DNA from: Bryobacteraceae bacterium
Lineage (GTDB): Bacteria > Acidobacteriota > Terriglobia > Bryobacterales > Bryobacteraceae
Direction of reading: 5' to 3'
DNA: 64,000 bases
Assembly: GCA_026002875.1 (NCBI GenBank)
Contig: BPGE01000001.1
Span: 992,001 to 1,056,000 of the forward strand
Both the position numbers and the translations under genes were made by a program. Positions 1 through 64,000 of this stretch are shown piece by piece; position 1 is the first letter of the stretch, and every line of letters begins with the position of its first letter. The notes beneath the pieces were generated by a model. It had not been told where the DNA came from. It did not search any database and saw nothing but the letters and a program-made list of their open reading frames with translations.

Positions 1-1
1 C

Positions 2-1081
2 CACGAATCCCGCGTCGGACTCGTCCCCCACGGCGTCACCGCGCTGGTGGAGGCGGGCCATCAGGTCGTCGTGCAGACCCGCGCCGGCAGCCTCAGCTCC
101 ATTACGGACGAAGAATATCTCGAGGCGGGCGCCCGCATCGCTCCCACGGCGGCGGATGTCTGGAACGCCGCCGACATCATCGTCAAGGTCAAGGAGCCCC
201 AGCCCTCCGAATACGGCTTCTTTCGAGAAGGGCTCACCATCTTCACCTATCTGCATCTGGCGCCGCTGCCGGAGCTGACGCAGAAGATGATGGAGACGAA
301 AGTCACCGGCATCGCCTACGAGACGATCCAGGAAGAGGACGGCTCGCTGCCGCTGCTGACGCCGATGAGCGAAGTGGCCGGCCGTATGGCTGTGCAGATC
401 GGCGCGCAGTATCTGGAGGCGCCCAACGGCGGACGCGGCGTGCTGCTGGGCGGCATTCCGGGCGTCGCTCCGGGCAATGTCGTCGTGCTCGGCGGAGGCA
501 CCGTCGGCCACAATGCGGCGCGCATGGCCCATGGCCTCGGCGCGAACGTCACCATCATCGACAAGAACCTCAACCGCCTGCGGGAGCTTGATGACATTTA
601 CAACGGCGGCGTCATCACGCTGGCGTCCAACGCCTGGACCATCCGCGAATCGCTGCGTCACGCCGATCTCGTCATCGGCGCCGTGCTCATCCCCGGCGCG
701 AGCGCGCCCAAGCTTGTCAAGCGCGACATGCTTCAGGTGATGAAGCGCAACGCCGTCATTGTCGACGTGGCCATCGACCAGGGCGGCTGCTGCGAGACCT
801 CCCGCCCCACCACCCACACCGACCCGATCTATTTCGTCGACAACGTGCTTCACTACTGCGTCTCCAACATGCCTGCCGCCGTGCCCCACACCTCCACCTA
901 CGGACTCACCAACGCCACGTTCCCCTATCTCATGCAGCTCGTGCAGCACGGCGTCCACGAAGCCATCGCCTCCAACCCTGCGCTGGCGCTCGGCGTGAAC
1001 ACTTACAAGGGCCACTGCACGCATCCCGCGGTGGCCGAGTCGCAGAACATCCAGTACACGGAACTTTCGAAACTTCTGTAG
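2..1081 (+). CDS. ald: Alanine dehydrogenase, 5' end cut by window edge
   Basis: NAD-dependent L-alanine dehydrogenase, which interconverts alanine and pyruvate plus ammonia in the cytoplasm. The frame is open from base 2, and its first residues ([20 protein letters not shown]) match the Ald N-terminus after the initial PKEI segment, so only about 10-15 residues lie outside the window. The GTG at 47 is internal. The middle holds the NAD-binding Rossmann stretch [17 protein letters not shown] and the conserved [20 protein letters not shown] segment. The C-terminal [19 protein letters not shown] segment is typical of Ald. The gene is followed by a strong terminator at 1096-1139, so it probably ends a transcription unit. 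Confidence 0.95.
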
Positions 1082-1095
1082 AGCTCTGTTCAACC

Positions 1096-1139
1096 GGCCG
1101 CGCCGCGGTCCCGCTGCAGGGGCTCCGGCGCGGCCTTTT
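1096..1139 (+). terminator. Rho-independent terminator after ald
   Basis: A perfect 10-bp stem (GGCCGCGCCG at 1096-1105 with CGGCGCGGCC at 1126-1135) with a 20-nt loop is followed directly by TTTT. It begins 14 bases after the ald stop codon. Confidence 0.75.
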
Positions 1140-1205
1140 CGTTCCTGAACACCTCTCCTGACGCGAGCCGCCGCGCTGCGCTATCGTGGTGTTTCCCCCG
1201 CAGCC

Positions 1206-2366
1206 ATGGCACGCATCCATCCACTCCGCGCGCTGCGCTACACGTCCCGCGCCGGCGACATCGCCGCGCTGGCCACGCTCCCTTACGATGTCATTCCGGA
1301 AGAGCTGGAGCGCGAGTACAAGGCGCGCAGCCCGTACAACTTCGCGCACCTGATCCTGCCCCGCGGCGATTACGCGGGCGCGGCGGCGCGGCTCGAAGAA
1401 TGGCGACGCGAGGGCATCCTCGCGCAGGACCGCGAAGAAGCCGTGTTTGTCTACGAGCAGGTCTTTCCCGTGCCGGATGGCGGCGGGACGCTCGCGCGGG
1501 TCGGCTTCATCGCTCTGGGCGTCACGGAGCCCTATGGCGAAACCGTGTTCCGCCACGAGCGGACGCTCAGCGGGCCGAAAGAAGACCGTTTCCGCCTGCT
1601 CGAGGCCACGCGCGTGCAGTTCGACTCGATCTTCATGCTGTTCCCTGACCCGGAACAGGACGTGGAAGAAATGTTGCATGCCGCCGCGGCGCAGCCGACG
1701 GAGCTGGAATACACGGATCACCAGAAGACGCGGCACCGGCTGTGGCGCGTGACGGACGCGGAGTGGATCCGGCGGCTGCAGGAGAAAATGGCGCCGCGAA
1801 AGCTGCTCATCGCCGACGGCCATCACCGCTACGAGACGGCGCTGCGCATGGGGCAGGAATATACGTTGATGACCTTCGTGGCGCTGGAGTCTCCCGGGCT
1901 GCGCTGCTTTGCCACGCACCGGCTGGTGCACTCGCTGCCGGATTTCGACTGCGGCGCCTTTCTGTCCTCCCTGCCGAATCTCGCGCCCGGACCCGATCCG
2001 CTGGTCTCTCCGCCCGGCCATGTGCGCATTGGCGTTGTGACCTCGGCAGGCGGCCATCGCACAGACGTTCCGGCGCCGGACGGCGCTCTCAATGTGGTTG
2101 TGCTGCAGGACGAGATTCTGACAAAGCGGCTTGGATTGACGCCGGAAAAAGTGGCCGCGGGCGGCCATCTCTCGTACACGCGCTCGCGCGAAGAAGCGCT
2201 GGAAGCCGTCCGCTCGCGCAAGGCGCAGATCGCGTTCCTGCTCGAGGATCTCCCCGTGGACGGGCTGGCGCGCGTGGCGTTTTCGGGCCAGGTGCTGCCG
2301 CAGAAGTCCACCTATTTCTATCCGAAGCTCGGCTCGGGCCTCGTGATGTACGAGCTGCCGCGCTGA
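1206..2366 (+). CDS. DUF1015 family protein
   Basis: A 386-residue cytoplasmic protein of the DUF1015 (COG4198) family. It shows the family hallmarks: an N-terminal LRYT...PYDVI segment, the PYNFAHLILP motif near residue 40, and the highly conserved ADGHHRYETAL motif near residue 200. Length is a little below the usual 400-450. The biochemical role is not settled for most members. A relation to ParB-fold free-serine kinases has been proposed for this fold, but nothing here proves it. The ATG lies 6 bases after a CCCCCGCAG stretch with no clear ribosome site. The AlgH-like gene follows 68 bases downstream on the same strand. Confidence 0.85.
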   Translation: MARIHPLRALRYTSRAGDIAALATLPYDVIPEELEREYKARSPYNFAHLILPRGDYAGAAARLEEWRREGILAQDREEAVFVYEQVFPVPDGGGTLARVGFIALGVTEPYGETVFRHERTLSGPKEDRFRLLEATRVQFDSIFMLFPDPEQDVEEMLHAAAAQPTELEYTDHQKTRHRLWRVTDAEWIRRLQEKMAPRKLLIADGHHRYETALRMGQEYTLMTFVALESPGLRCFATHRLVHSLPDFDCGAFLSSLPNLAPGPDPLVSPPGHVRIGVVTSAGGHRTDVPAPDGALNVVVLQDEILTKRLGLTPEKVAAGGHLSYTRSREEALEAVRSRKAQIAFLLEDLPVDGLARVAFSGQVLPQKSTYFYPKLGSGLVMYELPR

Positions 2367-2434
2367 CGCGCCGCGCGCGATGATGGGAGTGCGCGCGGGC
2401 CGCGCGCAGCGCTGCTCCGCGGAGGACGATTCGC

Positions 2435-2911
2435 ATGACGCGCCGGCATCTGCTTGCGGCCGCGGCGGCCTGGATTCAGGCGCCGCCGTTTCAGTCCGGC
2501 CAGATGCTGGTGGCTGCGCCCGCGTTGCGGGACCCGGACTTCGCGCGGTCTGTCATCCTGCTGTTTTCGGTGACGGCGGATGCCGCGATGGGGCTGATGC
2601 TGAACCGCCCGCTGCCGCGCCGCGCTGGCGAGCCGCAGATGTATGCCGGCGGCCCCGTGCCCCATGGAGTCCGCTCGCTGCTGCCGGAAGCCGCCGATCC
2701 CTCCGCCGTGCGGCTGTGCCCCGGCGTGTGGCTCGTCAGCGGGCAGACGCAGTCTCCGAGGGGCCGGACGTACCTGGGCTACACCGGCTGGACCGCCGCG
2801 CAGCTGCGGCAGGAGTGGCTCCGCGGCCTGTGGCGCATCCTTCCCGGCGAGGCGTCGGCCGTGTTCGATCCGGAACCGGCAAAGCTCTGGCAGCGCCTGC
2901 AGGGACGCTGA
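2435..2911 (+). CDS. AlgH/YqgE family protein (UPF0301)
   Basis: A 158-residue protein of the UPF0301/AlgH family. Family blocks visible in order: QSGQMLVAAPALRDPDFARS, MGLMLNRPL, MYAGGPVP and RTYLGYTGWTAAQLRQE. The biochemical function of the family is unknown; AlgH was first named from alginate regulation in Pseudomonas. The N-terminus (MTRRHLLAAAAAWIQA) resembles a short twin-arginine or signal-like stretch, which is unusual for this cytoplasmic family and may mean the true start is further inside. An upstream GGAGGACG lies at a suitable distance from the ATG, which supports the start given. Confidence 0.85.
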   Translation: MTRRHLLAAAAAWIQAPPFQSGQMLVAAPALRDPDFARSVILLFSVTADAAMGLMLNRPLPRRAGEPQMYAGGPVPHGVRSLLPEAADPSAVRLCPGVWLVSGQTQSPRGRTYLGYTGWTAAQLRQEWLRGLWRILPGEASAVFDPEPAKLWQRLQGR

Positions 2912-2936
2912 TCCGCGCGGCGGCGATAATGGGGAT

Positions 2937-3764
2937 GTGTTGCGAACCGCTCTTCTGATCCTTCTGATTCTGCCGGCAGCGCTTCACGGACAGGCTGTGA
3001 TGGACGGCCTCAACGCGACCGCCTGGGTGCAGACTTCCGTTGAATACCGCGCCTGCGCGCTGCAGGCGTGGCGGTCGGCGCGGCTGGCCCTGGACCGGGC
3101 GCTGAAGGACAGGCGCTGGACTGCGGCGCTCGAGCAGACCGCGGATGCGCGCAGGCTTCCTCCGGCCATCATCGTGGATATCGACGAAACCGTGCTCGAC
3201 AATTCGCCAGGACAGGCGCGTTTCCTGGTCAGGGGCAACGGCCGGTTCTCTCCGAAAATGTGGGAGGAGTGGACTGCGGAGAGCCGCGCTGAAGCCGTGC
3301 CGGGCGCGAGGGAATTTCTGAGCGGAGCGGCGGCGCGCGGCGTGACGGTGTTCTACATCTCGAACCGCGGGCCGGAAGAGGCCGAAGCCACGCGGCGCAA
3401 CCTGACGGAAAAGGGCTTCCCCGTGCGCGAAAAAACGGCCGGCGATCTCGGCGACGCCGTGCTGCTGCGCGGCGAGCGTCCGGAATGGACGTCAGACAAG
3501 AGCTCGCGCCGCGCTGCCGTGGCCGCGCACTACCGTGTTGTCATGCTGTGCGGCGACGATCTGAACGACTTCTTCCCTGCGCGCATGAGCCAGCAGGAGC
3601 GCATGAACAAAGCGCGGGCTTATGAGTTGTGGTGGGGCGAGCGATGGATCATCCTGCCGAACCCGATGTACGGTTCCTGGGAGGATGCATTGTATGATTT
3701 CGACCGGACGCTGACGCCGCTGGAAATCCAGCAGCGCAAGCTGAAGGCGCTGCGCACGGAGTGA
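2937..3764 (+). CDS. Secreted HAD acid phosphatase, e(P4)/OlpA-like
   Basis: A secreted HAD-superfamily subfamily IIIB phosphatase of about 275 residues. The chosen start is GTG 2937, which gives a clean signal peptide (MLRTALLILLILPAALHG) before QAVMDGL. The open frame runs further upstream but there overlaps the AlgH-like gene. HAD motif I is DIDETVLDN (nucleophile and acid/base Asp), motif II is the FYISNRG segment, and the C-terminal acidic motif is LCGDDLNDF. The family dephosphorylates nucleotides and other phosphomonoesters outside the cytoplasm. No lipobox Cys is present, so it is probably soluble rather than a lipoprotein like H. influenzae e(P4). Confidence 0.85.
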   Translation: MLRTALLILLILPAALHGQAVMDGLNATAWVQTSVEYRACALQAWRSARLALDRALKDRRWTAALEQTADARRLPPAIIVDIDETVLDNSPGQARFLVRGNGRFSPKMWEEWTAESRAEAVPGAREFLSGAAARGVTVFYISNRGPEEAEATRRNLTEKGFPVREKTAGDLGDAVLLRGERPEWTSDKSSRRAAVAAHYRVVMLCGDDLNDFFPARMSQQERMNKARAYELWWGERWIILPNPMYGSWEDALYDFDRTLTPLEIQQRKLKALRTE

Positions 3765-3786
3765 GGCGCGCCAGAGCGTTTCGGGA

Positions 3787-5619
3787 ATGCCCATGAGAGT
3801 GAGCGCCGAACGCCGCACGCTGCTGTACTCGGCGGCGATCGCCTGCGCTGCCTGGTTGGCAGCCGTCCTCTTCGCGTTCACCGCGCTGGGCGGGCAGTTC
3901 GACAACAACATTTACGACTTTCTGTTCCGCGCCTCGCCGCCGCAGCCTGTCTCTTCGCCTGCCGTGCTCGTGGTGTTCGACGAACGCACCTTTCAGCAGC
4001 ATGGCGGCATCCGGCGGCTTCGGGCGAATCTCGCTTCATTGCTCGACAGAATCGCCGGGGCAAAACCGCGCGCCGTCGCCGTCGACGTCACGCTCGCTGA
4101 TCCGGGCGATGCGGAAGAAGACGCGCGCCTGGCTGCGGCCTTTGCGCGCACGCCGAATCTTGTCCTGGCCTGCGAGATGATGCCGGACGGCTCCGGCTGG
4201 CAGGACCCGGTCGAGCCGTTTCGCAGGCATGCCGCGGCGCTCGGTCATGTCTCCACGCTGGCCGGACCGTATGACGAAGTGAACCGCCGCATCACGCTGG
4301 AGCGCGTGGCCGGGCGCGAGCGGCGCTGGGCGCTTTCGCTGGAAGCGCTGCGGCTCGCTTCAGGTGCAGGCGACATCCTGTCGTCGCCCTCTGATGTCTC
4401 GGTTGGCGGAAGGGTGATCCCCTCGCGTTGGGACGAGGGGCGCCCGCTGCGAGTGCGCTATTCGGAATCGGGCGTGCCGGCGGTCTCCGCCGCGGATCTG
4501 CTTTCCGGCGGGGCGGCCGATGCGCTCAGGGACAAGGTGGTGTTCATCGGCGTGACCGCCATCTCGGCAGCGCCTGACCGGCTTTTCACTCCGCTGTCGC
4601 GCGGGCTGCCGATGGCGGGCGTGGCCATCCATGCGCAGGCGTTCCAGACCATGTATGCAGGCGCGTTCCTGACGGACGCGCCGCTGGGCTTCACGCTGCT
4701 GGCCGCGCTGGCGGCGGCATTGATGATCGCCGCCGCGTTGTCTCTGGTGCTGCGGTGGCAGGGGTGGGCGCTGGCGGCGGCCGTTCTTCTGCTCCTGCAC
4801 ATTCTTCCCTGGTTCTGTTTCCGTCAGGACCTCGTTCTGTCCGCCTCGGCGCCGGTGGCGGCCGGCTGGCTGGCGTTTCTGGGCGGCGGCGCGTTCCGGT
4901 ATCTCTTCGTCCGGCGGCGGCTGGAGATGAGCGAGGAGGCCACGCGCCGCTACCAGCAGGCGTTCCACTTCGTCGCGCACGAGATGCGCACGCCTCTGAC
5001 GGCCATCCAGGGCTCCAGCGAACTGATCTCGCGCTACAACCTGCCCGAAGCCAAACGGCGCGAACTGAGCCAGATGATCAACGCCGAGTCGAAACGCCTG
5101 GCCCGCATGATCACCACCTTTCTCGATGTCGAGAAACTGACAGCCGGGCAGATGGAGCTGCGCCTGAGCGAGTTTGCGCTGGCAGAGCTTGTCGAAGCCT
5201 GCTGCCGCCGCGCCGCCCCGCTGGCGGAGCGGAAGCGCATCCTCGTGACCAACCGCGTGCCGGACGAATTGCGGCTGAAGGCGGACGCCGAGCTTCTCGA
5301 GTATGCGGTCTACAACCTGCTTACGAATGCCGTGAAATATTCGCCGGAAGAAACCGAAGTCACCATCGGCGCCGCGTCCGGAAACGGCGAAGTCCGCCTT
5401 TGGGTGACCGACCAGGGCATCGGCATGGACGAGTCCGAACTGAAGCAGCTCTTCCAGAAGTTCTACCGGACCCGGCGCGCGGAACAGTCGGGAGAGACCG
5501 GAACGGGCATCGGACTGTCGATCGTGCGGCAGATCGTTGAACTGCACGAGGGCTCGATCCGCGTCGAGAGCGCGCCCGGCAAGGGTTCGACGTTCACGGT
5601 CGCGCTGCCCGCACGCTAA
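3787..5619 (+). CDS. CHASE2-domain sensor histidine kinase
   Basis: A membrane sensor kinase of 610 residues. Order: TM1 near residues 12-34, an extracytoplasmic CHASE2 domain (about 40-290), three hydrophobic segments (about 300-375), then HisKA with phospho-acceptor His398 in HEMRTPL. The HATPase domain has an N box (NLLTNAVKYS, near 509), a G1 box (DQGIGM, near 542) and a G2 box (GTGIGLSIV). CHASE2 senses unknown external signals in many soil bacteria. It lies 14 bases upstream of an NtrC-type regulator on the same strand, which is its probable partner. An alternative ATG lies two codons in, at 3793. Confidence 0.92.
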   Translation: MPMRVSAERRTLLYSAAIACAAWLAAVLFAFTALGGQFDNNIYDFLFRASPPQPVSSPAVLVVFDERTFQQHGGIRRLRANLASLLDRIAGAKPRAVAVDVTLADPGDAEEDARLAAAFARTPNLVLACEMMPDGSGWQDPVEPFRRHAAALGHVSTLAGPYDEVNRRITLERVAGRERRWALSLEALRLASGAGDILSSPSDVSVGGRVIPSRWDEGRPLRVRYSESGVPAVSAADLLSGGAADALRDKVVFIGVTAISAAPDRLFTPLSRGLPMAGVAIHAQAFQTMYAGAFLTDAPLGFTLLAALAAALMIAAALSLVLRWQGWALAAAVLLLLHILPWFCFRQDLVLSASAPVAAGWLAFLGGGAFRYLFVRRRLEMSEEATRRYQQAFHFVAHEMRTPLTAIQGSSELISRYNLPEAKRRELSQMINAESKRLARMITTFLDVEKLTAGQMELRLSEFALAELVEACCRRAAPLAERKRILVTNRVPDELRLKADAELLEYAVYNLLTNAVKYSPEETEVTIGAASGNGEVRLWVTDQGIGMDESELKQLFQKFYRTRRAEQSGETGTGIGLSIVRQIVELHEGSIRVESAPGKGSTFTVALPAR

Positions 5620-5633
5620 ACTGGTCTTCTGGC

Positions 5634-6947
5634 ATGACCCCGTTGCTGCTCGTCGAGGACGATCCGTCGGTCCGCTCCATGCTCTCCACGTTTCTCGAGC
5701 TGGAAGGCTACGCCGTGGAGGCTGTCTCGTCGACGCGGGAGGCGCTCGAGCGGCTGTCCCGCCGCTCCTATCCGCTCGTGGTCAGCGACATCTACATCGA
5801 CAACCGCACGGGCATCGACATTCTGCATGCGGCGCGGCAGTCCTCGCCGGAGACGAAAGTCATCCTGATGTCGGCGCGCGGCAGCATGGAGACGGTCATG
5901 GCAGCCACGCAGGGGGGCGCCTACGACTATCTCGCCAAACCGTTCGAGTTCGATGATCTGCTCAAGATCCTCAGGCGCGCCGAGGGCGCGGCGGCGGTGG
6001 ACGACGAAGAACTCGAGCCCGAGGAGCCGCTGCCGACGGAGATGATCGGCAGCAGCCCCAGGATGGTCGAGATCTACAAGACGATCTCCCGCGTGGCGCC
6101 CACCGAAGCGCTCGTCCTGATCGAGGGCGAGACAGGCACCGGCAAGGAGCTCATCGCTCACATGATCCACGCCAATTCGCCCCGCGCCGGCATGCCCTTC
6201 ATTCCGGTCGACTGCGCCTCGCTCGCGCCCTCGCTGATCGAGAGCGAACTGTTCGGCGCCATGCGCGGGGCCTATACGGGCGCGGACCGCGACCGCACGG
6301 GCGTCTTCGAGGCGGCCAATGGCGGCACCGTTTTTCTCGACGAAATCGGCGAAATCGATCTCAACTTTCAGCTGAAACTGCTGCGGTTTCTGCAGGAAAA
6401 GGAAATCCGCCCGCTCGGCTCTTCCCGCCCCAGGAAAGTCGACGTGCGGATCGTGGCGGCCACCAACCGCGACCTGCGGAAAATGGTGGAAGAGGGCAAG
6501 TTCCGCGAAGACCTCTGGTACCGCCTCGACGTCGTGCGCATCACCGTGCCGCCCCTGCGCGAGCGTCACGGGGACATCCCGCTGCTGGCGGCGGCGTTTC
6601 TCAAAAGGTACAACGAGCGCTACGGGCTGGACACGCGCATCACGGAAAGCGGCATGAAGGCTCTGTGCGAGTACACCTGGCCGGGCAACGTCCGCCAGCT
6701 GCAGCACATGATCGAGCGTCTGGTGATCCTCGCTCCCGGCGGCCGCATCACCGAGGACGCGGTGGAAGAGGCCATCCGCGCCTCCAGCCCGAAGGAGGAG
6801 CCGGGCGAAACGCTGGCCGAGGCTGAAGCCGAACAGATCCGGAAAGTGTTGGCTGCCACAGGCGGCAACAAGAGCCGCGCCGCCCGCATCCTGGGCATCG
6901 AGCGCAAAACGCTCTACCGCAAGCTGGAGCGCATGGGGCTGGCCTGA
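5634..6947 (+). CDS. Sigma-54-dependent response regulator, NtrC family
   Basis: A 437-residue activator: receiver domain (phospho-acceptor Asp52 in VVSDIY), AAA+ sigma-54 interaction domain (Walker A GETGTGKE; Walker [13 protein letters not shown]; arginine-finger region [12 protein letters not shown]), and a C-terminal Fis-type helix-turn-helix ([20 protein letters not shown]). The sigma-54-contact loop reads RGAYTGA, a Tyr-for-Phe variant of the usual GAFTGA that also occurs in functional activators. It sits 14 bases after the CHASE2 kinase and likely forms a two-component system with it. No -24/-12 promoter was recognised close by, so the targets are unknown. Confidence 0.94.
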
Positions 6948-6982
6948 GGCGGGCGCGCTACACTGGGGTTGTCGGGCCTCAC

Positions 6983-7522
6983 ATGCAACCCAGGATCCAC
7001 GGAACCACCATTCTGGTCGTGCGCCGCAATGGCAGGACGGTCATGGCCGGCGACGGCCAGGTGACGCTCGGCACGGAGGTGCTCAAAGCCCGCGCCAACA
7101 AGCTTCGCCGCCTGCACAAGGACCGCATCCTTGCCGGTTTCGCGGGGTCCACGGCGGACGCCTTTGCGCTGTTCGCGCGGTTCGAGTCGAAGCTGGAGCA
7201 GTTCAACGGAAACCTGCCGCGCAGCGTCGTGGAGCTGGCCAAAGACTGGCGCACCGACCGCGTGCTGCGCCATTTGGAGGCGCTTCTGCTGGTGACCGAC
7301 GGCGAGCATATCTATCTGCTCAGCGGCAACGGCGACGTCATCGAGCCCGACTCCGGCTGCGCCGCCATCGGCAGCGGCGGCACCGTGGCCCAGGCGGCGG
7401 CGCGCGCCCTGCTCGAAAACACGGACCTCGATGCGCGCACGATTGTCGAAAAGGCCATGGCCATTGCCGCCGACATCTGCATCTACACCAACCACAATTT
7501 CCAGATCCAGGAGATCGGCTGA
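6983..7522 (+). CDS. hslV: HslV, peptidase subunit of the HslUV protease
   Basis: Threonine peptidase of the two-component ATP-dependent protease HslUV (ClpQY). The 179-residue protein starts MQPRIHG, a propeptide removed to expose catalytic Thr8 (TTILVVRR). The conserved AGDGQVTLG block and Lys in [10 protein letters not shown] follow, and the C-terminal block is [16 protein letters not shown]. It degrades unfolded proteins together with HslU, which begins 2 bases after this stop codon. It lies 35 bases after the sigma-54 regulator. Confidence 0.97.
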
Positions 7523-7524
7523 AC

Positions 7525-8883
7525 ATGGTGCTGTACCTGCCGGGGGACGCCAATCGCGACGAGCCGCTGCTGGACGAACTGACGCCGCGTCAGATTGTCG
7601 CCGAGCTGGACAAATATGTCATCGGCCAGGCTGAGGCCAAGCGCGCGATCGCCATCGCGCTCCGCAACCGCATCCGCCGCCAGAAGCTGGAAGCCGACAT
7701 CGCCGAGGATGTGATGCCCAAGAACATCCTCATGATCGGCCCCACCGGCGTCGGCAAGACGGAACTCGCGCGGCGGCTGGCCAAGCTCTCCAATTCGCCC
7801 TTCCTGAAAGTTGAAGCGTCGAAGTTCACCGAGGTCGGCTACATCGGGCGCGATGTCGACTCGATGATCCGCGATCTGGTCGAGGTCGCCATCGACATGG
7901 TGCGCGAGCAGAAGCTCGACGAAGTGGCCGACCGCGCCGAAGAACTCGCCGAGGAAAGGCTGCTCGACGCGCTGATGCCCGCCTCTCCCGAGCCGAGCGA
8001 ATCGGCCGAGCGCACGCGGGAAAAACTCCGCGAACGGCTCCGCGCCGGGCGGCTCGACGACCGCATGGTCGAAATCGACGTCAAGGAGCGCGGTCCCACC
8101 TTCGAAATCTTCGGCAACACCGGCAGCGAAGAGATGGACATGAACCTGCGGGAATTCCTCCCGCAGCTGTTCGGGCAGCGCACCACCCGGCGCTCGATGC
8201 GCGTCTATGAAGCCTTCGACTACCTGGTGCAGGAGGAAGAAAACAAGCTGATCGACATGGATCAGGTGACGCGCACCGCCATCGAGCGCGTCGAGCGCAG
8301 CGGCATCATCTTCCTCGACGAGATCGACAAGATCGCCGGCCGCGAATCCGGCCATGGCCCCGACGTCAGCCGCGAGGGCGTGCAGCGCGACATCCTTCCC
8401 ATCGTCGAAGGCACCACGGTGAACACGCGCTACGGCTTCGTGCGCACCGACCATATCCTGTTCATCGCCGCCGGGGCTTTTCACGTGTCGAAGCCCAGCG
8501 ATCTGATCCCCGAGCTGCAGGGCCGCTTTCCGATCCGCGTGGAGCTGAAATCCCTCACGGAAGACGACTTCGTGCGGATCCTGACGGAGCCCAAGAACGC
8601 CCTGACGCGCCAGTACGCGGCCCTGATGGAAACCGAGGGGATCAAGCTTGCTTTCACCCCGGACTCGATCCGCGAGATGGCCCGCTTTGCGCGGATCGTG
8701 AACGAAACGAGCGAGAACATCGGCGCGCGGCGCCTCCATACGATCATGGAAAAAGTGCTCGAAGAGATCAGTTTCGAAGGGCCTGATCTGCGGAAAAAGA
8801 AAGTGGTCATCGATGCGGAATACGTCCGCCGGCAGCTGAAAGACATCGTCGAAGACCAGGATCTGAGCCGTTATATCCTGTGA
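7525..8883 (+). CDS. hslU: HslU, ATPase subunit of the HslUV protease
   Basis: AAA+ unfoldase (452 residues) that feeds substrates to HslV. Walker A is [10 protein letters not shown], Walker B is [12 protein letters not shown], and the sensor/arginine region is [13 protein letters not shown]. The I-domain insertion between Walker A and B (about residues 110-240) is complete. The C-terminal tail LSRYIL is the segment that docks into HslV pockets. Cytoplasmic. The last bases (GTGA, 8880-8883) overlap the GTG start of the downstream lipoprotein gene, suggesting translational coupling. Confidence 0.97.
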
Positions 8884-9860
8884 GGTTTCCCCGGCATTTT
8901 CCGGTCTTTCTCGCCGCTGCGGCGCTGGCCGGCTGCGGCTATACGGGAGATCCGCTGCCCCCTGCGCTGATGATCCCGCAAATGGTCGAGGATCTGCGCG
9001 GATACCAGCGCGGCGGCGTGATTCTGCTGGAATTCACGGTTCCTCGGAAAACGACCGAAGACCTGCTGCTGAAGGCGCCGCCGTCGATCGAAATGCGGGC
9101 GGGTCCCAACGTTCCCGCGCCCTTTGACATGAACGCCTGGCTGGCGGGAAGCCGCCGGTTGCCGGAGCCGGAGATCCGGGACGGCTCGGCCCGGTTGACG
9201 GTGCCCATCGGGGACTGGGCGGGCAAAGAAATCGTGTTCGCCGTCCGCACGGCAGGGCCCAAAGGCAAAGTCTCCGCCTGGTCCAACCTCCTTGCCCTGC
9301 GCGTCGTCGAGCCCCCGCGCCCGCCGGCCAACCTGCGCGCGGAAGGCGCCGCCGATGGCGTGCTCCTGACCTGGGAGGGCGAGGGCAGCCGGTGGCGTGT
9401 CCTCCGCAGGAATCAGGACGGCATGGCGCCGGCGGGCGAAGTCGAGGAGCGCCGCTGGCTGGACCGCGAAGCGCAGTTCGGCCAGACGTACGAATATGCG
9501 GTCGAGCAGATGGTGATCACGGGCACGGCGCCCGCGGTCAGCGAGCCGTCCGCTCCGGTTCGCGTCGAATACCGGGACACGTTCCCGCCTGCGCCCCCGT
9601 CAGGGCTGCGCGCTCTGGCCGCCGCTGGCGCCGTCGAGCTCAATTGGGACCGCAACACGGAGCCGGATCTGCGCGCCTATCAGGTCTGGCGGGGCGAGGG
9701 CGATGGTCCGCTGGAGAAGCTGGGAGAGCCGGGCGTCTCGTCCAGCTTTACCGATGCCACGGCTGTCTCCGGGCGGCGCTACCGCTATGCGGTCTCCGCC
9801 ATCGACGCCAACGGCAACGAGAGCCGTCCGTGCGAGCCGGTGGAAATCGTCGCACCATAA
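8880..9860 (+). CDS. FN3-domain lipoprotein
   Basis: A 326-residue predicted lipoprotein: short signal peptide with lipobox LAGC (Cys near residue 19), then two regions with fibronectin type III features. The second (about 235-325) has [18 protein letters not shown] and a closing [17 protein letters not shown] pattern typical of FN3. Start is the GTG overlapping the hslU stop. Function unknown; FN3 domains usually mediate protein or polysaccharide contacts at the cell surface. No obvious role links it to hslUV. Confidence 0.75.
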
Positions 9861-9865
9861 AAGTG

Positions 9866-10657
9866 ATGCCCAGCTACGCCAGAATCGCCCGAGACTCCGC
9901 CGTGCCCATGGATGCGCCCGATCATCACCCGGGCGTCCTCCGCGGCCGCATCGAAAACAGCCTGTTCGTCACGCCTGCAGGCGCTCTTCTTCCGCTCGAT
10001 CAGGTCAGGTTCCTGCCTCCCGTGCATCCCTCGAAAATCGTCTGCGTCGGCCGCAACTACGCCGAGCATGCGAAAGAGCTCGGCAACGAAGTGCCCGCCG
10101 AGCCGCTCCTGTTCCTCAAGCCGCCTTCTTCGCTCAACGGCCACCGCGCGCCGGTGATCCGGCCGGGCGGCGTGGAGACGCTCTCCTACGAAGGCGAACT
10201 GGCGCTTGTGATCGGCCGCCGCGCGCGCGGCATCAGCGAATCCGAGGCGTGGAGCGCCGTGGCTGGCTTCACCGTCCTCAACGACATCACCGCGCGCGAC
10301 TGGCAGAAGAAAGACGGCCAGTGGACGCGCGCCAAGGGCAGCGACACGTTCTGCCCTGTGGGTCCCTGCTGGGTTCCGAGGGAGCAGGTGCGGTTCGAAG
10401 ACCTGCGCATCGTGACCCGCGTGAATGGCGAGGTCCGGCAGGATGCGCCTGTCACGGACATGATCTTCTCCGTGCCGCGGCTGATCGCATACATCACCTC
10501 TTTCATGACCCTGGAGCCGGGGGATCTGATCGCCACGGGCACGCCTCCGGGCGTGGGCGTGCTCCAGCCGGGCGACGTGGTGACGGTCGAGATCGCCGGC
10601 GTCGGCCTGCTCGAGAACCGCATCGAAGCCGAAACAGGACCGGCAGGAAAGGTGTAA
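9866..10657 (+). CDS. Fumarylacetoacetate hydrolase family protein
   Basis: A 263-residue enzyme of the FAH superfamily (2-hydroxyhepta-2,4-diene-1,7-dioate isomerase / acylpyruvase-like). Family marks: [41 protein letters not shown] (metal-ligand Glu), [14 protein letters not shown] and the closing [13 protein letters not shown]. It acts on 2-oxo-acid carbon-carbon bonds with a divalent metal; the exact substrate cannot be read from sequence. Start ATG 9866 lies 5 bases after the lipoprotein stop. A GTG directly before it (9863) is an alternative. Confidence 0.9.
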
Positions 10658-10668
10658 AACATCCTTAT

Positions 10669-11154
10669 ATGGACGTGATTTGGGCCGATCCGCGATTCAC
10701 CGGCGGCATCCTGGCCGGAATGGCGCTCCTGGCGCTTGCCGTCTGGATCGTCTACCAGCGGCGCCTGACGCCGCAGGAGAAGGAGCGCCGCCGCCGCATG
10801 GCGCTCAACCGCTGGCAGCGCACGGTCGAGGGGCTCGTGCTGGACGCCGGACCGGATCTGATCCATTATCAGTACGAGCTGCGCGGCGTGGCTTATTCCG
10901 CCTCGCAGGATGTGTCCGCGCTGCGGCACCTGCTGCCGGACGATCCGGCGCGGCTGGCAGGGCCGGCCAACGTCAAGTACGACCCGCGCAATCCCGCCAA
11001 CTCGATCGTTCTGTGCGAAGAGTGGTCCGGGCTGCCGGGCATTCAGATCAGGAAGGAGCCGAAGGATGCAATTCAGGAACCTGGGATGGAAAGGCTGGGC
11101 GGCGGCTGCGCTGTTGCTGGCGCTGGGCGCAGCGACGCAGGCGGCAGTCAATAA
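10669..11154 (+). CDS. Membrane protein with DUF3592-like domain
   Basis: A 161-residue protein with one N-terminal membrane segment (about 12-30), a basic stretch (KERRRRMALNRW), then a soluble domain ending in VKYDPRNPANSIVL. That pattern, a small beta domain closing with a YDPxNPxxS motif, is typical of DUF3592-like proteins. The last 89 bases overlap the next gene in another frame, so the C-terminal 30 residues, rich in Gly and Ala, may not be constrained. Function unknown. It starts 11 bases after the FAH gene and is likely co-transcribed with it. Confidence 0.6.
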   Translation: MDVIWADPRFTGGILAGMALLALAVWIVYQRRLTPQEKERRRRMALNRWQRTVEGLVLDAGPDLIHYQYELRGVAYSASQDVSALRHLLPDDPARLAGPANVKYDPRNPANSIVLCEEWSGLPGIQIRKEPKDAIQEPGMERLGGGCAVAGAGRSDAGGSQ

Positions 11155-11500
11155 ATACTCGAAGCCGAAAACGATCCTGCACGTCGTCACTCTGTACTAC
11201 CGCGACGGCACGACAGAGGAGCAGAAGCAGGCTGTGCTCGAAGGCGTCGAGAAAATGGCCGCCGAGATCCCCGGCATCCGCAACATCTGGCTGAAGCCGA
11301 TGAAGGTGCAGGGCACCCGCGCCGAGCGGCAGCCGGACGGCAGCTTCCGCATGCGCCCGATGACGGACGCCTTCGTGATGGAGTTCGAGAACGAAGCCGC
11401 GTTCAAGGCTTACGAGGATCACCCCGCGCACCGCGCCTGGGCCGAAAAGATTTACCTGCCCGTGCGCGGCTACTCCTACACGCACGACATCACAAACTGA
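11066..11500 (+). CDS. Secreted Dabb-like (stress-responsive alpha/beta barrel) protein
   Basis: A 144-residue protein with a signal peptide (GWAAAALLLALGAATQA) followed by a dimeric alpha/beta-barrel (Dabb) domain: ILHVVTLYYRDGTTEEQKQAV, then FVMEFENEAAFKAYEDHPAHRAW. ATG 11066 was chosen because AGGAGCCGAAGG lies just upstream. This makes the gene start inside the 3' end of the preceding frame. Dabb proteins are ferredoxin-fold dimers of mostly unknown substrate; secreted versions are common in Acidobacteria and Planctomycetes. Confidence 0.8.
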   Translation: MQFRNLGWKGWAAAALLLALGAATQAAVNKYSKPKTILHVVTLYYRDGTTEEQKQAVLEGVEKMAAEIPGIRNIWLKPMKVQGTRAERQPDGSFRMRPMTDAFVMEFENEAAFKAYEDHPAHRAWAEKIYLPVRGYSYTHDITN

Positions 11501-11664
11501 ACGCTGAGTTCGAAATCACCCTCCGCGCGGGCAGCCGCGCGGATTGCGGGCGCCATCCGGCTGACCGCGCCACGATTGGCGGTTGACGCCGCCACCGTTC
11601 GCAGCGCAGCGCCCGCCGCGGCGCCACCGCATCCGCATGACCCTCCCGGACTCCGGGATTGCCT

Positions 11665-13659
11665 TCACTCCGCTTCCAGCAGCAGCGTCGAACGCGGCTC
11701 CAGGCGGACCTTCGCGCCAATGGGAGGAACCGTCCCTCCCGAATAGAAAGCCGCTCTCCACCCGGCGTCCGGCGGCAGCTCGAACTCCAGCGGCTCCCAG
11801 TATGCATTCGCGATCAGGAACACGCGCTCGTTCCGCCAGCGCGCCTCCATTGCCAGCGAGCGTGAATCGAAACTCCAGTCCGGCTGATACAGCCGCGTGC
11901 CGTGAAAAAGGATCTCCGTCTGCTCGGCGCCCGGCGACGGCTCCCAGTCGATCTGCGAGAACAGCCTGCGCCTCTTCCGGAAGCCGATCAGGGACCGCAC
12001 GAATTCGAGCAGATCTTTGTTCGTTTCCGCCAGACGCCAGTCCACCCAGCCGATGTCATTGTCCTGGCAGTACGCGTTGTTATTTCCGCGCTGCGTGCGT
12101 CCGAACTCGTCGCCGGCCAGCAGCATCGGCACTCCGCCGCTCGAGAACAGAAGGATCAGGAAATTCCGCATCTGCCTGCGCCGCAGCGCCAGGATTTCCG
12201 GATCGCCGGTCGGTCCCTCCGCTCCGCAATTCCAGCTGAAATTCTCGTTCGCGCCGTCCCGGTTGTCTTCGCCGTTGGCTTCGTTGTGCTTGTGGTTGTA
12301 ACTGACCAGATCAGCCAGGGTGAACCCGTCATGGCAGGTGACGAAATTGATGCTGTGCTGCGCCTGCCGCCCGCTGCGCGCGTACAGGCCCGGGCTCCCC
12401 TTCAGCCGTTCGGCGAGCGCGGGCACAAGCCCCGCATCGCTCCGCACGAACCGCCGGATGTCGTCGCGATACCGCCCGTTCCACTCCGCCCAGCGCCCCC
12501 ATGCCGGAAACGTCCCCACCTGGTAGAGCCCCGCCGCATCCCAGGCTTCGGCGATCAGCTTCGTGTTGGCGAGGACGGGATCGTAGGCGAGCCGCTCGAG
12601 CAGCGGCGGATCAGGAAGCGGCTCGCCCGTCTTGCCCCGTCCGAGGATGCTCGCCAGATCGAAGCGGAATCCGTCGATGTGCATCTCCATCACCCAGTAA
12701 TGGAGGCAGTCGCCGATCAGCGTGCGCACCACCGGATGATTGCAGTTCAGCGTGTTGCCGCAGCCGGAAAAATTCAGGTAGCGCCCGTTCGGGTCCAGCA
12801 GATAATAAACGGAATTGTCGAGCCCGCGGAAAGAAAGCGTCGGCCCCCGCTCGTCGCCTTCCGCCGTGTGATTGAACACGACGTCGAGGATCACTTCGAT
12901 TCCCGCATCGTGAAAGGCCCGCACCATTTCCTTGAATTCGTTCAGCGATGATCCCGGTTCCTGCCGCGAACCGTAAGCGGAATTCGGCGCGAAAAAGCCA
13001 ATCGGATGATAGCCCCACAGATTCAGCAGCCTTTCGCCGGTCAGCGGATTCACGCGGTCTGTGTCGGCCTCTTCAAACTCGTACACGGGCATGAGCTCCA
13101 CCGCCGTGACTCCGAGTTCCTTCAGATAGGGAATCTTTTCCGCGAGCCCGAGATACGTGCCGGGCGCGCTGACGCCCGACGAAGGATGGCGGGTGAACGC
13201 CCGCACGTGCAGCTCGTAGATCACCGTTTCTGCCAGCGGAGTGTTCAGCGGACGGTCTCCCCGCCAGTCGAAATGATCGCGGGGCAGCCCGGACAGCCGC
13301 CTTGCCGCCACGCCCCATTTTTCTCCGCCTGCCAGCACGCGGGCGTAAGGATCCAGCAGATACGCTGAGGGATCGAAACGGTGGATTGCCGGGTTCGGAT
13401 TGGGCCGCATATCCATGCGCCACGCGTACAGCACATCGCGCGGCAGACCGCTCAGCCAGATATGCCAGATCTGTCCCGTGCGGTTTGCGCCCGGATCCAG
13501 CGGAATCTCGTGAAACGGATGGTCTCTGCCGGGGCGGAACAGGCTGAGCCACGCGTGCGTCGCGTGCTTGCTGAACACGGCGAAATTGATGCCATCCTCG
13601 ATCGGCGTCGCGCCCAGCGGCAGCGCCACCCCCCGGTCCACGCACAGAAAGCCGGCCAT
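11665..13659 (-). CDS. glgX: Glycogen debranching enzyme GlgX (isoamylase type)
   Basis: A 664-residue GH13 enzyme that hydrolyses alpha-1,6 branches of glycogen or limit dextrins. N-terminal CBM48-like domain (GATPIEDGINFAVFSKHATHAW), then the catalytic barrel with VILDVVFNHTAEG (region I), IDGFRFDLAS (nucleophile Asp), LIAEAWDAAG (acid/base Glu) and FVTCHDG (region IV). The motif YCQDNDIGWVDW is characteristic of GlgX/TreX. Full family length. The remaining glycogen genes are not in this window. Confidence 0.95.
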   Translation of the reverse strand: MAGFLCVDRGVALPLGATPIEDGINFAVFSKHATHAWLSLFRPGRDHPFHEIPLDPGANRTGQIWHIWLSGLPRDVLYAWRMDMRPNPNPAIHRFDPSAYLLDPYARVLAGGEKWGVAARRLSGLPRDHFDWRGDRPLNTPLAETVIYELHVRAFTRHPSSGVSAPGTYLGLAEKIPYLKELGVTAVELMPVYEFEEADTDRVNPLTGERLLNLWGYHPIGFFAPNSAYGSRQEPGSSLNEFKEMVRAFHDAGIEVILDVVFNHTAEGDERGPTLSFRGLDNSVYYLLDPNGRYLNFSGCGNTLNCNHPVVRTLIGDCLHYWVMEMHIDGFRFDLASILGRGKTGEPLPDPPLLERLAYDPVLANTKLIAEAWDAAGLYQVGTFPAWGRWAEWNGRYRDDIRRFVRSDAGLVPALAERLKGSPGLYARSGRQAQHSINFVTCHDGFTLADLVSYNHKHNEANGEDNRDGANENFSWNCGAEGPTGDPEILALRRRQMRNFLILLFSSGGVPMLLAGDEFGRTQRGNNNAYCQDNDIGWVDWRLAETNKDLLEFVRSLIGFRKRRRLFSQIDWEPSPGAEQTEILFHGTRLYQPDWSFDSRSLAMEARWRNERVFLIANAYWEPLEFELPPDAGWRAAFYSGGTVPPIGAKVRLEPRSTLLLEAE

Positions 13660-13701
13660 AGCGCCATGCTACAACGCATCGGCGTCCGCGGCCCCGCCCT
13701 C

Positions 13702-14301
13702 CTATCTGCGGATCATGTACACGGCGATCTCCGCTCGCCAGTTGGGGGCGAAGCGGATTTGGGAATGTCCGGACAGGAACAGGCGGCTCTCCACCCGCCA
13801 GCCTTTCTCCCCGAGCGTCTCCTCGAAGTCCAGCACCGTGAGGAAATGAATGTTCGGCGAGCTGTGCCAGGCGTGCGGAAACAGCGGCGTGCGCGGCGCC
13901 CGTCCGCTGAACAGATGGTTGATCCGCACGCGCCAGTGGCCGAAGTTCGGAAACGCGACCACCGCATGCCTGCCAATGCGCAGCATCTGCTCCAGCACGT
14001 CGAGCGGACGGCGCAGCTCCTGCAGCGTCTGGCTCAGGATGACGTAGTCGAACGCGCCATCGGGATACTCGCCGAGGCTCGACTCCAGGTCCCCCTGATA
14101 CACCGGCACCCCGCGCGACGCGGCCCGCTGCGCCAGCTCCGGCCGCACTTCAATGCCCCGGCCCTCGATGCGCTTGTTCTCCCTCAGCCACGCCAGCAGC
14201 GCCCCGTCTCCGCAGCCGAGGTCCAGCACGCGCGCGCCCTCGGGAATCAGGCTGCTGATCAGGGCGTAATCGCCGCGGCCCAGCACATCGCGGACCTTCA
14301 T
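13702..14301 (-). CDS. metW: MetW, partner methyltransferase-like protein of MetX
   Basis: A 199-residue class I methyltransferase-fold protein. The S-adenosylmethionine-binding motif is [15 protein letters not shown], followed by GIEVRPE and the MetW signature [17 protein letters not shown]-terminal blocks [10 protein letters not shown] and [10 protein letters not shown] also match MetW. In several bacteria MetW is required together with MetX for homoserine acylation. The ATG overlaps the metX stop by 4 bases (ATGA), so the two are translationally coupled. Confidence 0.93.
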
Positions 14302-15413
14302 GCCCGCGCCTCCCGGAATTCCTTCTGGCAGCGGTCCAGGAATCCGCGGATCACCTCCGTCTGCTCGGCGATGTCCACGAGAAACGCATCATGTCCGTAA
14401 TTCGATGTCAGCTCGCAGTAGGTGACATCGTGATTCCGGCTCCGCAGCGCGTTCACGATCTCCAGCGACTGATAGGACGGATACAGCCAGTCCGAAGTGA
14501 AGCTGATCACCAGGAACCGCGCCGTCGCGCGCTCCAGCGAAGCAGCCAGCGACGGGTAGCCCAGCGTGAGGTCGAAATAATCCATCGCCTTCGTGATGTA
14601 CAGGTAGGAGTTCGCGTCGAACCGTCCCACGAACTGCTGGCCGCGGTACCGCAGATAGCTCTCCACTTCGAAGTCGATATCGAAGCCGAAGCTGAACGCC
14701 TCCCGGTTGCGCAGGCGGCGGCCGAATTTCTCGCGCATCGATTCATCCGACATGTAGGTGATGTGGCCGATCATGCGCGCCACCGCGAGGCCGCGGGCCG
14801 GCGGTCTGTCATCGGGATAATCGCCGTTCTGGAAATCCGGGTCCATCATGATCGCCTGACGGCCTGTTTCGTTGAAGGCGATCTGCTGCGCGCTGTGGCG
14901 CGCCGTGGCGGCGATCGGAATGCAGGCTTCCACGGCTTCCGGATAAGACACGGCCCATTCCAGCGCCTGCATGCCGCCCATGGATCCGCCCGACACGGCC
15001 AGCAGCCGCGGAATGCCGAGGCGATCCACCAGTTTCTTCTGCAAGCGGACCATGTCGGCGATCGTGATCACGGGAAAGCGCAGCCCGTAACGGCGGCCTG
15101 TGGCGGGATCGATCGAGCTCGGCCCGGTCGTTCCCCGGCATCCCCCAAGCACGTTCGAGCAGATGACGAAGTAGCGGTTGGTGTCGAACGCCTTGCCGGG
15201 ACCGATCATGTTGTCCCACCAGCCCGGTTTTCCGTCGTGATCGATGCCTGCGGCGTGCGCGTCGCCGGTGAAGGCGTGCAGGATCAGGATGGCGTTGTTC
15301 TTCTGCTCATTCAGCCGGCCGTAGGTTTCATAAGCGACCTGGAGATGCCGCAGGGTCTCTCCGCAGTCGAGATCCAGAGCATCAAACTGGACGTACTGAG
15401 TCTCCGTGATCAT
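14298..15413 (-). CDS. metX: Homoserine O-acetyltransferase MetX
   Basis: A 371-residue alpha/beta-hydrolase-fold acyltransferase, first committed step of methionine synthesis (homoserine plus acetyl-CoA; some members use succinyl-CoA). Motifs: [24 protein letters not shown], the nucleophile elbow [40 protein letters not shown], and the C-terminal SNYGHDAFL with catalytic His. The gene begins a metXW operon. No SAM riboswitch was recognised; only 70 bases separate the start from the upstream gene. Confidence 0.95.
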
Positions 15414-15482
15414 GCAGGACTTGATTCTTCATTGTAGTCGCCGCGTGCGGAAACCACGCCCGGAGTGCCGGCGCGCGCCGGA

Positions 15483-16202
15483 TCAGTCGTCCACGCGGAA
15501 GACGAACAGGCGCGAAGGGGCGTCCTCCGGCAGCAGGTACATCAGCCCGTCGCGCAGATCCATGCCTTCGTTCGTGTAGGGCGCGCCGCGGTCCGTGCGC
15601 CCCAGCGTCTCGCGGCTCAGCAGCATGAAGGTGTCCGGATCCAGCCAGTCCACCACCGCCCGCGCCGCCTCGCCTCTGCCCAGCAGCCCTGCTGCTACGA
15701 TGGCGCCATAGCGCCGCTTGATGTCCTGGTACCGGACAGGCTGAGGATTCGCGCGTGTCCACACGAGCTTCCCCTCCTGCGAGAAGAAATGGAACTGGCG
15801 CGCGTCCCAGTTGGCGCCCAGCAGCCCCTCGGGCAGCACGGCCAGCGCTCCAATGTGATCAGGTGCCTCGAACGACGACATCAGTTCCAGCGTGGCTTTC
15901 GACCGTCGCTGAATCACCGTCTTCCCGCCCGGGCGGTATTCGGCCACCGGAATCCACAGCGACTCCTCGTCGTGGTCGAAGCCGCCGGGGTGGACCATCT
16001 CTCCCCGCTGCACCTCGACAGCCCGCACCCGCCTGCCGGTTTCCAGTTCGTACTCGAACAGCCACCCCTTTTTCGCAGCACGGTCCACGCTGGTGACCCA
16101 CAGGCGGCCATCGTGCACCACAATGCCCTGAACGTGGTGTGTTTCGCCTTCCAGAGGGATGAGGCGCAGAAGCGTGAGCGCGAACAGAATCAGGCCGTGC
16201 AT
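15483..16202 (-). CDS. Secreted beta-propeller-like protein (DUF6454-like)
   Basis: A protein of about 239 residues with a signal peptide (MHGLILFALTLLRLIPLEG), then short repeated strands such as VQGIVVHDGRLWVTSVD, HPGGFDHDEESLWIPVAEY and EGMDLRDGLMYLLPED. These suggest a small propeller of the DUF6454 type. Function unknown. Start 16202 is preferred over the longer ATG at 16220, because GGAAGG sits 5 bases upstream. It is divergent from the flavodoxin-like gene with only 30 bases between starts. Confidence 0.65.
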   Translation of the reverse strand: MHGLILFALTLLRLIPLEGETHHVQGIVVHDGRLWVTSVDRAAKKGWLFEYELETGRRVRAVEVQRGEMVHPGGFDHDEESLWIPVAEYRPGGKTVIQRRSKATLELMSSFEAPDHIGALAVLPEGLLGANWDARQFHFFSQEGKLVWTRANPQPVRYQDIKRRYGAIVAAGLLGRGEAARAVVDWLDPDTFMLLSRETLGRTDRGAPYTNEGMDLRDGLMYLLPEDAPSRLFVFRVDD

Positions 16203-16232
16203 GGCAACCTTCCGCGCCATACAATCGCGAAC

Positions 16233-16778
16233 ATGAGGCGCGGAATTCTGATTTTACTGATTCTCGCAGCGGCCCTGCGGGCTGAACCGAAGCGCATCCT
16301 GATCGCCTTCCATTCCGAGACCGGCAACACGGCCGCCCTCGCCGCCGCCGTGCGCGAAGGCGCTGCGGGAACGGAAGGCGTCAGTGTGACCCTGAAGCGG
16401 ATCGAGGATGTGCGGGACGAGGAGATCCGCGCCGCCCACGGCATCCTGATCGGCACGCCGGTCCATTGGCAGACGCTCGCCGCGCCCGTCAAGTCGTTCC
16501 TCGACCGCATGGGGCGCGTCCTTGGCCCCGAATACGGGGAAGGGAAGGCGGGAGGCGTCTTTGTGACTTCGGGCTCGCCCTCCAACGGCGCTGACCTGGC
16601 CCGCCTCGACGTCATCGCCGCCCTGCTTTCGATGCGCTTCATCGTCATCGGCGGCGTCATCGAAGGCGGCTACGGCTCCCTCGGCGCGCAGTCTTTCGGC
16701 GGCGTCGCTCCCGCCGCCCGAGAGGAAGCCCGCCGCTTTGGCGCGCGGTTCGCCAGGCTCGCGCTGAAGATGCAATAG
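16233..16778 (+). CDS. Flavodoxin-fold protein with N-terminal signal peptide
   Basis: A 181-residue flavodoxin/WrbA-like protein. After a hydrophobic leader (MRRGILILLILAAALRAEP) comes the FMN phosphate-binding loop AFHSETGNTAAL, then GILIGTPVHWQTLAAPVKSFLDRMG, the typical flavin-contact loop, and VTSGSPSN. Flavodoxins are normally cytoplasmic; the leader looks like an export signal, which is unusual. It could instead be a membrane anchor. The divergent neighbour is also predicted secreted. No clear ribosome site precedes the ATG. Confidence 0.75.
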   Translation: MRRGILILLILAAALRAEPKRILIAFHSETGNTAALAAAVREGAAGTEGVSVTLKRIEDVRDEEIRAAHGILIGTPVHWQTLAAPVKSFLDRMGRVLGPEYGEGKAGGVFVTSGSPSNGADLARLDVIAALLSMRFIVIGGVIEGGYGSLGAQSFGGVAPAAREEARRFGARFARLALKMQ

Positions 16779-16840
16779 CAATTTACCAGACATCAACAGA
16801 CAGAGAAAACATCATCATCAGGAAGAAGTATCATGAAACC

Positions 16841-17071
16841 GTGAGGACCACCCTGCATCTGGATGATGACGCCTACCGCATCGCTCTCCGGCATGCCCGG
16901 CGCCGGCGTATCGGGCTCGGCAAGGCGGTTTCCGAGCTCGTTCTGAGGGCCTCGCAGGCGCAGATGCCGACGAAGACCGTGGATGGATTGCTCATTTTCG
17001 ATCCGCCTGAAGATCTGCCCCGGATCACCGCGCGCGAGGTTTATCAACTGCTGGACCGGGAGGAAGAGTGA
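16841..17071 (+). CDS. VapB-like antitoxin
   Basis: A 76-residue protein starting at GTG. The N-terminus (MRTTLHLDDDAYRIALRHARR) is the ribbon-helix-helix DNA-binding pattern of VapB antitoxins. The C-terminal half (DGLLIFDPPEDLPRITAREV) is the toxin-blocking part. It ends in a 4-base GTGA overlap with the PIN toxin gene, as usual for TA pairs, and probably represses its own promoter. The upstream 60 bases are AT-rich. An ATG-AAA-CCG-TGA mini-frame ends over the GTG start. Confidence 0.85.
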   Translation: MRTTLHLDDDAYRIALRHARRRRIGLGKAVSELVLRASQAQMPTKTVDGLLIFDPPEDLPRITAREVYQLLDREEE

Positions 17072-17493
17072 GCGGAGCGAACCTGCTCGACGTCAACGTC
17101 CTCCTGGCGCTGTTCTGGCCGCGGCATACGGGTCATGCCGCGGCAAGGCGGTGGTTCGCATCCCACCGCAACCAGTCGTGGGCGACATGCGCCCTCACGC
17201 AGAGTGGCTTTGTCCGTCTTCTGTCCAACCCGTCCATTACCCTCGGCCATGTGCAGCCGCAGGAGGCCTTGCGAGTCCTTGAGGAAAACGCGAAAGACTC
17301 CAGACATGAGTTCTGGCCGATGGACCTGCCGCTGGCGGAAGCGATCCGCCTGTCTGGACTGAACCTGGAAGGCCACCGGCAGGTGACGGATCTTTACCTG
17401 CTCGGCCTGGCCAGCCACCGGGGCGGCAGGCTGGTCACGTTCGACGAAAAACTGGCAAAAGCAGGCCGCCACGCCATTCTCCTGCGCGGCTAG
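17068..17493 (+). CDS. vapC: VapC-like PIN-domain toxin
   Basis: A 141-residue PIN-domain ribonuclease toxin. Acidic residues of the Mg-binding site are visible: LLDVNVLLALFWP (first Asp), TQSGFVRLLSNP (Glu position taken by the TQSGF form seen in one VapC subfamily), VTDLYLLGLA (Asp) and TFDEKLAKA (Asp). VapC toxins cleave tRNA or rRNA and are neutralised by the partner antitoxin. The start overlaps the antitoxin stop. A short GC hairpin follows at 17512-17526. Confidence 0.9.
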   Translation: MSGANLLDVNVLLALFWPRHTGHAAARRWFASHRNQSWATCALTQSGFVRLLSNPSITLGHVQPQEALRVLEENAKDSRHEFWPMDLPLAEAIRLSGLNLEGHRQVTDLYLLGLASHRGGRLVTFDEKLAKAGRHAILLRG

Positions 17494-17511
17494 TGCCACT
17501 GCGCCTGGAGG

Positions 17512-17526
17512 GCGCCCGGCGGGCGC
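17512..17526 (+). terminator. Possible weak terminator hairpin after the TA pair
   Basis: GCGCCC-GGC-GGGCGC forms a perfect 6-bp stem 18 bases after the toxin stop. No T-run follows, so it is only a candidate. Confidence 0.3.
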
Positions 17527-17624
17527 AAGAACCCGTTTCCCGCCTCCCGGCCAGCCATGACCCGTCCTGATATGATCCCGGGTGCGGGAGCCAGACTCAC
17601 GGTCTGCTTCTGTTCAGAGCACCC

Positions 17625-19763
17625 ATGAAGCACTCAGCTCTCGATCGCACCGCAGCCCTGACTCTTGTGGCTGCATGGCTGGCGTCGGCGGCGATGATTC
17701 TGTCATCACAATCCCCGCCGGACACCCGCAACTGGACCACTGCCGACGACCACCGGCACATGATGCAGCAGCTCGGCATCCGCGCCCTGCGCCCAGGGCC
17801 GAGCGGCAACGAAAAAGCGCCCAATGCGGCCAATTACGACGAGTCGAAAGCCAATCCATTCCCGGATTATCCTGAACTGCTCCGGCTGAAGGACGGCCGT
17901 CCTGTCAACTCCCCCGAAATGTGGTGGGAGCTGCGCCGCCCGGAAATCGTCGAGGATTTCGAGCGCGAAGTCTACGGCCGCGTCCCCGGCAATGCCCCGA
18001 AAATCGAGTGGCGCGAAGTGCGCCGGGCCGCGGACAAGGCCGGGCCGTTCCCCGTCGTGGCGCGCGAGCTCCGCGGGCGGGCCGACAACCGCGAGTGTCC
18101 CGGAATCGAAGTGGAAATCCAGATGGTCGTAGTGACTCCCGCATGGGTCGAACAGCCCGTTCCCCTGATGATCCTCTTTGGCCGCCCTGCATTTCCCTCC
18201 GATCCCGTTCCGCCCGCGTTTGCGAAATTCGCCGCGCTCGCCGGCTCCGACCCGCCTGCCACGGTGCAGCTGATCGGGGCAGGTTGGGGCTATGCGCTGC
18301 TCAATCCGGCGAGCATCCAGGCCGACAATGGCGCCGGACTGACCAAAGGCGTCATCGGCCTTGCCCACCGCGGCCGCCCGCGCAAGCCCGAAGATTGGGG
18401 TGCGCTGCGGGCGTGGGCGTGGGGCGCATCGCGGGCACTCGACTATCTGGAGACGGACGCCTCCGTTGACGCCAGGCGAGTGGGCATCGAGGGCGTTTCC
18501 CGCTTCGGCAAGGCGGCGCTCGTCACGATGGCGTTCGACCCGCGCTTCGCCGTGGCTCTCGTTGGATCTTCCGGCGCAGGCGGCGTGAAGCCGCACCGGC
18601 GGAATTTCGGCGAAGCCGTCGAAAATCTCACTGGCGCGGGCGAATATCACTGGATGGCCGGCAATTTTCTCAAGTACGGCGCGGCCGAGGCCGATTTCGG
18701 CAGCCGGAACGCCGGAGATCTTCCGGTCGACTCGCACCAGCTGCTCGCGCTGTGCGCGCCGCGGCTCGTGTTCATCAGCTACGGAATCCCGGAGAAGGGC
18801 GATGCGAAATGGCTGGACCAGCAGGGCTCCTTCATGGCGGCAGTGGCCGCCGGCCCCGCCTGGCGGCTGCTGGGCGCCAGAGACCTCGGCGTGACGGAAG
18901 ACTACCGGACGGCGAAGATGCCTCCGGTGAACACGGGGCTGCTGGACGGCGAGCTGGCCTGGCGGCAACACGATGGCGGCCACACGGACGGGCCCAACTG
19001 GAAGTATTTCATTCCGTGGGCCTCTCGGAAGCTCGGCTGGAAGCCGCCCGCGCATCCCCCCTTCCCGCCCGGCGAGCCGGTGCCGCGGCTGGACGCAAAC
19101 TCTCTCGAGGCCCACGCCGAGCTGCTGGAAAAAGCAAAGAAGGGAAAAATCGACCTCTATTTTCTGGGCGATTCCATTACCCGCCGCTGGGGCGCTCTGG
19201 ATTATCCTCAGTTTCTCGAGCATTGGAAGCGGACTTTTTATGGGTGGAACGCGGCCAATTTCGGCTGGGGCGGCGACACCACCCGCAACATCCTGTGGCG
19301 CATCCGCAACGGCGAACTGGACGGCGTGAATCCGAAGGTGGCCGTGCTGATGGCCGGCACAAACAATCTGGGGCGCGACCCGGCGCAGGCCATCGTCGAG
19401 GGCGTCCGCGCTATTGTCAGCACGGTGGAGGAGAAGGCGCCCGGCGCACAGATCATCCTGATGGGCGTGCTGCCCAGAGGCGACAACCCTTCCTATGGCG
19501 CGGCGATTCAGGAGATCAACTCCGGGCTGGCGAAGCTGGCCGGCGGGAGGGTGCGTTTCCTCGATCCGTCTCCGCGGTTTTCAGGACCGGACGGAGGCGT
19601 CCGACGTGAACTGTACGAGAAAGATCTGCTCCACCTCGCGCTCGCGGGCTATCAGGAGTGGGCGGAGCTGCTCCGTCCGCACCTGTTCGAACTGCTCGGG
19701 CCGCCCGCGGCGGAGGACTTCGCCCCGCCGCCCACCGGCGACCCCGCAGCGGGGAGGAGGTAG
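17625..19763 (+). CDS. Two-esterase fusion: CE15-like glucuronoyl esterase plus SGNH hydrolase
   Basis: A secreted 712-residue protein with two hydrolase modules. The N-terminal signal or anchor is at about 8-27. Residues about 70-470 resemble CE15 glucuronoyl esterases, which cut the ester between lignin alcohols and xylan glucuronic acid. The nucleophile elbow GVSRFGKAA holds Ser292, and the catalytic His is probably His453 in HDGGHTDG. Residues about 490-690 are an SGNH/GDSL domain: GDSITRRWG (Ser517), GWGGDTTRNILWR (Gly block), AGTNNLGRD (Asn block) and DLLHLALAGY (Asp667/His670), typical of acetyl-xylan-type or PAF-AH-like esterases. The C-terminal tail is Pro/Gly-rich. Both active sites look intact. 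Confidence 0.85.
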   Translation: MKHSALDRTAALTLVAAWLASAAMILSSQSPPDTRNWTTADDHRHMMQQLGIRALRPGPSGNEKAPNAANYDESKANPFPDYPELLRLKDGRPVNSPEMWWELRRPEIVEDFEREVYGRVPGNAPKIEWREVRRAADKAGPFPVVARELRGRADNRECPGIEVEIQMVVVTPAWVEQPVPLMILFGRPAFPSDPVPPAFAKFAALAGSDPPATVQLIGAGWGYALLNPASIQADNGAGLTKGVIGLAHRGRPRKPEDWGALRAWAWGASRALDYLETDASVDARRVGIEGVSRFGKAALVTMAFDPRFAVALVGSSGAGGVKPHRRNFGEAVENLTGAGEYHWMAGNFLKYGAAEADFGSRNAGDLPVDSHQLLALCAPRLVFISYGIPEKGDAKWLDQQGSFMAAVAAGPAWRLLGARDLGVTEDYRTAKMPPVNTGLLDGELAWRQHDGGHTDGPNWKYFIPWASRKLGWKPPAHPPFPPGEPVPRLDANSLEAHAELLEKAKKGKIDLYFLGDSITRRWGALDYPQFLEHWKRTFYGWNAANFGWGGDTTRNILWRIRNGELDGVNPKVAVLMAGTNNLGRDPAQAIVEGVRAIVSTVEEKAPGAQIILMGVLPRGDNPSYGAAIQEINSGLAKLAGGRVRFLDPSPRFSGPDGGVRRELYEKDLLHLALAGYQEWAELLRPHLFELLGPPAAEDFAPPPTGDPAAGRR

Positions 19764-19850
19764 GCGTCCCCGCGGCCGGGGCGCGCGCCGGCGCAGCGCG
19801 CGGAGCGGGCCCGCTCCCCGCCGTGCGGACCACGGCGTTATGCTGGAGGC

Positions 19851-20789
19851 ATGAGCGGCCCGGGAAACATCGTCCGCATCGGCGTGTTTTATGACGGGAA
19901 TTATTTCTCGCACGTCAGTAATTATTATCAATACGTGCACTGGAAAAGATCCCGAATCAACATTCGCGGATTGCATGAATTTATTCGCGTTAAAATTGCT
20001 GAAAAGGAAGGAACGGACATCCGCTATTGCCACATCGTCGAGGCCCACTATTTCCGCGGCCGCCAGCGTGCGGCCGACGCCGACCAGCGGGGCATGCTTC
20101 TCAAGGAGAGGCAGTTCGAGGACGTTCTGATCCGCGAGGGCATCGTCACCCATTACCTGCCCGTGGGGCCGCACGGCGAGAAAGGCATCGATGTCTGGCT
20201 CGCTCTCGAGGCCTTCGAGAGGGCCGTATTCAAGAGGTTCGACGCCGTCGCTCTCGTCGTCTGCGATGGCGATTTTCTCCCGCTGGTCCGCAAGCTGTGC
20301 AGCCTCGGCACGCGCGTGATGCTGCTGGCCTGGGATTTCTGCTGGGTCGACCAGAACGAGGTCGAGCGCGAGACCAAAACGGCCCAGGTCCTGCTCGAGG
20401 AGGCCACGTATCCGTTCAAGATGAGCGAGCTGATCGATGACGAAGCCTCCGCCTCCGATCCGCTGATCAGCGGGTTGTTCAGGTTCGCCCGGGAGGCGCG
20501 TGCCGCCTCGCCGGAAGCAGCCGAAGCGCCCAGCCGCCTCGAACCGCCCGCAGCGGCTGCGGTTGTGGAAAGCGTTCCGCCCTATTCCGGCACCGTCCAC
20601 AGCATCAAGGCCGGCTACGGCTTCATCTCGCCCGCAGATGGCGGCGGCACGATCTTCTTCCACTACTCGGCGGTGATCGGCGCCGACTTCAACGATCTGA
20701 AGCCGGGCGACATCGTCACCTACAGGCTGGGCTCGAATGATAAAGGCCCCTGCGCCGTCGACGTCGAACTCGTGAAGCCCGCCGAATGA
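19851..20789 (+). CDS. NYN-domain nuclease fused to a cold-shock-like domain
   Basis: A 312-residue cytoplasmic protein. Residues about 8-190 form a NYN (PIN-like) domain: RIGVFYDGNYF (first Asp), EKGIDVWLALEAFERA (Asp) and VALVVCDGDFLPLVRKL (Asp), the usual acidic triad of this metal-dependent RNase fold. After an Ala/Pro linker (about 210-240), residues about 243-310 match a cold-shock/S1-like OB fold: GTVHSIKAGYGFISPADGGGTIFFHYSAV, then GDIVTYRLG. The pair suggests an RNA-binding ribonuclease. TGGAGGC lies just upstream of the ATG. The first 150 bases are much more AT-rich than the neighbours. Confidence 0.85.
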   Translation: MSGPGNIVRIGVFYDGNYFSHVSNYYQYVHWKRSRINIRGLHEFIRVKIAEKEGTDIRYCHIVEAHYFRGRQRAADADQRGMLLKERQFEDVLIREGIVTHYLPVGPHGEKGIDVWLALEAFERAVFKRFDAVALVVCDGDFLPLVRKLCSLGTRVMLLAWDFCWVDQNEVERETKTAQVLLEEATYPFKMSELIDDEASASDPLISGLFRFAREARAASPEAAEAPSRLEPPAAAAVVESVPPYSGTVHSIKAGYGFISPADGGGTIFFHYSAVIGADFNDLKPGDIVTYRLGSNDKGPCAVDVELVKPAE

Positions 20790-20870
20790 TGCGGCGGCCG
20801 GCCAGCGCTGCCAGCGCCGCGACGGCAGCGTCCGGCGCGCCTCCGCGGCCGTCCAGTACAATGCAGGGCG

Positions 20871-22250
20871 ATGGCTGCAAGTTCCACGCCCGGGCTGCTG
20901 CGGCGGCTGGGCCTGTTCAGCGCCACCGCGCTTGTCATCTCGAACATGGTTGGCACCGGGATCTTCACGTCCACCGGATTCCTGGCGGGCGACCTGGGCG
21001 AACCATGGCTCGTGCTCGTCATCTGGCTGGTCGGCGGCATTGTGGCGCTGGCCGGCGCGCTGTCTTACTCCGAGCTGGGCGTGAATTTCCCCGCTTCCGG
21101 CGGCGAGTATGTGTATCTGACGCGCGCCTACGGACCGACGCTCGGCTTCATGAGCGGCTGGGTGAGTTTCTTCGCCGGGTTCAGCGCGCCCGTCGCCACG
21201 GCGGCGCTGGCCTTCTCGAATTACCTCGGGTATTTCTTTCCGGCCCTGCGTCAGGAAAACGTCTGGTTCCGCTGTTCCTGGGGCGAAATCGGCATCGAGG
21301 CGGGTGGCGCGCAGCTGGCGGCGGCGGCTCTGATCCTGGTCTTCACCATCCTGAACCTCTTCGGCGTGGAGTTCATCGCCCGTATCCAGAATGCTCTGAC
21401 GTCGATCAAGGTGCTCGTCATGGTCGCCTTCATCGCCTTTGGCCTCGCCGTCGGGCAGGGCGACTGGTCGCATCTCACGCAGGCGGCTGAACGGACCTCG
21501 ACCACGCCGCTGGCGGCGCAGTTCGCGCTCAGCCTGTTCTGGATCTACGTCGGCTACAGCGGCTGGAACGCGGCCACCTACATCGCCGAGGAGCTGAAAA
21601 GGCCGGAACGGACGCTGCCCATGGCGCTCGCCATCGGCACGATCACTGTGGGCATCCTGTACATCCTGTTCAACGTCGTCTTCATTTATGCCATGCCGCT
21701 CGAGCAGATGAAGGGCATCCTCGCCATCGGCAGCGTCACGGCGAACGCATTGTTCGGTCCGGAAGCCGCCGGCGTCTTCAGCGGTCTGCTCGCTGTCAGC
21801 CTGATGTCCACGGTCAATGCGATGGTGACGATCGGCCCGCGCCTTTACTATGCGATGGCGAAAAACGGCGCCTTTCTGCCCTCGGCGGCATGGATCCACC
21901 CGAAGTGGCGCACGCCGGTGCCCGCGATCCTCTTCCAGGGCGCCTGCGCCATGCTGATGACGCTGGTCAACTTCGGCAACCTGATGACCTACATCGGCTA
22001 CCTGCTGAACCTCTTCGCAATGCTGGCCGTGGCCAGCCTGTTGTGGCTGAGAAAACGTCCGGACTGGCGGAAGCTGCCTGCAGTGAGCTTCGCCTGGCCG
22101 CTCGTGCCGATGCTGTTCGTGCTGCCCGGGCTGTGGCTGGTGATCGCAGGGTTGCGTTTCGCGCCGGTGATCTCGGCGGCGGCGGCGTTGACGCTGATCT
22201 CCGGTGCGCTGGTCTACCGTTACCGCGTGCTGCCGAAATTGCGGGCGTAG
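20871..22250 (+). CDS. APC-superfamily amino acid permease
   Basis: A 459-residue inner-membrane transporter with about 12 hydrophobic segments. The TM1 signature LVISNMVGTGIFTSTGFLAG is typical of the APC family, with unwound Gly residues that bind the substrate amino group. FWIYVGYSGWNAATYIAEE (TM6) and the LxxPKWRTPVPAILFQ-like loop near residue 345 also fit. The substrate cannot be told from sequence. It starts 81 bases after the NYN gene. Confidence 0.92.
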   Translation: MAASSTPGLLRRLGLFSATALVISNMVGTGIFTSTGFLAGDLGEPWLVLVIWLVGGIVALAGALSYSELGVNFPASGGEYVYLTRAYGPTLGFMSGWVSFFAGFSAPVATAALAFSNYLGYFFPALRQENVWFRCSWGEIGIEAGGAQLAAAALILVFTILNLFGVEFIARIQNALTSIKVLVMVAFIAFGLAVGQGDWSHLTQAAERTSTTPLAAQFALSLFWIYVGYSGWNAATYIAEELKRPERTLPMALAIGTITVGILYILFNVVFIYAMPLEQMKGILAIGSVTANALFGPEAAGVFSGLLAVSLMSTVNAMVTIGPRLYYAMAKNGAFLPSAAWIHPKWRTPVPAILFQGACAMLMTLVNFGNLMTYIGYLLNLFAMLAVASLLWLRKRPDWRKLPAVSFAWPLVPMLFVLPGLWLVIAGLRFAPVISAAAALTLISGALVYRYRVLPKLRA

Positions 22251-22260
22251 GGACGGGGCG

Positions 22261-24705
22261 TTACTGAATCGCCGAACCCTCCAGCGGATGCGTCCACTGC
22301 CGCCACCGGGCGCGCGCCCTCTGGCGCGATTCGCTGTTTTCCTTGGCCCTGTACATTTCCCTGTCGGCGAGGGAGAGCAGGTCCTCAGCATCCTTGCCGT
22401 CCTCGGGAAACGACGCCCACCCCATCGACAGAATCAGATCGTAGCCCGTGCGGTTCCGGACTTCCTCTTCCACGGCGCTCTTGAACTGCCCCAGCCGTAG
22501 CGGCGCCAGGTCCCGGCTGAGCCCGCTGAAGACCAGCACGAACTCGTCGCCGCCCATGCGCGCCACGTAATCATATTCGCGGCAGCGCGCCTTCAGCGCC
22601 TCGCCCAGAACCCGCAGCAGGCGGTTGCCCTCGAAGTGGCCGCACTGGTCGTTGATCAGCTTGAAATTGTCCACGTCGCAGACAGCCACGCTGACGGGAT
22701 CGCCCGTGCGCCGCGCCCGGGACAGCTCGCTGTCCAGATGCAGGAACAGCGACCGCGCGTTCGGCAGCCCTGTCAGGAAATCCGTCGTCGCCGAACTCTC
22801 CGCCTGCCGGTAGCGCAGCGCGTTCTCCACCGCGAGTGCCAGCTTGGAACTGATGGCCAGCAGGATTCTCATGTGATCCCGGCTGAACGCGTTCCGGTCG
22901 GCGCGGTACAGCGTCACCACCCCGACGATGCCGTTGATGCCCTCCAGCGGCACCGCCAGAGCCGACTGAAGAGTGGAAAACCTCGACTCGTCGTTCAGAT
23001 AGCCCGGCTCCACGTTCGGGTTGCCGTTCAGAATCTCCCGCCCCGTCTCGGCGACCCAGCCCGACAGACCCTGCCCCAGCGGGATGCGCAGCGACGAAAA
23101 CAGCTTCGCATTCTCGCCCACCACGAACGCCGGCTCCAGCGCTTTCTCCTTCACCAGATACACGGCCATGGCGTCGAAGGGCACGATGCGCTTCAGCCGC
23201 ACGCTCAGAACCGAAAGCGTCTCGTCCAGGCTCAGCGACGTTCCCAGATCATGCGCCAGCTCGAACAGTTCGTGGGCCTCCTGCCGGGCGGCTGCGATCT
23301 GGTTGAGAAATTCCGGCTGATCCTTGGCCGGCTCGGCGCTCTTCTGGAAACCGGCTGCGGGAGATTCTCCGCCACGGATGTCGAAGTTCTTGTCCAGCTT
23401 GAGCTCTTCCACCTGCCGCGCGCGGGCCATCTTTTCCAGGTCGCGGTACCGCCGGGCGAGCACTTCGACCACCCTTGGATCGAATGCCTTGCCCGCCTCG
23501 GCCAGAATGACGCCCACGGCTTCATCCAGCGGCAGCGCCTTGCGGTACTGCCGGTCCGTGGCCAGCGCGTCGAGCGTGTCCACGACGCTCAGGATCCGCG
23601 CCCCGATCGGAATCTGCTCCCCTTTCAGCCTGTCGGGATAGCCGTTGCCGTCCCATCGCTCGTGGTGGGAGCGGACAATCGGCGCCACCGGATACGGGAA
23701 GCGCACCCGCTCGAGGATCTGCGCCCCCACCACCGGATGGATCTTCATCCGTTCGAACTCTTCCGGCGTCAGCTTGCCCGGCTTGGAGATGATGTGCTCG
23801 GGCACCGCCAGCTTGCCGATATCGTGCAGCAGCGACGCCGCCCTCAACGCCTCCAGCTCCTCCGGGCTCAGTCCCAGGTCTTTGCCGATCTCCATCGCAT
23901 AGACCTGCACGCGCTGCAGGTGCTCCTGCGTGGTCTCGTCCTTGGCGTCGATGGCCAGCGCCAAGGCCTCGATCGTCCTTAGGTGAAGCGCGGCCATCTC
24001 CTCGGCGTGCCGCAGTCCCTCCTCCACTTTCTCCAGATACAGAAGGTAGGCGCGGTAGGGAAGATACAGCGCCAGCAGCAGCAGCAGCGGGATCTGCCAG
24101 CCGAAATGGATCCGGGCCAGGTCGAACAGCGCCGACAGCAGAGACGCCGCCACAAAGTACGGCATCATCCAGAAGTAGCGGTATTTCCAGATCCGGCTGA
24201 GCCGTGCGCCCTCGTCCAGCGCGCTCCGCACGGCGTCGGGGAAGGATAGGGAAAGGAACACGGCCACCCCGGCCAGCACCGCGCTGACCGCCGTGGCCAG
24301 CTCCGGACGGGACGAAGCCGGCGCGACCCCCCGCAGCGCGTAATCGCCCGCCGCCATCGCCAGGCTCCACAGCGCCACGGAAAACAGAATCCGCTCCGCC
24401 GACCTGCGCTCCTTCCGCCGCGCGCCCAGCTCGAGCGCCGCCCCGTTCAGCGCCCCCAGCACGATCGCCTGCTCCGCTCCCAGCGCCCGCAGCCCGATCA
24501 TGACGAACAGCAGGCTCGCCGGCAGCAGATGCTCCCCCTGCCTCATCCCCACCTGCCAGTAGCTGGCCAGCACCGACAGAAGGAGATAGGAGACGAACTG
24601 CAACGGTTCGCCGGCGCGCCATGTCAGCAGCGCAGGAACCGTCAGCGCCGCCGCAACAACGATGACCAGCCGGACGTAAGCCCGGCCAACCCCCTGGGGG
24701 TTCAT
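22261..24705 (-). CDS. Cyclic-di-GMP protein with HD-GYP, GAF and GGDEF domains
   Basis: A membrane protein of 814 residues (825 if the upstream ATG at 24738 is used). Start 24705 is preferred because TAAGGAC lies just before it. Order: about six hydrophobic segments (to ~235), an HD-GYP phosphodiesterase domain (HDIGK, and HHERWDGNGYP near 370), a GAF domain (about 490-630, DAMAVYL...GLSGWVAETGR) and a C-terminal GGDEF domain (TDFLTGLPNARSL, MGGDEFVLVF). Both the degrading and the synthesising motif are complete, so the protein could make or break cyclic-di-GMP depending on the GAF and membrane signals. Confidence 0.93.
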   Translation of the reverse strand: MNPQGVGRAYVRLVIVVAAALTVPALLTWRAGEPLQFVSYLLLSVLASYWQVGMRQGEHLLPASLLFVMIGLRALGAEQAIVLGALNGAALELGARRKERRSAERILFSVALWSLAMAAGDYALRGVAPASSRPELATAVSAVLAGVAVFLSLSFPDAVRSALDEGARLSRIWKYRYFWMMPYFVAASLLSALFDLARIHFGWQIPLLLLLALYLPYRAYLLYLEKVEEGLRHAEEMAALHLRTIEALALAIDAKDETTQEHLQRVQVYAMEIGKDLGLSPEELEALRAASLLHDIGKLAVPEHIISKPGKLTPEEFERMKIHPVVGAQILERVRFPYPVAPIVRSHHERWDGNGYPDRLKGEQIPIGARILSVVDTLDALATDRQYRKALPLDEAVGVILAEAGKAFDPRVVEVLARRYRDLEKMARARQVEELKLDKNFDIRGGESPAAGFQKSAEPAKDQPEFLNQIAAARQEAHELFELAHDLGTSLSLDETLSVLSVRLKRIVPFDAMAVYLVKEKALEPAFVVGENAKLFSSLRIPLGQGLSGWVAETGREILNGNPNVEPGYLNDESRFSTLQSALAVPLEGINGIVGVVTLYRADRNAFSRDHMRILLAISSKLALAVENALRYRQAESSATTDFLTGLPNARSLFLHLDSELSRARRTGDPVSVAVCDVDNFKLINDQCGHFEGNRLLRVLGEALKARCREYDYVARMGGDEFVLVFSGLSRDLAPLRLGQFKSAVEEEVRNRTGYDLILSMGWASFPEDGKDAEDLLSLADREMYRAKENSESRQRARARWRQWTHPLEGSAIQ

Positions 24706-24842
24706 GTCCTTACCATCGGCGGACGGGCGCTGGAACATTATGTCCCGGGCGGCTAAGCGAATTTCCCCATTCCACCTCAGGTTTTCCGGGCGGCAACCCG
24801 TGCGGAATTCACCTCTCCCTTTTTCTACGGTTTTCCTGCAAG

Positions 24843-25898
24843 ATGGACGTGACGGAACAGCCGATGTCCAGCTGTGCGACTCAGAGGCTCAATCTGCTGG
24901 GGTTGCAGGCCATCTACGCCAGTCCCTGCATGCGTGCCCTGTTCGACTCCGTCGAACGCGTGGCGCGCTCCCATGCGGCGGTTCTGATCCTCGGCGAGAG
25001 CGGTACGGGAAAGGAGCTGGTCGCCCGCGCTCTGCATCAGTTTTCCCTCCGCTCCTCCCGTCCGTGGGTCGACTTCAGCTGCGGCGCACTCCCCGAGCAC
25101 CTGATGGAGAGCGAACTGTTCGGTTACGAGCGCGGCGCCTTCAGCGGCGCCGCGAGTGCGAAGCCCGGGCTGTTCGAGCTGGCTCACACCGGCACTCTTT
25201 TCCTCGACGAGGTCGGCGAGCTCGACCCGCGCATGCAGGTCAAACTGCTGCGCGTGCTGGATGGCGTGCCTTATTACCGCCTGGGCGGAACCAAGAAAGT
25301 CCACGTGGATGTCCGCATCGTGGCCGCCACCAACGCCGACCTCGAACGGGCTGTCCACGAAGGCCGCTTCCGCAACGACCTTTACCACCGCCTCAGCCAG
25401 GTCGTGCTCAGGGTGCCGCCGCTGCGCGAGCGCCCGGAAGACATCGCGCCTCTGGCCGAACATTTCCTCGCATCGTATGAAGCAAGCCCGAAATGGACCC
25501 GGGAGGCCATGGCCGTCCTCGAGCGCTACCACTGGCCCGGCAACGTCCGCGAACTCCGCAACGTATTGACGCGCGCCGCTCTGGCTGCGGCGGGCGCCCC
25601 CATCCAGCCCTGTCATCTCGGATTGCCCGCGTCCCCGCCCGGCTGCCGCCAGCCGATCGTGCTGAAAGGACTGGAGACCGTTGAGCGGGAGGCGATCCTG
25701 AGAGCGCTTGAACAGACCGGCGGCCACCGGCAGCAGGCGGCTGCACTGCTCGGCATATCCCGGCGCACGCTCAGCCGGAAACTGAGGCAGTATGAACATG
25801 AGCCTCCTGCGCCGCGGGCGCGCTCCCCGCAACCCCGCGATCAGGAGGCGGACGGGACCCGCGATCATGAGCCGCAGTTCGCAGGAAAGACGGCGTGA
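24843..25898 (+). CDS. Sigma-54 activator without receiver domain
   Basis: A 351-residue enhancer-binding protein: AAA+ domain from about residue 25 (Walker A GESGTGKELV, sigma-54 loop GAFSGA, Walker B GTLFLDEVGEL, NDLYHRLSQVVLRVPPLRER) and a C-terminal Fis-like helix-turn-helix (HRQQAAALLGISRRTLSRKL). There is no receiver or sensor domain, so activity may depend on a separate partner or on expression level. A polar 35-residue tail after the HTH overlaps the PilZ gene in another frame. Divergent from the HD-GYP/GGDEF gene. Confidence 0.92.
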   Translation: MDVTEQPMSSCATQRLNLLGLQAIYASPCMRALFDSVERVARSHAAVLILGESGTGKELVARALHQFSLRSSRPWVDFSCGALPEHLMESELFGYERGAFSGAASAKPGLFELAHTGTLFLDEVGELDPRMQVKLLRVLDGVPYYRLGGTKKVHVDVRIVAATNADLERAVHEGRFRNDLYHRLSQVVLRVPPLRERPEDIAPLAEHFLASYEASPKWTREAMAVLERYHWPGNVRELRNVLTRAALAAAGAPIQPCHLGLPASPPGCRQPIVLKGLETVEREAILRALEQTGGHRQQAAALLGISRRTLSRKLRQYEHEPPAPRARSPQPRDQEADGTRDHEPQFAGKTA

Positions 25899-26145
25899 AG
25901 CCCGACAGCCCGCCACCGGGCCAGTGCGCCTCGGCGTCGAAGATCCCCTCGAGCCCCGCACCGTGGAGGGCAGCCTCGTCGATGTCAGCAACCATGGATT
26001 CCGCGCCCGGCACGGCTTCTCCGGACTCACCTCCGGCCAGGTCGTCTCTTTCGAGCACGGCGCGCGCAAAGGGCGCGCCCGCGTCGCCTGGACCCGCGTG
26101 ACCGAAGAAGGCGTCGAATCCGGCTTCTACATCCTCGGCGAATAG
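25867..26145 (+). CDS. PilZ-domain cyclic-di-GMP receptor
   Basis: A small protein (92 residues from ATG 25867) matching the PilZ fold. The N-terminal arginine motif is RRREARQ and the second motif is DVSNHGF (D-x-S-x-x-G), the two parts that wrap around cyclic-di-GMP. The C-terminal barrel strand reads ARVAWTRVTEEG. The longer frame from 25792 overlaps the sigma-54 activator by over 100 bases and adds only basic residues, so the inner start is preferred. Its place beside a GGDEF/HD-GYP protein suggests a local signalling module. Confidence 0.85.
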   Translation: MSRSSQERRREARQPATGPVRLGVEDPLEPRTVEGSLVDVSNHGFRARHGFSGLTSGQVVSFEHGARKGRARVAWTRVTEEGVESGFYILGE

Positions 26146-26188
26146 CCCCCGCGCGCGGCTTCTGTACCCGGGGCCGGAGCCTGGCACG

Positions 26189-26194
26189 TATAAT
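26189..26194 (+). promoter_or_regulatory. Possible -10 element upstream of the SBBP gene
   Basis: TATAAT, a perfect sigma-70 -10 match, lies 42 bases before the ATG at 26236. No good -35 hexamer was seen at the right distance, so this is tentative. Confidence 0.3.
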
Positions 26195-26235
26195 GAAGTG
26201 TTTGGATCTCCCCGCTGGGGGCGCCACCATCCATC

Positions 26236-28545
26236 ATGCGCATTCTGCCTGCTTTTTGCGCCGCCTTCCTTCTTGCGGCGGCCGCCGGAGCGGATCCGGC
26301 CGATCCCCGGAAGATCTTCTCCCAGCTGCCCGCCTGGTTTGAGCCCGGTCCCGCCGAGGGCACCTTCGTCAGCCGCACGCCCGCGCTGGCTCTGGCCATC
26401 GACGCCCGCGGCGCCTGGCTGGCGCGGCCCGGCTTCGCCGCCCGGCTGAAGTTCCGCGGGGCGGATCCCGCGCGGCTCGAAGCCCTCGAACCGCTTGAGG
26501 GAAGGAGCCACTATCTGGTCGGCCGCGACTCCAGCCGCTGGCGCAGGGAAGTCCCCCACTACCGCCGCGTCGCCGCCCGCCAGCTCTATCCCGGCATCGA
26601 CGTCATCTACTATTCCAACGGCCGCGAACTCGAGTTCGATTTTGTCGTCGCCCCGGGCGCCGATCCTTCGCGGATCGTCCTTGATTTCGAAGGAACCCAG
26701 CCGTCGCTCGAGCCGGACGGCAGCCTCTCGCTCAACGGCCGCATCCGTCAGCGCCCCCCGGTCGCCTACCAGGTCGCAGAGGGCCGCCGCGTGCCGGTGG
26801 AAAGCCGCTACATCCTGGACGGCAACAGCGCCCGGCTTGCTCTGGGAGACTATGATGCGCGGCTTCCTCTGGTCATCGATCCCGTCATTGACTGGGGCGG
26901 ATACTTCGGCGGCAGCGAGATGGAGGTGATCCGCGGCGTGGCCGCCGATCCCGACGGGGGCTACTGGATCGCCGGCAGCTCCAACTCCATCCTGCCCGTC
27001 GCCCCGAATACCGATCCTTTCCAGTGGGAACGCAACGGCGCGCGGGCGGCCACAGTGCTGGCGGCTGCGGTCTCGGCTTCCGACGACACCATCACGGTGG
27101 ATTCCGCCGCCGGCTTCCCCTTCGCCCCCACCTACAACATCTTCATCGGCGAGGAACTCCTCACCGTCGTCCAGATCGCCGGCGGCACCACGTGGACCGT
27201 GCGCCGCGGCGTGGACGGCACTACCGCGGCCGATTATCCCGCGGGCACGCCCGTCTTTTACTACGTTCCGGACATCACCACGCGCGACGGCTTCCTCGCC
27301 AAGATCGTCCCGGACGGCGAATCCTGGCGCGTGGCGTACTTCACTTATCTCGGCGGTGGCGGCGAGGACGAGATCCGCTCCATCGCCATGGCCGGCCGCC
27401 GGATCGCCATCACCGGAACCACCTCCTCGGACAACTTCCCGGTCACCTGGAACGCGTTCCAGCCGAAACTGAACGCCCAGACCGACATCTTCATCGCCCT
27501 GTACGATCCCTTCTCCTCCGGTCCCGACGCCCTGACCTTCTCCACATACTACGGAGGCGAACTCGCCGATACGCCGACCTCCATCGCCACCGGCCCCAAC
27601 GGCCGCATCGCCGTCGCCGGATACACGAATTCCGGCTTCCTCAACTTCGTCGTCTCGGGCTTCGCGCTCCAGGCGGCCAACCGCGGCGGCACGGAGGCGT
27701 TTCTCGTCGTTGCGGATCCCTTCCAGCCCGCGCCCGCCTCACTCGTCTACGCCACCTACTTCGGCGGACCGTCCACGGACATCGCCAACGCCGTGGCTTT
27801 CGACTCCGAGGGCAAGATCTACATGGCCGGCGTGTCCATGTCGGAAGACATGCCGGTCACCGACAACGCCGCCATCTCCCAGCCGCTCTCCACCGGCGAC
27901 GGGTTCATCGTCAAAATCGATCCCGACCAGCTCTGGTTCGACTCGTTCCTCTACGGCAGCTACTGGGGCGGCAACGATCTGGACGTCATCACCACGATGA
28001 CCGTGACGGCGCCCGACGAGGTCTGGATCGCCGGCTACAGTTTCTCCGATGATCTGCCCGTCACGCCCGGGGCGCATCAGAGCTCGCGCCGCGGCGCCGC
28101 GGACGCTTTCCTCGCCAAACTCAACCTGCGCGGCTTCGGACCCTCGTTCACGCCCTTCTGCACCTACTTCGGCGGGATGCGCAGCGAGGTGCCCAACGCG
28201 ATGGCGTACGATCCGCTCACGCGTTCGGTCACGCTGACCGGCTACACCACGTCGCCCGATTTTCCGGTCAAGAATTTCCCCGGCTACGAGCAGCCCGTCA
28301 TCCGCTCCTACGAGATCTTCGTCACGCGGTTCGCCGAGGACGGCGCCGGCGAGGCGCAGCTCGTCTGGTCCACCATGTTCGGGGGCGCCAACGCCGACGT
28401 CGGCACGGGCATCGCCATCGGTCCGCAGGGCAGCGTGTTCGTCGCCGGCTACTCGACCTCCCTGAATCTCAACATCGCCGGCGCCGCCTCCAAGCCCAAC
28501 GGACTCGGACGCGACACGGGCGTCTTCCTCCGCATTGTGCCCTGA
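26236..28545 (+). CDS. Secreted SBBP-repeat beta-propeller protein
   Basis: A 769-residue exported protein with signal peptide MRILPAFCAAFLLAAAAGA. Residues about 30-215 form the N-terminal beta domain usual before SBBP repeats (VPHYRRVAARQLYPGIDVIYY, LEFDFVVAPGADPSRI, PLVIDPVIDW). The rest carries several SBBP-type propeller repeats, seen as YFGGxxxD blocks (YLGGGGEDEIRSIA, YFGGPSTDIANAV, YWGGNDLDVITT, MFGGANADVGTG) followed by IAGxSxSxxxPV strands. An insertion of about 90 residues (VLAAAVSASDDTITVDSAAGF) splits the first two repeats. Abundant in Solibacteres; function unknown, probably surface binding. Confidence 0.85.
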   Translation: MRILPAFCAAFLLAAAAGADPADPRKIFSQLPAWFEPGPAEGTFVSRTPALALAIDARGAWLARPGFAARLKFRGADPARLEALEPLEGRSHYLVGRDSSRWRREVPHYRRVAARQLYPGIDVIYYSNGRELEFDFVVAPGADPSRIVLDFEGTQPSLEPDGSLSLNGRIRQRPPVAYQVAEGRRVPVESRYILDGNSARLALGDYDARLPLVIDPVIDWGGYFGGSEMEVIRGVAADPDGGYWIAGSSNSILPVAPNTDPFQWERNGARAATVLAAAVSASDDTITVDSAAGFPFAPTYNIFIGEELLTVVQIAGGTTWTVRRGVDGTTAADYPAGTPVFYYVPDITTRDGFLAKIVPDGESWRVAYFTYLGGGGEDEIRSIAMAGRRIAITGTTSSDNFPVTWNAFQPKLNAQTDIFIALYDPFSSGPDALTFSTYYGGELADTPTSIATGPNGRIAVAGYTNSGFLNFVVSGFALQAANRGGTEAFLVVADPFQPAPASLVYATYFGGPSTDIANAVAFDSEGKIYMAGVSMSEDMPVTDNAAISQPLSTGDGFIVKIDPDQLWFDSFLYGSYWGGNDLDVITTMTVTAPDEVWIAGYSFSDDLPVTPGAHQSSRRGAADAFLAKLNLRGFGPSFTPFCTYFGGMRSEVPNAMAYDPLTRSVTLTGYTTSPDFPVKNFPGYEQPVIRSYEIFVTRFAEDGAGEAQLVWSTMFGGANADVGTGIAIGPQGSVFVAGYSTSLNLNIAGAASKPNGLGRDTGVFLRIVP

Positions 28546-28661
28546 TCTGCCGCAAGGGGTGCCTTCGATAGAATGGCTTTGAGCGGTAACCTGCCGGGAT
28601 TCCGTGCGCCAGAATGTTTTCGGGCGGCAGGCAGGCCTCTGCCCGCGCCCCAGGTGGATTC

Positions 28662-29885
28662 ATGCCCTTTTTCCGTCTCTTCTCCGCCGCTCTTGCGAGC
28701 GCCTGTCTGCTGACCGTTCTGCCCGGCTGCCGCAACAACAACCAGCCCGTGGCCAAAAAGGAAGGCGGTCCTGCCGCCGTGCGCGTCGCCAAAGTCTCGC
28801 AGCGCACCATCCAGCGCGCCATCGAAAGCGTCGGCACGCTGTACCCCTTCGACGAGGCCATCATCAGCGCCGAGGTCGACGGTCCGCTCGTCGAGGTGCT
28901 GGCCGATCTCGGCGATCAGGTGAAGGAAGGCCAGGTGTTGGCCCGCATCTCCGACGAGGAGCAGCGCTACCTCGTCGCGCAGCAGGAGGCGCAGCTGCGC
29001 CAGTCGCTCGAACGGCTCGGGCTCAAAAACGAAGACGACCGCCTGAAAGACATCGAAGACGCCCCCGACGTCCGCCGCGCCCGCGCCGACCTGTTCGACG
29101 CCGAGTCCCGCTACAAACGCGTCCGCGAGCTCGTCGATCAGGGCATCGGCCCGCCGTCCGACCTCGACCAGGCTCTGGCCCGCTTCCAGGCCGCCCAGGC
29201 CGCCTACGACCAGACCCGCAACCAGACGCGCAACCTGCTGCAGGAAGTCGAGCGCTTCAAAGCCGCTCTCAGCCTCCAGCGCAAGAAGCTGCGCGACACG
29301 GTCGTCCGCGCTCCGTTCGCCGGCTACGTCAAGGAACGCCAGGCCGTCGTGGGCGCCTACGTGCGCGCCAACTCGCCCCTGTTCACGCTGGTCAAAATCG
29401 ACCCTATACGGCTCCGCATCGAGGTGCCGGAGCGGATGAGCCCGTGGGTCCGGCCGGGGCAGGACGTGGAAATCACCGTCGAGGCGTTCGCGGACCGCAA
29501 GTTCGCCGGCCGTGTCTGGCGCATCTCCCCCACCGTCGACCAGACCAAGCGCACATTCATCGTCGAGGCTTTGATCCAGAATCCGCGCAACGAACTCAAG
29601 CCCGGCTCCTATGCACGGGCGCGCATTCAGACCGAGAAGTCCGAGACCATCACCGTCGTGCCCGCCCGCGCCGTGCTCTACGTTCTCGGCGCGAACAAGA
29701 GTTTCGTCATCAAGCCCGATTCCACTGTCGACGTGCGCGAGGTCAAGGTGGGCGAACGCCTCCCTGACGAGGTCGAAATCCTCGAAGGCCTCGAACCCGG
29801 CGAAACCGTCGCTGTCACCAACCTCGCCCGCCTCACGCCCGGCATGACGGTCAAAACGCAGGAAGGCGCGCCGCCGAAGACCTGA
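28662..29885 (+). CDS. RND-type efflux periplasmic adaptor (membrane fusion protein)
   Basis: A 407-residue lipoprotein: signal peptide with lipobox VLPGC, a lipoyl/hairpin region (VDGPLVEVLADLGDQVKEGQVLARI), an alpha-helical hairpin (about 90-200, rich in Gln, Arg and Ala), then the second lipoyl half (VVRAPFAGYVKERQAVVGAYV) and beta-barrel domains. These adaptors link an inner-membrane pump to an outer-membrane channel. Unusually, no pump or channel gene follows; the next gene runs the other way and the two stop regions overlap by 35 bases. Start ATG 28662 gives the clean signal peptide. Confidence 0.9.
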   Translation: MPFFRLFSAALASACLLTVLPGCRNNNQPVAKKEGGPAAVRVAKVSQRTIQRAIESVGTLYPFDEAIISAEVDGPLVEVLADLGDQVKEGQVLARISDEEQRYLVAQQEAQLRQSLERLGLKNEDDRLKDIEDAPDVRRARADLFDAESRYKRVRELVDQGIGPPSDLDQALARFQAAQAAYDQTRNQTRNLLQEVERFKAALSLQRKKLRDTVVRAPFAGYVKERQAVVGAYVRANSPLFTLVKIDPIRLRIEVPERMSPWVRPGQDVEITVEAFADRKFAGRVWRISPTVDQTKRTFIVEALIQNPRNELKPGSYARARIQTEKSETITVVPARAVLYVLGANKSFVIKPDSTVDVREVKVGERLPDEVEILEGLEPGETVAVTNLARLTPGMTVKTQEGAPPKT

Positions 29886-31212
29886 GGCGGCCTTGCTTCG
29901 CCTGCGTCACCCAGCGGCAGAGGTCCTCGATCACCTCCGCCGCCACATGGCCCGGCCGCTGATATTCCTCGGGTCGGCTCCTGCCCTCCCCGCTCTGGAA
30001 CAGATGGTTCAGCGCGGGATACTCTTTCAGCGCAGCCCGCCTGTGTTGCGCCAGAGCCTTCTGCCAGAGCCGGTAATCGTCCTGCGTCACCTGATAATCC
30101 CGGCCTCCATGCAACACCAGGATCGGCGTGTCGAGTTTCGCCGCCGTGGCGAGCGGATCCAGCCCGCGCAGCGACAGCCAGTATGCGCGCGGCGCGCCCA
30201 GCACCGTGTCCGGCCCTTTGCCGGTTTCCCGGATCCGGCGCACGGCGGCCGCCTCCCGTTCCGCCTCGGCCAGCTTCTCGCGCGCGGCCTGCGAGTCGCC
30301 CATCTGCAGGGGCAGCAGATAGCGCACCTGCTCGAGGTACAGTTCTTCGATGGGGCGCGCCGGAGCGGCCAGCAGGATCACGCCGGCCAGCCGCTTGTCT
30401 TCCGCGGCGATCAGCGGCGCCGCCCATGCGCCCAGGCTGTGGCCCAGCAGGAAGACGCGTTTCGGATCCACGCCCGGGGTCTTCCGCAGCAGTTCCAGCG
30501 CGGCCAGAGCATCGTCGATCACTTCTTCGCGCAGCGTGATCGCGCCAGCCTGTGCGAGCTTCGCCGCATGCTGCCGCGTACGCTTCTCGTACCGCAGCAC
30601 GGCCACGCCGCAGGAGGCCAGCCCTTCGGCCAGGTCGCGGAACGGCTTGGCCGCCCCGACAGTCTCGTCGCGGTCGTTCGGTCCCGATCCATGCACCAGG
30701 GCCAGGGCAGGGAAGGGCCCTTCGCCCCGCGGCATCGTCAGCGTCGCGGGCAGCGGCCAGCCCGGAGCGCCCGCCGTCACCTCGCGCTCGCTGAATTTCT
30801 CCGTCGCGCTGTAGGGCGGCCGCATCCACGCCGCCGGAGCCGCCGCCGGCGGCCGCAGGAACAGCCCTGCGATCCTGCCCTCGCCATCAAACGACAGCTG
30901 CAGGCGCAGGGAGCCGCGCTCGAACTCGAGCGGCACGAACACCACGTCGAAGCCGCCCGCCTTGGAGACCTCGCCATCTCCCATGCGCTTCAGACTTCCG
31001 AGCGCCGCCAGCTGCGCCCCCACGGCCTTCCGCAGCATCTCCGGCGGAGCCGCTTTCCGCATCTGTTCCGTGAACCGCTCCGCCAGAGCCTCGTACTCGC
31101 CGCGGACCAGCAGCTCTGCCGCTTCGCGCGCTCTTTCAGCGGCTGCGGGCGCCTGCGCGGCGGGAGCCGCCAGCGGCAGCACCAGGAGAATCAGCACCAG
31201 CCGCCTATTCAT
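29851..31212 (-). CDS. Secreted alpha/beta hydrolase with N-terminal DUF3887-like domain
   Basis: A 453-residue exported protein. Signal peptide MNRRLVLILLVLPLAAPAAQ is followed by a DUF3887-like domain (about 25-125). The hydrolase domain follows: the oxyanion region ALVHGSGPNDRDETVG, nucleophile elbow LLGHSLGAWAAP, an acid near VLHGGRDYQVT and His in YPALNHLF. Substrate unknown. Start 31212 gives the signal peptide; a longer frame from 31236 adds MEPPWWWK and is less likely. It overlaps the UPF0145 gene by 8 bases. Confidence 0.82.
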   Translation of the reverse strand: MNRRLVLILLVLPLAAPAAQAPAAAERAREAAELLVRGEYEALAERFTEQMRKAAPPEMLRKAVGAQLAALGSLKRMGDGEVSKAGGFDVVFVPLEFERGSLRLQLSFDGEGRIAGLFLRPPAAAPAAWMRPPYSATEKFSEREVTAGAPGWPLPATLTMPRGEGPFPALALVHGSGPNDRDETVGAAKPFRDLAEGLASCGVAVLRYEKRTRQHAAKLAQAGAITLREEVIDDALAALELLRKTPGVDPKRVFLLGHSLGAWAAPLIAAEDKRLAGVILLAAPARPIEELYLEQVRYLLPLQMGDSQAAREKLAEAEREAAAVRRIRETGKGPDTVLGAPRAYWLSLRGLDPLATAAKLDTPILVLHGGRDYQVTQDDYRLWQKALAQHRRAALKEYPALNHLFQSGEGRSRPEEYQRPGHVAAEVIEDLCRWVTQAKQGRLRSSAARLPAF

Positions 31213-31525
31213 CTTCCACCACCACGGCGGTTCCATAGGCCAGCAGTTCGGCCATGCCCTGCGCCACCATCGATGTCACAAAGCGCACGCCCACAACGGC
31301 GTTTGCTCCCAGCATCCGCGCCTCCGCCACCATCCGGTCGAGCGCCTGCTCGCGGCTCTCGGCCAGCAGCTTTGTGTATTCCTGCACCTCTCCGCCGACA
31401 ATGTTGCGCAGCCCGGCCAGAATATCCCGGCCGATGTGCCGCGCCCGCACCGTGTTGCCGCGCGCCAGTCCCAGCGTGCGCACGATCCGCTTGCCTGCGA
31501 TGGCCTCGCTCGTCGTCAGAATCAT
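31205..31525 (-). CDS. YbjQ/UPF0145 family protein
   Basis: A 106-residue protein of the UPF0145 (YbjQ) family. Visible marks: ILTTSEAIAGKRIVRTLGLARGNTV, HIGRDILAGLRNIVGGEVQEYT and LGANAVVGVRFVTSM. These proteins form homo-pentamers of unknown function, with a fold once called a heavy-metal-binding domain. It starts 4 bases inside the end of the anti-sigma gene and is probably in the same operon. Confidence 0.88.
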   Translation of the reverse strand: MILTTSEAIAGKRIVRTLGLARGNTVRARHIGRDILAGLRNIVGGEVQEYTKLLAESREQALDRMVAEARMLGANAVVGVRFVTSMVAQGMAELLAYGTAVVVEDE

Positions 31526-31962
31526 TTCTCGATCCTCCGGTATCTGTCATGCGGCAGCTGCCGCAGCCTCTCCACAACGACGCTCGCAAACAGCAGCACG
31601 AACCCGATCACGACGGCGCTTGCGATCAGCTCTTCCAGCGTCGGCGGACGCCAGTGCCGGATGTACATGACCGCTCCATACAGGAGCCACGCCACGGCGC
31701 CCGCCGCGATGAACAGCCACCCCAGGCGCCGCGGCGCCTGCACGCCGAAGCTTTTCTCCAGTTCCTTCATCTTCGCCTCCGGCGGTTCGGCAAAAGCCAG
31801 TTCCTTCGTCATCGCCTGCAGCCGCGCCATCTCGTCGAAGACCCGGCGGCATTCCCCGCAATCCTCCAGATGCACGCGGACACGCTGCGCCGAAGCCTGC
31901 GTCAGTTCGCCATCCAGATACGCCGACAGCATCTGCCGGATTTCTTCGTGCAGGTCTGGCAT
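31522..31962 (-). CDS. Anti-sigma factor with zinc finger (zf-HC2)
   Basis: A 146-residue single or double-pass membrane protein. The N-terminal zf-HC2 motif is HLEDCGECRRVF (His-x3-Cys-x2-Cys), which binds zinc and holds the sigma factor. Two hydrophobic stretches follow, at about 79-96 and 112-128. Start 31962 lies 3 bases after the sigma gene stop, so sigma and anti-sigma are coupled. The signal that releases sigma is unknown. Confidence 0.85.
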   Translation of the reverse strand: MPDLHEEIRQMLSAYLDGELTQASAQRVRVHLEDCGECRRVFDEMARLQAMTKELAFAEPPEAKMKELEKSFGVQAPRRLGWLFIAAGAVAWLLYGAVMYIRHWRPPTLEELIASAVVIGFVLLFASVVVERLRQLPHDRYRRIEK

Positions 31963-31964
31963 CG

Positions 31965-32513
31965 TCACAGGTACCTCCTCATCTGCTCGCGCACTTTCTC
32001 GCGCGCGTGATGCAGGCGCGAAGACACCGTGCCGGAGCTCAGCCCCAGCACCTCCGCGATCTGCCCGTAGTCCAGCCCGTGCCAGTCCCGCAGCAGCAGG
32101 ATCTCCCGCTGCTCCGGCGGCAGTGAACCGATCGCCGCCCACAGCCGGCCGGCCAGTTCGCTCTGCTCGGCCGCTTTCTCGGGCCCCGCCGCCGGCGACC
32201 GCAGGAGCGCCTGATCCACATCGGCTTCGGGCCGCCGCGCCCGCCGCCGCAGGTGGTCGATCGCCAGGTTGCGGATCACTGAATACAGCCACGCCGTGGG
32301 GTCGCGCGAAGGGTCGCGCTGCGGCCAGCGCTCGTGCAGCCGCAGGTAGGCCTCCTGCGTGATGTCCATCGCTTCCTCGCGATCCCCCACCAGGTGCAGA
32401 GCGAAACAGTACGCCCTCTTCCGTCCCCGCTCGAAGAACCCGGCGAAGCTCTCCGGCCCGCTTTCCGCGCTGCCTTCCGTTGTCATGGCCTGGATCTGTG
32501 TCACGGCCGTCAT
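31965..32513 (-). CDS. ECF-type RNA polymerase sigma factor
   Basis: A 182-residue sigma-70 family protein with region 2 (YCFALHLVGDREEAMDITQEAYLRLH, WLYSVIRNLAIDHLRRR) and region 4 (LPPEQREILLLRDWHGLDYGQIAEVLGLSSGTVSSRLHHAREKVRE). An ATG is used at the start. It is followed at once by its zf-HC2 anti-sigma gene. Regulated promoters were not identified. Confidence 0.93.
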   Translation of the reverse strand: MTAVTQIQAMTTEGSAESGPESFAGFFERGRKRAYCFALHLVGDREEAMDITQEAYLRLHERWPQRDPSRDPTAWLYSVIRNLAIDHLRRRARRPEADVDQALLRSPAAGPEKAAEQSELAGRLWAAIGSLPPEQREILLLRDWHGLDYGQIAEVLGLSSGTVSSRLHHAREKVREQMRRYL

Positions 32514-32736
32514 GGTTCTGTCCTCTACTACGCCCGGCGGCCGGATTTCTTCTCCACTATGGCACCGTTTTTCCGCTTTTCATTTCTGCGTCTCTCTGCA
32601 GATCGCAGCTGGCAGCGACAAGGCCCGTCAAATTCCCCGGTAAGTGACCGCGCTGACTGTTTCGGCGGCGGACAACAGGATCATGGCAACCGCCCGGCCG
32701 CGCAGGACCATCCGGCCCGCCGATGGCCCCGCCCCC

Positions 32737-33450
32737 GGATTTCCCCTCGCATTCCGAATTCCCCTCGCGCTTGCGCGAGGGCTGCATCCCAACCGTGTTC
32801 CGCGCGCCCTACCCAGCGGATTTCCCCTCGGCCTTGGCCGAGGGCTGCATCCCAGCTGTGTCGCCTGCGCCCTACCCAGCGGATTTCCCCTCGGCCTTGG
32901 CCGAGGGCTGCATCCCAACCGTGCCGCCTGCGCCCTCCCCAGCGGATTTCCCCTCGGCCTTGGCCGAGGGCTGCATCCCAGCTGTGTCGCCTGCGCCCTC
33001 CCCAGCGGATTTCCCCTCGGCCTTGGCCGAGGGCTGCATCCCAGCTGTGTCGCCTGCGCCCTCCCTAGCGGATTTCCCCTCGGCCTTGGCCGAGGGCTGC
33101 ATCCCAGCTGTGCCGCCTGCGCCCTTCCCAGCGGATTTCCCCTCGGCCTTGGCCGAGGGCTGCATCCCAGCTGTGTCGCCTGCGCCCTTCCCAGCGGATT
33201 TCCCCTCGGCCTTGGCCGAGGGCTGCATCCCAGCTGTGTCGCCTGCGCCCTCCCCATCGGATTTCCCCTCGGCCTTGGCCGAGGGCTGCATCCCAGCTGT
33301 GTCGCCTGCGCCCTCCCTAGCGGATTTCCCCTCGGCCTTGGCCGAGGGCTGCATCCCAGCTGTGTCGCCTGCGCCCTCCCTAGCGGATTTCCCCTCGGCC
33401 TTGGCCGAGGGCTGCATCCCAACCGTGCCGCCCGGACCGCCAAAGCGAGC
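32737..33450. repeat. Tandem 63-bp palindrome repeat array 1 (11 units)
   Basis: Eleven direct repeats at an exact 63-bp period, centred on stems at 32763, 32826, 32889, 32952, 33015, 33078, 33141, 33204, 33267, 33330 and 33393. Each unit reads GCGGATTTCC, a 20-nt palindrome, then GCTGCATCCCA and a variable Pro/Ala-coding-like segment. Ten units carry arms CCCTCGGCC/GGCCGAGGG with TT between; the first carries CCCTCGCGC/GCGCGAGGG. Sixty-three is a multiple of three, so long open frames run through on both strands and are probably artefacts. Between-unit changes are few and lie outside the palindrome, pointing to recent expansion. Confidence 0.9.
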
Positions 33451-33714
33451 GATCCCCTCGAGGTCCCCAGTCCGGACGGCGCTTTTCGAGTGCCCCCATG
33501 ACCCTCCGGATCATCAGCACCAATGACAATCGCCGGGCGCGGTGCCTCGCATTGCGGTTTTTGCTGGAACAGCCAAGGAATGACGCGTTCAATATCCCGG
33601 CGGAAGAGTTTCGAGTGAACGGTCCGTCCCCGGAACCTGCGCCAGCAAATGAGCGAATGCCAGAACGGCGTGCGCGGCAAGAAAGCCCGATGCACCTCCG
33701 CAGGTCCACAGGGC

Positions 33715-34077
33715 TCAGCGCCGGCCCGCCAGTCCGCTTTCCCGCGCTTCGCGGATCTCGTTCCGGATCGTGTCCAGCACCTCTCTCAACGGGTGCTCGC
33801 CCCAGTAGACATGCTGGTAGCCGATGGCCACGCTGTGCATGAACATGACAGCCAGCCGCACGGACTCGCCCTGCCGGCGGAACACCCAGCGGTACTCGCC
33901 GCTCGAGATCAGCCAGACGCACTCGCCCATGCCGGAGATCTCGAGGTCGTCGAGCGCGGCGGACAGATCGGCCAGCGCTGCTTCCGGATCGGCGCCATAG
34001 ACGGAGTGCTCCTCCTGCCCGTCGCCCAGCACGCACTCCAGCCGGCCGAAGTCATCCATGCGGAGTGAGAAGCGCAT
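33715..34077 (-). CDS. Hypothetical protein between the two repeat arrays
   Basis: A 120-residue acidic protein without signal or membrane segment. It contains EEHSVYGADPEAALADLSAALDDLEISG, VWLISSGEYRWVFRRQGE and VMFMHSVAIGYQHVYWGEHP. No family was recognised. It lies alone between repeat arrays 1 and 2 and is transcribed against the sense of most repeat units. No strong ribosome site was seen. The coding feel (balanced composition, no repeats) supports a real gene. Confidence 0.55.
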   Translation of the reverse strand: MRFSLRMDDFGRLECVLGDGQEEHSVYGADPEAALADLSAALDDLEISGMGECVWLISSGEYRWVFRRQGESVRLAVMFMHSVAIGYQHVYWGEHPLREVLDTIRNEIREARESGLAGRR

Positions 34078-34268
34078 ACGCCCATCTTATCGAGTTCCGC
34101 ATGCGGTACTCTTTTGCCATCCTCCAGCGGCCGCGCGCCGGCAGGCCGTGCCCGGCTTCGTCGGTGCCCCGCGTTGTGCCCGCCCGGGCGGCCATCCTCG
34201 CAGGAGCCCCCATGAACCTGTGAGACCTCAGCGTTCCGGAAATCCACCGCTGACTTCCAGCGGGTTCT

Positions 34269-35155
34269 GAGCCGCGCGGGAGCAGCCCGAAGGGCTGCGA
34301 CCAAGCGGTTCAAACACAACCTCCCCCACCTTCCAACACCCTCCCCTCGCGCCGCAGGCGCGGCCAGCCCGCCGCCTTCCCCAACGGGTTTCCCCTCGCG
34401 CTCGCGCGAGGGCTGCATCCCAACTGTGCCCCCCTCGCCCTCCCCAGCGGGTTTCCCATCGCGCTTGCGCGATGGCTGCATCCCACCCGTGCTGCCTGCG
34501 CCTCTGCAAACCCTTGCCCCGCAACACCTGCCAAAACCCGAAAAAGCGATTTTACGAAACGAACCGAAACCCGCCCCGCCCAAACAGAGCCGCGCGGGAG
34601 CAGCCCGAAGGGCTGCGACCAAGCGGTTCAAACACAACTTCCCCAACCTTCCAACACCCTCCCATCGCGCCGCAGGCGCGGCCAGTCCGCCGCCTTCCCC
34701 AACGGGTTTCCCGCCGCCCTCGGGCGGCGGCTGCATCCCAACCGTGCCCCCCTCGCCCTCCCCAGCGGGTTTCCCATCGCGCTTGCGCGATGGCTGCATC
34801 CCACCCGTGCTGCCTGCGCCTCTGCAAACCATTGCCCCGCAAAACCTGCCAAAGCCCGAAAAAGCGATTTTACGAAACGAACCGAAACCCGCCCCGCCCA
34901 AACAGAGCCGCGCGGGAGCAGCCCGAAGGGCTGCGACCAAGCGGTTCAAACACAACCTCCCCCACCTTCCAACACCCTCCCCTCGCGCCGCAGGCGCGGC
35001 CAGTCCGCCGCCTTCCCCAACGGGTTTCCCGCCGCCCTCGGGCGGCGGCTGCATCCCATCTGTGCCCCCTCCCCCTCTGCAAACCATTGCCCCGCAACAC
35101 CTGCCAAAACCCGAAAAAGCGATTTTACGAAACGAACCGAAACCCGCCCCAGCCC
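34269..35155. repeat. Repeat array 2: 318-bp direct repeat containing 63-bp palindrome units
   Basis: A 318-bp segment beginning GAGCCGCGCGGGAGCAGCCC is repeated at 34269 and 34587, with a third copy from 34905 shortened to a 255-bp period. The copies share almost all bases. Inside lie palindromes of the same class as array 1, 63 bp apart: CCCTCGCGC/GCGCGAGGG at 34393, CCATCGCGC/GCGCGATGG at 34456, CCGCCGCCC/GGGCGGCGG at 34711, with the same GGTTTCCC and GCTGCATCCCA flanks. The third copy lacks exactly one 63-bp unit. Another hairpin, GCAGCCC-GAA-GGGCTGC, sits near the start of each copy. No gene was recognised in the array. Confidence 0.88.
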
Positions 35156-35505
35156 GCGTCCGCACGGGCGCAGCCCCCTCGCTTCCGGCCACGCGCCCAA
35201 GCCCCTGCGGGACCTCAGGGCGGCTGAAAACCGCCGCGATTTGTTGGCTGCGCGAACGGGCAGTCCCAACCGTGCCCAAGCCGCGCCGCTGCTCCCGCTC
35301 CCGTATGTCCTCGGTTCCGGTTCTCGGCTTGTTTCCCATACTGCGCGGCTGCTGTCCGAAGGGCGATTCTCCGGCGGGCGATCCCCCGGACACCCCTCCG
35401 GGATCCCCCGGCGCGCGATTTCCGAGGGAAAGATGCCCCGCGTCGCTGCCGTCATCGAAAGATGCTCAAGGACAAGCGGCGCAAGGCACGGCCCCCGGCG
35501 TCCGG
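35156..35505. other. Non-coding stretch after array 2
   Basis: About 350 bases of GC-rich sequence without a recognisable gene on either strand. It lies 3' of the hybrid-kinase gene. Several short inverted repeats are present (for example around 35395), but no T-run terminator was found. Confidence 0.5.
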
Positions 35506-36690
35506 TCACCCGGAAGCCAGGCAGCGGCGGACCGTTTCCAGCAATTCAGCCGCGTGAATGGGCTTGGTGAGGAAGGCGGCCATGCCGCGTCGGCGGCACT
35601 GCTGTCGGAGTTCAGGGCTGACCTCGGCGGTCAGGGCGACAACCGGGATCGTCTCGTAGCCTGGAATCTCACGGAGCCGGTCGAGAGCTTCGAGGCCGTC
35701 CATGCCCGGCATGAACAGATCCATCAGCACCAGACGGTACTTCCGGCGGGCCGCGGCGTCGAGCGCCGATGGTCCGTCGCTGCAGCACTCCACTTTGTAA
35801 TCGCCTTTGGCGAGAATGGCCCGCAGCACGCGCTGGCTGACGGGGTTGTCATCGACGACAAGGACGGGGGCCTCGCCATCGGCCGGCCCGGCGCTATCGG
35901 ATCCCGGTTGGATCTGTCCTGGAACGGCGGCCGGAATTCTGGCGATCAGGCGGACCTCGCCTCGAAGCTGCTCAAACTCCAGCGAGCCCCCCATCAGCTG
36001 CGTGATGCGGCGCGCGAGGGCGAGGTCGAGAGCGAGTCCGTGAAAGTGGCCCGCGGCCGCCTGGCCCCCCGCCTCGAACTCCTCGACGAGCTCCCGCAGC
36101 GAATCCACCGACAATCCGTTGCGGCACTGCAGCACGATGGCGAGCATCACCGTGGAGGCATCTCCGCCGGCATCCAGCCGGGTACCCACCATCACGCCCC
36201 CGGAAGAGACCGTGCGGATGGCGTAGCGCAGCATGAATCTCAGCAGCTGCGTCAGACGGCCCGCGTCGGCGTGCACGATCCGCGGCAGGATCGGATCCAG
36301 CATCCACTGCAGCTCCAGCCTTCTTTCCTCCGCCTGGGCCATGAATTCGGTCATCACGGCCTGCAAAGTGTCCCGCAGGTCGAATTCGGCTTCATCCAGC
36401 CGGGCGAGGCCATTGATCAGGGAGTTGTACTCCAGCGTGTCGTTCAGCAGCTCCAGAAGTCCGCTGGCCGATTCCCGCGCCATCAGGGCGAACTCGCGCT
36501 GCTCATCGGTGAGACCAGTCTCAAGGAGCAGGTCGATGGCGCCCAGGACGCCGCTGAGGGGCGTCCGGATCTCATGGTTCAGGCTGGTCAGCAGTTGCAG
36601 CCGTTGATGACCGCCCCCGGCCGAGGTCTGGCTCGTCTGCTGGGCGGCCGCCCCGCCTGCGGGCGCCAACTCCTCTGGCCGAGTGGTCAT
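35506..36690 (-). CDS. Hybrid histidine kinase-like protein with degenerate ATPase domain and receiver
   Basis: A 394-residue soluble protein. HisKA is complete (LTSLNHEIRTPLSGVLGAID). The following region aligns with a HATPase domain, but the key boxes are lost: the N box reads RFMLRYAIRTVS instead of NLLxNAxKFT, the G1 box shows no DxGxG, and the G2 box reads GHFHGLALDLA. The C-terminal receiver is intact: LVVDDNPVSQR, phospho-acceptor Asp in RLVLMDLFMPGMDG, Thr in VVALTAE and Lys in FLTKPI. It probably cannot bind ATP by itself and may act as a phosphotransfer or docking protein. Confidence 0.82.
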   Translation of the reverse strand: MTTRPEELAPAGGAAAQQTSQTSAGGGHQRLQLLTSLNHEIRTPLSGVLGAIDLLLETGLTDEQREFALMARESASGLLELLNDTLEYNSLINGLARLDEAEFDLRDTLQAVMTEFMAQAEERRLELQWMLDPILPRIVHADAGRLTQLLRFMLRYAIRTVSSGGVMVGTRLDAGGDASTVMLAIVLQCRNGLSVDSLRELVEEFEAGGQAAAGHFHGLALDLALARRITQLMGGSLEFEQLRGEVRLIARIPAAVPGQIQPGSDSAGPADGEAPVLVVDDNPVSQRVLRAILAKGDYKVECCSDGPSALDAAARRKYRLVLMDLFMPGMDGLEALDRLREIPGYETIPVVALTAEVSPELRQQCRRRGMAAFLTKPIHAAELLETVRRCLASG

Positions 36691-36758
36691 GCGGGCATGA
36701 TGCTCCCAGGAAACTCATCGGCTGAGGCGGCGCGGCACTTTACGGCCGCCGTGCGGGT

Positions 36759-37622
36759 TCAGTCCTCGCTGCGGAAAAATCCGCCCAGCGATTCGAGAGG
36801 CCCTCTCTCGTCTCCGCCCGCCTGGCCGGGACTGAGCTCCCTGCGCAGCTTTTCGAGCGTCAGGCTCTGGATGATGACGCGGCCCGGACCCCTCAGGGTG
36901 GCGAGGAAGAGTCCTTCGCCCCCGAAGATGGCCGTCTTGATGCCGCCCGCGAACTGGACGTCGTAATCGACGCTTTCATCGAAGGCCACAATGCAGCCCG
37001 TGTCGACCTGGAGCACCTCGCCCGGCCCGAGCTCGAATTCAACGAAATCTCCTCCCGCGTGGATGAAGGCCGTTCCGGGGCCCGTAATCTTCTGCAGGAT
37101 GAACCCCTCGCCGCCGAACAGCCCGGTTCCGATCTTCTTGACGAAGGCGATATCGACGCGGGTGGAAGACTGCGCGCAGACGAAGCTGTCTCTTTGCGCC
37201 AGAATGGACTGGCCTGCTTTCAGGTCAAACGCCTGGATCCTGCCCGGATAGGCGCCGGCGAATCCCACCTCCCCGGGCGCAGTGGCGCGGAAATACGTCC
37301 AGAACAAAGACTCGCCCATCAGCTTCCGTTTCAGCGCGCCCCAGATCTTCTCGCCGATGGATTGCCCCGTCATCCGGCTCTCCCACTGCACGGATGCGGT
37401 CTTGTAGATCATCTTGCCGGCTTCGGCATAGACTTCCTGCCCGGGCTTCAGACGGATGCGGACGATCTGCAGGTTGTCTCCCTGGATCGTGTAATCCAGC
37501 GGCTCTGCCTGCGCATATCCGTACGCGCCGGCCACAGGCGCCGCGCCCAGCGCGGCGCCGCAGCGCGCACAGAACCGGGCGCCATCCACCGCTTCCGAAC
37601 CGCAACTCGTGCAATAAGGCAT
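36759..37622 (-). CDS. AIM24/TIGR00266 family protein with zinc ribbon
   Basis: A 287-residue protein. It begins with a zinc ribbon (MPYCTSCGSEAVDGARFCARCG, two CxxC pairs). The rest matches the AIM24 (TIGR00266) beta-barrel family: LKPGQEVYAEAGKMIYKTASVQWE, RIQAFDLKAGQSILAQRDSF, GGEGFILQKITGPGTAFIHAGG and GGEGLFLATLRGPGRVIIQSL. The GEG-FLxxxxGPG blocks repeat as usual. Function is unknown in bacteria; the yeast homologue is a mitochondrial inner-membrane organiser. Start 37622 was chosen because the protein then begins at the ribbon; the frame upstream is open for 2 kb on the wrong strand of another gene. Confidence 0.88.
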   Translation of the reverse strand: MPYCTSCGSEAVDGARFCARCGAALGAAPVAGAYGYAQAEPLDYTIQGDNLQIVRIRLKPGQEVYAEAGKMIYKTASVQWESRMTGQSIGEKIWGALKRKLMGESLFWTYFRATAPGEVGFAGAYPGRIQAFDLKAGQSILAQRDSFVCAQSSTRVDIAFVKKIGTGLFGGEGFILQKITGPGTAFIHAGGDFVEFELGPGEVLQVDTGCIVAFDESVDYDVQFAGGIKTAIFGGEGLFLATLRGPGRVIIQSLTLEKLRRELSPGQAGGDERGPLESLGGFFRSED

Positions 37623-37709
37623 CGGGTCTCTCCCTCGCGTCCAAGAAGATATGCTGAAACCAGGGGGCGAAACGGCGGAGCCGCCGGGCCCGTCCATCGC
37701 ATCACTGTC

Positions 37710-39944
37710 ATGATACGAAGATCCTTTCTGGCAAGTTCCCTCGCGCTGTGGCTTGCCGCCGCGCCCCTGCCCGGCCGCACGCTGCAGGTGACGTGCGGGA
37801 CGGAACGCGGCGCGCGGTGGACTGCGCCGGCCGAGCACGAAGCGCGGCGGCTGATGGAGAGAAGACTGCGGCCTGCCGCGCGCGAGGCGCAGCAGCCCTG
37901 GGCGCGGGACTACGGCCACATCGCCGTGATGGACGCGCGCGGCGGCGTGGTGATGGAGCCCAACTCGTTCAATCTCACGGGCCGCAGCGTTTCGTTCGAG
38001 CCCGTCAACGCGGCTGCGGCCAGCTACCGGCTCCAGGTGGCGCCGCAGGCATACGACCCGCAGGCGGCCGAACGCGGCCAGCGACTCGAGGGGCTCGGAG
38101 ACGACGATTTCCGCTCTGTCGGTCTGCCCTTCGAATTTCCTTTCTTCGGCCAGCGGCACCGCACGATGCTCGTGCACTCGGACGGGACGGTGACGTTCGT
38201 CCAGCCGGACGCCGATTCGTCGGCACGCAGTCTGGGACGGCTGTTTTCCGGACCGCCGCGCATCGCGCCGCTGTTCGCCGATCTGGATCCGACGCGGGGC
38301 GGAGCGGTGACCGTGGATCAGCACGCCGGCCGGGTGACGGTGACCTGGCGCGACGTGCCTGAATACCGCGATTTCGGGACCGGGCCGCGGCAGACGTTCC
38401 AGCTGGTTCTCGAAGCGGGCGGCCGCATCAGTTTTCACTTTGTTTCGGGAACCCCGTCTGCCGCCGTCGTGGGCATCGCGCCGGGATACCTGCAGGGTTC
38501 GCCCGAGGTGGTCGACTATGACGCGCCCCCCGGGGGCGAGTTCACTTCGGCGGTGGCGGAGCGGTTCGGCAACGAGCGCACGCTCGACGTGGTGCGCATC
38601 GCGCAGCGATTTTTCGAGACGCACGAGGACGCCTACGACTACCTGGTGATCTTCAACTCGCTGGACATCGCCGCGGCGCCGAATGCAGTGGCCTACGAGG
38701 TGACGGTGCGTTCGAACACGACCGGCATCGGCGACACGGCGCTCGACCGGGGCTTCGTCTACGGATCGCCCCGGCGGCTGCAGGCGGTGTTGAACATGGG
38801 GCCGCTGAGCCAGTATCCCCGCGACCCTTACGCGCGGGTGGGCTCGCGCGGCGCCATCACGGGCGACTCGACGATGACCATCCTCGGCCACGAGGCAGGC
38901 CACCTGTTTCTGGCGCTGGCCAGCGTGCGCGATCCTGACCGCCCCACGGACCTGCCCATGCTGGGCGCGCAGCTGGCCCACTGGAGTTTCAACTTCCATT
39001 CCGATGCATCGCTTCTGGAGGGCAACCGCATCGCGGACAACGGCGACGGCACGTTCCTGACTACAGCCACCGTCGAGGGTTTCTCGGCGCTGGATCAATA
39101 CCTGATGGGGCTGCGCGGTCCGGGCGAGGTGGAGCCCGTGTTTTACGTGGCCAATTCCGGCATCTCGCGCAGCGCGCTCCCGCAGGTCAACTTCGCCATC
39201 CGCGGACAACGGCGGAACGTGACCATCGAGGATCTGATCGCCGCCGAGGGGCGCCGCACGCCGGATGACACGGTGGCGCAGCGCCTGTTCCGCTTTGCTT
39301 TCATTCTGATCGTGCCTGCCGGGACTGAGCCCTCTGCGGAAGAGCTGGCGCAGCTGGAGACCTACCGGGCGGAGTTCGAGCCTTTCTTCCACCGGGCGGC
39401 GGGCGGGCGCGCCTGGGCTGGCGCATCGCTGCACCGGATGCTGAGCTCGACAATCTGGCCCGCGGCAGGCGGCGTGGCTGGCGAGCCCATTCCCGTCCGG
39501 CTCTCCATTGCGAGGCCTCTGAACCGCGACCTGCGCATCGGGCTGTACGCCTCCAGTTTCATCGAGCCCGTCCAGCCGGCGGTCATCCCCGCCGGCGCCA
39601 CGGAAACGACACTGACTTTGCGCGCCACAGGCGCAGGCGTGGCAGACGTGTACTTCTTCGCCGATGATCCCTCGTTCGAGGTGGTGCACCAGAAGCTGGA
39701 CGTGAAAGCGGCGCGCGCCCAGGTCTCGCTCGTGGACTATTGGCGGGACGAGGGTCTGCTGGTTCTCCGCGCCACCGATGAAAACCGGCTGCCCTATCCG
39801 GGGCTGCCCGTGCGCATCGAGGGGCTGGACAGGCCGGTCCGCACGGACGCTGGAGGATTCGTCTGGCTGGCCTGGGACGGCTCGGCGCCGGCCACTGCAT
39901 GGATCGAAGGGGCCGAATCGACGCGGATCGTCGTCCGCCCGTGA
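37710..39944 (+). CDS. Secreted HExxH protein, probable zinc metallopeptidase
   Basis: A 744-residue exported protein. Signal peptide MIRRSFLASSLALWLAAAPLPG (possibly Tat-like). Middle region about 110-280 has beta-strand-rich segments seen in large secreted proteins (FEFPFFGQRHRTMLVHSDG, TVTWRDVPEY). The motif ILGHEAGHLFLAL contains His394-Glu395-x-x-His398, the zinc and catalytic residues of gluzincin/metzincin-type peptidases. A third ligand was not assigned. C-terminal 150 residues look like Ig/FN-like domains (RLSIARPLNRDLRIGLY; VRIEGLDRPVRTDAGGFVW). No exact family was recognised. Confidence 0.7.
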   Translation: MIRRSFLASSLALWLAAAPLPGRTLQVTCGTERGARWTAPAEHEARRLMERRLRPAAREAQQPWARDYGHIAVMDARGGVVMEPNSFNLTGRSVSFEPVNAAAASYRLQVAPQAYDPQAAERGQRLEGLGDDDFRSVGLPFEFPFFGQRHRTMLVHSDGTVTFVQPDADSSARSLGRLFSGPPRIAPLFADLDPTRGGAVTVDQHAGRVTVTWRDVPEYRDFGTGPRQTFQLVLEAGGRISFHFVSGTPSAAVVGIAPGYLQGSPEVVDYDAPPGGEFTSAVAERFGNERTLDVVRIAQRFFETHEDAYDYLVIFNSLDIAAAPNAVAYEVTVRSNTTGIGDTALDRGFVYGSPRRLQAVLNMGPLSQYPRDPYARVGSRGAITGDSTMTILGHEAGHLFLALASVRDPDRPTDLPMLGAQLAHWSFNFHSDASLLEGNRIADNGDGTFLTTATVEGFSALDQYLMGLRGPGEVEPVFYVANSGISRSALPQVNFAIRGQRRNVTIEDLIAAEGRRTPDDTVAQRLFRFAFILIVPAGTEPSAEELAQLETYRAEFEPFFHRAAGGRAWAGASLHRMLSSTIWPAAGGVAGEPIPVRLSIARPLNRDLRIGLYASSFIEPVQPAVIPAGATETTLTLRATGAGVADVYFFADDPSFEVVHQKLDVKAARAQVSLVDYWRDEGLLVLRATDENRLPYPGLPVRIEGLDRPVRTDAGGFVWLAWDGSAPATAWIEGAESTRIVVRP

Positions 39945-39953
39945 AGCAGGCTG

Positions 39954-39969
39954 CGCGGGCGCGCCCGCG
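39954..39969. terminator. Possible shared hairpin between convergent genes
   Basis: CGCGGGC-GC-GCCCGCG is a perfect palindrome in the 37-base gap between the HExxH gene and efp, which end towards each other. No T-run is present. Confidence 0.35.
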
Positions 39970-39981
39970 TCAGCGGGTGGC

Positions 39982-40548
39982 TCAGGCGGTGGCGACCCGC
40001 TCCTGGTAAGTGCCCTCGGACGTGTTCACGCGGATGACGTCGCCTTCGTTGACGAACTGCGGCACCGTGACGACGAGGCCCGTTTCCAGTTTGGCGGGTT
40101 TGCCGACGTTGGAAACGCTCGCGCCCTTCAGACCCGGTTCGGTCTCCACCACCTTCAGGTCGACAGTGGGCGGCAGCTCGACGCTGATCGGCTTGCCCTC
40201 GTAGAACTCGACGTGGACGCGGAGGTTGGGCACGAGGTACTGGGTTCCGTCGCCGAGCTCGTCCTTCGTCAGGTGGATCTGCTCGAAGTTCTCCGTGTTC
40301 ATGAAATAGTAGTACTCGCCGTCGTCGTACATGTACTCCATCTCGACTTCTTCGAGCACGGCTTTTTCCACGCGGTCTTCGGAAGAGAACCGGTGTTCGA
40401 TCATCGCGCCGGTGCGCAGATTGCGCATCTTGGCCTGCACAAAGCCGCGCAGGTTGCCGGGCGTGCGGTGGAAGGTGGAAAAGACCGAGTGCAGTTCGTT
40501 GTTGAACTTGATCACCATCCCCGGGCGCAGTTGGGTCGCCTGGATCAT
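39982..40548 (-). CDS. efp: Translation elongation factor P
   Basis: A 188-residue EF-P that relieves ribosome stalling at polyproline. KOW-like domain I holds the loop that enters the peptidyl-transfer centre, here [10 protein letters not shown]; domains II and III follow ([47 protein letters not shown]). The loop-tip residue that is Lys34 in E. coli (modified by EpmA) or Arg32 in Pseudomonas (EarP) is Asn32 here, so those modifications cannot occur at this position. Divergent from the next secreted-protein gene. Confidence 0.96.
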
Positions 40549-40643
40549 GCAGAGTAAAGCTCCTCTTTGTGGGGTGGAAACCTACATTTTACCGAATTTC
40601 TCGCACTTCCGCCCGCGCCGGGCATCTAACAGAGGGATCCGCT

Positions 40644-41288
40644 ATGAAACGGCTGCTTGTCCTGTTCTGCCTGCTGGCGCCCCTCGGGGCGCAGACCGAA
40701 CCAAACGCCGCCGCTGAGGGGAACCGCCCGGCCGGCGTGATGGCCTTCGGACGCTACTTCAATACCGTGAACCGTTCCGATTGGCGGCCGCTGACGGGCG
40801 AGGAGCGGTGGCGCATTTACTGGCGGACGACCTACGCCTCGCCGGGGACCTTCTTCCGCGCCGCCGGACCCGCTCTCGGCGACCACCTGAACGACCGTCC
40901 CGAAGTCTGGCCCCAGGGCATGGAAGGGTACTCGCGGCGGTTCGCGAACCGCTTCGCCCGCTTCGCCCTGCAGGACTCGCTGTCGCACGCCTCGTCCGCG
41001 GCTCTCGGTTATGACGTGCGGTATGTCCGCTGCGAGTGCACGGGGTTCTTTCCGCGGTTCGGCCACGCTTTGAAGTGGAACTTTCTCACGCTGGACCGCA
41101 ACGGGCGCACGGTGCTGAATACGCCCCGCATCGGATCGGCTTTCGCCGCCGAGTTCATCGGCAACGCATGGATGCCGGAGGGTTATCGGACAAACGCTGA
41201 GGCGTTCCGCGGAGTGGGCATCCAGCTCGGAGTGGGCGCGCTGTTCAATACGATCCGGGAGTTCGCGCCGCGCGGCAGGCAGCGCTGA
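40644..41288 (+). CDS. Secreted hypothetical protein
   Basis: A 214-residue exported protein; signal peptide MKRLLVLFCLLAPLGAQ. The body has FGRYFNTVNRSDWRPLTGEERWRIYWRTTYASPGTF, then [37 protein letters not shown], and FIGNAWMPEGYR. Similar secreted proteins appear to be common in Acidobacteria, but no domain name was recognised. Start ATG 40644 has AGAGGGA at a good distance. Aromatic and Arg-rich; two Cys in RCEC. Confidence 0.65.
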   Translation: MKRLLVLFCLLAPLGAQTEPNAAAEGNRPAGVMAFGRYFNTVNRSDWRPLTGEERWRIYWRTTYASPGTFFRAAGPALGDHLNDRPEVWPQGMEGYSRRFANRFARFALQDSLSHASSAALGYDVRYVRCECTGFFPRFGHALKWNFLTLDRNGRTVLNTPRIGSAFAAEFIGNAWMPEGYRTNAEAFRGVGIQLGVGALFNTIREFAPRGRQR

Positions 41289-41500
41289 AGGGCGACTCGG
41301 AAGCGCCCGTCCCTGTTTGCGCCGCACCCGGCGCATCTCCACCAAATGGCTGGATCAGAATGCAGCCCCGCATGCGTCCGTTCCGGCCAGCCGCCACGGC
41401 TGACTGCTGCCTCAGCCCTGGAAGCGGGCGGCGGCGTTGACCCCGGCCCTCCATTCAGCCAGGACGCGGCAGGCGCCCGGTTCCGCTGATCTTTCTTCTC

Positions 41501-41947
41501 TCAGTCCTTCACGCGCACTTCGACCGGAATGCCCTCGCGGACGCTCTGCGTGACGACGCAGAAGTCCTCGAACAGCTCGAGGCAGCGGGCGGCCTTTTCG
41601 CGCTCGCCCGGAGGGAAGCGCGGATCGATCTCCACCTCGACCGATGCGATGCGGAGCCTGCCCCGCTCGTTGCGGCCGAGCTTCACGTGGACGCGGGTTT
41701 CCATCGGACCGAGTTCGACCCGCGCCTTGCGCGTGCAGAACAGGAGGCTGGCCGTGAGGCAGTTGCCGATGGCCGCGGCCAGGATGCGCGAGGCGTTGGG
41801 CGCAGCGTCGCGGCCGAGCGGTTCGGGCTCGTCCATGCGCAGCGGCGCATAGTGTTCCTTGTCGAAGCTCACTTCGAACTCGAAGTTCTCAAGCTGCTTC
41901 ATCGAAATGGTGAATTCGTGGACGATCTGCGTCTGCGGATCCGGCAT
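41501..41947 (-). CDS. OsmC-like peroxide-related protein
   Basis: A 148-residue OsmC/Ohr-fold protein. The segment NASRILAAAIGNCLTASLLFCTRKARVE holds the first conserved Cys, and LELFEDFCVVTQSVREGIPV the second, at family positions. OsmC proteins reduce organic hydroperoxides with these two cysteines. Start ATG 41947 is supported by AGGAGGGCCC directly upstream; the longer frame (41971) adds MLSGTGGP and is unlikely. Confidence 0.85.
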   Translation of the reverse strand: MPDPQTQIVHEFTISMKQLENFEFEVSFDKEHYAPLRMDEPEPLGRDAAPNASRILAAAIGNCLTASLLFCTRKARVELGPMETRVHVKLGRNERGRLRIASVEVEIDPRFPPGEREKAARCLELFEDFCVVTQSVREGIPVEVRVKD

Positions 41948-42048
41948 GGGCCCTCCTGTCCCTGACAGCATACCGTGGGCAGGCCGGTTTCAACGAACAG
42001 CAACCGGGGATTCACGGGACCGTGATTCCCAGTTCGCATACTTGAGCC

Positions 42049-43842
42049 GTGCAGCCTGCCCAGATTCTTCACCGCCTGAAAGGCAGTTTCCGGGTTCCGG
42101 TCCGGGTGCATTCGAGCCGCGGGCGGAAGGCGCGGCGCATCGCCGAGGACCTGCTGTTTTCCGGGCTGCGTGGGTTGATGCAGTCCGCGCGCCGGATGGA
42201 AGGCGGTAACGTCTTCGACCGGCTTCTCCAGGCGCTGGAAATCGAGCTTGCCGTGCCTCCCGGCGATTGGGAGCGGATCCCGGAAAGCGGTCCGCTGGTC
42301 GTGGCCGCCAACCATCCGACCGGACTGCTCGATGGCGCCATCGCCGCCAGCCTCTGCCTGCGAAGGCGCCCGGATGTGCGCATTCTCGTCAACCACCTGC
42401 TGCCCTCGCACGAGGAGATCGACCCTTATCTGATCCGGGTGGATCCCTACGGACGCGCGGGCAGCGTGTCGAACAACCGCGGCGCCATGCGCGAGGCGGT
42501 GCGTTGGCTGAAGAAAGGCGGCGCCCTGATCGTGTTTCCCGCCGGCGACGTGTCGCGGATCGACTGGAAGCACTGGGCGGTGGAGGATCCCGAGTGGAAT
42601 CCCTCCATTGCGCGGCTTATCCGCGCCGGCGGCGCCGCAGCGCTGCCGCTTCATATCCGCGCGGGCAACAGTCCGGTGTTTCATCTGCTGGGCGCCGTTC
42701 ACCCGCGGCTGAAGACGGTCCGCCTTCCGTTCGAGATGCTGAACAAACGCGGCGCGGCTGTGCGCGTGCGGGTGGGCATGCCTGTCCCGTTGCGGAAGCT
42801 GGCGCAGCTCGACGACGCGGCGCTGATGGCGCACCTGCGGGCCCGAAGCATTTTGTTGGGAAAATGTTCTTCCGCGCCCCTGCCGCAGCCGCCCCCTGCC
42901 GGGGAACGCGCTGCGGCCGCGGCGGTCACGCCGTCCCTGCTCGAGCGGTCCCTGCGCCGGCGCTGCCTGGTCGAAACACCGGAGTGGGCTGTGACCGCAT
43001 TCCAGGCTTCGGAAGACCCGGAACTGATGCGCGAGATCGGCCGTCTCCGCGAACTGACCTTCCGGGCGGCAGGCGAAGGCACGGGACGCGAGATCGACAT
43101 CGACCGCTTCGACGGCCACTACGATCAGCTTGTTCTGTGGAATCTCAAGGACGGGGCGATCGCCGGGGGGTACCGGATCGGCGCCACGCAGGCGATCCTT
43201 CCCGCGCACGGACCGGCGGGGCTTTATACATCCACTCTTTTCCGTTACCAGCCGGAGTTCTTCCGGCGGCTCGGTCCCGCGGCGGAGCTGGGCCGCTCGT
43301 TCGTCTGCCCGGAATACCAGAAGCTCTACATGCCTCTGCTGATGCTGTGGCAGGGCATCGGTGCATGGATCGTGCGTCATCCCGACTGCCGCTACCTGTT
43401 CGGTCCGGTCAGCATCAGCGACACGTACGCGCCGGCGTCGCGCCTGCTGCTGTCCACGGCGCTGCTGGAAACCGCCGGCGAACCCGCGCTGGCGCGGCTC
43501 GTGCGCCCGCGCCGTCCTCTGCGCTCCCCCGAAGCGGGCGCCGTGCGGCGCGAGTGGCGGCGGCTGCGGCTGAGCGAGCCGGAGCAGCTCTCGGAACTGG
43601 TCGCTTCGCTCGAGCCCGACGGCAAGGGCATGCCCGTGCTGCTGCGCCAATACCTCAAGCTCGGCGGACGCCTGCTGGCGTTCAACGTGGACCGGCACTT
43701 TTCGAATACGCTGGACGGTCTGATCCTCGTCGATCTGCTGCGTACTGAACCCCAGCTTCTTCAGCGCTACCTCACAGCCGAGGGCGCAAAGAAGTTCCTC
43801 ATGTACTGGCAGGAAAAGGAGCGCGTGAAGGCGGCTTCCTGA
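42049..43842 (+). CDS. Two-domain acyltransferase, OlsF-like (ornithine-lipid type)
   Basis: A 597-residue protein joining two acyltransferases. The N-terminal half is PlsC/LPLAT-like: VVAANHPTGLLDG (catalytic His-x4-Asp is NHPTGLLD), then ALIVFPAGDVSR. The C-terminal half, from about 320, is a GNAT-like OlsB/hemolysin-family N-acyltransferase: LRELTFRAAGEGTGREIDIDRFDGHYDQLVLW, ELGRSFVCPEYQ. This order matches OlsF, which makes ornithine lipid in two steps; glycine or other amino lipids are alternatives. A 20-residue Pro/Ala linker near 275-300 separates the halves. Likely membrane-associated. Confidence 0.8.
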   Translation: MQPAQILHRLKGSFRVPVRVHSSRGRKARRIAEDLLFSGLRGLMQSARRMEGGNVFDRLLQALEIELAVPPGDWERIPESGPLVVAANHPTGLLDGAIAASLCLRRRPDVRILVNHLLPSHEEIDPYLIRVDPYGRAGSVSNNRGAMREAVRWLKKGGALIVFPAGDVSRIDWKHWAVEDPEWNPSIARLIRAGGAAALPLHIRAGNSPVFHLLGAVHPRLKTVRLPFEMLNKRGAAVRVRVGMPVPLRKLAQLDDAALMAHLRARSILLGKCSSAPLPQPPPAGERAAAAAVTPSLLERSLRRRCLVETPEWAVTAFQASEDPELMREIGRLRELTFRAAGEGTGREIDIDRFDGHYDQLVLWNLKDGAIAGGYRIGATQAILPAHGPAGLYTSTLFRYQPEFFRRLGPAAELGRSFVCPEYQKLYMPLLMLWQGIGAWIVRHPDCRYLFGPVSISDTYAPASRLLLSTALLETAGEPALARLVRPRRPLRSPEAGAVRREWRRLRLSEPEQLSELVASLEPDGKGMPVLLRQYLKLGGRLLAFNVDRHFSNTLDGLILVDLLRTEPQLLQRYLTAEGAKKFLMYWQEKERVKAAS

Positions 43843-43939
43843 CCCGCCGGCGCCCGGACCGCATCGGGCGCTGCACGCCACACGACATCCGCGGGGACAG
43901 GAATTCCCATTTTCCTCGCGTCGCCTGCGGAAGAATGCC

Positions 43940-44872
43940 TCAGAGACCTGCGCCGGCGGCGCCGGCCATCGTGTCCCCCGGCGTGGCGGAGCGCCAGAAG
44001 ACGTTCTCGTGGTGCCAGGCGAGAAATTTCCGCGATGGCGCCAGCGCTTCGTCTTGCGGCAGGCGCGCCTCGCGTCCGGCGAGCGGCCGGAACCACTCGT
44101 CAAGCCCGATGCGGCCGGCAAGGCGGCCGGAGACGAGGATGCGGTAATCGGCGTCGAGGCTGACAGCGCCGCGGTCGAAGGCGCGGTGGTGGATGGCGCA
44201 GAGGGCGAGCCCGTTCGCAATCTGATCCGGGCCGCCCGCCGGCCGCCACTGGATATGCGCCGCGCCCAGCCCGAGCGCGGCGCGGCCGAGCCGGACGTCG
44301 TAACCGCACAGGGCGCAGGCGCGGCCGTAAGCGTCCAGCACGGCCTCCCGGAACAGGATCTGTTCTTCGTGCGGCCGCGGCAGCAGAATGTGGCTCAGTC
44401 CGGCGGCCGCGAGGATCTCCGCGTGCAGGGATTCCGGAAAATGATTCTGCAGGACGGTCAGGGCCGCTTCCGCGGCAAGCAGGGGATCTTCGCGGAAAGC
44501 GCGGTCGATTTCCTCGGGAAAACCGCCGGGAATTTCGTGCGCGCGAAGTTCGCTGACCAGGGGTTCTTTGTTGCCGCTTCTCCGGGCGAGATTCTCGGCG
44601 CCGCGAATTTCCCAAAGACCTTCGCTCTGGAGATACCAGAAGGGATATTCGGGACGCGCGGAGTGGCCCGGCAGGCCGAATTCTTCGAGAAGACGCCTTA
44701 ATTTCTGTTCGATATCCGCGAATGGGGCCAGCCTGTCCTCGCCGCGCATCACGCGGCCCAGGGCGAGCAGGATCAGCAGAGGCTTGTGGGGGGCGCGCTT
44801 CTCGCCCCGCTTCCACACGTTGACTTCACGAATTCTATTGAGAATCTCGCGGGAATGGAGCGACTGCGCCAT
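43940..44872 (-). CDS. Phosphorothioate-DNA-dependent HNH restriction endonuclease
   Basis: A 310-residue protein of the SBD-HNH type (ScoMcrA-like, type IV restriction). The N-terminal sulphur-binding domain has RGEKRAPHKPLLILLALGRV and HSARPEYPFWYLQSEGLWEI, the pattern of enzymes that read phosphorothioate-modified DNA. The C-terminal HNH domain has CALCGYDVRLG, GAAHIQWRPAGGPDQIANG and CAIHHRAFDRG, with the catalytic His and metal-binding residues. No dnd or ssp modification genes are in the window, fitting a stand-alone defence against modified foreign DNA. Confidence 0.82.
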   Translation of the reverse strand: MAQSLHSREILNRIREVNVWKRGEKRAPHKPLLILLALGRVMRGEDRLAPFADIEQKLRRLLEEFGLPGHSARPEYPFWYLQSEGLWEIRGAENLARRSGNKEPLVSELRAHEIPGGFPEEIDRAFREDPLLAAEAALTVLQNHFPESLHAEILAAAGLSHILLPRPHEEQILFREAVLDAYGRACALCGYDVRLGRAALGLGAAHIQWRPAGGPDQIANGLALCAIHHRAFDRGAVSLDADYRILVSGRLAGRIGLDEWFRPLAGREARLPQDEALAPSRKFLAWHHENVFWRSATPGDTMAGAAGAGL

Positions 44873-45003
44873 GGCCGGATATCAGAATATGCGCGGGCGG
44901 ATGGCCGGTCAAGACCCTTTGGACGAAATGACGGCAGCCATCCGAACCGTTCATGCTCTGACCCTGCTTCGCGGGCCCGGCCGCGGCCTTCCCGGCGGCG
45001 GGA

Positions 45004-45207
45004 TCAGGCCGGGCGCACGTACACCAGGCGGCCGCGATCGTCATAGACGTAAATGGAACGGCCGCGGCGGATGGTTACCGTCGAAGACGTGAACCCCTGC
45101 AGGCCGTCCTCCCGGTTCGTTCCGGCCGGCCGCGTGTAAAGAAGCCGCCCGCGCTCGTCATAGACGTACACGACGCTGCCCCGTTCAATTGCGGAGCTGA
45201 TTGCCAT
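45004..45207 (-). CDS. Small protein with two YVYDxRGRL repeats
   Basis: A 67-residue protein made of two similar halves: SVVYVYDERGRLLYTRPAG and SIYVYDDRGRLVYVRPA. These resemble single YD/Rhs-like beta hairpins. No signal or membrane segment. AAAGGAGG lies 7 bases before the ATG, a stronger ribosome site than most genes here show. It follows the phosphatase/glycohydrolase fusion by 48 bases on the same strand. Function unknown; a small binding or assembly protein is possible. Confidence 0.7.
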   Translation of the reverse strand: MAISSAIERGSVVYVYDERGRLLYTRPAGTNREDGLQGFTSSTVTIRRGRSIYVYDDRGRLVYVRPA

Positions 45208-45255
45208 AGCGCGCCTCCTTTCTCCGGGAATTTCCCGCTCGGGACCAGGCCTGTT

Positions 45256-47097
45256 TCAGCCCTGGTGCAGGCCCAGCCACAGAAGCTGTTCGGCCACAAT
45301 CAGCGCATCGACCGGCCAGCAGGCCTTCGGCCGCGGCCGGCGCACGCCCGCCAGGCCCCGGATCGGCCGGCAGGTCAACAGGCGGTCGAGCCACTGAAAC
45401 GGAATCGCCGCGCGGCCATGAATTGCGCCCAGCAGAGCGCCGGCGATGGCGGCGTTCGTATCCGTATCGCCCCCGCGCATGATCGTGTCCACGATGCCTT
45501 CTTCCAGCGAGCGCGCATGCAGAGCCTGATAGAAGGCGTTCTGCAGCGCGATGATGACGTGCCCCTGGTTGGTGACGTAATCGTCCGGGCGCGACGTGGC
45601 TGCGCGTTCGAGCACCTCGAGCACGACCGGCGCCGCGTGGATGCGGCGCGCCTCGCTGAGCGCGAATTCATGCGCCGCCCGGGCATCGGCGCCTTCGCGG
45701 ATGGCGAAAGCGAGACTTGCGGCGAACACCGCGTTGGCGTGACGGCAGACCGCGTGCGGATGGGTCAGCTCCGCGTCTTCGGAGGCCCAGCGGGAGGCGT
45801 GGGCGGATCCGGCGCCGGCGCCGAGGATGCCCAGCGGCGCGACGCGCATCATCGCGCCGTTGGCCTGGCTCGTTCGGCTTGCGGCCCGCCGGCAGGCTTC
45901 GGCGACGCTGCCGTTACGCTGCCGGGCGGCGAGGGCGCCGCTGTCGAGCGCCATGGCGACGGTGTTGCCGATGTCGAAGGGCGCGGAATCGCGCCACCAG
46001 CAGTAGGCGCGCGCCGCAGCCTCGGCGTCGAAGCGGCTCTGCTGCAGGATCGAGCGCGCCATCAGCAGCGCCATCTCGGAATCGTCAGTGGGCTGGCCGG
46101 CGATCGTGTTGAACGTGCCGCCATCTTCCAGGAGCCGGACGCCATGCGGGTAGCGCCGGGCAATCGCGTCCGCCGGCTGGAATTCGACCAGCGAGCCAAG
46201 CGCGTCGCCGGCGAGCTGCCCGAGCAGACAGCCCTGCGCGCGGCGCAGCAGGCCGGGATCGGAAACGAGGCGGCGGCGAACCGGGCGGCACAGATCGTAG
46301 AGATCTTCCGGATCGTCCGCCCCGGTACGAACCCGCTCCCACTCCCGGCTCGTGAGCGCCTCGACGGCGTCCGCGGCGCCTGCCGTGCAGAAGAGGCCGC
46401 AGCCGCTCCGGCCGTTTGCCGAATACAGAATCGGCTGCCCGGCGTCGTCGTACAGGTCAAGTCCCGCACCGCGCAGCAGGGCGTGGCCCGCGCCATAGTC
46501 GTAATCGCACGGGCTGTTGACCGAATTGCAGGCCGCTGCCTCGCCGGCTGCGACCATCGCCAGCCGCAGGGCGATGCTCGGGATGGCGCGGAACCGATAG
46601 GGGGCGGTCAGCCCGGCGTTCAGTTGCGACTTCCGATCGGCGTGCTGGGACACGGCCATGGTCGACGGAACGCTGCGCGGGTCGATCTGAACCGGCGCGC
46701 CTTTGCGCAGGATCGACGGCATGCCTTCTGCCCAGGCGAACAGGTCGCCGTCATCATCCGGCCAGCTGAAGGCGTACACGACGCCCAGGACCGGCTCGCC
46801 GCGCCGCAGGAGAGCGATGGAGACGCACGGACCGCGGTGGCCCTCTTCGAATGCGCGCGTGCCGTCCATCGGGTCGACCAGCCAGAGGCGGCCCTGGGGA
46901 TCGCGGGGAGCCCGAAATGGAGTTTCCTCGCCCCGCCAACCATAGTCTGGAAAACGGCCGAGAAGCGCCGTACGGATCCTCTCTTCCGCAACGTGGTCCA
47001 CGCCGTTGCGGCTTTTGTGAAATGCGCTCCGCAGAAAAGTGCCAGCATCGATGGCCGCTTCGAGGGCGGAATGAAGTTCATTATCGTAGTGGCTCAT
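45256..47097 (-). CDS. Fusion of inositol-phosphatase-like and ADP-ribosylglycohydrolase domains
   Basis: A 613-residue cytoplasmic protein (start ATG 47097; an upstream ATG gives 645). Residues about 1-255 are an IMPase/CysQ-like, lithium-sensitive-type phosphatase: WRGEET (metal Glu), LVDPMDGTRAF (DPxDGT) and CDYDYGAGHALL (WDxAAG variant). Residues about 285-580 are an ADP-ribosylglycohydrolase: GCLLGQLAGDALGSLVEF, PTDDSEMALLMA and RGGDTDTNAAIAGALLGAIHG, with the Asp/Thr residues that bind two Mg ions. Both sites look complete. It is divergent from the AAA+ operon and upstream of the small two-repeat gene. Confidence 0.9.
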   Translation of the reverse strand: MSHYDNELHSALEAAIDAGTFLRSAFHKSRNGVDHVAEERIRTALLGRFPDYGWRGEETPFRAPRDPQGRLWLVDPMDGTRAFEEGHRGPCVSIALLRRGEPVLGVVYAFSWPDDDGDLFAWAEGMPSILRKGAPVQIDPRSVPSTMAVSQHADRKSQLNAGLTAPYRFRAIPSIALRLAMVAAGEAAACNSVNSPCDYDYGAGHALLRGAGLDLYDDAGQPILYSANGRSGCGLFCTAGAADAVEALTSREWERVRTGADDPEDLYDLCRPVRRRLVSDPGLLRRAQGCLLGQLAGDALGSLVEFQPADAIARRYPHGVRLLEDGGTFNTIAGQPTDDSEMALLMARSILQQSRFDAEAAARAYCWWRDSAPFDIGNTVAMALDSGALAARQRNGSVAEACRRAASRTSQANGAMMRVAPLGILGAGAGSAHASRWASEDAELTHPHAVCRHANAVFAASLAFAIREGADARAAHEFALSEARRIHAAPVVLEVLERAATSRPDDYVTNQGHVIIALQNAFYQALHARSLEEGIVDTIMRGGDTDTNAAIAGALLGAIHGRAAIPFQWLDRLLTCRPIRGLAGVRRPRPKACWPVDALIVAEQLLWLGLHQG

Positions 47098-47467
47098 GGT
47101 ATTTTGTGTTTCCTTTGCTGACTGGCTGGTCCAGATAGTTTCATGGAATGAAGCATTGTCCCTGCAGTCATTATGACAGGGCTGGTGGCTCACAGAATGA
47201 GCCTGGACTGATGTACTAAAACTTTTTTGCCATCCCTGCGTCTGGCATCCTCAAAAATTCTGCAAAAACAGAAAATATTTTCGAAATCCATTGACTTCGA
47301 ACCAGCGCCCTGATAGATTAATTACAGGTTGGTTTCTTGGCCCGGTCAGCCGGAAAAGGCCGGGCGAATTCGCTCTGCGGCTCCTGCGCCCGCCTGTCCG
47401 CAGCAGCAGAATTCCTCGGTGTTCGCGCCGCTCCGGTTAAGAAAGTCAACCGGATCGGAGGCATGCA
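47098..47467. promoter_or_regulatory. AT-rich divergent control region
   Basis: This 370-base gap separates the fusion gene (-) from the AAA+ operon (+). Positions about 47100-47330 are strikingly AT-rich for this genome, with several A/T runs. The best promoter lies at 47291-47319. Long leaders on both sides suggest regulated expression. Confidence 0.55.
47291..47319 (+). promoter_or_regulatory. Candidate sigma-70 promoter for the AAA+ operon
   Basis: TTGACT (-35, 5 of 6 consensus bases) at 47291-47296, a 17-base spacer, then TAGATT (-10, 4 of 6) at 47314-47319. Transcription would begin near 47326, leaving a leader of about 140 bases to the small ORF and 325 bases to the ATPase start. Confidence 0.45.
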
Positions 47468-47656
47468 ATGGCGGCGCGCAGTTCCTTTGATTCCGTTCCT
47501 GGCGATCCGGCGATCCGTGCGCTTCGGGGGAGAAATGCCGGGCCGGCCGTCGCCGCGCGGCTGCGGATGGCTGCGGGGTCTTGCGGCTGCCGGGAGAGGC
47601 TTGCGTCCCCGCAGCGCGGTCCATGTCCATTTCACAAGGAAAGGAGGAGATCATGA
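47468..47656 (+). CDS. Small upstream ORF coupled to the AAA+ gene
   Basis: A 62-residue frame with GGAGG 6 bases before its ATG. Its TGA overlaps the ATPase ATG in the form ATGA (47653-47656), the usual sign of translational coupling. The product is Arg-rich with a Cys cluster (SCGCRERL, GPCPF). No family was recognised. It may be a small protein or a leader that controls the ATPase. Without protein evidence it stays a candidate. Confidence 0.4.
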   Translation: MAARSSFDSVPGDPAIRALRGRNAGPAVAARLRMAAGSCGCRERLASPQRGPCPFHKERRRS

Positions 47657-48990
47657 ACACCGTCACGATCCGTCACGAGCAGCCGGATACGAGGCTTTTT
47701 GCACTGGTTGCCGAATACCGCGAGTGGCTGGAGGCCGCGCTGGGCTGCGCGATCCATGAAGCCGTCATGGCGGAAGTGGAGCTGCCGCTGGACCGCTGGG
47801 TCCTGGGCGGGCTGCTGCCTGACGTGGAGCTGTGGCAGGATACGGACGCCGCAGCGGCATTCGGCGGGATGGTGGAGCGGCTGGAGACGCCGCCGGGACG
47901 GTTCCCGCTTCTGCGTCTCACTCCGGAGGCGGCGAGCGAGCAGGGGACGGACGTGCGCCGCCCGTGGAAGGTGCGCTGGAGCGCGGCGCCGGTGGCGCTG
48001 CGGCTGCGCGGGCTGCAAAGGCCGTACGTTCTCCTCCCGGTCGAGCTGGTGGATCCCAGCCACGAACGGCGCAGGCGAACCAATTTTGTTCTCAGCCGCC
48101 GCGAGGATCTGGGGGCGTTCACCGGGCTGCTGGCGGAATTCGTGGCCTCCCGCCGGACGAGGAAGGAGATTTTCGTCGTCAACGGTCCGGACCTGAGCTT
48201 CACGCCCTGCACGGGCTGGGACCACCTGGTGCTGGACGACCGTGTGAGCCGGCTGGTGCGGGACGATTTTCTGCGCTTCCTTTCCAACCGCGCATGGTTC
48301 GAGGCGAAAGGCATTCCCTTCCGCCGCGGATACCTTCTCTACGGCCCGCCGGGCAACGGCAAGACGAGCGTGGTGCGCGCCATGGCGTCGATGCCGGGCC
48401 TTTCTCCGTGCTCTCTGGCCTGGAGCCGGCCGAACACGGATGACGACGATCTCTGGGCTCTGTTCCGCTGGGCGGCCGACCATGCGCCGTCGCTGGTGAT
48501 CATGGAGGACCTGGACCGGCACTTCTCGCATGCGCCGCACGCCGAGCGGCTGCACCGCATCAGTCTGGCGCACCTTCTGAACTGCCTGGACGGGCTGCAG
48601 ACGAGCGAGGGAGTCATCGTGGTGGCGACGGCGAACAACCCGAAGGCCCTCGACCCGGCCATCCTGAACCGCCCGGGGCGGTTCGACCGGGTGGTCGAGT
48701 TCCCGAGCCCGGGCGAGGGGCTGCGCGCAGAGTTTTTCCGCAAGCAGCTGGGCGGCGCTGGCAGCGCGGAAGGGCTGCGGCGCATGGTGCGGCGCTCGGC
48801 GGGGTTCAGCTTCGCGCAGTTGCGCGAGTGCTACATCACGGCCGCGTATCTGGCCTTCGACCACAACCGCGACGTGACCGAGGCGGATCTGATCGAGGCC
48901 GTGGAGATGTTCGCCGGGGCGGTGAAGCGCTCGGGGGCGGAGAAGCTGCGCAAGCCTGTCGGTTTCGGCGAGGCGGACGCGGCGGCGTGA
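47653..48990 (+). CDS. Bcs1-like AAA+ ATPase
   Basis: A 445-residue protein. The N-terminal half (about 1-200) matches no domain I recognise. The AAA+ core has YGPPGNGKTS (Walker A, near 230), SLVIMEDLDRHF (Walker B, near 281), IVVATANNPKALDPAI (sensor 1) and LNRPGRFDRVVEF (arginine fingers), close to the Bcs1/FtsH-like classic clade. No transmembrane segment or protease domain is present. An AAGGAGG site lies just before the ATG. It probably remodels proteins for the partners encoded downstream. Confidence 0.88.
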   Translation: MNTVTIRHEQPDTRLFALVAEYREWLEAALGCAIHEAVMAEVELPLDRWVLGGLLPDVELWQDTDAAAAFGGMVERLETPPGRFPLLRLTPEAASEQGTDVRRPWKVRWSAAPVALRLRGLQRPYVLLPVELVDPSHERRRRTNFVLSRREDLGAFTGLLAEFVASRRTRKEIFVVNGPDLSFTPCTGWDHLVLDDRVSRLVRDDFLRFLSNRAWFEAKGIPFRRGYLLYGPPGNGKTSVVRAMASMPGLSPCSLAWSRPNTDDDDLWALFRWAADHAPSLVIMEDLDRHFSHAPHAERLHRISLAHLLNCLDGLQTSEGVIVVATANNPKALDPAILNRPGRFDRVVEFPSPGEGLRAEFFRKQLGGAGSAEGLRRMVRRSAGFSFAQLRECYITAAYLAFDHNRDVTEADLIEAVEMFAGAVKRSGAEKLRKPVGFGEADAAA

Positions 48991-49104
48991 GCGGTGGAGT
49001 GCGGGGCCGCGGAAGCAGGCAGGCCCGCGGCCGGTTCCGCACAGGATGTTTCTGCCACAAAGGAGGCTTTGGAGAGCGATGTTTTGACAGGAAAGGAGAC
49101 GAAA

Positions 49105-49986
49105 ATGCCAGTTCCCATGGTCGAATATCTCAGGAAGTATTACCGCGAGCCGCAGCCCGAATGGCTCGATCTCGCCGAACGCGCTTCAGATCCGGAGGTG
49201 CGCCGCAGGCTGATCCGCGGCTTTCTGCAATCCCGCATTGTTTATTATCCCGGCGCCGGCGAGGATGGCCAGCCGATCAAGCTGTTCAACCGCGCCCATG
49301 CCGCCCACGCCTTTGTCTATGTCGACTACATGATCAGCCGGGAGCAACTGCACCGGAACGTCACGCCGGATCCCAACGTCCGCTCCCGCGGCTTTTTGGG
49401 CTACCGGACCGTGGCCATTCTCGATCTGCAGCCGCACGAACTGACTCCTCGCCCTCCCGTTTACCATCTGGCCCCGTCCGAGACCGCGGGCAGCCGGTGG
49501 TTTGTGAGAGGGGACAGGAAACCCTATGCGGCGCTGTACGTCTTCGAGCGGCTGGCCGGCTTTGGCGACGACCACGGGGCGAGGCGGTTCGCGGTCCTGT
49601 TTCTCTACGCCGATGGTTTCGCGACCTATGACGCACTGTTCTGTCAGCGCGATTCAACCGCGAGGCCGTTCTGCGTCGTCGTTCAGGATCATGCCTTCGG
49701 CGGGAACTGGAACCGCTTTGACCGGGGACATCTGCTGGAAGGGACGGCTCGTCGTGCTGATGTCTGGCCTGAGCTGCTGCTCGTGGCCTTTGAGGTGTCC
49801 CAACCGTGGCATGGATACGAACCGCCCGAACTCGGCGGTGAGGTTCTCGAGCCGGAACCAGGCGGCATGCACAATTTTCTCCGCAGTTTGTACGAGAGAC
49901 CGCGGGAACGTCGTGCCATGGGCCTGTCCCCGCTTCGACGCGAACGGCCATTATCCGATGACGCGCTCCGCAGGTTTGGCTTTTAG
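49105..49986 (+). CDS. Unknown protein in the AAA+ operon
   Basis: A 293-residue soluble protein of no recognised family. Visible segments: PVPMVEYLRKYYREPQPEWLDL, HAAHAFVYVDYMISREQL, FGDDHGARRFAVLFLYADGFATYDALFC and FDRGHLLEGTARRADVWPELLLVAFEV. Two aspects recall enzymes, such as the YDALFC and WNRFDRGH segments, but no motif could be assigned. GGAAAGGAG lies 7 bases before the ATG. It follows the ATPase gene by 114 bases and precedes the aspartic-protease-like gene. Confidence 0.7.
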   Translation: MPVPMVEYLRKYYREPQPEWLDLAERASDPEVRRRLIRGFLQSRIVYYPGAGEDGQPIKLFNRAHAAHAFVYVDYMISREQLHRNVTPDPNVRSRGFLGYRTVAILDLQPHELTPRPPVYHLAPSETAGSRWFVRGDRKPYAALYVFERLAGFGDDHGARRFAVLFLYADGFATYDALFCQRDSTARPFCVVVQDHAFGGNWNRFDRGHLLEGTARRADVWPELLLVAFEVSQPWHGYEPPELGGEVLEPEPGGMHNFLRSLYERPRERRAMGLSPLRRERPLSDDALRRFGF

Positions 49987-50046
49987 CGGATCCAGATGGG
50001 CAATTGGCGCGTCCGGATGGCTGACGACAGCAAAGGAGAAACTCAT

Positions 50047-50727
50047 TTGCAGACGTACCCATTGCACTTGCGCAGCGGTCTGATGTTTCTCGAGCACGGC
50101 GGGCTCTGGCTGATCGATACCGGATCGCCCACCAGTTTCAGCGCACGCGAATCCATCGAACTCGACGGCGCCCGGTTCGGGCTCGAGCGAAGCCTGCTGG
50201 GATACACGGCGGACAGGATCTCCGAACTCGTCGGCTTCGAAATTGCCGGACTCCTCGGCAACGACGTGCTGAGCGAACTGGACTGGCAGTTCGACCTCAA
50301 GGCAGGCCGTGCCACCGTGTCAGCAGAACCGCTTCCGATGGAAGGGGCTTCCATTCCACTGGACAGTTTCATGGGCACGCCGATTATCTCGGCGGAAGTG
50401 GGTGGAGGGCCGTGCCGGCTGATTCTGGACACAGGCGCTGAACTCTGTTATTTCCCGGCCGAGTTCTTCCGCGGTCTGGCCCCGAACGGCCGCTTCCGCG
50501 ACTTCAATCCGTTGCTGGGCTGGTTCGATGTGGATCTGTACAGCCTGGAAGCCCGCATCGCCAGCATTCCGTTTACTCTGCGCAGCGCTCCGATTCCCGG
50601 TGACGCCGGCATGCTTCAGCTGGCTTTTCGCATGGCGGGCGCCACGGGACTGGCCGGAATCCAGGTCTTTCTGGGCCGGTCGGCATTCTACTCCCCGAGG
50701 CAGCAGCGCCTGGCCCTGAGCACTTGA
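50047..50727 (+). CDS. Retropepsin-like aspartic protease homologue with two DTG motifs
   Basis: A protein of about 226 residues from TTG 50047 (AAAGGAG at a spacing of 8). Longer frames from ATG 49996 or 50017 are possible. Two similar lobes: WLIDTGSPTSF with GLLGNDVL about 45 residues later, and LILDTGAELCYF about 104 residues after the first DTG. Retropepsin-like proteins usually have one such lobe and act as dimers; two lobes in one chain resemble pepsin. No signal peptide, so a cytoplasmic role is likely. It is the last gene of the AAA+ operon. Confidence 0.78.
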   Translation: MQTYPLHLRSGLMFLEHGGLWLIDTGSPTSFSARESIELDGARFGLERSLLGYTADRISELVGFEIAGLLGNDVLSELDWQFDLKAGRATVSAEPLPMEGASIPLDSFMGTPIISAEVGGGPCRLILDTGAELCYFPAEFFRGLAPNGRFRDFNPLLGWFDVDLYSLEARIASIPFTLRSAPIPGDAGMLQLAFRMAGATGLAGIQVFLGRSAFYSPRQQRLALST

Positions 50728-50759
50728 GATTCGCAATCCGATAGCCCGATTTTCGGGGT

Positions 50760-51602
50760 TGACGTGGAGCACGGAATCTCCGATGCCGCCGCAGGGCTGG
50801 CGCGGCCACCGTCCAGCGCTACTTCCAGCACGGACTCCGCCGCCAGGCGGCCCAGTGGCAGCCGGTCCGCTGTCCGAAATACCTCGGCCTGGACGAGCGC
50901 TTCTTCACGCGCCGCCTCGGCTACGCCGCCACGCTGTGCCACCCGGGCCCGCACAGGGTCTTCGACGTCGTGCCCGGCCGCTCGGAGGCCAGCCTCGACG
51001 CCTGTTTCCAGCGCCTGGAGGGCAAGCAGGAGGTCGAACTGGTCTGCATCGATCTGGCCTCCCTCTAACGCGCCCTGGTGCGCAAGCGCTTCCCCAACGC
51101 CCGCATCGTGGCCGGCCGCTTCCACGTCATCCGCCTCATCAACCATCACTTCCTCGCCTGCTGGCGCAAGCTCGGTCCCGCCGCCAGCCGCAACCGCAGC
51201 CTGTTGAGCCTCATGCGCCGCCACCGCCTCAGCCCGTCCCAGCAGGAGCGCCTCGACCAGTAGCTGGCCCAGCATCCCGCCCCGCAGATCATCTACCGCT
51301 TCAGGCGGCGCCTCTGCCACCTGCTGCTGCACAAGCACCAGACCCGCGCCCAGCGCCGCCGCCTCGCCTGCCGCTTCCTCAAGGCTGTCAGCCGGCTCCG
51401 CGACTCCGGCCTGCCCCAGCTGGTCCAGCTCGGCCAGACCCTCCACGCCTGGCGCGAGGAGCTCGCCGCCATGTGGCGCTTCACCCGCAACAACGGCATC
51501 ACCGAAGGCTTCCACACCGTCATGGAGCTCATCAACCGCCAGGCCTTCGGCTTCCGAAACTTCGAAAATGACAGGATGCGCGTCGAAGTCTTATGTGGTT
51601 GA
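50760..51602 (+). pseudogene. Decayed ISL3-family transposase
   Basis: The + frame 3 reads as an ISL3 (IS204/IS1001/IS1165-type) transposase with TVQRYF (near 50810), YLGLDERFF, ELVCIDLASL, VRKRFPNARIVAGRFHVIRLIN, and NGITEGFHTVMELINRQAFGFRNFEN at the end. It is broken by stops at 51066 (TAA) and 51261 (TAG), and the N-terminal zinc-binding part is missing. Clear terminal inverted repeats were not found. It is a remnant of an insertion between the island and the tRNA gene. Confidence 0.85.
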
Positions 51603-51687
51603 CTGAGGAGGGATTCCACTCTTGCCCTGTTTTTGACGTTGAGCCCGCCAAGGCAGAGCCCGCAGGCGGGAAGAGTCAGAGGAAGGG

Positions 51688-51782
<95 letters not shown>

Positions 51783-51837
51783 GCGAAGGGCGTGGTTCAT
51801 TTGCAGTTTACCATACGGGTTGCTGACGGGCAGGCGT

Positions 51838-52971
51838 TCAGAGAGGCTGCTGATCGACGATTTCGATGTTGAAGCCTTCGAGCGCGACGACCTTGCGGGG
51901 GTGGTTCGTCAGCAGGCGGATTTTTCTCAGGCCGAGGTCGGACAGGATCTGGGCGCCGATGCCGGTTTCGTGCTGGAGCAGCCGCTGGCCGGCGGGCGAG
52001 GCGTAGTGCATATAGGCGCGGGTGTGGGAGATGAGGCGGGGCAGGCCGCCCGCGGGGTCGGGGTCGATCTGGCGGATGCCGGGACCGGTCTGATGCAGAT
52101 ACACGAGGACGCCGGCGCCTTCGGCGGCGATCTTTTCCAGAGCCGCGCGCAGGATGCGGTGACAGTCGCACTCGATCGAATGGAAGACGTCGCCATAGGT
52201 GCAACGCGAGTGCATGCGGACGAGCGCGATGTCGCGCAGCCACGGTTCGCCGTACACGAGAGCGAGGTGGGTTTCCGGATCGATGGAGGAGGCGTAGGAG
52301 ATGGTGCGGAACTCGCCGATGTCGGTTTTGAGCAAGCCCTCGGCCGCGCGGCGGACGATGCGCTCGTGCTCGAGGCGGTAGCGGATGAGGTCGGCGACGG
52401 AGATCATCAGCAGGCCGTGTTCGGCGCAGAAGCGTTCGAGCTCCGGGACGCGGGCCATGGAGCCGTCGTCGTTCATGATTTCGCAGATGACGCCGCCCGG
52501 GCGCAGGCCGGCGAGGCGGGCCAGATCCACGGCCGCTTCGGTCTGGCCGGAGCGGACGAGCACGCCGCCTTCGCGGGCGCGGAGGGGGAAGACATGGCCC
52601 GGGCGCGCGAGGTCGGCCGGCTTTGCGTCGGGATGGATGGCGACCTGAATGGTGCGGGCGCGGTCGGCGGCGGAGATGCCGGTGGTGACGCCGGTGGCGG
52701 CGTCGATGGCTTCGCAGAACGCGGTGCCGAACTGCGACGTGTTGCGCGCCGACATCAGCGGGAGGTTCAGCCGGTCGCAGATCTCGGGCGCCAGAGCAAG
52801 GCAGATGAGGCCGCGGCCGTACTTGGCCATGAAGTTGATGGCTTCCGGGGTGGCGAATTCCGCGGCCAGAGTGAGGTCGCCTTCGTTCTCGCGGTCCTCG
52901 TCGTCGACCACGACGAGCATTTCGCCGCGGCGGAACGCCTCAATGGCGTCCGGGATGGAGGCAAAGGGCAT
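51838..52971 (-). CDS. ribBA: RibBA: 3,4-DHBP synthase with degenerate GTP cyclohydrolase II half
   Basis: A 377-residue riboflavin enzyme. The RibB half (about 1-200) is intact: VVDDEDRENEGDL, STSQ-like ARNTSQFGTAF, DLARPGHVFPLRAREGGVLVRSGQTEAAVDL and EIMNDDGSMAR. The RibA half keeps three zinc cysteines (CTYGDVFHSIECDC) but loses the canonical EGRGIGL, reading QTGPGIRQI, and the DTVEAN block. GTP ring opening by this half is therefore doubtful; a stand-alone RibA is encoded at 61905. ATG 52971 is used because the upstream extension (to 53043) overlaps the next gene. Confidence 0.9.
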   Translation of the reverse strand: MPFASIPDAIEAFRRGEMLVVVDDEDRENEGDLTLAAEFATPEAINFMAKYGRGLICLALAPEICDRLNLPLMSARNTSQFGTAFCEAIDAATGVTTGISAADRARTIQVAIHPDAKPADLARPGHVFPLRAREGGVLVRSGQTEAAVDLARLAGLRPGGVICEIMNDDGSMARVPELERFCAEHGLLMISVADLIRYRLEHERIVRRAAEGLLKTDIGEFRTISYASSIDPETHLALVYGEPWLRDIALVRMHSRCTYGDVFHSIECDCHRILRAALEKIAAEGAGVLVYLHQTGPGIRQIDPDPAGGLPRLISHTRAYMHYASPAGQRLLQHETGIGAQILSDLGLRKIRLLTNHPRKVVALEGFNIEIVDQQPL

Positions 52972-53041
52972 AGAGTTCCGCTTTTCATTATCGGCGAGCG
53001 GCGGGCAGCAAAGCAGGAACGCGCCGTGATAGGTTCCGGTC

Positions 53042-54742
53042 ATGCGGACCCTGATGTTGTGTATTGCTGCGGCGGCGCTTTGCGCGGAGGCCGCTGACGG
53101 GCAGGCGGGCGCGGTGCGGGTGAATCAGGCGGGCTATCTGCCGGAAGCTGAGAAGGTGGCGGTGGCGGCGACGGACGGCAAGGCACGGGAGTTCGTGGTG
53201 CGCGAGGCTGCGACGGGCCGCGTCGTGTTCCGCGGTGAGCTGGCGGCGCCGGTGCGGGACGCTGACAGCGGCGACACGGTGCAGCATGCCGATTTCTCCG
53301 CGTTGCGCAAGCCAGGGCGGTACATGGCCGAGGTTCCCGGCGTTGGGACGAGCTTCGCTTTCGAGATCGGGCCGCGCGTGTACGACTCCGTGTTCCATCT
53401 TGCCATGCGCTCTTTCTACGGGCAGCGGTGCGGGACGGCGGTCGATCTGGGGCCGCGGTTTCCGGGCTACCGGTATGAAGCGTGCCACCGCGAAGGCGGC
53501 TGGCACCCGTCGTCCGGGAAGGAAGGGAAGGCGCCTTCCGTGAAAGGTTGGCACGACGCGGGCGACTACGGGCGTTATGTGGTGAATTCGGGCATCGCCT
53601 CGGGAACCCTGCTGTGGACTTACGAGTTGTACGGCGGAAAGACAGGGAAAGTCCGCCTGGATATTCCAGAATCAGGGAATAAAACACCAGATATTCTTGA
53701 TGAAATCCGGTGGAACCTGGAGTGGATGCTCACGATGCAGGATGCGGACGGAGGCGTGTGGCACAAACAGACGACGGAGAAATTCTGCGGCTTCGTCATG
53801 CCCCACGAAGACACGATGACGAGCTACGTCGTCGGAACGGGGACCGCGCCATTCAAGAGCACCTGCGCCACGGCCGATTTCGCCGCGGTGATGGCCATTG
53901 CAGCGCGCCTCTACGGGCCCTTCGACGCGGACTTCGCGAGGACGGCCCGCAAGGCGGCGGAGAGAGCCTGGAGCTGGGCGGAACAGAATCCATCCGTCCT
54001 GTTTTCGAATCCGAAAGGGGTTTCCACGGGCGCATACGGCGACCGGGACTGTTCGGATGAGCGGCTCTGGGCCGCAGCCGAGCTGTGGCGGACGACGAGG
54101 GCGGAAAAATACCAGGCGTATTTCCTGGCCAATTGGGAAAAATTCGCGGCCCACATCGCCGCCGACCGGCCGCCCGCGTGGCCGCAGGTGGCTCCGCTGG
54201 GGCTGTGGGGCTGGGCGCTCGGCAACGGTCCCGGCGCGGAGAAGATCCGGCCGCTGATTCTGGAGGCTGCGGACCGGCTGGCTGCCCGCACGCGGGAGAA
54301 CGGCTACCGGGTCAGCCTGATGACGAAAGACTACATCTGGGGCTCGAACAGCGTGGCGGCGAATTATGCGATGCAGCTGCTGGTGGCGCACCGCATTCAG
54401 CCGAAGCCCGAGTACCGGACGGCGGCGCTCGACAACCTGCACTATCTTCTCGGACGCAATACGCTTTCGCTGTCCTTTGTCACGCGGGTGGGGGCCAATC
54501 CATTCCGGCATCCGCATCACCGGCCGTCCGGCGCCGACAGGAATGCGGAGCCGTGGCCGGGACTGCTGGCAGGAGGCCCGAATGCGCGGCGGCAGGATCC
54601 GGCCATGAAGAAGCTGCCCGACGGGCTGCCGCCGGCGAAGATGTACCTGGACGAAGAAGAGTCGTATGCGACCAACGAAGTGGCGATCAACTGGAATGCG
54701 CCGCTCGTGTTCCTGCTGGCGGGAGCGATGAGCGGGCGCTGA
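53042..54742 (+). CDS. GH9 endoglucanase-like glycoside hydrolase
   Basis: A 566-residue secreted enzyme of family GH9: signal peptide, N-terminal Ig-like (CelD_N) domain with AVRVNQAGYLP, then the alpha/alpha barrel. Motifs: KGWHDAGDYGRY (catalytic base Asp near 170), NPFRHPHHR near 490 (His of the substrate groove) and SYATNEVAINWNAPLV (acid Glu near 545). The family cuts cellulose, xyloglucan or related beta-glucans. Start GTG/ATG at 53042 lies 70 bases from the divergent ribBA. Confidence 0.92.
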   Translation: MRTLMLCIAAAALCAEAADGQAGAVRVNQAGYLPEAEKVAVAATDGKAREFVVREAATGRVVFRGELAAPVRDADSGDTVQHADFSALRKPGRYMAEVPGVGTSFAFEIGPRVYDSVFHLAMRSFYGQRCGTAVDLGPRFPGYRYEACHREGGWHPSSGKEGKAPSVKGWHDAGDYGRYVVNSGIASGTLLWTYELYGGKTGKVRLDIPESGNKTPDILDEIRWNLEWMLTMQDADGGVWHKQTTEKFCGFVMPHEDTMTSYVVGTGTAPFKSTCATADFAAVMAIAARLYGPFDADFARTARKAAERAWSWAEQNPSVLFSNPKGVSTGAYGDRDCSDERLWAAAELWRTTRAEKYQAYFLANWEKFAAHIAADRPPAWPQVAPLGLWGWALGNGPGAEKIRPLILEAADRLAARTRENGYRVSLMTKDYIWGSNSVAANYAMQLLVAHRIQPKPEYRTAALDNLHYLLGRNTLSLSFVTRVGANPFRHPHHRPSGADRNAEPWPGLLAGGPNARRQDPAMKKLPDGLPPAKMYLDEEESYATNEVAINWNAPLVFLLAGAMSGR

Positions 54743-54751
54743 GGGTGCGTT

Positions 54752-56179
54752 TTACCGCGCGCGCGTCAGCCTGAGCGCGGCATCCGTGTCGAAGGCTGGG
54801 GTCGGGAGCCGGAGCAGGCCTTCCCTGTGTTGCACCGTCTCTGTTGAAATCACCGTTCCATCTTCGGGACGGATCCACTCGGCGCGGTAGGAACCGGGCG
54901 GGACATCGAGCAGCAGATGCGCGCCGCCCGATCCGGTGAGGTAGACGGCGTACGCCTCGCCGGGCTTCACCATGGCGACCGCCTCGGCGCCGGGCGCGTG
55001 GCGGACGAGCTCGCGGGCAGGCTGCATGGCGAGCAGCGGAAGCGATTCGAGCCACTCGCGCAGAATGCGGAACTGGCGCCGCAGCGCGGGGCTGCCGCCG
55101 CCGGGGCTCTTTTCCTGCACATCGGTGCCGTCCTCTCTGCCCACGCTGAACGAGTAATCGAGGTGATTGAAGATGCCGCCGCCGGCCAGCATGAAGCGCC
55201 ACGCCTGTTTGCGGTAGACAACATCCGACGTGCCGAGAAATCCGGTTTCGTCATACGAAATCGGCACGTTCCACTCGTAGTTCCACCAGACCGCTTCCGG
55301 ATAGGCGTAGTGGAAGTTCACGATGTCCGCGTTCTTCAGGATGGAGCGCAGGGGCGCGCGGAAATTGCAGGCGTTCCAGGCGATCAGGTGGCGGTTGGGC
55401 AGCGGGGATTCTTCCGAGCGGATCCATTCGGCCACGCGCTCCTGCCAGCGGAGGGAAGCTTCGTCGGCGCAATCGGCCGTATTGGGCCAGCGGGGCATGG
55501 CGTAAGGGTTGACGGGCTCGCCGGCGACGGTGCGGTCGGCCCAGGGTTCGTTCTGGATCTCGAAAATCACATTGGAATACGGGTTCAATTCGCGGACAAT
55601 TTTGCGGACGAGTTTTTCCTGCAGTGCGAGGACGTTGCCGTTGTCCAGGGTGTGCAGCAGCTTCCAGTCCTTCACGGATGTCCTGTTGACATTGTTGGCG
55701 GGATTAAAGGGGCTGACGCTCCACTGCTTCTCGCCGTAGGTGGAGCAGAAGAGCGTGACCTCGACGGCGATGCCGAGCTTTTCGGCTTCGCCCACGAATG
55801 CCCTGAGCCGTTCGTAGTACGCGGGATTCGAAGACTCAAGATCGAACCGGCCATCGCGCTGCAACCAGGGAGCGATGAAGTTGACGGGGGCCAGAGTGTT
55901 GCGCTCGATGCCGAAATCGCCGGGCGTTTCGCGATAGGTTCCGGTGAAGATGCGCGTGTAGTTCATGCCCTCGCGCGCGAGCGCGGCCAGGTATCTGCGC
56001 CAGTCGAAATCGCCGTTGAGCACGGCCCCGTAGTGCTCGGCGGAGGCGACGACGATGAACGGCTTTCCCTGCCAGAGAAGGTAGTGCGGGTTGCCGGGGT
56101 GGACGCGGATGGGTTCGGCGGCGCTCAGGGGGAGCCGAAGGAAGGCGGCGAGCAGCAGGAGAAGAAGAGCCTGTTTCAT
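54752..56179 (-). CDS. Secreted GH5-like TIM-barrel glycoside hydrolase
   Basis: A 475-residue exported enzyme (signal peptide MKQALLLLLLAAFLRLPLSA). The barrel has YGAVLNGDFDWRRYLAALAREGMNYTRIF, IFEIQNEPW (probable acid/base Glu near 211) and ISYDETGFLG (probable nucleophile Glu). The C-terminal beta domain (from about 390) resembles the small Ig-like tail of such enzymes. Exact substrate unknown; mannan, xylan and glucan are possible. AAGGAGC precedes the ATG. It is convergent with the GH9 gene and divergent from the GH2 gene. Confidence 0.8.
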   Translation of the reverse strand: MKQALLLLLLAAFLRLPLSAAEPIRVHPGNPHYLLWQGKPFIVVASAEHYGAVLNGDFDWRRYLAALAREGMNYTRIFTGTYRETPGDFGIERNTLAPVNFIAPWLQRDGRFDLESSNPAYYERLRAFVGEAEKLGIAVEVTLFCSTYGEKQWSVSPFNPANNVNRTSVKDWKLLHTLDNGNVLALQEKLVRKIVRELNPYSNVIFEIQNEPWADRTVAGEPVNPYAMPRWPNTADCADEASLRWQERVAEWIRSEESPLPNRHLIAWNACNFRAPLRSILKNADIVNFHYAYPEAVWWNYEWNVPISYDETGFLGTSDVVYRKQAWRFMLAGGGIFNHLDYSFSVGREDGTDVQEKSPGGGSPALRRQFRILREWLESLPLLAMQPARELVRHAPGAEAVAMVKPGEAYAVYLTGSGGAHLLLDVPPGSYRAEWIRPEDGTVISTETVQHREGLLRLPTPAFDTDAALRLTRAR

Positions 56180-56248
56180 GGGAGCTCCTTCCGACAGCGT
56201 AATGCAGGGACGCGGCGGGAGGGGCGCGCGTGCACATAGAATACGGAC

Positions 56249-58051
56249 ATGCAGATCCCGGTTGTTTGCACCCTGGCGTTCCTTGCCTGCGCGGCGGCGG
56301 CGCAATCGATTCCGCGGCCGGAGCATCCGCAGCCGCAGTTCATGCGCCCGGAGTGGCGCACGCTGAACGGAACGTGGCAGTTCGCCTTCGACGACAAAGA
56401 CGAAGGGCTGGGGGCCGGATGGCATCTGACGGCGCAGCCGTTCACGCGGAACATTGTGGTGCCGTTCTGTTTTGAAAGCAAGCTGAGCGGCATCGGGGAC
56501 ACCTCGTTCCACCCGGTGGTCTGGTACCGGCGGCAGTTCGAAATTCCGGCCGGCTGGAAGGGCAGGCGCGTGCTGCTGCACTTCGGCGCCGTGGACTACA
56601 AGGCCACGGTGTGGGTGAACGGACAGATTGCGGGCGAGCATGAAGGGGGCAACACGCCGTTCCGGTTCGACATCACGCCGATGCTGAAGGCGGGAGCGAA
56701 CACGGTGGTGGTCCGCGCGTGGGATCCGCCGGAGGACCGGGCCATTCCGCGGGGCAAGCAGTACTGGGAGCCGAAGTCGCGCAGCATCTTTTACACGCGG
56801 ACGACCGGCATCTGGCAGAGCGTGTGGCTGGAGGCGGCGGGCGAAAGCTGGCTGGAGTCCGTGCGGATTGCGCCGAAGCTGGATGGCACGGTGACGTTCC
56901 ACGCGCGGGCGGCGCGGCCGCAGGCGGGGCTGACGCTCCACGTGACGGTGAAGTCGGGCGATCAGGTGGTGGCGTCGGGCGCGGGGAGCCTTTCGGACAC
57001 GAAGTATCTGGACGCGGCGGCGTTCGTGCGGAATCCGCGGCTGTGGACGCTGGAGCGGCCGCATCTGTATGACGCCGTGCTCGAGCTGAAGAAGGGCGCC
57101 GAGACGCTCGACACCGTGCAGTCGTATTTCGGATTCCGGGAAGTGTCGATCGAAAACGGCCGGTTCTGTCTGAATCATCGTCCCGTGTATCTGAAGTTCC
57201 TGCTCGATCAGGGCTACTGGCCGGAGAGCCTGCTGACGCCGCCGTCGGACGAAGCGATTCAGTACGACATCCGGATGTCGAAGGAGATGGGCTTCAACGG
57301 AGTACGGAAGCACCAGAAGGTGGAAGATCCGCGGTTCCTGTACTGGGCCGACAAAATGGGCTTCCTGGTGAGCGGGGAGATGGCGAATGCGTACCTGTAC
57401 GACGAGCAGTACGTGGCCCGCTTCCTGCGGGAGTGGACGGAAGCCGTGGAGCGCGACATCAACCATCCGTCGGTGGTGATGTGGGCGCCGCTGAACGAGA
57501 GCTGGGGCGTGCCTGACATGCGCGACCCGCGCCAGCAGGCGCATCTGCGCACGCTCTATCACCTGACGAAGTCGCTCGATCCCACGCGCCCGGTGATCGA
57601 CAACGAGGGCTGGGAGCACGTGGAGACGACGGACCTGTACGCGGTGCACGACTACGCTCCGAACCATGATGCGCTGTACAGCCGGTGGGCGAAGGTGGAA
57701 GTGAAGCCCGGGGCGGCGCTGCCGCCGAACGGCCGGCCGTATGCGGCGCCGGGCTTCCAGTACAACGGCGCGCCGCTGTATCTGAGCGAGTTCGGCGGCA
57801 TCGCCTACATCCTGCCGGGCATGCAGGCGCCGGAGTCGGCGTGGGGCTATTCGGGCGTCGAGAAGACGGCGGAAGACGCGCTGAAACGCCTGGAGGGGCT
57901 GTACGAGGCCATCGCGAAGCTGCCGTTCATGGGCATCTGCTACACGCAGATCACCGACGTCGAGCAGGAGATCAACGGGCTGATGACCTACGACCGCAAG
58001 CCGAAGTTCGACCCGAAGAGAATCAAGGCGCTGAACGACCGGCTGCGCTGA
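56249..58051 (+). CDS. GH2 beta-glycosidase
   Basis: A 600-residue exported enzyme of family GH2 (galactosidase, glucuronidase or mannosidase type). N-terminal jelly-roll: TLNGTWQFAFDDKDEGLGAGW, VVWYRRQFEIP, VWVNGQIAGEHEGGNTPFRFDIT. The barrel has acid/base Glu in APLNESWG (near 417) and nucleophile Glu in YLSEFGG (near 514). The signal peptide MQIPVVCTLAFLACAAAAQ points to the periplasm. Together with GH9 and GH5-like genes it suggests breakdown of plant cell-wall polysaccharide. Confidence 0.92.
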   Translation: MQIPVVCTLAFLACAAAAQSIPRPEHPQPQFMRPEWRTLNGTWQFAFDDKDEGLGAGWHLTAQPFTRNIVVPFCFESKLSGIGDTSFHPVVWYRRQFEIPAGWKGRRVLLHFGAVDYKATVWVNGQIAGEHEGGNTPFRFDITPMLKAGANTVVVRAWDPPEDRAIPRGKQYWEPKSRSIFYTRTTGIWQSVWLEAAGESWLESVRIAPKLDGTVTFHARAARPQAGLTLHVTVKSGDQVVASGAGSLSDTKYLDAAAFVRNPRLWTLERPHLYDAVLELKKGAETLDTVQSYFGFREVSIENGRFCLNHRPVYLKFLLDQGYWPESLLTPPSDEAIQYDIRMSKEMGFNGVRKHQKVEDPRFLYWADKMGFLVSGEMANAYLYDEQYVARFLREWTEAVERDINHPSVVMWAPLNESWGVPDMRDPRQQAHLRTLYHLTKSLDPTRPVIDNEGWEHVETTDLYAVHDYAPNHDALYSRWAKVEVKPGAALPPNGRPYAAPGFQYNGAPLYLSEFGGIAYILPGMQAPESAWGYSGVEKTAEDALKRLEGLYEAIAKLPFMGICYTQITDVEQEINGLMTYDRKPKFDPKRIKALNDRLR

Positions 58052-58112
58052 AGACGGACGGGCGGGAAAAATCCGCGAAACTCCCCGGGCGGCCGTTCGT
58101 AAGAGAGAACAG

Positions 58113-58625
58113 ATGGACGCGACGCCCGACTTCGCCGAGATCGTCCGCGAGCATCAGGCAATGGTGTACAGCCTGGCGCTGCATGCGCTGCGGGATCCGG
58201 CGGCGGCGGAAGACATCACGCAGGAAGTGTTTCTGGCGCTGCACCAGAATCTGAAGAGGCTGGAGAGTCCGGCGCACGTCCGGCACTGGCTGGCGCGGGT
58301 GACGAGCCACCGCTCGATCGACGAGATCCGGAAGCGCGGCTACCGGCGCGGACCGGCTCTGGACGAGGTGAGCGAGCCCGGACGCCATGAGGCGGAGCGG
58401 GACCCGCTGCTGCGGCGGCGGCTGCGGCAGATGGTGGCGGCGCTGCCGCCGCAGGCGCGGCTGATGATTCTGCTGCGGTACCAGGAGGAGATGGAGCTGG
58501 CGGAGATCGCCAGCGTGCTGGAAGTGCCGGTGCAGACGGTGAAGAGCCGCCTGCACCGGGCGCTGGGTCTGCTGAGAGAGAAAATGAGCCGCCAGACGGC
58601 TGCCGTGAGGGAGGCGCGGAGATGA
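58113..58625 (+). CDS. ECF-type sigma factor
   Basis: A 170-residue sigma-70 family protein: region 2 FAEIVREHQAMVYSLALHAL and DPAAAEDITQEVFLALHQNLK, region 4 LPPQARLMILLRYQEEMELAEIASVLEVPVQTVKSRLHRALGLLRE. It heads an operon with a membrane protein and a DUF4252 protein (stop overlaps the next ATG by 4 bases). Confidence 0.92.
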   Translation: MDATPDFAEIVREHQAMVYSLALHALRDPAAAEDITQEVFLALHQNLKRLESPAHVRHWLARVTSHRSIDEIRKRGYRRGPALDEVSEPGRHEAERDPLLRRRLRQMVAALPPQARLMILLRYQEEMELAEIASVLEVPVQTVKSRLHRALGLLREKMSRQTAAVREARR

Positions 58626-58972
58626 ATCCTGTGGATCCATTCGAGCAGCAGATGCGGGAAGCTTTCCGGCGCGCCGAGCCGCCGGCGGGGCTCGAGCAGA
58701 AGATCCTGCGGCGCGTGCAGGCGCGCCAGCCGCGGCGGCTGCCGCGGTGGTTCGCCGCGGCGGCGGGTCTGCTGATCGCCGTGGGGGGCTCGCTCGGCGT
58801 GGCGCGGTGGCAGGAGCAGCGGCAGCGGGAACGCGAAGCGGAACGGGTGCGGCAGCAGCTGGCGCTGACGCTGGAGATCACCTCGCGGACGCTCGCAAAA
58901 GCCGACCGGCGGCTGAGGTCCATCGGAGTGGAACGGATTCGAGTTCAGGAGGCGCCATCATGGCAAGAATAA
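58622..58972 (+). CDS. Small membrane protein, probable anti-sigma partner
   Basis: A 116-residue protein with a cytoplasmic N-terminus (PFEQQMREAFRRAEPPAGLEQKIL), one membrane segment (about 42-58) and a charged coiled-coil tail (QEQRQREREAERVRQQLALTLEI). The ATG overlaps the sigma stop by 4 bases. Size, topology and place suggest an anti-sigma factor, although no zinc-finger motif is present. Confidence 0.65.
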   Translation: MNPVDPFEQQMREAFRRAEPPAGLEQKILRRVQARQPRRLPRWFAAAAGLLIAVGGSLGVARWQEQRQREREAERVRQQLALTLEITSRTLAKADRRLRSIGVERIRVQEAPSWQE

Positions 58973-59523
58973 TGATGCTCGCGGCATTGCTGCTCCCGCT
59001 TCAGGCGCAGCAGATCGACTACAGCCTTTTCGACCGGCTGGCGGAAAAAGCGAAGGAGTCCGCGGCGGTCAACCTGGGACCTGAACAGCTTTCGCTGCTC
59101 GCCAGCATGCAGCCGAAGGAGGCGGGCAAGGATCTCGCCGAGCTGGCGAGAACGCTGAAGGGGATTCAGGTCCGCAGCCTGGAATTTGATGCGCCGGGGC
59201 AGTACGACCTGAACGAGGTTCGGGCGTTCGGGGAGAAGATCAAGGGCAGCGGGACGTGGGTGCCGCTGATCACCGTGAAGGAGAAGGGCGAGTTCACCGA
59301 GATCCTCATCCGCAAGGGCGCAGATGGGAAGTCGGACGGGCTGCTGATCCTGGCGGCTGAGCCGAAGGAGCTGACACTCGTGCACATCGACGGCGTGGGC
59401 GACATTGCCTCGCTGGCGAAGCTGGGCGGGCTGGCGGGAATCCCGGAGATCGGCAGCGCGCTGGGCGGCGGGAAAAAATCCGGGCCGAAAAAATCGCCGG
59501 CGCCGAAGCGCAACGACGAATAG
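58960..59523 (+). CDS. Secreted DUF4252-like protein
   Basis: A 187-residue exported protein: signal peptide MARIMMLAALLLPLQAQQ, then IDYSLFDRLAEKAKESAAVNLG, LAELARTLKGIQVRSLEFD and LLILAAEPKELTLVHIDGVGDIASL, typical of DUF4252 proteins that often follow ECF sigma genes. The tail is Gly/Lys-rich. CAGGAGG before the ATG. Function unknown, possibly a sensor or stress-response component of the sigma system. Confidence 0.8.
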   Translation: MARIMMLAALLLPLQAQQIDYSLFDRLAEKAKESAAVNLGPEQLSLLASMQPKEAGKDLAELARTLKGIQVRSLEFDAPGQYDLNEVRAFGEKIKGSGTWVPLITVKEKGEFTEILIRKGADGKSDGLLILAAEPKELTLVHIDGVGDIASLAKLGGLAGIPEIGSALGGGKKSGPKKSPAPKRNDE

Positions 59524-59552
59524 CTCTCGCCGGCGGAAAGCCCGGGCAGAAA

Positions 59553-59583
59553 AGGCGGCCCCTGGCCGAGAGAGGGGCCGCCT
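59553..59583. terminator. Bidirectional terminator-like hairpin
   Basis: AGGCGGCCCCT (59553-59563) pairs perfectly with AGGGGCCGCCT (59573-59583), an 11-bp stem in the gap between two convergent genes. No T-run, but stem strength and position support it. Confidence 0.6.
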
Positions 59584-59608
59584 GCGAAACCGTCCGCTCT
59601 TGCCCCGC

Positions 59609-60463
59609 CTACGGCCGGAGCGGCGTGAAGCGGAATGGAGCGGTGTCGGACCAGCGGTCCTGCGCGACGGTGAGCAGATATCCCTTCATGAGGGTGATAT
59701 CGAAATTCGGCACGCGCGCCAGATCCACGAGGATCGTATCCGAGCTGTTCTGCGGCTGGACGATCGCGTCCTGCGGCACAACAATATCCTCGAAAACAAC
59801 GTAGGTCCTCTCGCCGGGCAGGAAGCGGCCGTTGATCTCGAGCCAGTGGCCGGACCCGCTCCAGAACTGCCGCCACCAGTTGATGCCGGGCACGAACATG
59901 TCGACGTCGTTGATGTCCCGGAAATATCCTTTTGCGGCGAAATCAGTCAACGCTGCAGACTCGCGCCCATCGGGCGTCTGCACGATCACTAGATAGGTCG
60001 TCAGGCCGCTCTGCCAGAAGTCTCCCAGGGTTTTCAGTCCCGGCAGGAAGAACGAGAAGCCGGGCGGGAGATCCTCGTCCGCCTCGAGGGCTTCGAGCGC
60101 CCACTCCTGCTCGTTATCGGGCGGCAGAATGAAGAACTGCACGAGGCTGCCCTTCGGCAAAGTCTCCGCGAGGACAAAGAACGCTTCGCGTCCGGAGTCG
60201 AACAGGTTGATCTGAATCACACCGGGGGCCATGAAGGGCGGCAAAGCGCCGCGCTCCTCGGCGAGCGCCTGCCGGAGGCCGCGCTTGTTGCGGGCCAGGG
60301 CGAAGGACCGGGCCGCGGTGCGCGCCGATTCGGTGAATCTCGCCTTCACCACCTTGCCGGCCATCTGCGCCTGCACCCGCTCGGCGCGGGTCGCCCGTTC
60401 CGCCATCGCCGGCGTCAGAAGCAGGCACGCAACCGCTCCCGCCAGCCAGAAACTCCGTGTCAT
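59609..60463 (-). CDS. Secreted hypothetical protein
   Basis: A 284-residue exported protein (signal peptide MTRSFWLAGAVACLLLTPAMA). The body has an Arg-rich start (VKARFTESARTAARSFALARNKRGL) and beta-strand-rich parts (GVIQINLFDSGREAFFVLAETLP, VDMFVPGINWWRQFWSGSGHWLEING, TYVVFEDIVVPQDAIV). No family was recognised. It is on the same strand as the upstream LytS-like kinase but separated from it by 84 bases. Confidence 0.65.
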   Translation of the reverse strand: MTRSFWLAGAVACLLLTPAMAERATRAERVQAQMAGKVVKARFTESARTAARSFALARNKRGLRQALAEERGALPPFMAPGVIQINLFDSGREAFFVLAETLPKGSLVQFFILPPDNEQEWALEALEADEDLPPGFSFFLPGLKTLGDFWQSGLTTYLVIVQTPDGRESAALTDFAAKGYFRDINDVDMFVPGINWWRQFWSGSGHWLEINGRFLPGERTYVVFEDIVVPQDAIVQPQNSSDTILVDLARVPNFDITLMKGYLLTVAQDRWSDTAPFRFTPLRP

Positions 60464-60547
60464 GGGCTGAATTCTCCTTCCTCGATTTCAACAGGCCAGC
60501 GTCCTGAAAGACGCGCCACCCGCGCAGGGGGTTGCAACCATTGTCCC

Positions 60548-61837
60548 TTAAACGGGCAGTTCGATCACGGTGCGCGTCCCTTCGCCTTTCTGCGACGTGA
60601 TGCTGAGGCCGTAATTGGCGCCGAACAGCACCTGCAGCCGTTCGTTGACGTTGGAAACGCCGATGCCGGGCTGATCGAGGATCGATCTGAGGCGCTCATC
60701 CTCCATGCCGACGCCGTCGTCGGCGACGGTGAGCACGAGCCGGCGTCCGCGGCTGCCTGTTTCGATGCGGCTCTGGATGCGGACTTCGCCGCCGTCGATC
60801 TTGTGGGCGAGGCCGTGGCGGATCGAGTTCTCGACGATCGGCTGAAGAAGCATGGCCGGCACCTGGCAGTCCAGGGTCTGCTCGTCGATGTCCTTGACGA
60901 CGCGCAGCTTGTGGCCGAACCGCGCCATTTCGATCGACAGGTAGTCGTCGATGAAGGCCAGCTCTTCGCGGAGCGGAGCGAAATTGTCGGTTTTGCGCAG
61001 CAGGCGGCGCAGAATGTTCGAGAGGCGGTAGACGACCTGGCGGGCTTTTTCCGGGTCCGTGCGGATCAGCGAGCCCACGGTGTTGAGCGTATTGAAGAGG
61101 AAATGCGGGTTGATCTGCGAGCTGAGGGCGCTGAGACGCGCCTGCACGAGCAGGCGCTCCTTGCTTTCGAGCAGCCGCTCGTTGCGGGCGCTGCCCCAGA
61201 TTTTGATCGGGAGCGAAACGGTGAAGATGGTGGTGACGAACACGGCGACGTTGGCCCAGCCGCGCGCCGGATCGTAGAGAGTGAAGATCATCTTCGGCCC
61301 GAAGAGCTGATAGACGGTGTAGCGCATCAGTTCCGACAGCAGGATGGCCGCGAGCCCGGCGATCTGGAAGAGGCTGCGCAGGCGGTCTTCCGGGTGGAAG
61401 ATCAGCCGCCAGAGGCTGAGGTCGAAGAACGGGCTGATGCGCCAGACCTCCCCGGCGCGCGGGGCGAGGTCGCGCAGCAGCCCGCCCATGACGCCCACGG
61501 CGGCGTAGAGCGGCATGGAGAGATATTCGCCTGCCAGAAACGCGGGCGTTGCGGTCAGCACGCCGGCGACGAGCCCGGGGATGTAGCCGCCGATGATGCC
61601 CGCCAGGAGGCTGCCCTCCATGGCCATCTCGGCGGCGGCGTAGCTCGAGGTCGCAATGCGGATGAAGCTGCCGGCGACGCAGAAGGCCGAGATCATGCCC
61701 GCCAGCTGAAGGCCTTCGAGCGGCGTGCGCTCTTCGCGCAGCAGGAGGCCGAGGAAGTGGCTGGAGCGCGACAGGATGCTGGCGATCGACGCCGCGGCCG
61801 CCAGCTTGATCATCAGGATGATGATCTGGTTGTCCAT
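60548..61837 (-). CDS. LytS/YehU-type sensor histidine kinase
   Basis: A 429-residue membrane kinase. The N-terminus has about six hydrophobic segments of the 5TMR-LYT type (GGYIPGLVAGVLTATPAFLAG). The His_kinase domain reads LSALSSQINPHFLFNTLNTVGSLI (phospho-acceptor His in the INPHFLFN motif). The HATPase N box is LLQPIVENSIRHGLAH and the G box is VADDGVGM. Such kinases usually pair with a LytTR regulator, which is not found nearby, so this one is an orphan. Divergent from ribA. Confidence 0.92.
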   Translation of the reverse strand: MDNQIIILMIKLAAAASIASILSRSSHFLGLLLREERTPLEGLQLAGMISAFCVAGSFIRIATSSYAAAEMAMEGSLLAGIIGGYIPGLVAGVLTATPAFLAGEYLSMPLYAAVGVMGGLLRDLAPRAGEVWRISPFFDLSLWRLIFHPEDRLRSLFQIAGLAAILLSELMRYTVYQLFGPKMIFTLYDPARGWANVAVFVTTIFTVSLPIKIWGSARNERLLESKERLLVQARLSALSSQINPHFLFNTLNTVGSLIRTDPEKARQVVYRLSNILRRLLRKTDNFAPLREELAFIDDYLSIEMARFGHKLRVVKDIDEQTLDCQVPAMLLQPIVENSIRHGLAHKIDGGEVRIQSRIETGSRGRRLVLTVADDGVGMEDERLRSILDQPGIGVSNVNERLQVLFGANYGLSITSQKGEGTRTVIELPV

Positions 61838-61904
61838 CCCGGCCCTTCCGTTCTTCGGGGCGCCGCCGCCCCCATACTAGAATAGAGAAAGAAGCCCTCC
61901 CCGC

Positions 61905-62519
61905 ATGGAAGCCGCCTCAGAGATGACGCTGCATCACGTCGCCGACGCCGATTTCCCGAGCGAATTCGGCCATTTCCGGATTCACGGATTCGAGGGGGAA
62001 CGGAACGGCGCGCGCGAGGAAGCCGTCGTGCTCGTGATGGGCGATCCGCAGGGCGCGCCGCCGCTGGTGCGCATTCACTCGCAGTGCTTCACCGGAGACG
62101 TTTTTCATTCGCTGCGCTGCGACTGCCGCGCGCAGCTGGAGCTGGCCCTGGAGGCGGTGGCCGCCGAGGGCCGCGGCATCATCATCTATGAGATGAAGGA
62201 AGGGCGCGGCATCGGGCTGATGAACAAGCTGCGCGCCTACAGCCTGCAGGATCAGGGCGCCGACACCGTGGAAGCCAACGAGCGGCTGGGTTTCCAGCCC
62301 GACCTGCGCGAATACGAGCTGCCGGCGGCGATCCTCCGCTTTTTCGGGGTCTGCGCCGTGCGGCTGCTGACCAACAACCCGGACAAGATCGGGGCGATCG
62401 AGCAGGCGGGCATCCGGGTGGCGGAGCGCGTGCCCTGCCAGCCGAAGCCGCTGACCCACCATGCCGTGCGCTATCTCAAGACGAAGAAGAAGCGCATGGG
62501 GCACCTGATTGAACTGTAA
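61905..62519 (+). CDS. ribA: Stand-alone GTP cyclohydrolase II
   Basis: A 204-residue RibA, first step of riboflavin synthesis (GTP to the pyrimidinone product). All motifs are intact: zinc cysteines in CFTGDVFHSLRCDC, catalytic EGRGIGLMNKLRAY, DTVEANERLGF and LLTNNPDKIGAIEQAGI. It has no RibB half. This probably supplies the activity lost from the C-terminal half of RibBA. It lies alone on the + strand with 68 bases to the divergent kinase. Confidence 0.95.
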   Translation: MEAASEMTLHHVADADFPSEFGHFRIHGFEGERNGAREEAVVLVMGDPQGAPPLVRIHSQCFTGDVFHSLRCDCRAQLELALEAVAAEGRGIIIYEMKEGRGIGLMNKLRAYSLQDQGADTVEANERLGFQPDLREYELPAAILRFFGVCAVRLLTNNPDKIGAIEQAGIRVAERVPCQPKPLTHHAVRYLKTKKKRMGHLIEL

Positions 62520-62551
62520 GCGCGCCCTCGCCGGGGCCGTGTCCGTCCGCG

Positions 62552-63490
62552 ATGAAGCCGCCGATCCGCACCGCCGCCCGCTTCAGCCGCCGTTCGCTGC
62601 TGGCCGCGCCGCTGGCGGCGCGCCCGCGCGGCGGGCTGTTCCGCGGGACGTTTCTGCAGCCGTGGGCGCGGCATCTGGAGTGGGCGCAGGAGCAATGGGA
62701 GGAGCTGCTCGACACGCTCGCGGCGCTCGGCTGCGAAGAGATCATCCTGCAGTGGTGCCGCTACGATGACATCGATTACGCGCCCATGGCGGCGCGCCTG
62801 CTCGATCTGGCGCGCGCGCGCCGCATGCGCCTGATGATCGGGCTGCCGTATGCAAGCGCCTGGTGGAAGGAGATCGGCGCCGACGCGGCGCAGGCGCTGG
62901 AAGGCTTGACGGCGCGGGCGCGGGAGTTCACCGCCTCGGAGGAGGCGCGCCGATGGCGGCGACATCCGGCGTTCGGAGGCTGGTATCTGCCGGAAGAGAT
63001 CGACGACGATCACTGGTTCGCGCCGGCGCGGCGGCGGCTGCTGGCCGGGGCGCTCGACCGGATTGCGGGGCTGTTGAGGCCGGTGTCGGCGTCGGGGTTC
63101 ACCAACCGCGGGCATACGGCGCTGGAGCTGGCCGGTTTCTGGCAGGATCTGGCGGCGCGGAAGCGGTTGTCGAGAGTGCTGTTCCAGGACGGGATCGGAG
63201 CGGGCAAGATGACGCTGGCGGCGTGGCCTGCGTATGTGGAGGCGCTGCGGGCGAAGCTCGGCCGGAGGCTGGACGTGGTGGTGGAGATCTTCGAGGCGCG
63301 GACGGGGGAGGGCGGATTCCAGGCCGGGCCGGCGGCCTGGGAGCGGGTGCGGGCGCAGGCGGAGCTGGCGCGGCGGGCGACGCGGCGGCCGCCGCTGTGT
63401 TTCAGTCTTCCCGATTACGCGGTACCGCAAGCCGGGCCGGCGGCGGCGGAGCTGTTCCGGGCGCTGGGCGGAGTGCAGAATCCGCGCTGA
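62552..63490 (+). CDS. DUF4434-like secreted TIM-barrel protein
   Basis: A 312-residue protein with a Tat-like leader (RFSRRSLLAAPLAA). The body matches DUF4434 proteins, a family of probable glycosidase-fold enzymes: GTFLQPWARHLEW, LGCEEIILQWCRYDDIDY, FGGWYLPEEIDDDHW, and VLFQDGIGAGKM. Glu and Asp in the PEEIDDD motif are candidates for catalysis. It follows ribA by 32 bases. Confidence 0.75.
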   Translation: MKPPIRTAARFSRRSLLAAPLAARPRGGLFRGTFLQPWARHLEWAQEQWEELLDTLAALGCEEIILQWCRYDDIDYAPMAARLLDLARARRMRLMIGLPYASAWWKEIGADAAQALEGLTARAREFTASEEARRWRRHPAFGGWYLPEEIDDDHWFAPARRRLLAGALDRIAGLLRPVSASGFTNRGHTALELAGFWQDLAARKRLSRVLFQDGIGAGKMTLAAWPAYVEALRAKLGRRLDVVVEIFEARTGEGGFQAGPAAWERVRAQAELARRATRRPPLCFSLPDYAVPQAGPAAAELFRALGGVQNPR

Positions 63491-63595
63491 ATTTCTCTCA
63501 AGCCCCCGCGGGGCGGACCGATAAGGACAGCGAGGCTCCGGAACTGCAGCCGGGGTTCATCGAAAATCAACCCGAGGGTCAAGGAGAGAAACCGA

Positions 63596-63946
63596 ATGAA
63601 ACTGTCCCAGTGGATGCGCTGCGCACTGCTTGTGGCCGTGGCCGCCGTGCTTCCCGTTGCCGCCCAGGAAGAGATCACGACCGCGAACGCGCTGGGCCGC
63701 GTGGTGAAGAAGGTGGCGCCGACGTTCCCGGTGGCTGCCAAGCAGCTGAACGTGACGGGGACGCAGGATGTCCAGATCGTCGTTGACGAAGAGGGCAATG
63801 TGATCGATGCGAAGGTGCTGAAGGGCAACGCCCTGTTCACGCAGTCTTCGCTGGCCGCCATCAAGGAGTGGAAATTCACGCCGCTGCTGAAGGACGGCCA
63901 GCCGGTGAAATTCACGACCGTGGTTTCCTTTAATTACACGAAATAG
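63596..63946 (+). CDS. Small secreted TonB C-terminal-like protein
   Basis: A 116-residue exported protein (signal peptide MKLSQWMRCALLVAVAAVLPVAAQ) with a TonB C-terminal fold: KKVAPTFPVAAKQLNVTGTQDVQIVVDEEGNVIDAKVLKGNALFTQSSLAAIKEWKFTPLLKDGQPVKFTTVVSF in short strands. It has no membrane anchor or Pro-rich spacer, so it is not a full energy transducer. Such TonB-like proteins are widespread in Acidobacteria. AAGGAGAG before the ATG. Confidence 0.85.
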   Translation: MKLSQWMRCALLVAVAAVLPVAAQEEITTANALGRVVKKVAPTFPVAAKQLNVTGTQDVQIVVDEEGNVIDAKVLKGNALFTQSSLAAIKEWKFTPLLKDGQPVKFTTVVSFNYTK

Positions 63947-63963
63947 CGCACAAATGTTTCTGA

Positions 63964-64000
63964 GGCGGGCGCAGCCGGCAGAGGCGGCCCGCCCTGCTTT
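63964..64000 (+). terminator. Terminator after the TonB-like gene
   Basis: GGCGGGC (63964-63970) pairs with GCCCGCC (63987-63993), with a 16-base loop, and CTGCTTT follows to the window edge. Confidence 0.55.

Follow-up and report, generated by a model that had tools for sequence, protein, structure and literature searches.

Class-3 TnpA-Y1 proteins, which carry HuH and Y----Q motifs, are present in Acidobacteria, and their genes are flanked by hairpins with a CnGA 5' foot. These hairpins can be high-copy, with about 600 in Solibacter usitatus Ellin6076 (PMC6006769), a genome in which short repeats are abundant (PMC3174227). Among REP elements, most GTAG families comprise sub-families with alternative complementary stem residues (PMC3733652), and compensatory changes in REPIN hairpins are known, as are tandem arrays (PMC3116915). 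In the case of E. coli TnpAREP, swapping the upper stem to its complement keeps binding and cleavage, whereas removing it abolishes binding; foot and lower-stem bases matter, and for the bulge the unpaired state seems crucial rather than the sequence (PMC8266576). For two perfect-palindrome REPs, a stem mismatch strongly cuts cleavage, while the stem letters have a mild effect and the loop bases a strong one (PMC8266576). A 2025 survey of REPs tabulates three other Acidobacteriota, and neither Bryobacter nor Solibacter is included in these tables (PMC12306157).

The repeats described here, named family 1, were found in a window of 64,000 nucleotides (positions 992001-1056000 of the single-contig, 4.86-Mb genome of a Bryobacteraceae bacterium, whose EF-P protein is closest to Bryobacteraceae MAGs). 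They share with the class-3 TnpA-Y1 system the HuH and Y----Q motifs, the occurrence in Acidobacteria, hairpin-flanked genes and a high hairpin copy number, and they differ from it in that the published 5' CnGA foot is not at the stem; the passages of PMC6006769 that treat class 3 make no mention of head-to-tail arrays or of matched stem alleles. With REP/BIME elements and their RAYT (TnpAREP) partners they have in common short extragenic palindromes in hundreds of copies, a cognate Y1 gene, alternative complementary stem sub-families, compensatory changes like those of REPINs, and tandem arrays (PMC3733652, PMC3116915, PMC3686654, PMC8266576). Of the canonical REP/BIME features, the extragenic location is found here, whereas the family-1 stem lacks an adjoining GT[AG]G and no inverted doublets were found among its copies; moreover, the gene near family 1 belongs to class 3 and not, like RAYTs, to class 2. 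The predicted fold and the catalytic motifs resemble those of IS200/IS605 elements (IS608, ISDra2), but what is dispersed is a hairpin alone, with no gene in it, and the class-3 genes are three single loci in this genome. As the published feet are not at the family-1 stem, we do not count these repeats among the canonical REPs but regard them as a variant resembling a class-3 REP system. The literature already describes REP stems that covary, and class-3 genes flanked by hairpins; new, as far as we found, are arrays that run strictly head to tail and lack the published foot at their stems, and the presence of three gene-hairpin pairs in one genome. Titles and abstracts of the open-licence literature gave no other description of such hairpin repeats in Acidobacteria or Bryobacteraceae.

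Array 1 (32755..33429, plus strand) consists of 11 head-to-tail family-1 REP-like units with a period of 63 bp; TRF places it at 32759-33432, and its hairpins span 32762-33411. Its first hairpin (32762-32781) carries allele A (CCCTCGCGC) and the ten that follow, the final one at 33392-33411, carry allele B (CCCTCGGCC). Array 2 (34269..35155, plus strand; 34269-35077 by TRF) contains a 318-bp composite unit twice in full and once in part. Every unit has a family-2 hairpin, GCGCGGGAGC-AGCCCGAAGGGCT-GCGACCAAGCGG (34274..34308, also 34592-34626 and 34910-34944), a hairpin with the tip GCGCCGCAGGCGC (34349..34361, also 34667-34679 and 34985-34997) and one or two family-1 hairpins, all on the plus strand. 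The five family-1 hairpins of array 2 are an allele A with loop TC (34393..34412), two of allele D, CCATCGCGC (34456..34475 and 34774..34793), and two of allele C, CCGCCGCCC (34711..34730 and 35029..35048). The surrounding genes are all on the minus strand: an ECF sigma-70 factor gene (31965..32513), whose 5' end has array 1 upstream, a gene of 120 aa between the two arrays (33715..34077), and, downstream of array 2, a predicted histidine kinase/receiver gene (35506..36690) named from the look of its sequence. Similar DNA for the last two was present in 4/4 same-genus genomes searched.

The first-pass annotation of this DNA had described a perfect 9-bp palindrome whose letters differ between units while the flanks stay fixed. 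Both arms are indeed perfect in 16/16 window copies and vary among them (CCCTCGGCC in ten, CCCTCGCGC, CCATCGCGC and CCGCCGCCC in two each). The right flank GCTGCATCCCA is constant in 16/16; the left flank GGRTTT holds in 15/16, the first unit having CGAATT. Copies 1 and 2 of the 318-bp repeat differ at 14/318 sites, six of them within the 20-nt palindrome, where the hairpin at 34711..34730 departs from that at 34393-34412 by three compensatory pairs, as had been noted; the probability that at least 6 of 14 differences land in these 20 nt by chance is 1e-4. The 63-bp unit, in turn, is the commonest spacing and not the only one: among 363 same-strand family-1 neighbours less than 400 bp apart, 232 are spaced 60-66 bp, with a range of 39-353.

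The possibility that only a few units exist, with chance matches, can be set aside. Searched across the 4.86-Mb genome, the core pattern TTTCC-N12-24-GCTGCATCC matches exactly at 366 sites (157 forward, 209 reverse) and at none when read backwards, so that the family lies far above chance. At least one of the core matches listed (2210081) is no hairpin. We then applied a looser pattern, with the arms left free, to 600,049 bases fetched around known matches and obtained 482 matches with a bimodal distribution of arm mismatches (0 in 372, 1 in 46, 2 in 6, 3 in 2, 4 in none, 5-9 in 56). The 56 matches with 5-9 mismatches were excluded as chance, and the 426 copies kept describe the 600 kb around known matches and are no genome total; they have the standard arm and loop length, copies of altered length standing outside the counts, and in the second half of the genome they were located via alleles A (TC loop) and B only. 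Using gene calls from our own codon-usage script, 424/426 copies lie outside called genes, though 78% of the fetched DNA is coding. A kept copy at 4005436 is inside a gene and is probably a chance match too. The 426 copies form 60 clusters at separate extragenic sites, in arrays that reach up to 24 units.

Within clusters the copies run head to tail, with no inverted doublets of the REPIN/BIME type; neighbouring clusters on opposite strands less than 5 kb apart occur twice among the 60, the nearest being more than 1 kb apart. IS200-type insertion is often strand-biased. No replication-strand or replichore bias was seen for the 60 clusters, the best two-break split being equalled by 30% of shuffles. 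Judging from one end copy for each of 37 clusters, the element begins some 13-14 nt before TTTC and ends roughly 8-9 nt past CTGCATCC. A CnGA foot directly at the stem was found in 0/426 family-1 copies, and within 12 nt of it in 110 on the element strand and 3 on the other; GT[AG]G directly at the stem was likewise found on neither strand in any of the 426, and within 12 nt in none on the element strand and 51 on the other. The CnGA foot is also absent from the single flank sequences inspected for families 2 and 3 and for four other genomes (G100, G145, G127 and G116); family 3 carries a GTGG at a distance of one base from its stem. By DNA folding, four 40-nt family-1 cores fold better than shuffles (z -1.9 to -2.5), and the whole 63-nt unit (z -0.67) and one family-3 hairpin (z -0.29) no better than shuffles.

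Arms are perfect in 372/426 copies, which comprise exactly four alleles: A (260), B (85), C (19) and D (8). The remaining 54 are imperfect, mostly by single-arm substitutions (25 right, 21 left), and no rare re-paired arm allele occurs among the 372 perfect copies. As only four perfect alleles are seen, most of the arm changes in the window are a redistribution of old alleles. A covariation test, of the general kind proposed in the first-pass annotation, covered 96 distinct copies of 35 nt. Pairing is seen in 92.3% of cells, and the score for covariation reaches 0.222 vs 0.090 in shuffles (0/500 as high) and 0.014-0.058 for slid structures, kinship among the copies inflating such tests. Cells changed on both sides numbered 80 vs 24 in shuffles; by contrast, base pairs that vary on both sides number 5, which is unremarkable (reached in 100/500 shuffles) because few alleles exist. 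The signal sits in the inner stem. Support for the outer GGRT/ATCC stem is weak, as column 4-32 is unpaired in 22/96 copies, and column 3-33 shows a G-U/A-U alternation. Linkage of the arm class to flank markers is weak, somewhat above shuffles for several of them.

Pairing clearly matters in family 1, and to this extent the suggested selection on pairing holds, by a test that related copies inflate. The suggestion of ongoing compensation, or of arms rewritten by some other process, is not supported for family 1: with four alleles among 372 perfect copies, 46 single-arm substitutions left uncorrected and none re-paired, arm pairing is not visibly repaired in place. The covariation is thus best explained as the legacy of a few paired master hairpins, not as a sign of continual compensation. 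More likely, a few well-paired masters multiplied, and their mutant copies are dead ends.

A candidate for the protein that multiplied them is encoded in the same genome. The Pfam Y1_Tnp profile matches two genes, at 3427295 and 2167817, and when the protein of the latter was used as query, two further divergent homologues were found, at 2182253 and 800893. The RAYT-like class-2 gene at 3427295 was considered as the mover and rejected: its flanks bear a different inverted repeat, and no family-1 copy lies within 4 kb. Of the three class-3-type genes found (2167718, 2182253 and 800893), 3/3 have hairpins nearby. The gene at 2167718 has full family-1 copies downstream (+510 and +578). It is also flanked on either side by a composite repeat that bears hairpins, the upstream one partly truncated; the share of the genome within 600 bp of known family-1 copies is 2.2%, a lower bound given that part of the copies are unmapped. 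The arrays of the window are 1.1 Mb from this gene. Around the gene at 2182253, family-2 hairpins (CCGCGCGGGAGC-stem-GCGACCAAGCGG) stand on both sides, at -439, -282 and +494, and the copy at -439 has the arms AGGCC/GGCCT, still paired, vs AGCCC/GGGCT; family 2 has 57 exact matches in the genome, with nearly constant arms. The gene at 800893 has family-3 hairpins (CGCGAGTGGA-stem-GGGAACGAGC) on both sides, and all 4 exact matches of family 3 genome-wide lie around it, so the high hairpin copy number holds for family 1 (366) and family 2 (57) and not for family 3. Three of the family-3 copies have the arms GCGGTCC/GGACCGC and one the perfectly paired GCGCGCC/GGCGCGC. Two of these copies were compared over 136 bp, with limits set afterwards at the next differences; they differ at 5 positions, all inside the hairpin, namely two compensatory pairs and one loop base.

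The protein of the family-1 gene has H69 and H71 (the HuH pair), W108 followed by A (the W[TA] motif), and Y129 and Q134 (Y----Q), residues that are kept in 28/28 homologous matches, its own gene included, which were taken without a motif filter. Its model (pLDDT 89) matches the TnpA proteins of ISDra2 (E 4e-5) and IS608; the match to the RAYT-REP complex 4er8 (E 2.5e-4; TM 0.46-0.51) is less close.

Taken together, these data suggest, with a probability that we put at roughly 0.72, that the repeats are REP-like non-autonomous extragenic hairpins and that, folded as single-stranded DNA, they are substrates of a class-3 HuH-Y1 protein from the IS200/TnpAREP superfamily. The Y1 protein would cut and move the hairpins and would largely ignore the letters of the stem. 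It may read by sequence the flanks and perhaps also the hairpin base, a possible short stem interrupted by an internal loop (GGRT-TTC / CTGC-ATCC). For the distal 9-bp stem, being double-stranded would be the main requirement; if the stem need only be paired, its letters are free as long as the arms agree. A transposase that needs the shape more than the letters would probably explain the matched-pair arm differences. By analogy, the upper stem of the E. coli REP, which can be swapped and not removed (PMC8266576), would predict such a pattern of fixed flanks and free but paired stems. A protein reading the flanks and base and needing a folded distal stem would leave a few amplified masters, dispersed between genes, and uncorrected dead copies with a mutated arm. 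Selection would then most likely act at amplification, when hairpins that fold get copied, and its target would be single-stranded DNA, not RNA. Taken by themselves, matched arm changes need not point to RNA or to ongoing compensation. The arrays may later have grown, and shuffled whole hairpins, via recombination between tandem units; head-to-tail arrays could arise without any transposase. Also counting against the proposed mechanism are the Y1 loci that lack repeated hairpins, the 1.1 Mb between the window arrays and the family-1 gene, the absence of the published feet at the family-1 stem, the weak outer stem, the whole unit folding no better than shuffles, the missing strand bias, and the effects of stem letters and loop bases in the two perfect-palindrome REPs. 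The genome offers three gene-hairpin pairs, with 4, 57 and 366 exact matches, and natural stem variants that keep pairing. Such variants are a ready mutational series on what a REP-type protein reads and on how the elements spread, and a little-studied class of HuH proteins could become a testable system.

Inside arrays, some neighbouring hairpins differ as whole blocks, a product that ordinary recombination or unequal crossing-over between tandem units could give. We compared 40 pairs of neighbouring units whose spacers differ at no more than one site: in 14 of them the arm class switches between A and B, and differences per site are 0.100 in arms vs 0.017 in spacers, a comparison biased by the selection on the spacer. 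We considered short-tract exchange for this pattern: a four-gamete combination of arm class and R base supported it in 1/15 informative arrays, mismatched copies dropped, so it is unproven, and unequal crossing-over suffices. A related idea, which we regard as unlikely, is that hairpin tips are exchangeable cassettes: either the class-3 Y1 protein or template switching where the DNA folds would replace the distal hairpin alone and leave the flanks as they are. If true, it would explain the family-3 hairpin-only differences (5/5 within 17 of 136 bp, in a stretch chosen afterwards), the A/B toggling amid near-identical spacers, and the occurrence of the tip GCGCCGCAGGCGC in several different flanks.

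Quite unlikely, too, is that matched changes come from mutation alone, by template switching during replication within the hairpin, one arm being rewritten from the other without selection on pairing. Template switching that creates and maintains hairpins has been published (PMC8794818), and the two of four family-3 copies that differ inside the hairpin alone, within limits set afterwards, would fit. Frequent arm correction should, however, leave private re-paired variants, and their absence counts against it: 46 family-1 copies keep an uncorrected single-arm substitution, vs 0 rare perfect alleles among 372, altered-length copies being outside the count. It is also quite unlikely that these are plain minisatellites, in which four founder palindromes spread by recombination and slippage alone and pairing is a frozen accident. 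The restriction to four perfect alleles, the 14/40 adjacent pairs whose arm classes differ beside near-identical spacers, and the different unit numbers of an orthologous array would fit; the 60 clusters at separate extragenic sites nevertheless suggest a mover, and three fixed-flank families each have matched arm alleles (family 2 most clearly between genomes) and each lie near their own class-3 gene.

We find it very improbable that selection acts on the hairpin in transcripts, with the repeats serving as an RNA-level element (3' UTR stabiliser, attenuator or terminator). The G-U/A-U alternation of column 3-33 and the preference of clusters for convergent over divergent gaps (21 vs 9, against 48 and 61 background gaps from the same neighbourhoods; p 0.014) speak for it. 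Against it, orientation relative to co-directional genes is not significant over all clusters (18 to 10, p 0.18), a T-tract after the hairpin is absent from the copies read, the repeats have no Rfam match (the sole match of the window at the gathering threshold is a tRNA), and arrays reach up to 24 units. A gene-orientation preference suggested by the first half of the data (13/17 co-directional clusters) was not significant with more data. Finally, a protein-coding repeat is rejected, as spacings of 61, 62, 63, 64, 65 and 66 bp all occur and the frame is not kept, the frames in the window being open because the period is 63.

The same sites were compared in related genomes. The orthologous array at 2246357 has 23 units here vs 4 in the same-genus genome G126, with nearly identical outer flanks. 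At the site of array 2, the same two matched segments are separated by 429 bp in G044 and by 1,395 bp here. The corresponding distances for G126 are 1,350 bp there and 1,416 bp here, the G126 gap containing sequence with no family-1 hairpin seen. Across 150 genomes, an even sample of a larger bacterial family, the family-1 expansion is found, among the matches listed, only in the genome of the window; in the same sample, the next-best listed homologue of the family-1 gene's protein shows 42% identity. The pattern matches 7 times in G126, and among the 6 listed, 5 are hairpins with alleles A or C; the remaining sampled genomes have 0-5 pattern matches, close to the 0-3 of the control, and among those listed none look like hairpins.

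Some Y1 genes of other genomes, too, have repeated hairpins around them. Repeated hairpins were found at 4/20 Y1 loci (the own genome, G145, G127 and G116), with none at the set threshold at the other 16/20, vs 1/80 EF-P control loci (p 0.005) and 0/30 other control loci (p 0.02). Among eight further Y1 loci examined singly, 3 have repeated hairpins (L196 of G100, L201 and L202), and none were detected by the test at the other 5/8 (L197, L198, L200, L206 and L125). Family-2 copies are present by pattern at L206. In G126 a class-3 gene lies about 140-370 bp from four family-2 copies, and the family-2 arms of that genome are mostly of GCC or AGCCC types with other loops. At L196, three tandem genes lie within a hairpin array, and the hairpins of G127 have the arms CCCCGGCCT/AGGCCGGGG vs CCCTGGCCT/AGGCCAGGG, again a matched arm change.

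The hairpin tip GCGCCGCAGGCGC, found inside the 318-bp composite unit of array 2 (window 34349-34361), occurs at 46 sites in total in the DNA retrieved for analysis. The flanks around this tip vary and comprise those of family 3, one of the hairpin repeat families of this genome, a right flank resembling that of family 2, and GGCCAGTCCGCC composites, as if the families had tips in common. Shared descent may account for part of the presence of this tip in different flanks. At genome positions 2060021-2060967 (L119), units of about 303 bp contain a family-1 hairpin together with a second conserved stretch, aaaaaatcgcctaccggacacagcggttcctgtgtgggggtagcc.

In another genome, G100, three near-identical class-3 Y1 genes, related to IS200 and RAYT transposases, lie in tandem with an 810-bp period (L196, G100:C1:4695500-4702500, at 2298-5290), surrounded by a hairpin array with a spacing of 178-182 bp. 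The Y1 gene and the hairpin are thus jointly amplified at this locus. The RAYT-like gene of the genome under study (L111, genome 3425795-3429124) scored 78.6 bits against NF047646, marginally below the cut-off of 80 bits, and carries on both sides, at about 1378-1408 and 2273-2303 of the locus, the inverted repeat AAAAGGGGACAGGAACACAATTCCCCTTTT in place of REPs.

Among the 80 EF-P loci used as controls, a single one was positive, with the hairpin repeat GGCCCCAGACTGAAGTCTGGGGACAAAAGACG at 1105 and 1222 of L037, near the EF-P gene of a groundwater Acidobacteria MAG. The EF-P encoded in DYJN01000004.1 (L032) shows 96% identity to that of the Bryobacteraceae genome under study, and the label "Arcobacter sp." of this contig appears to be mistaken. 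Within the 64-kb window, the only Rfam match was one of 91 nt to tRNA, on the minus strand (51692-51782).
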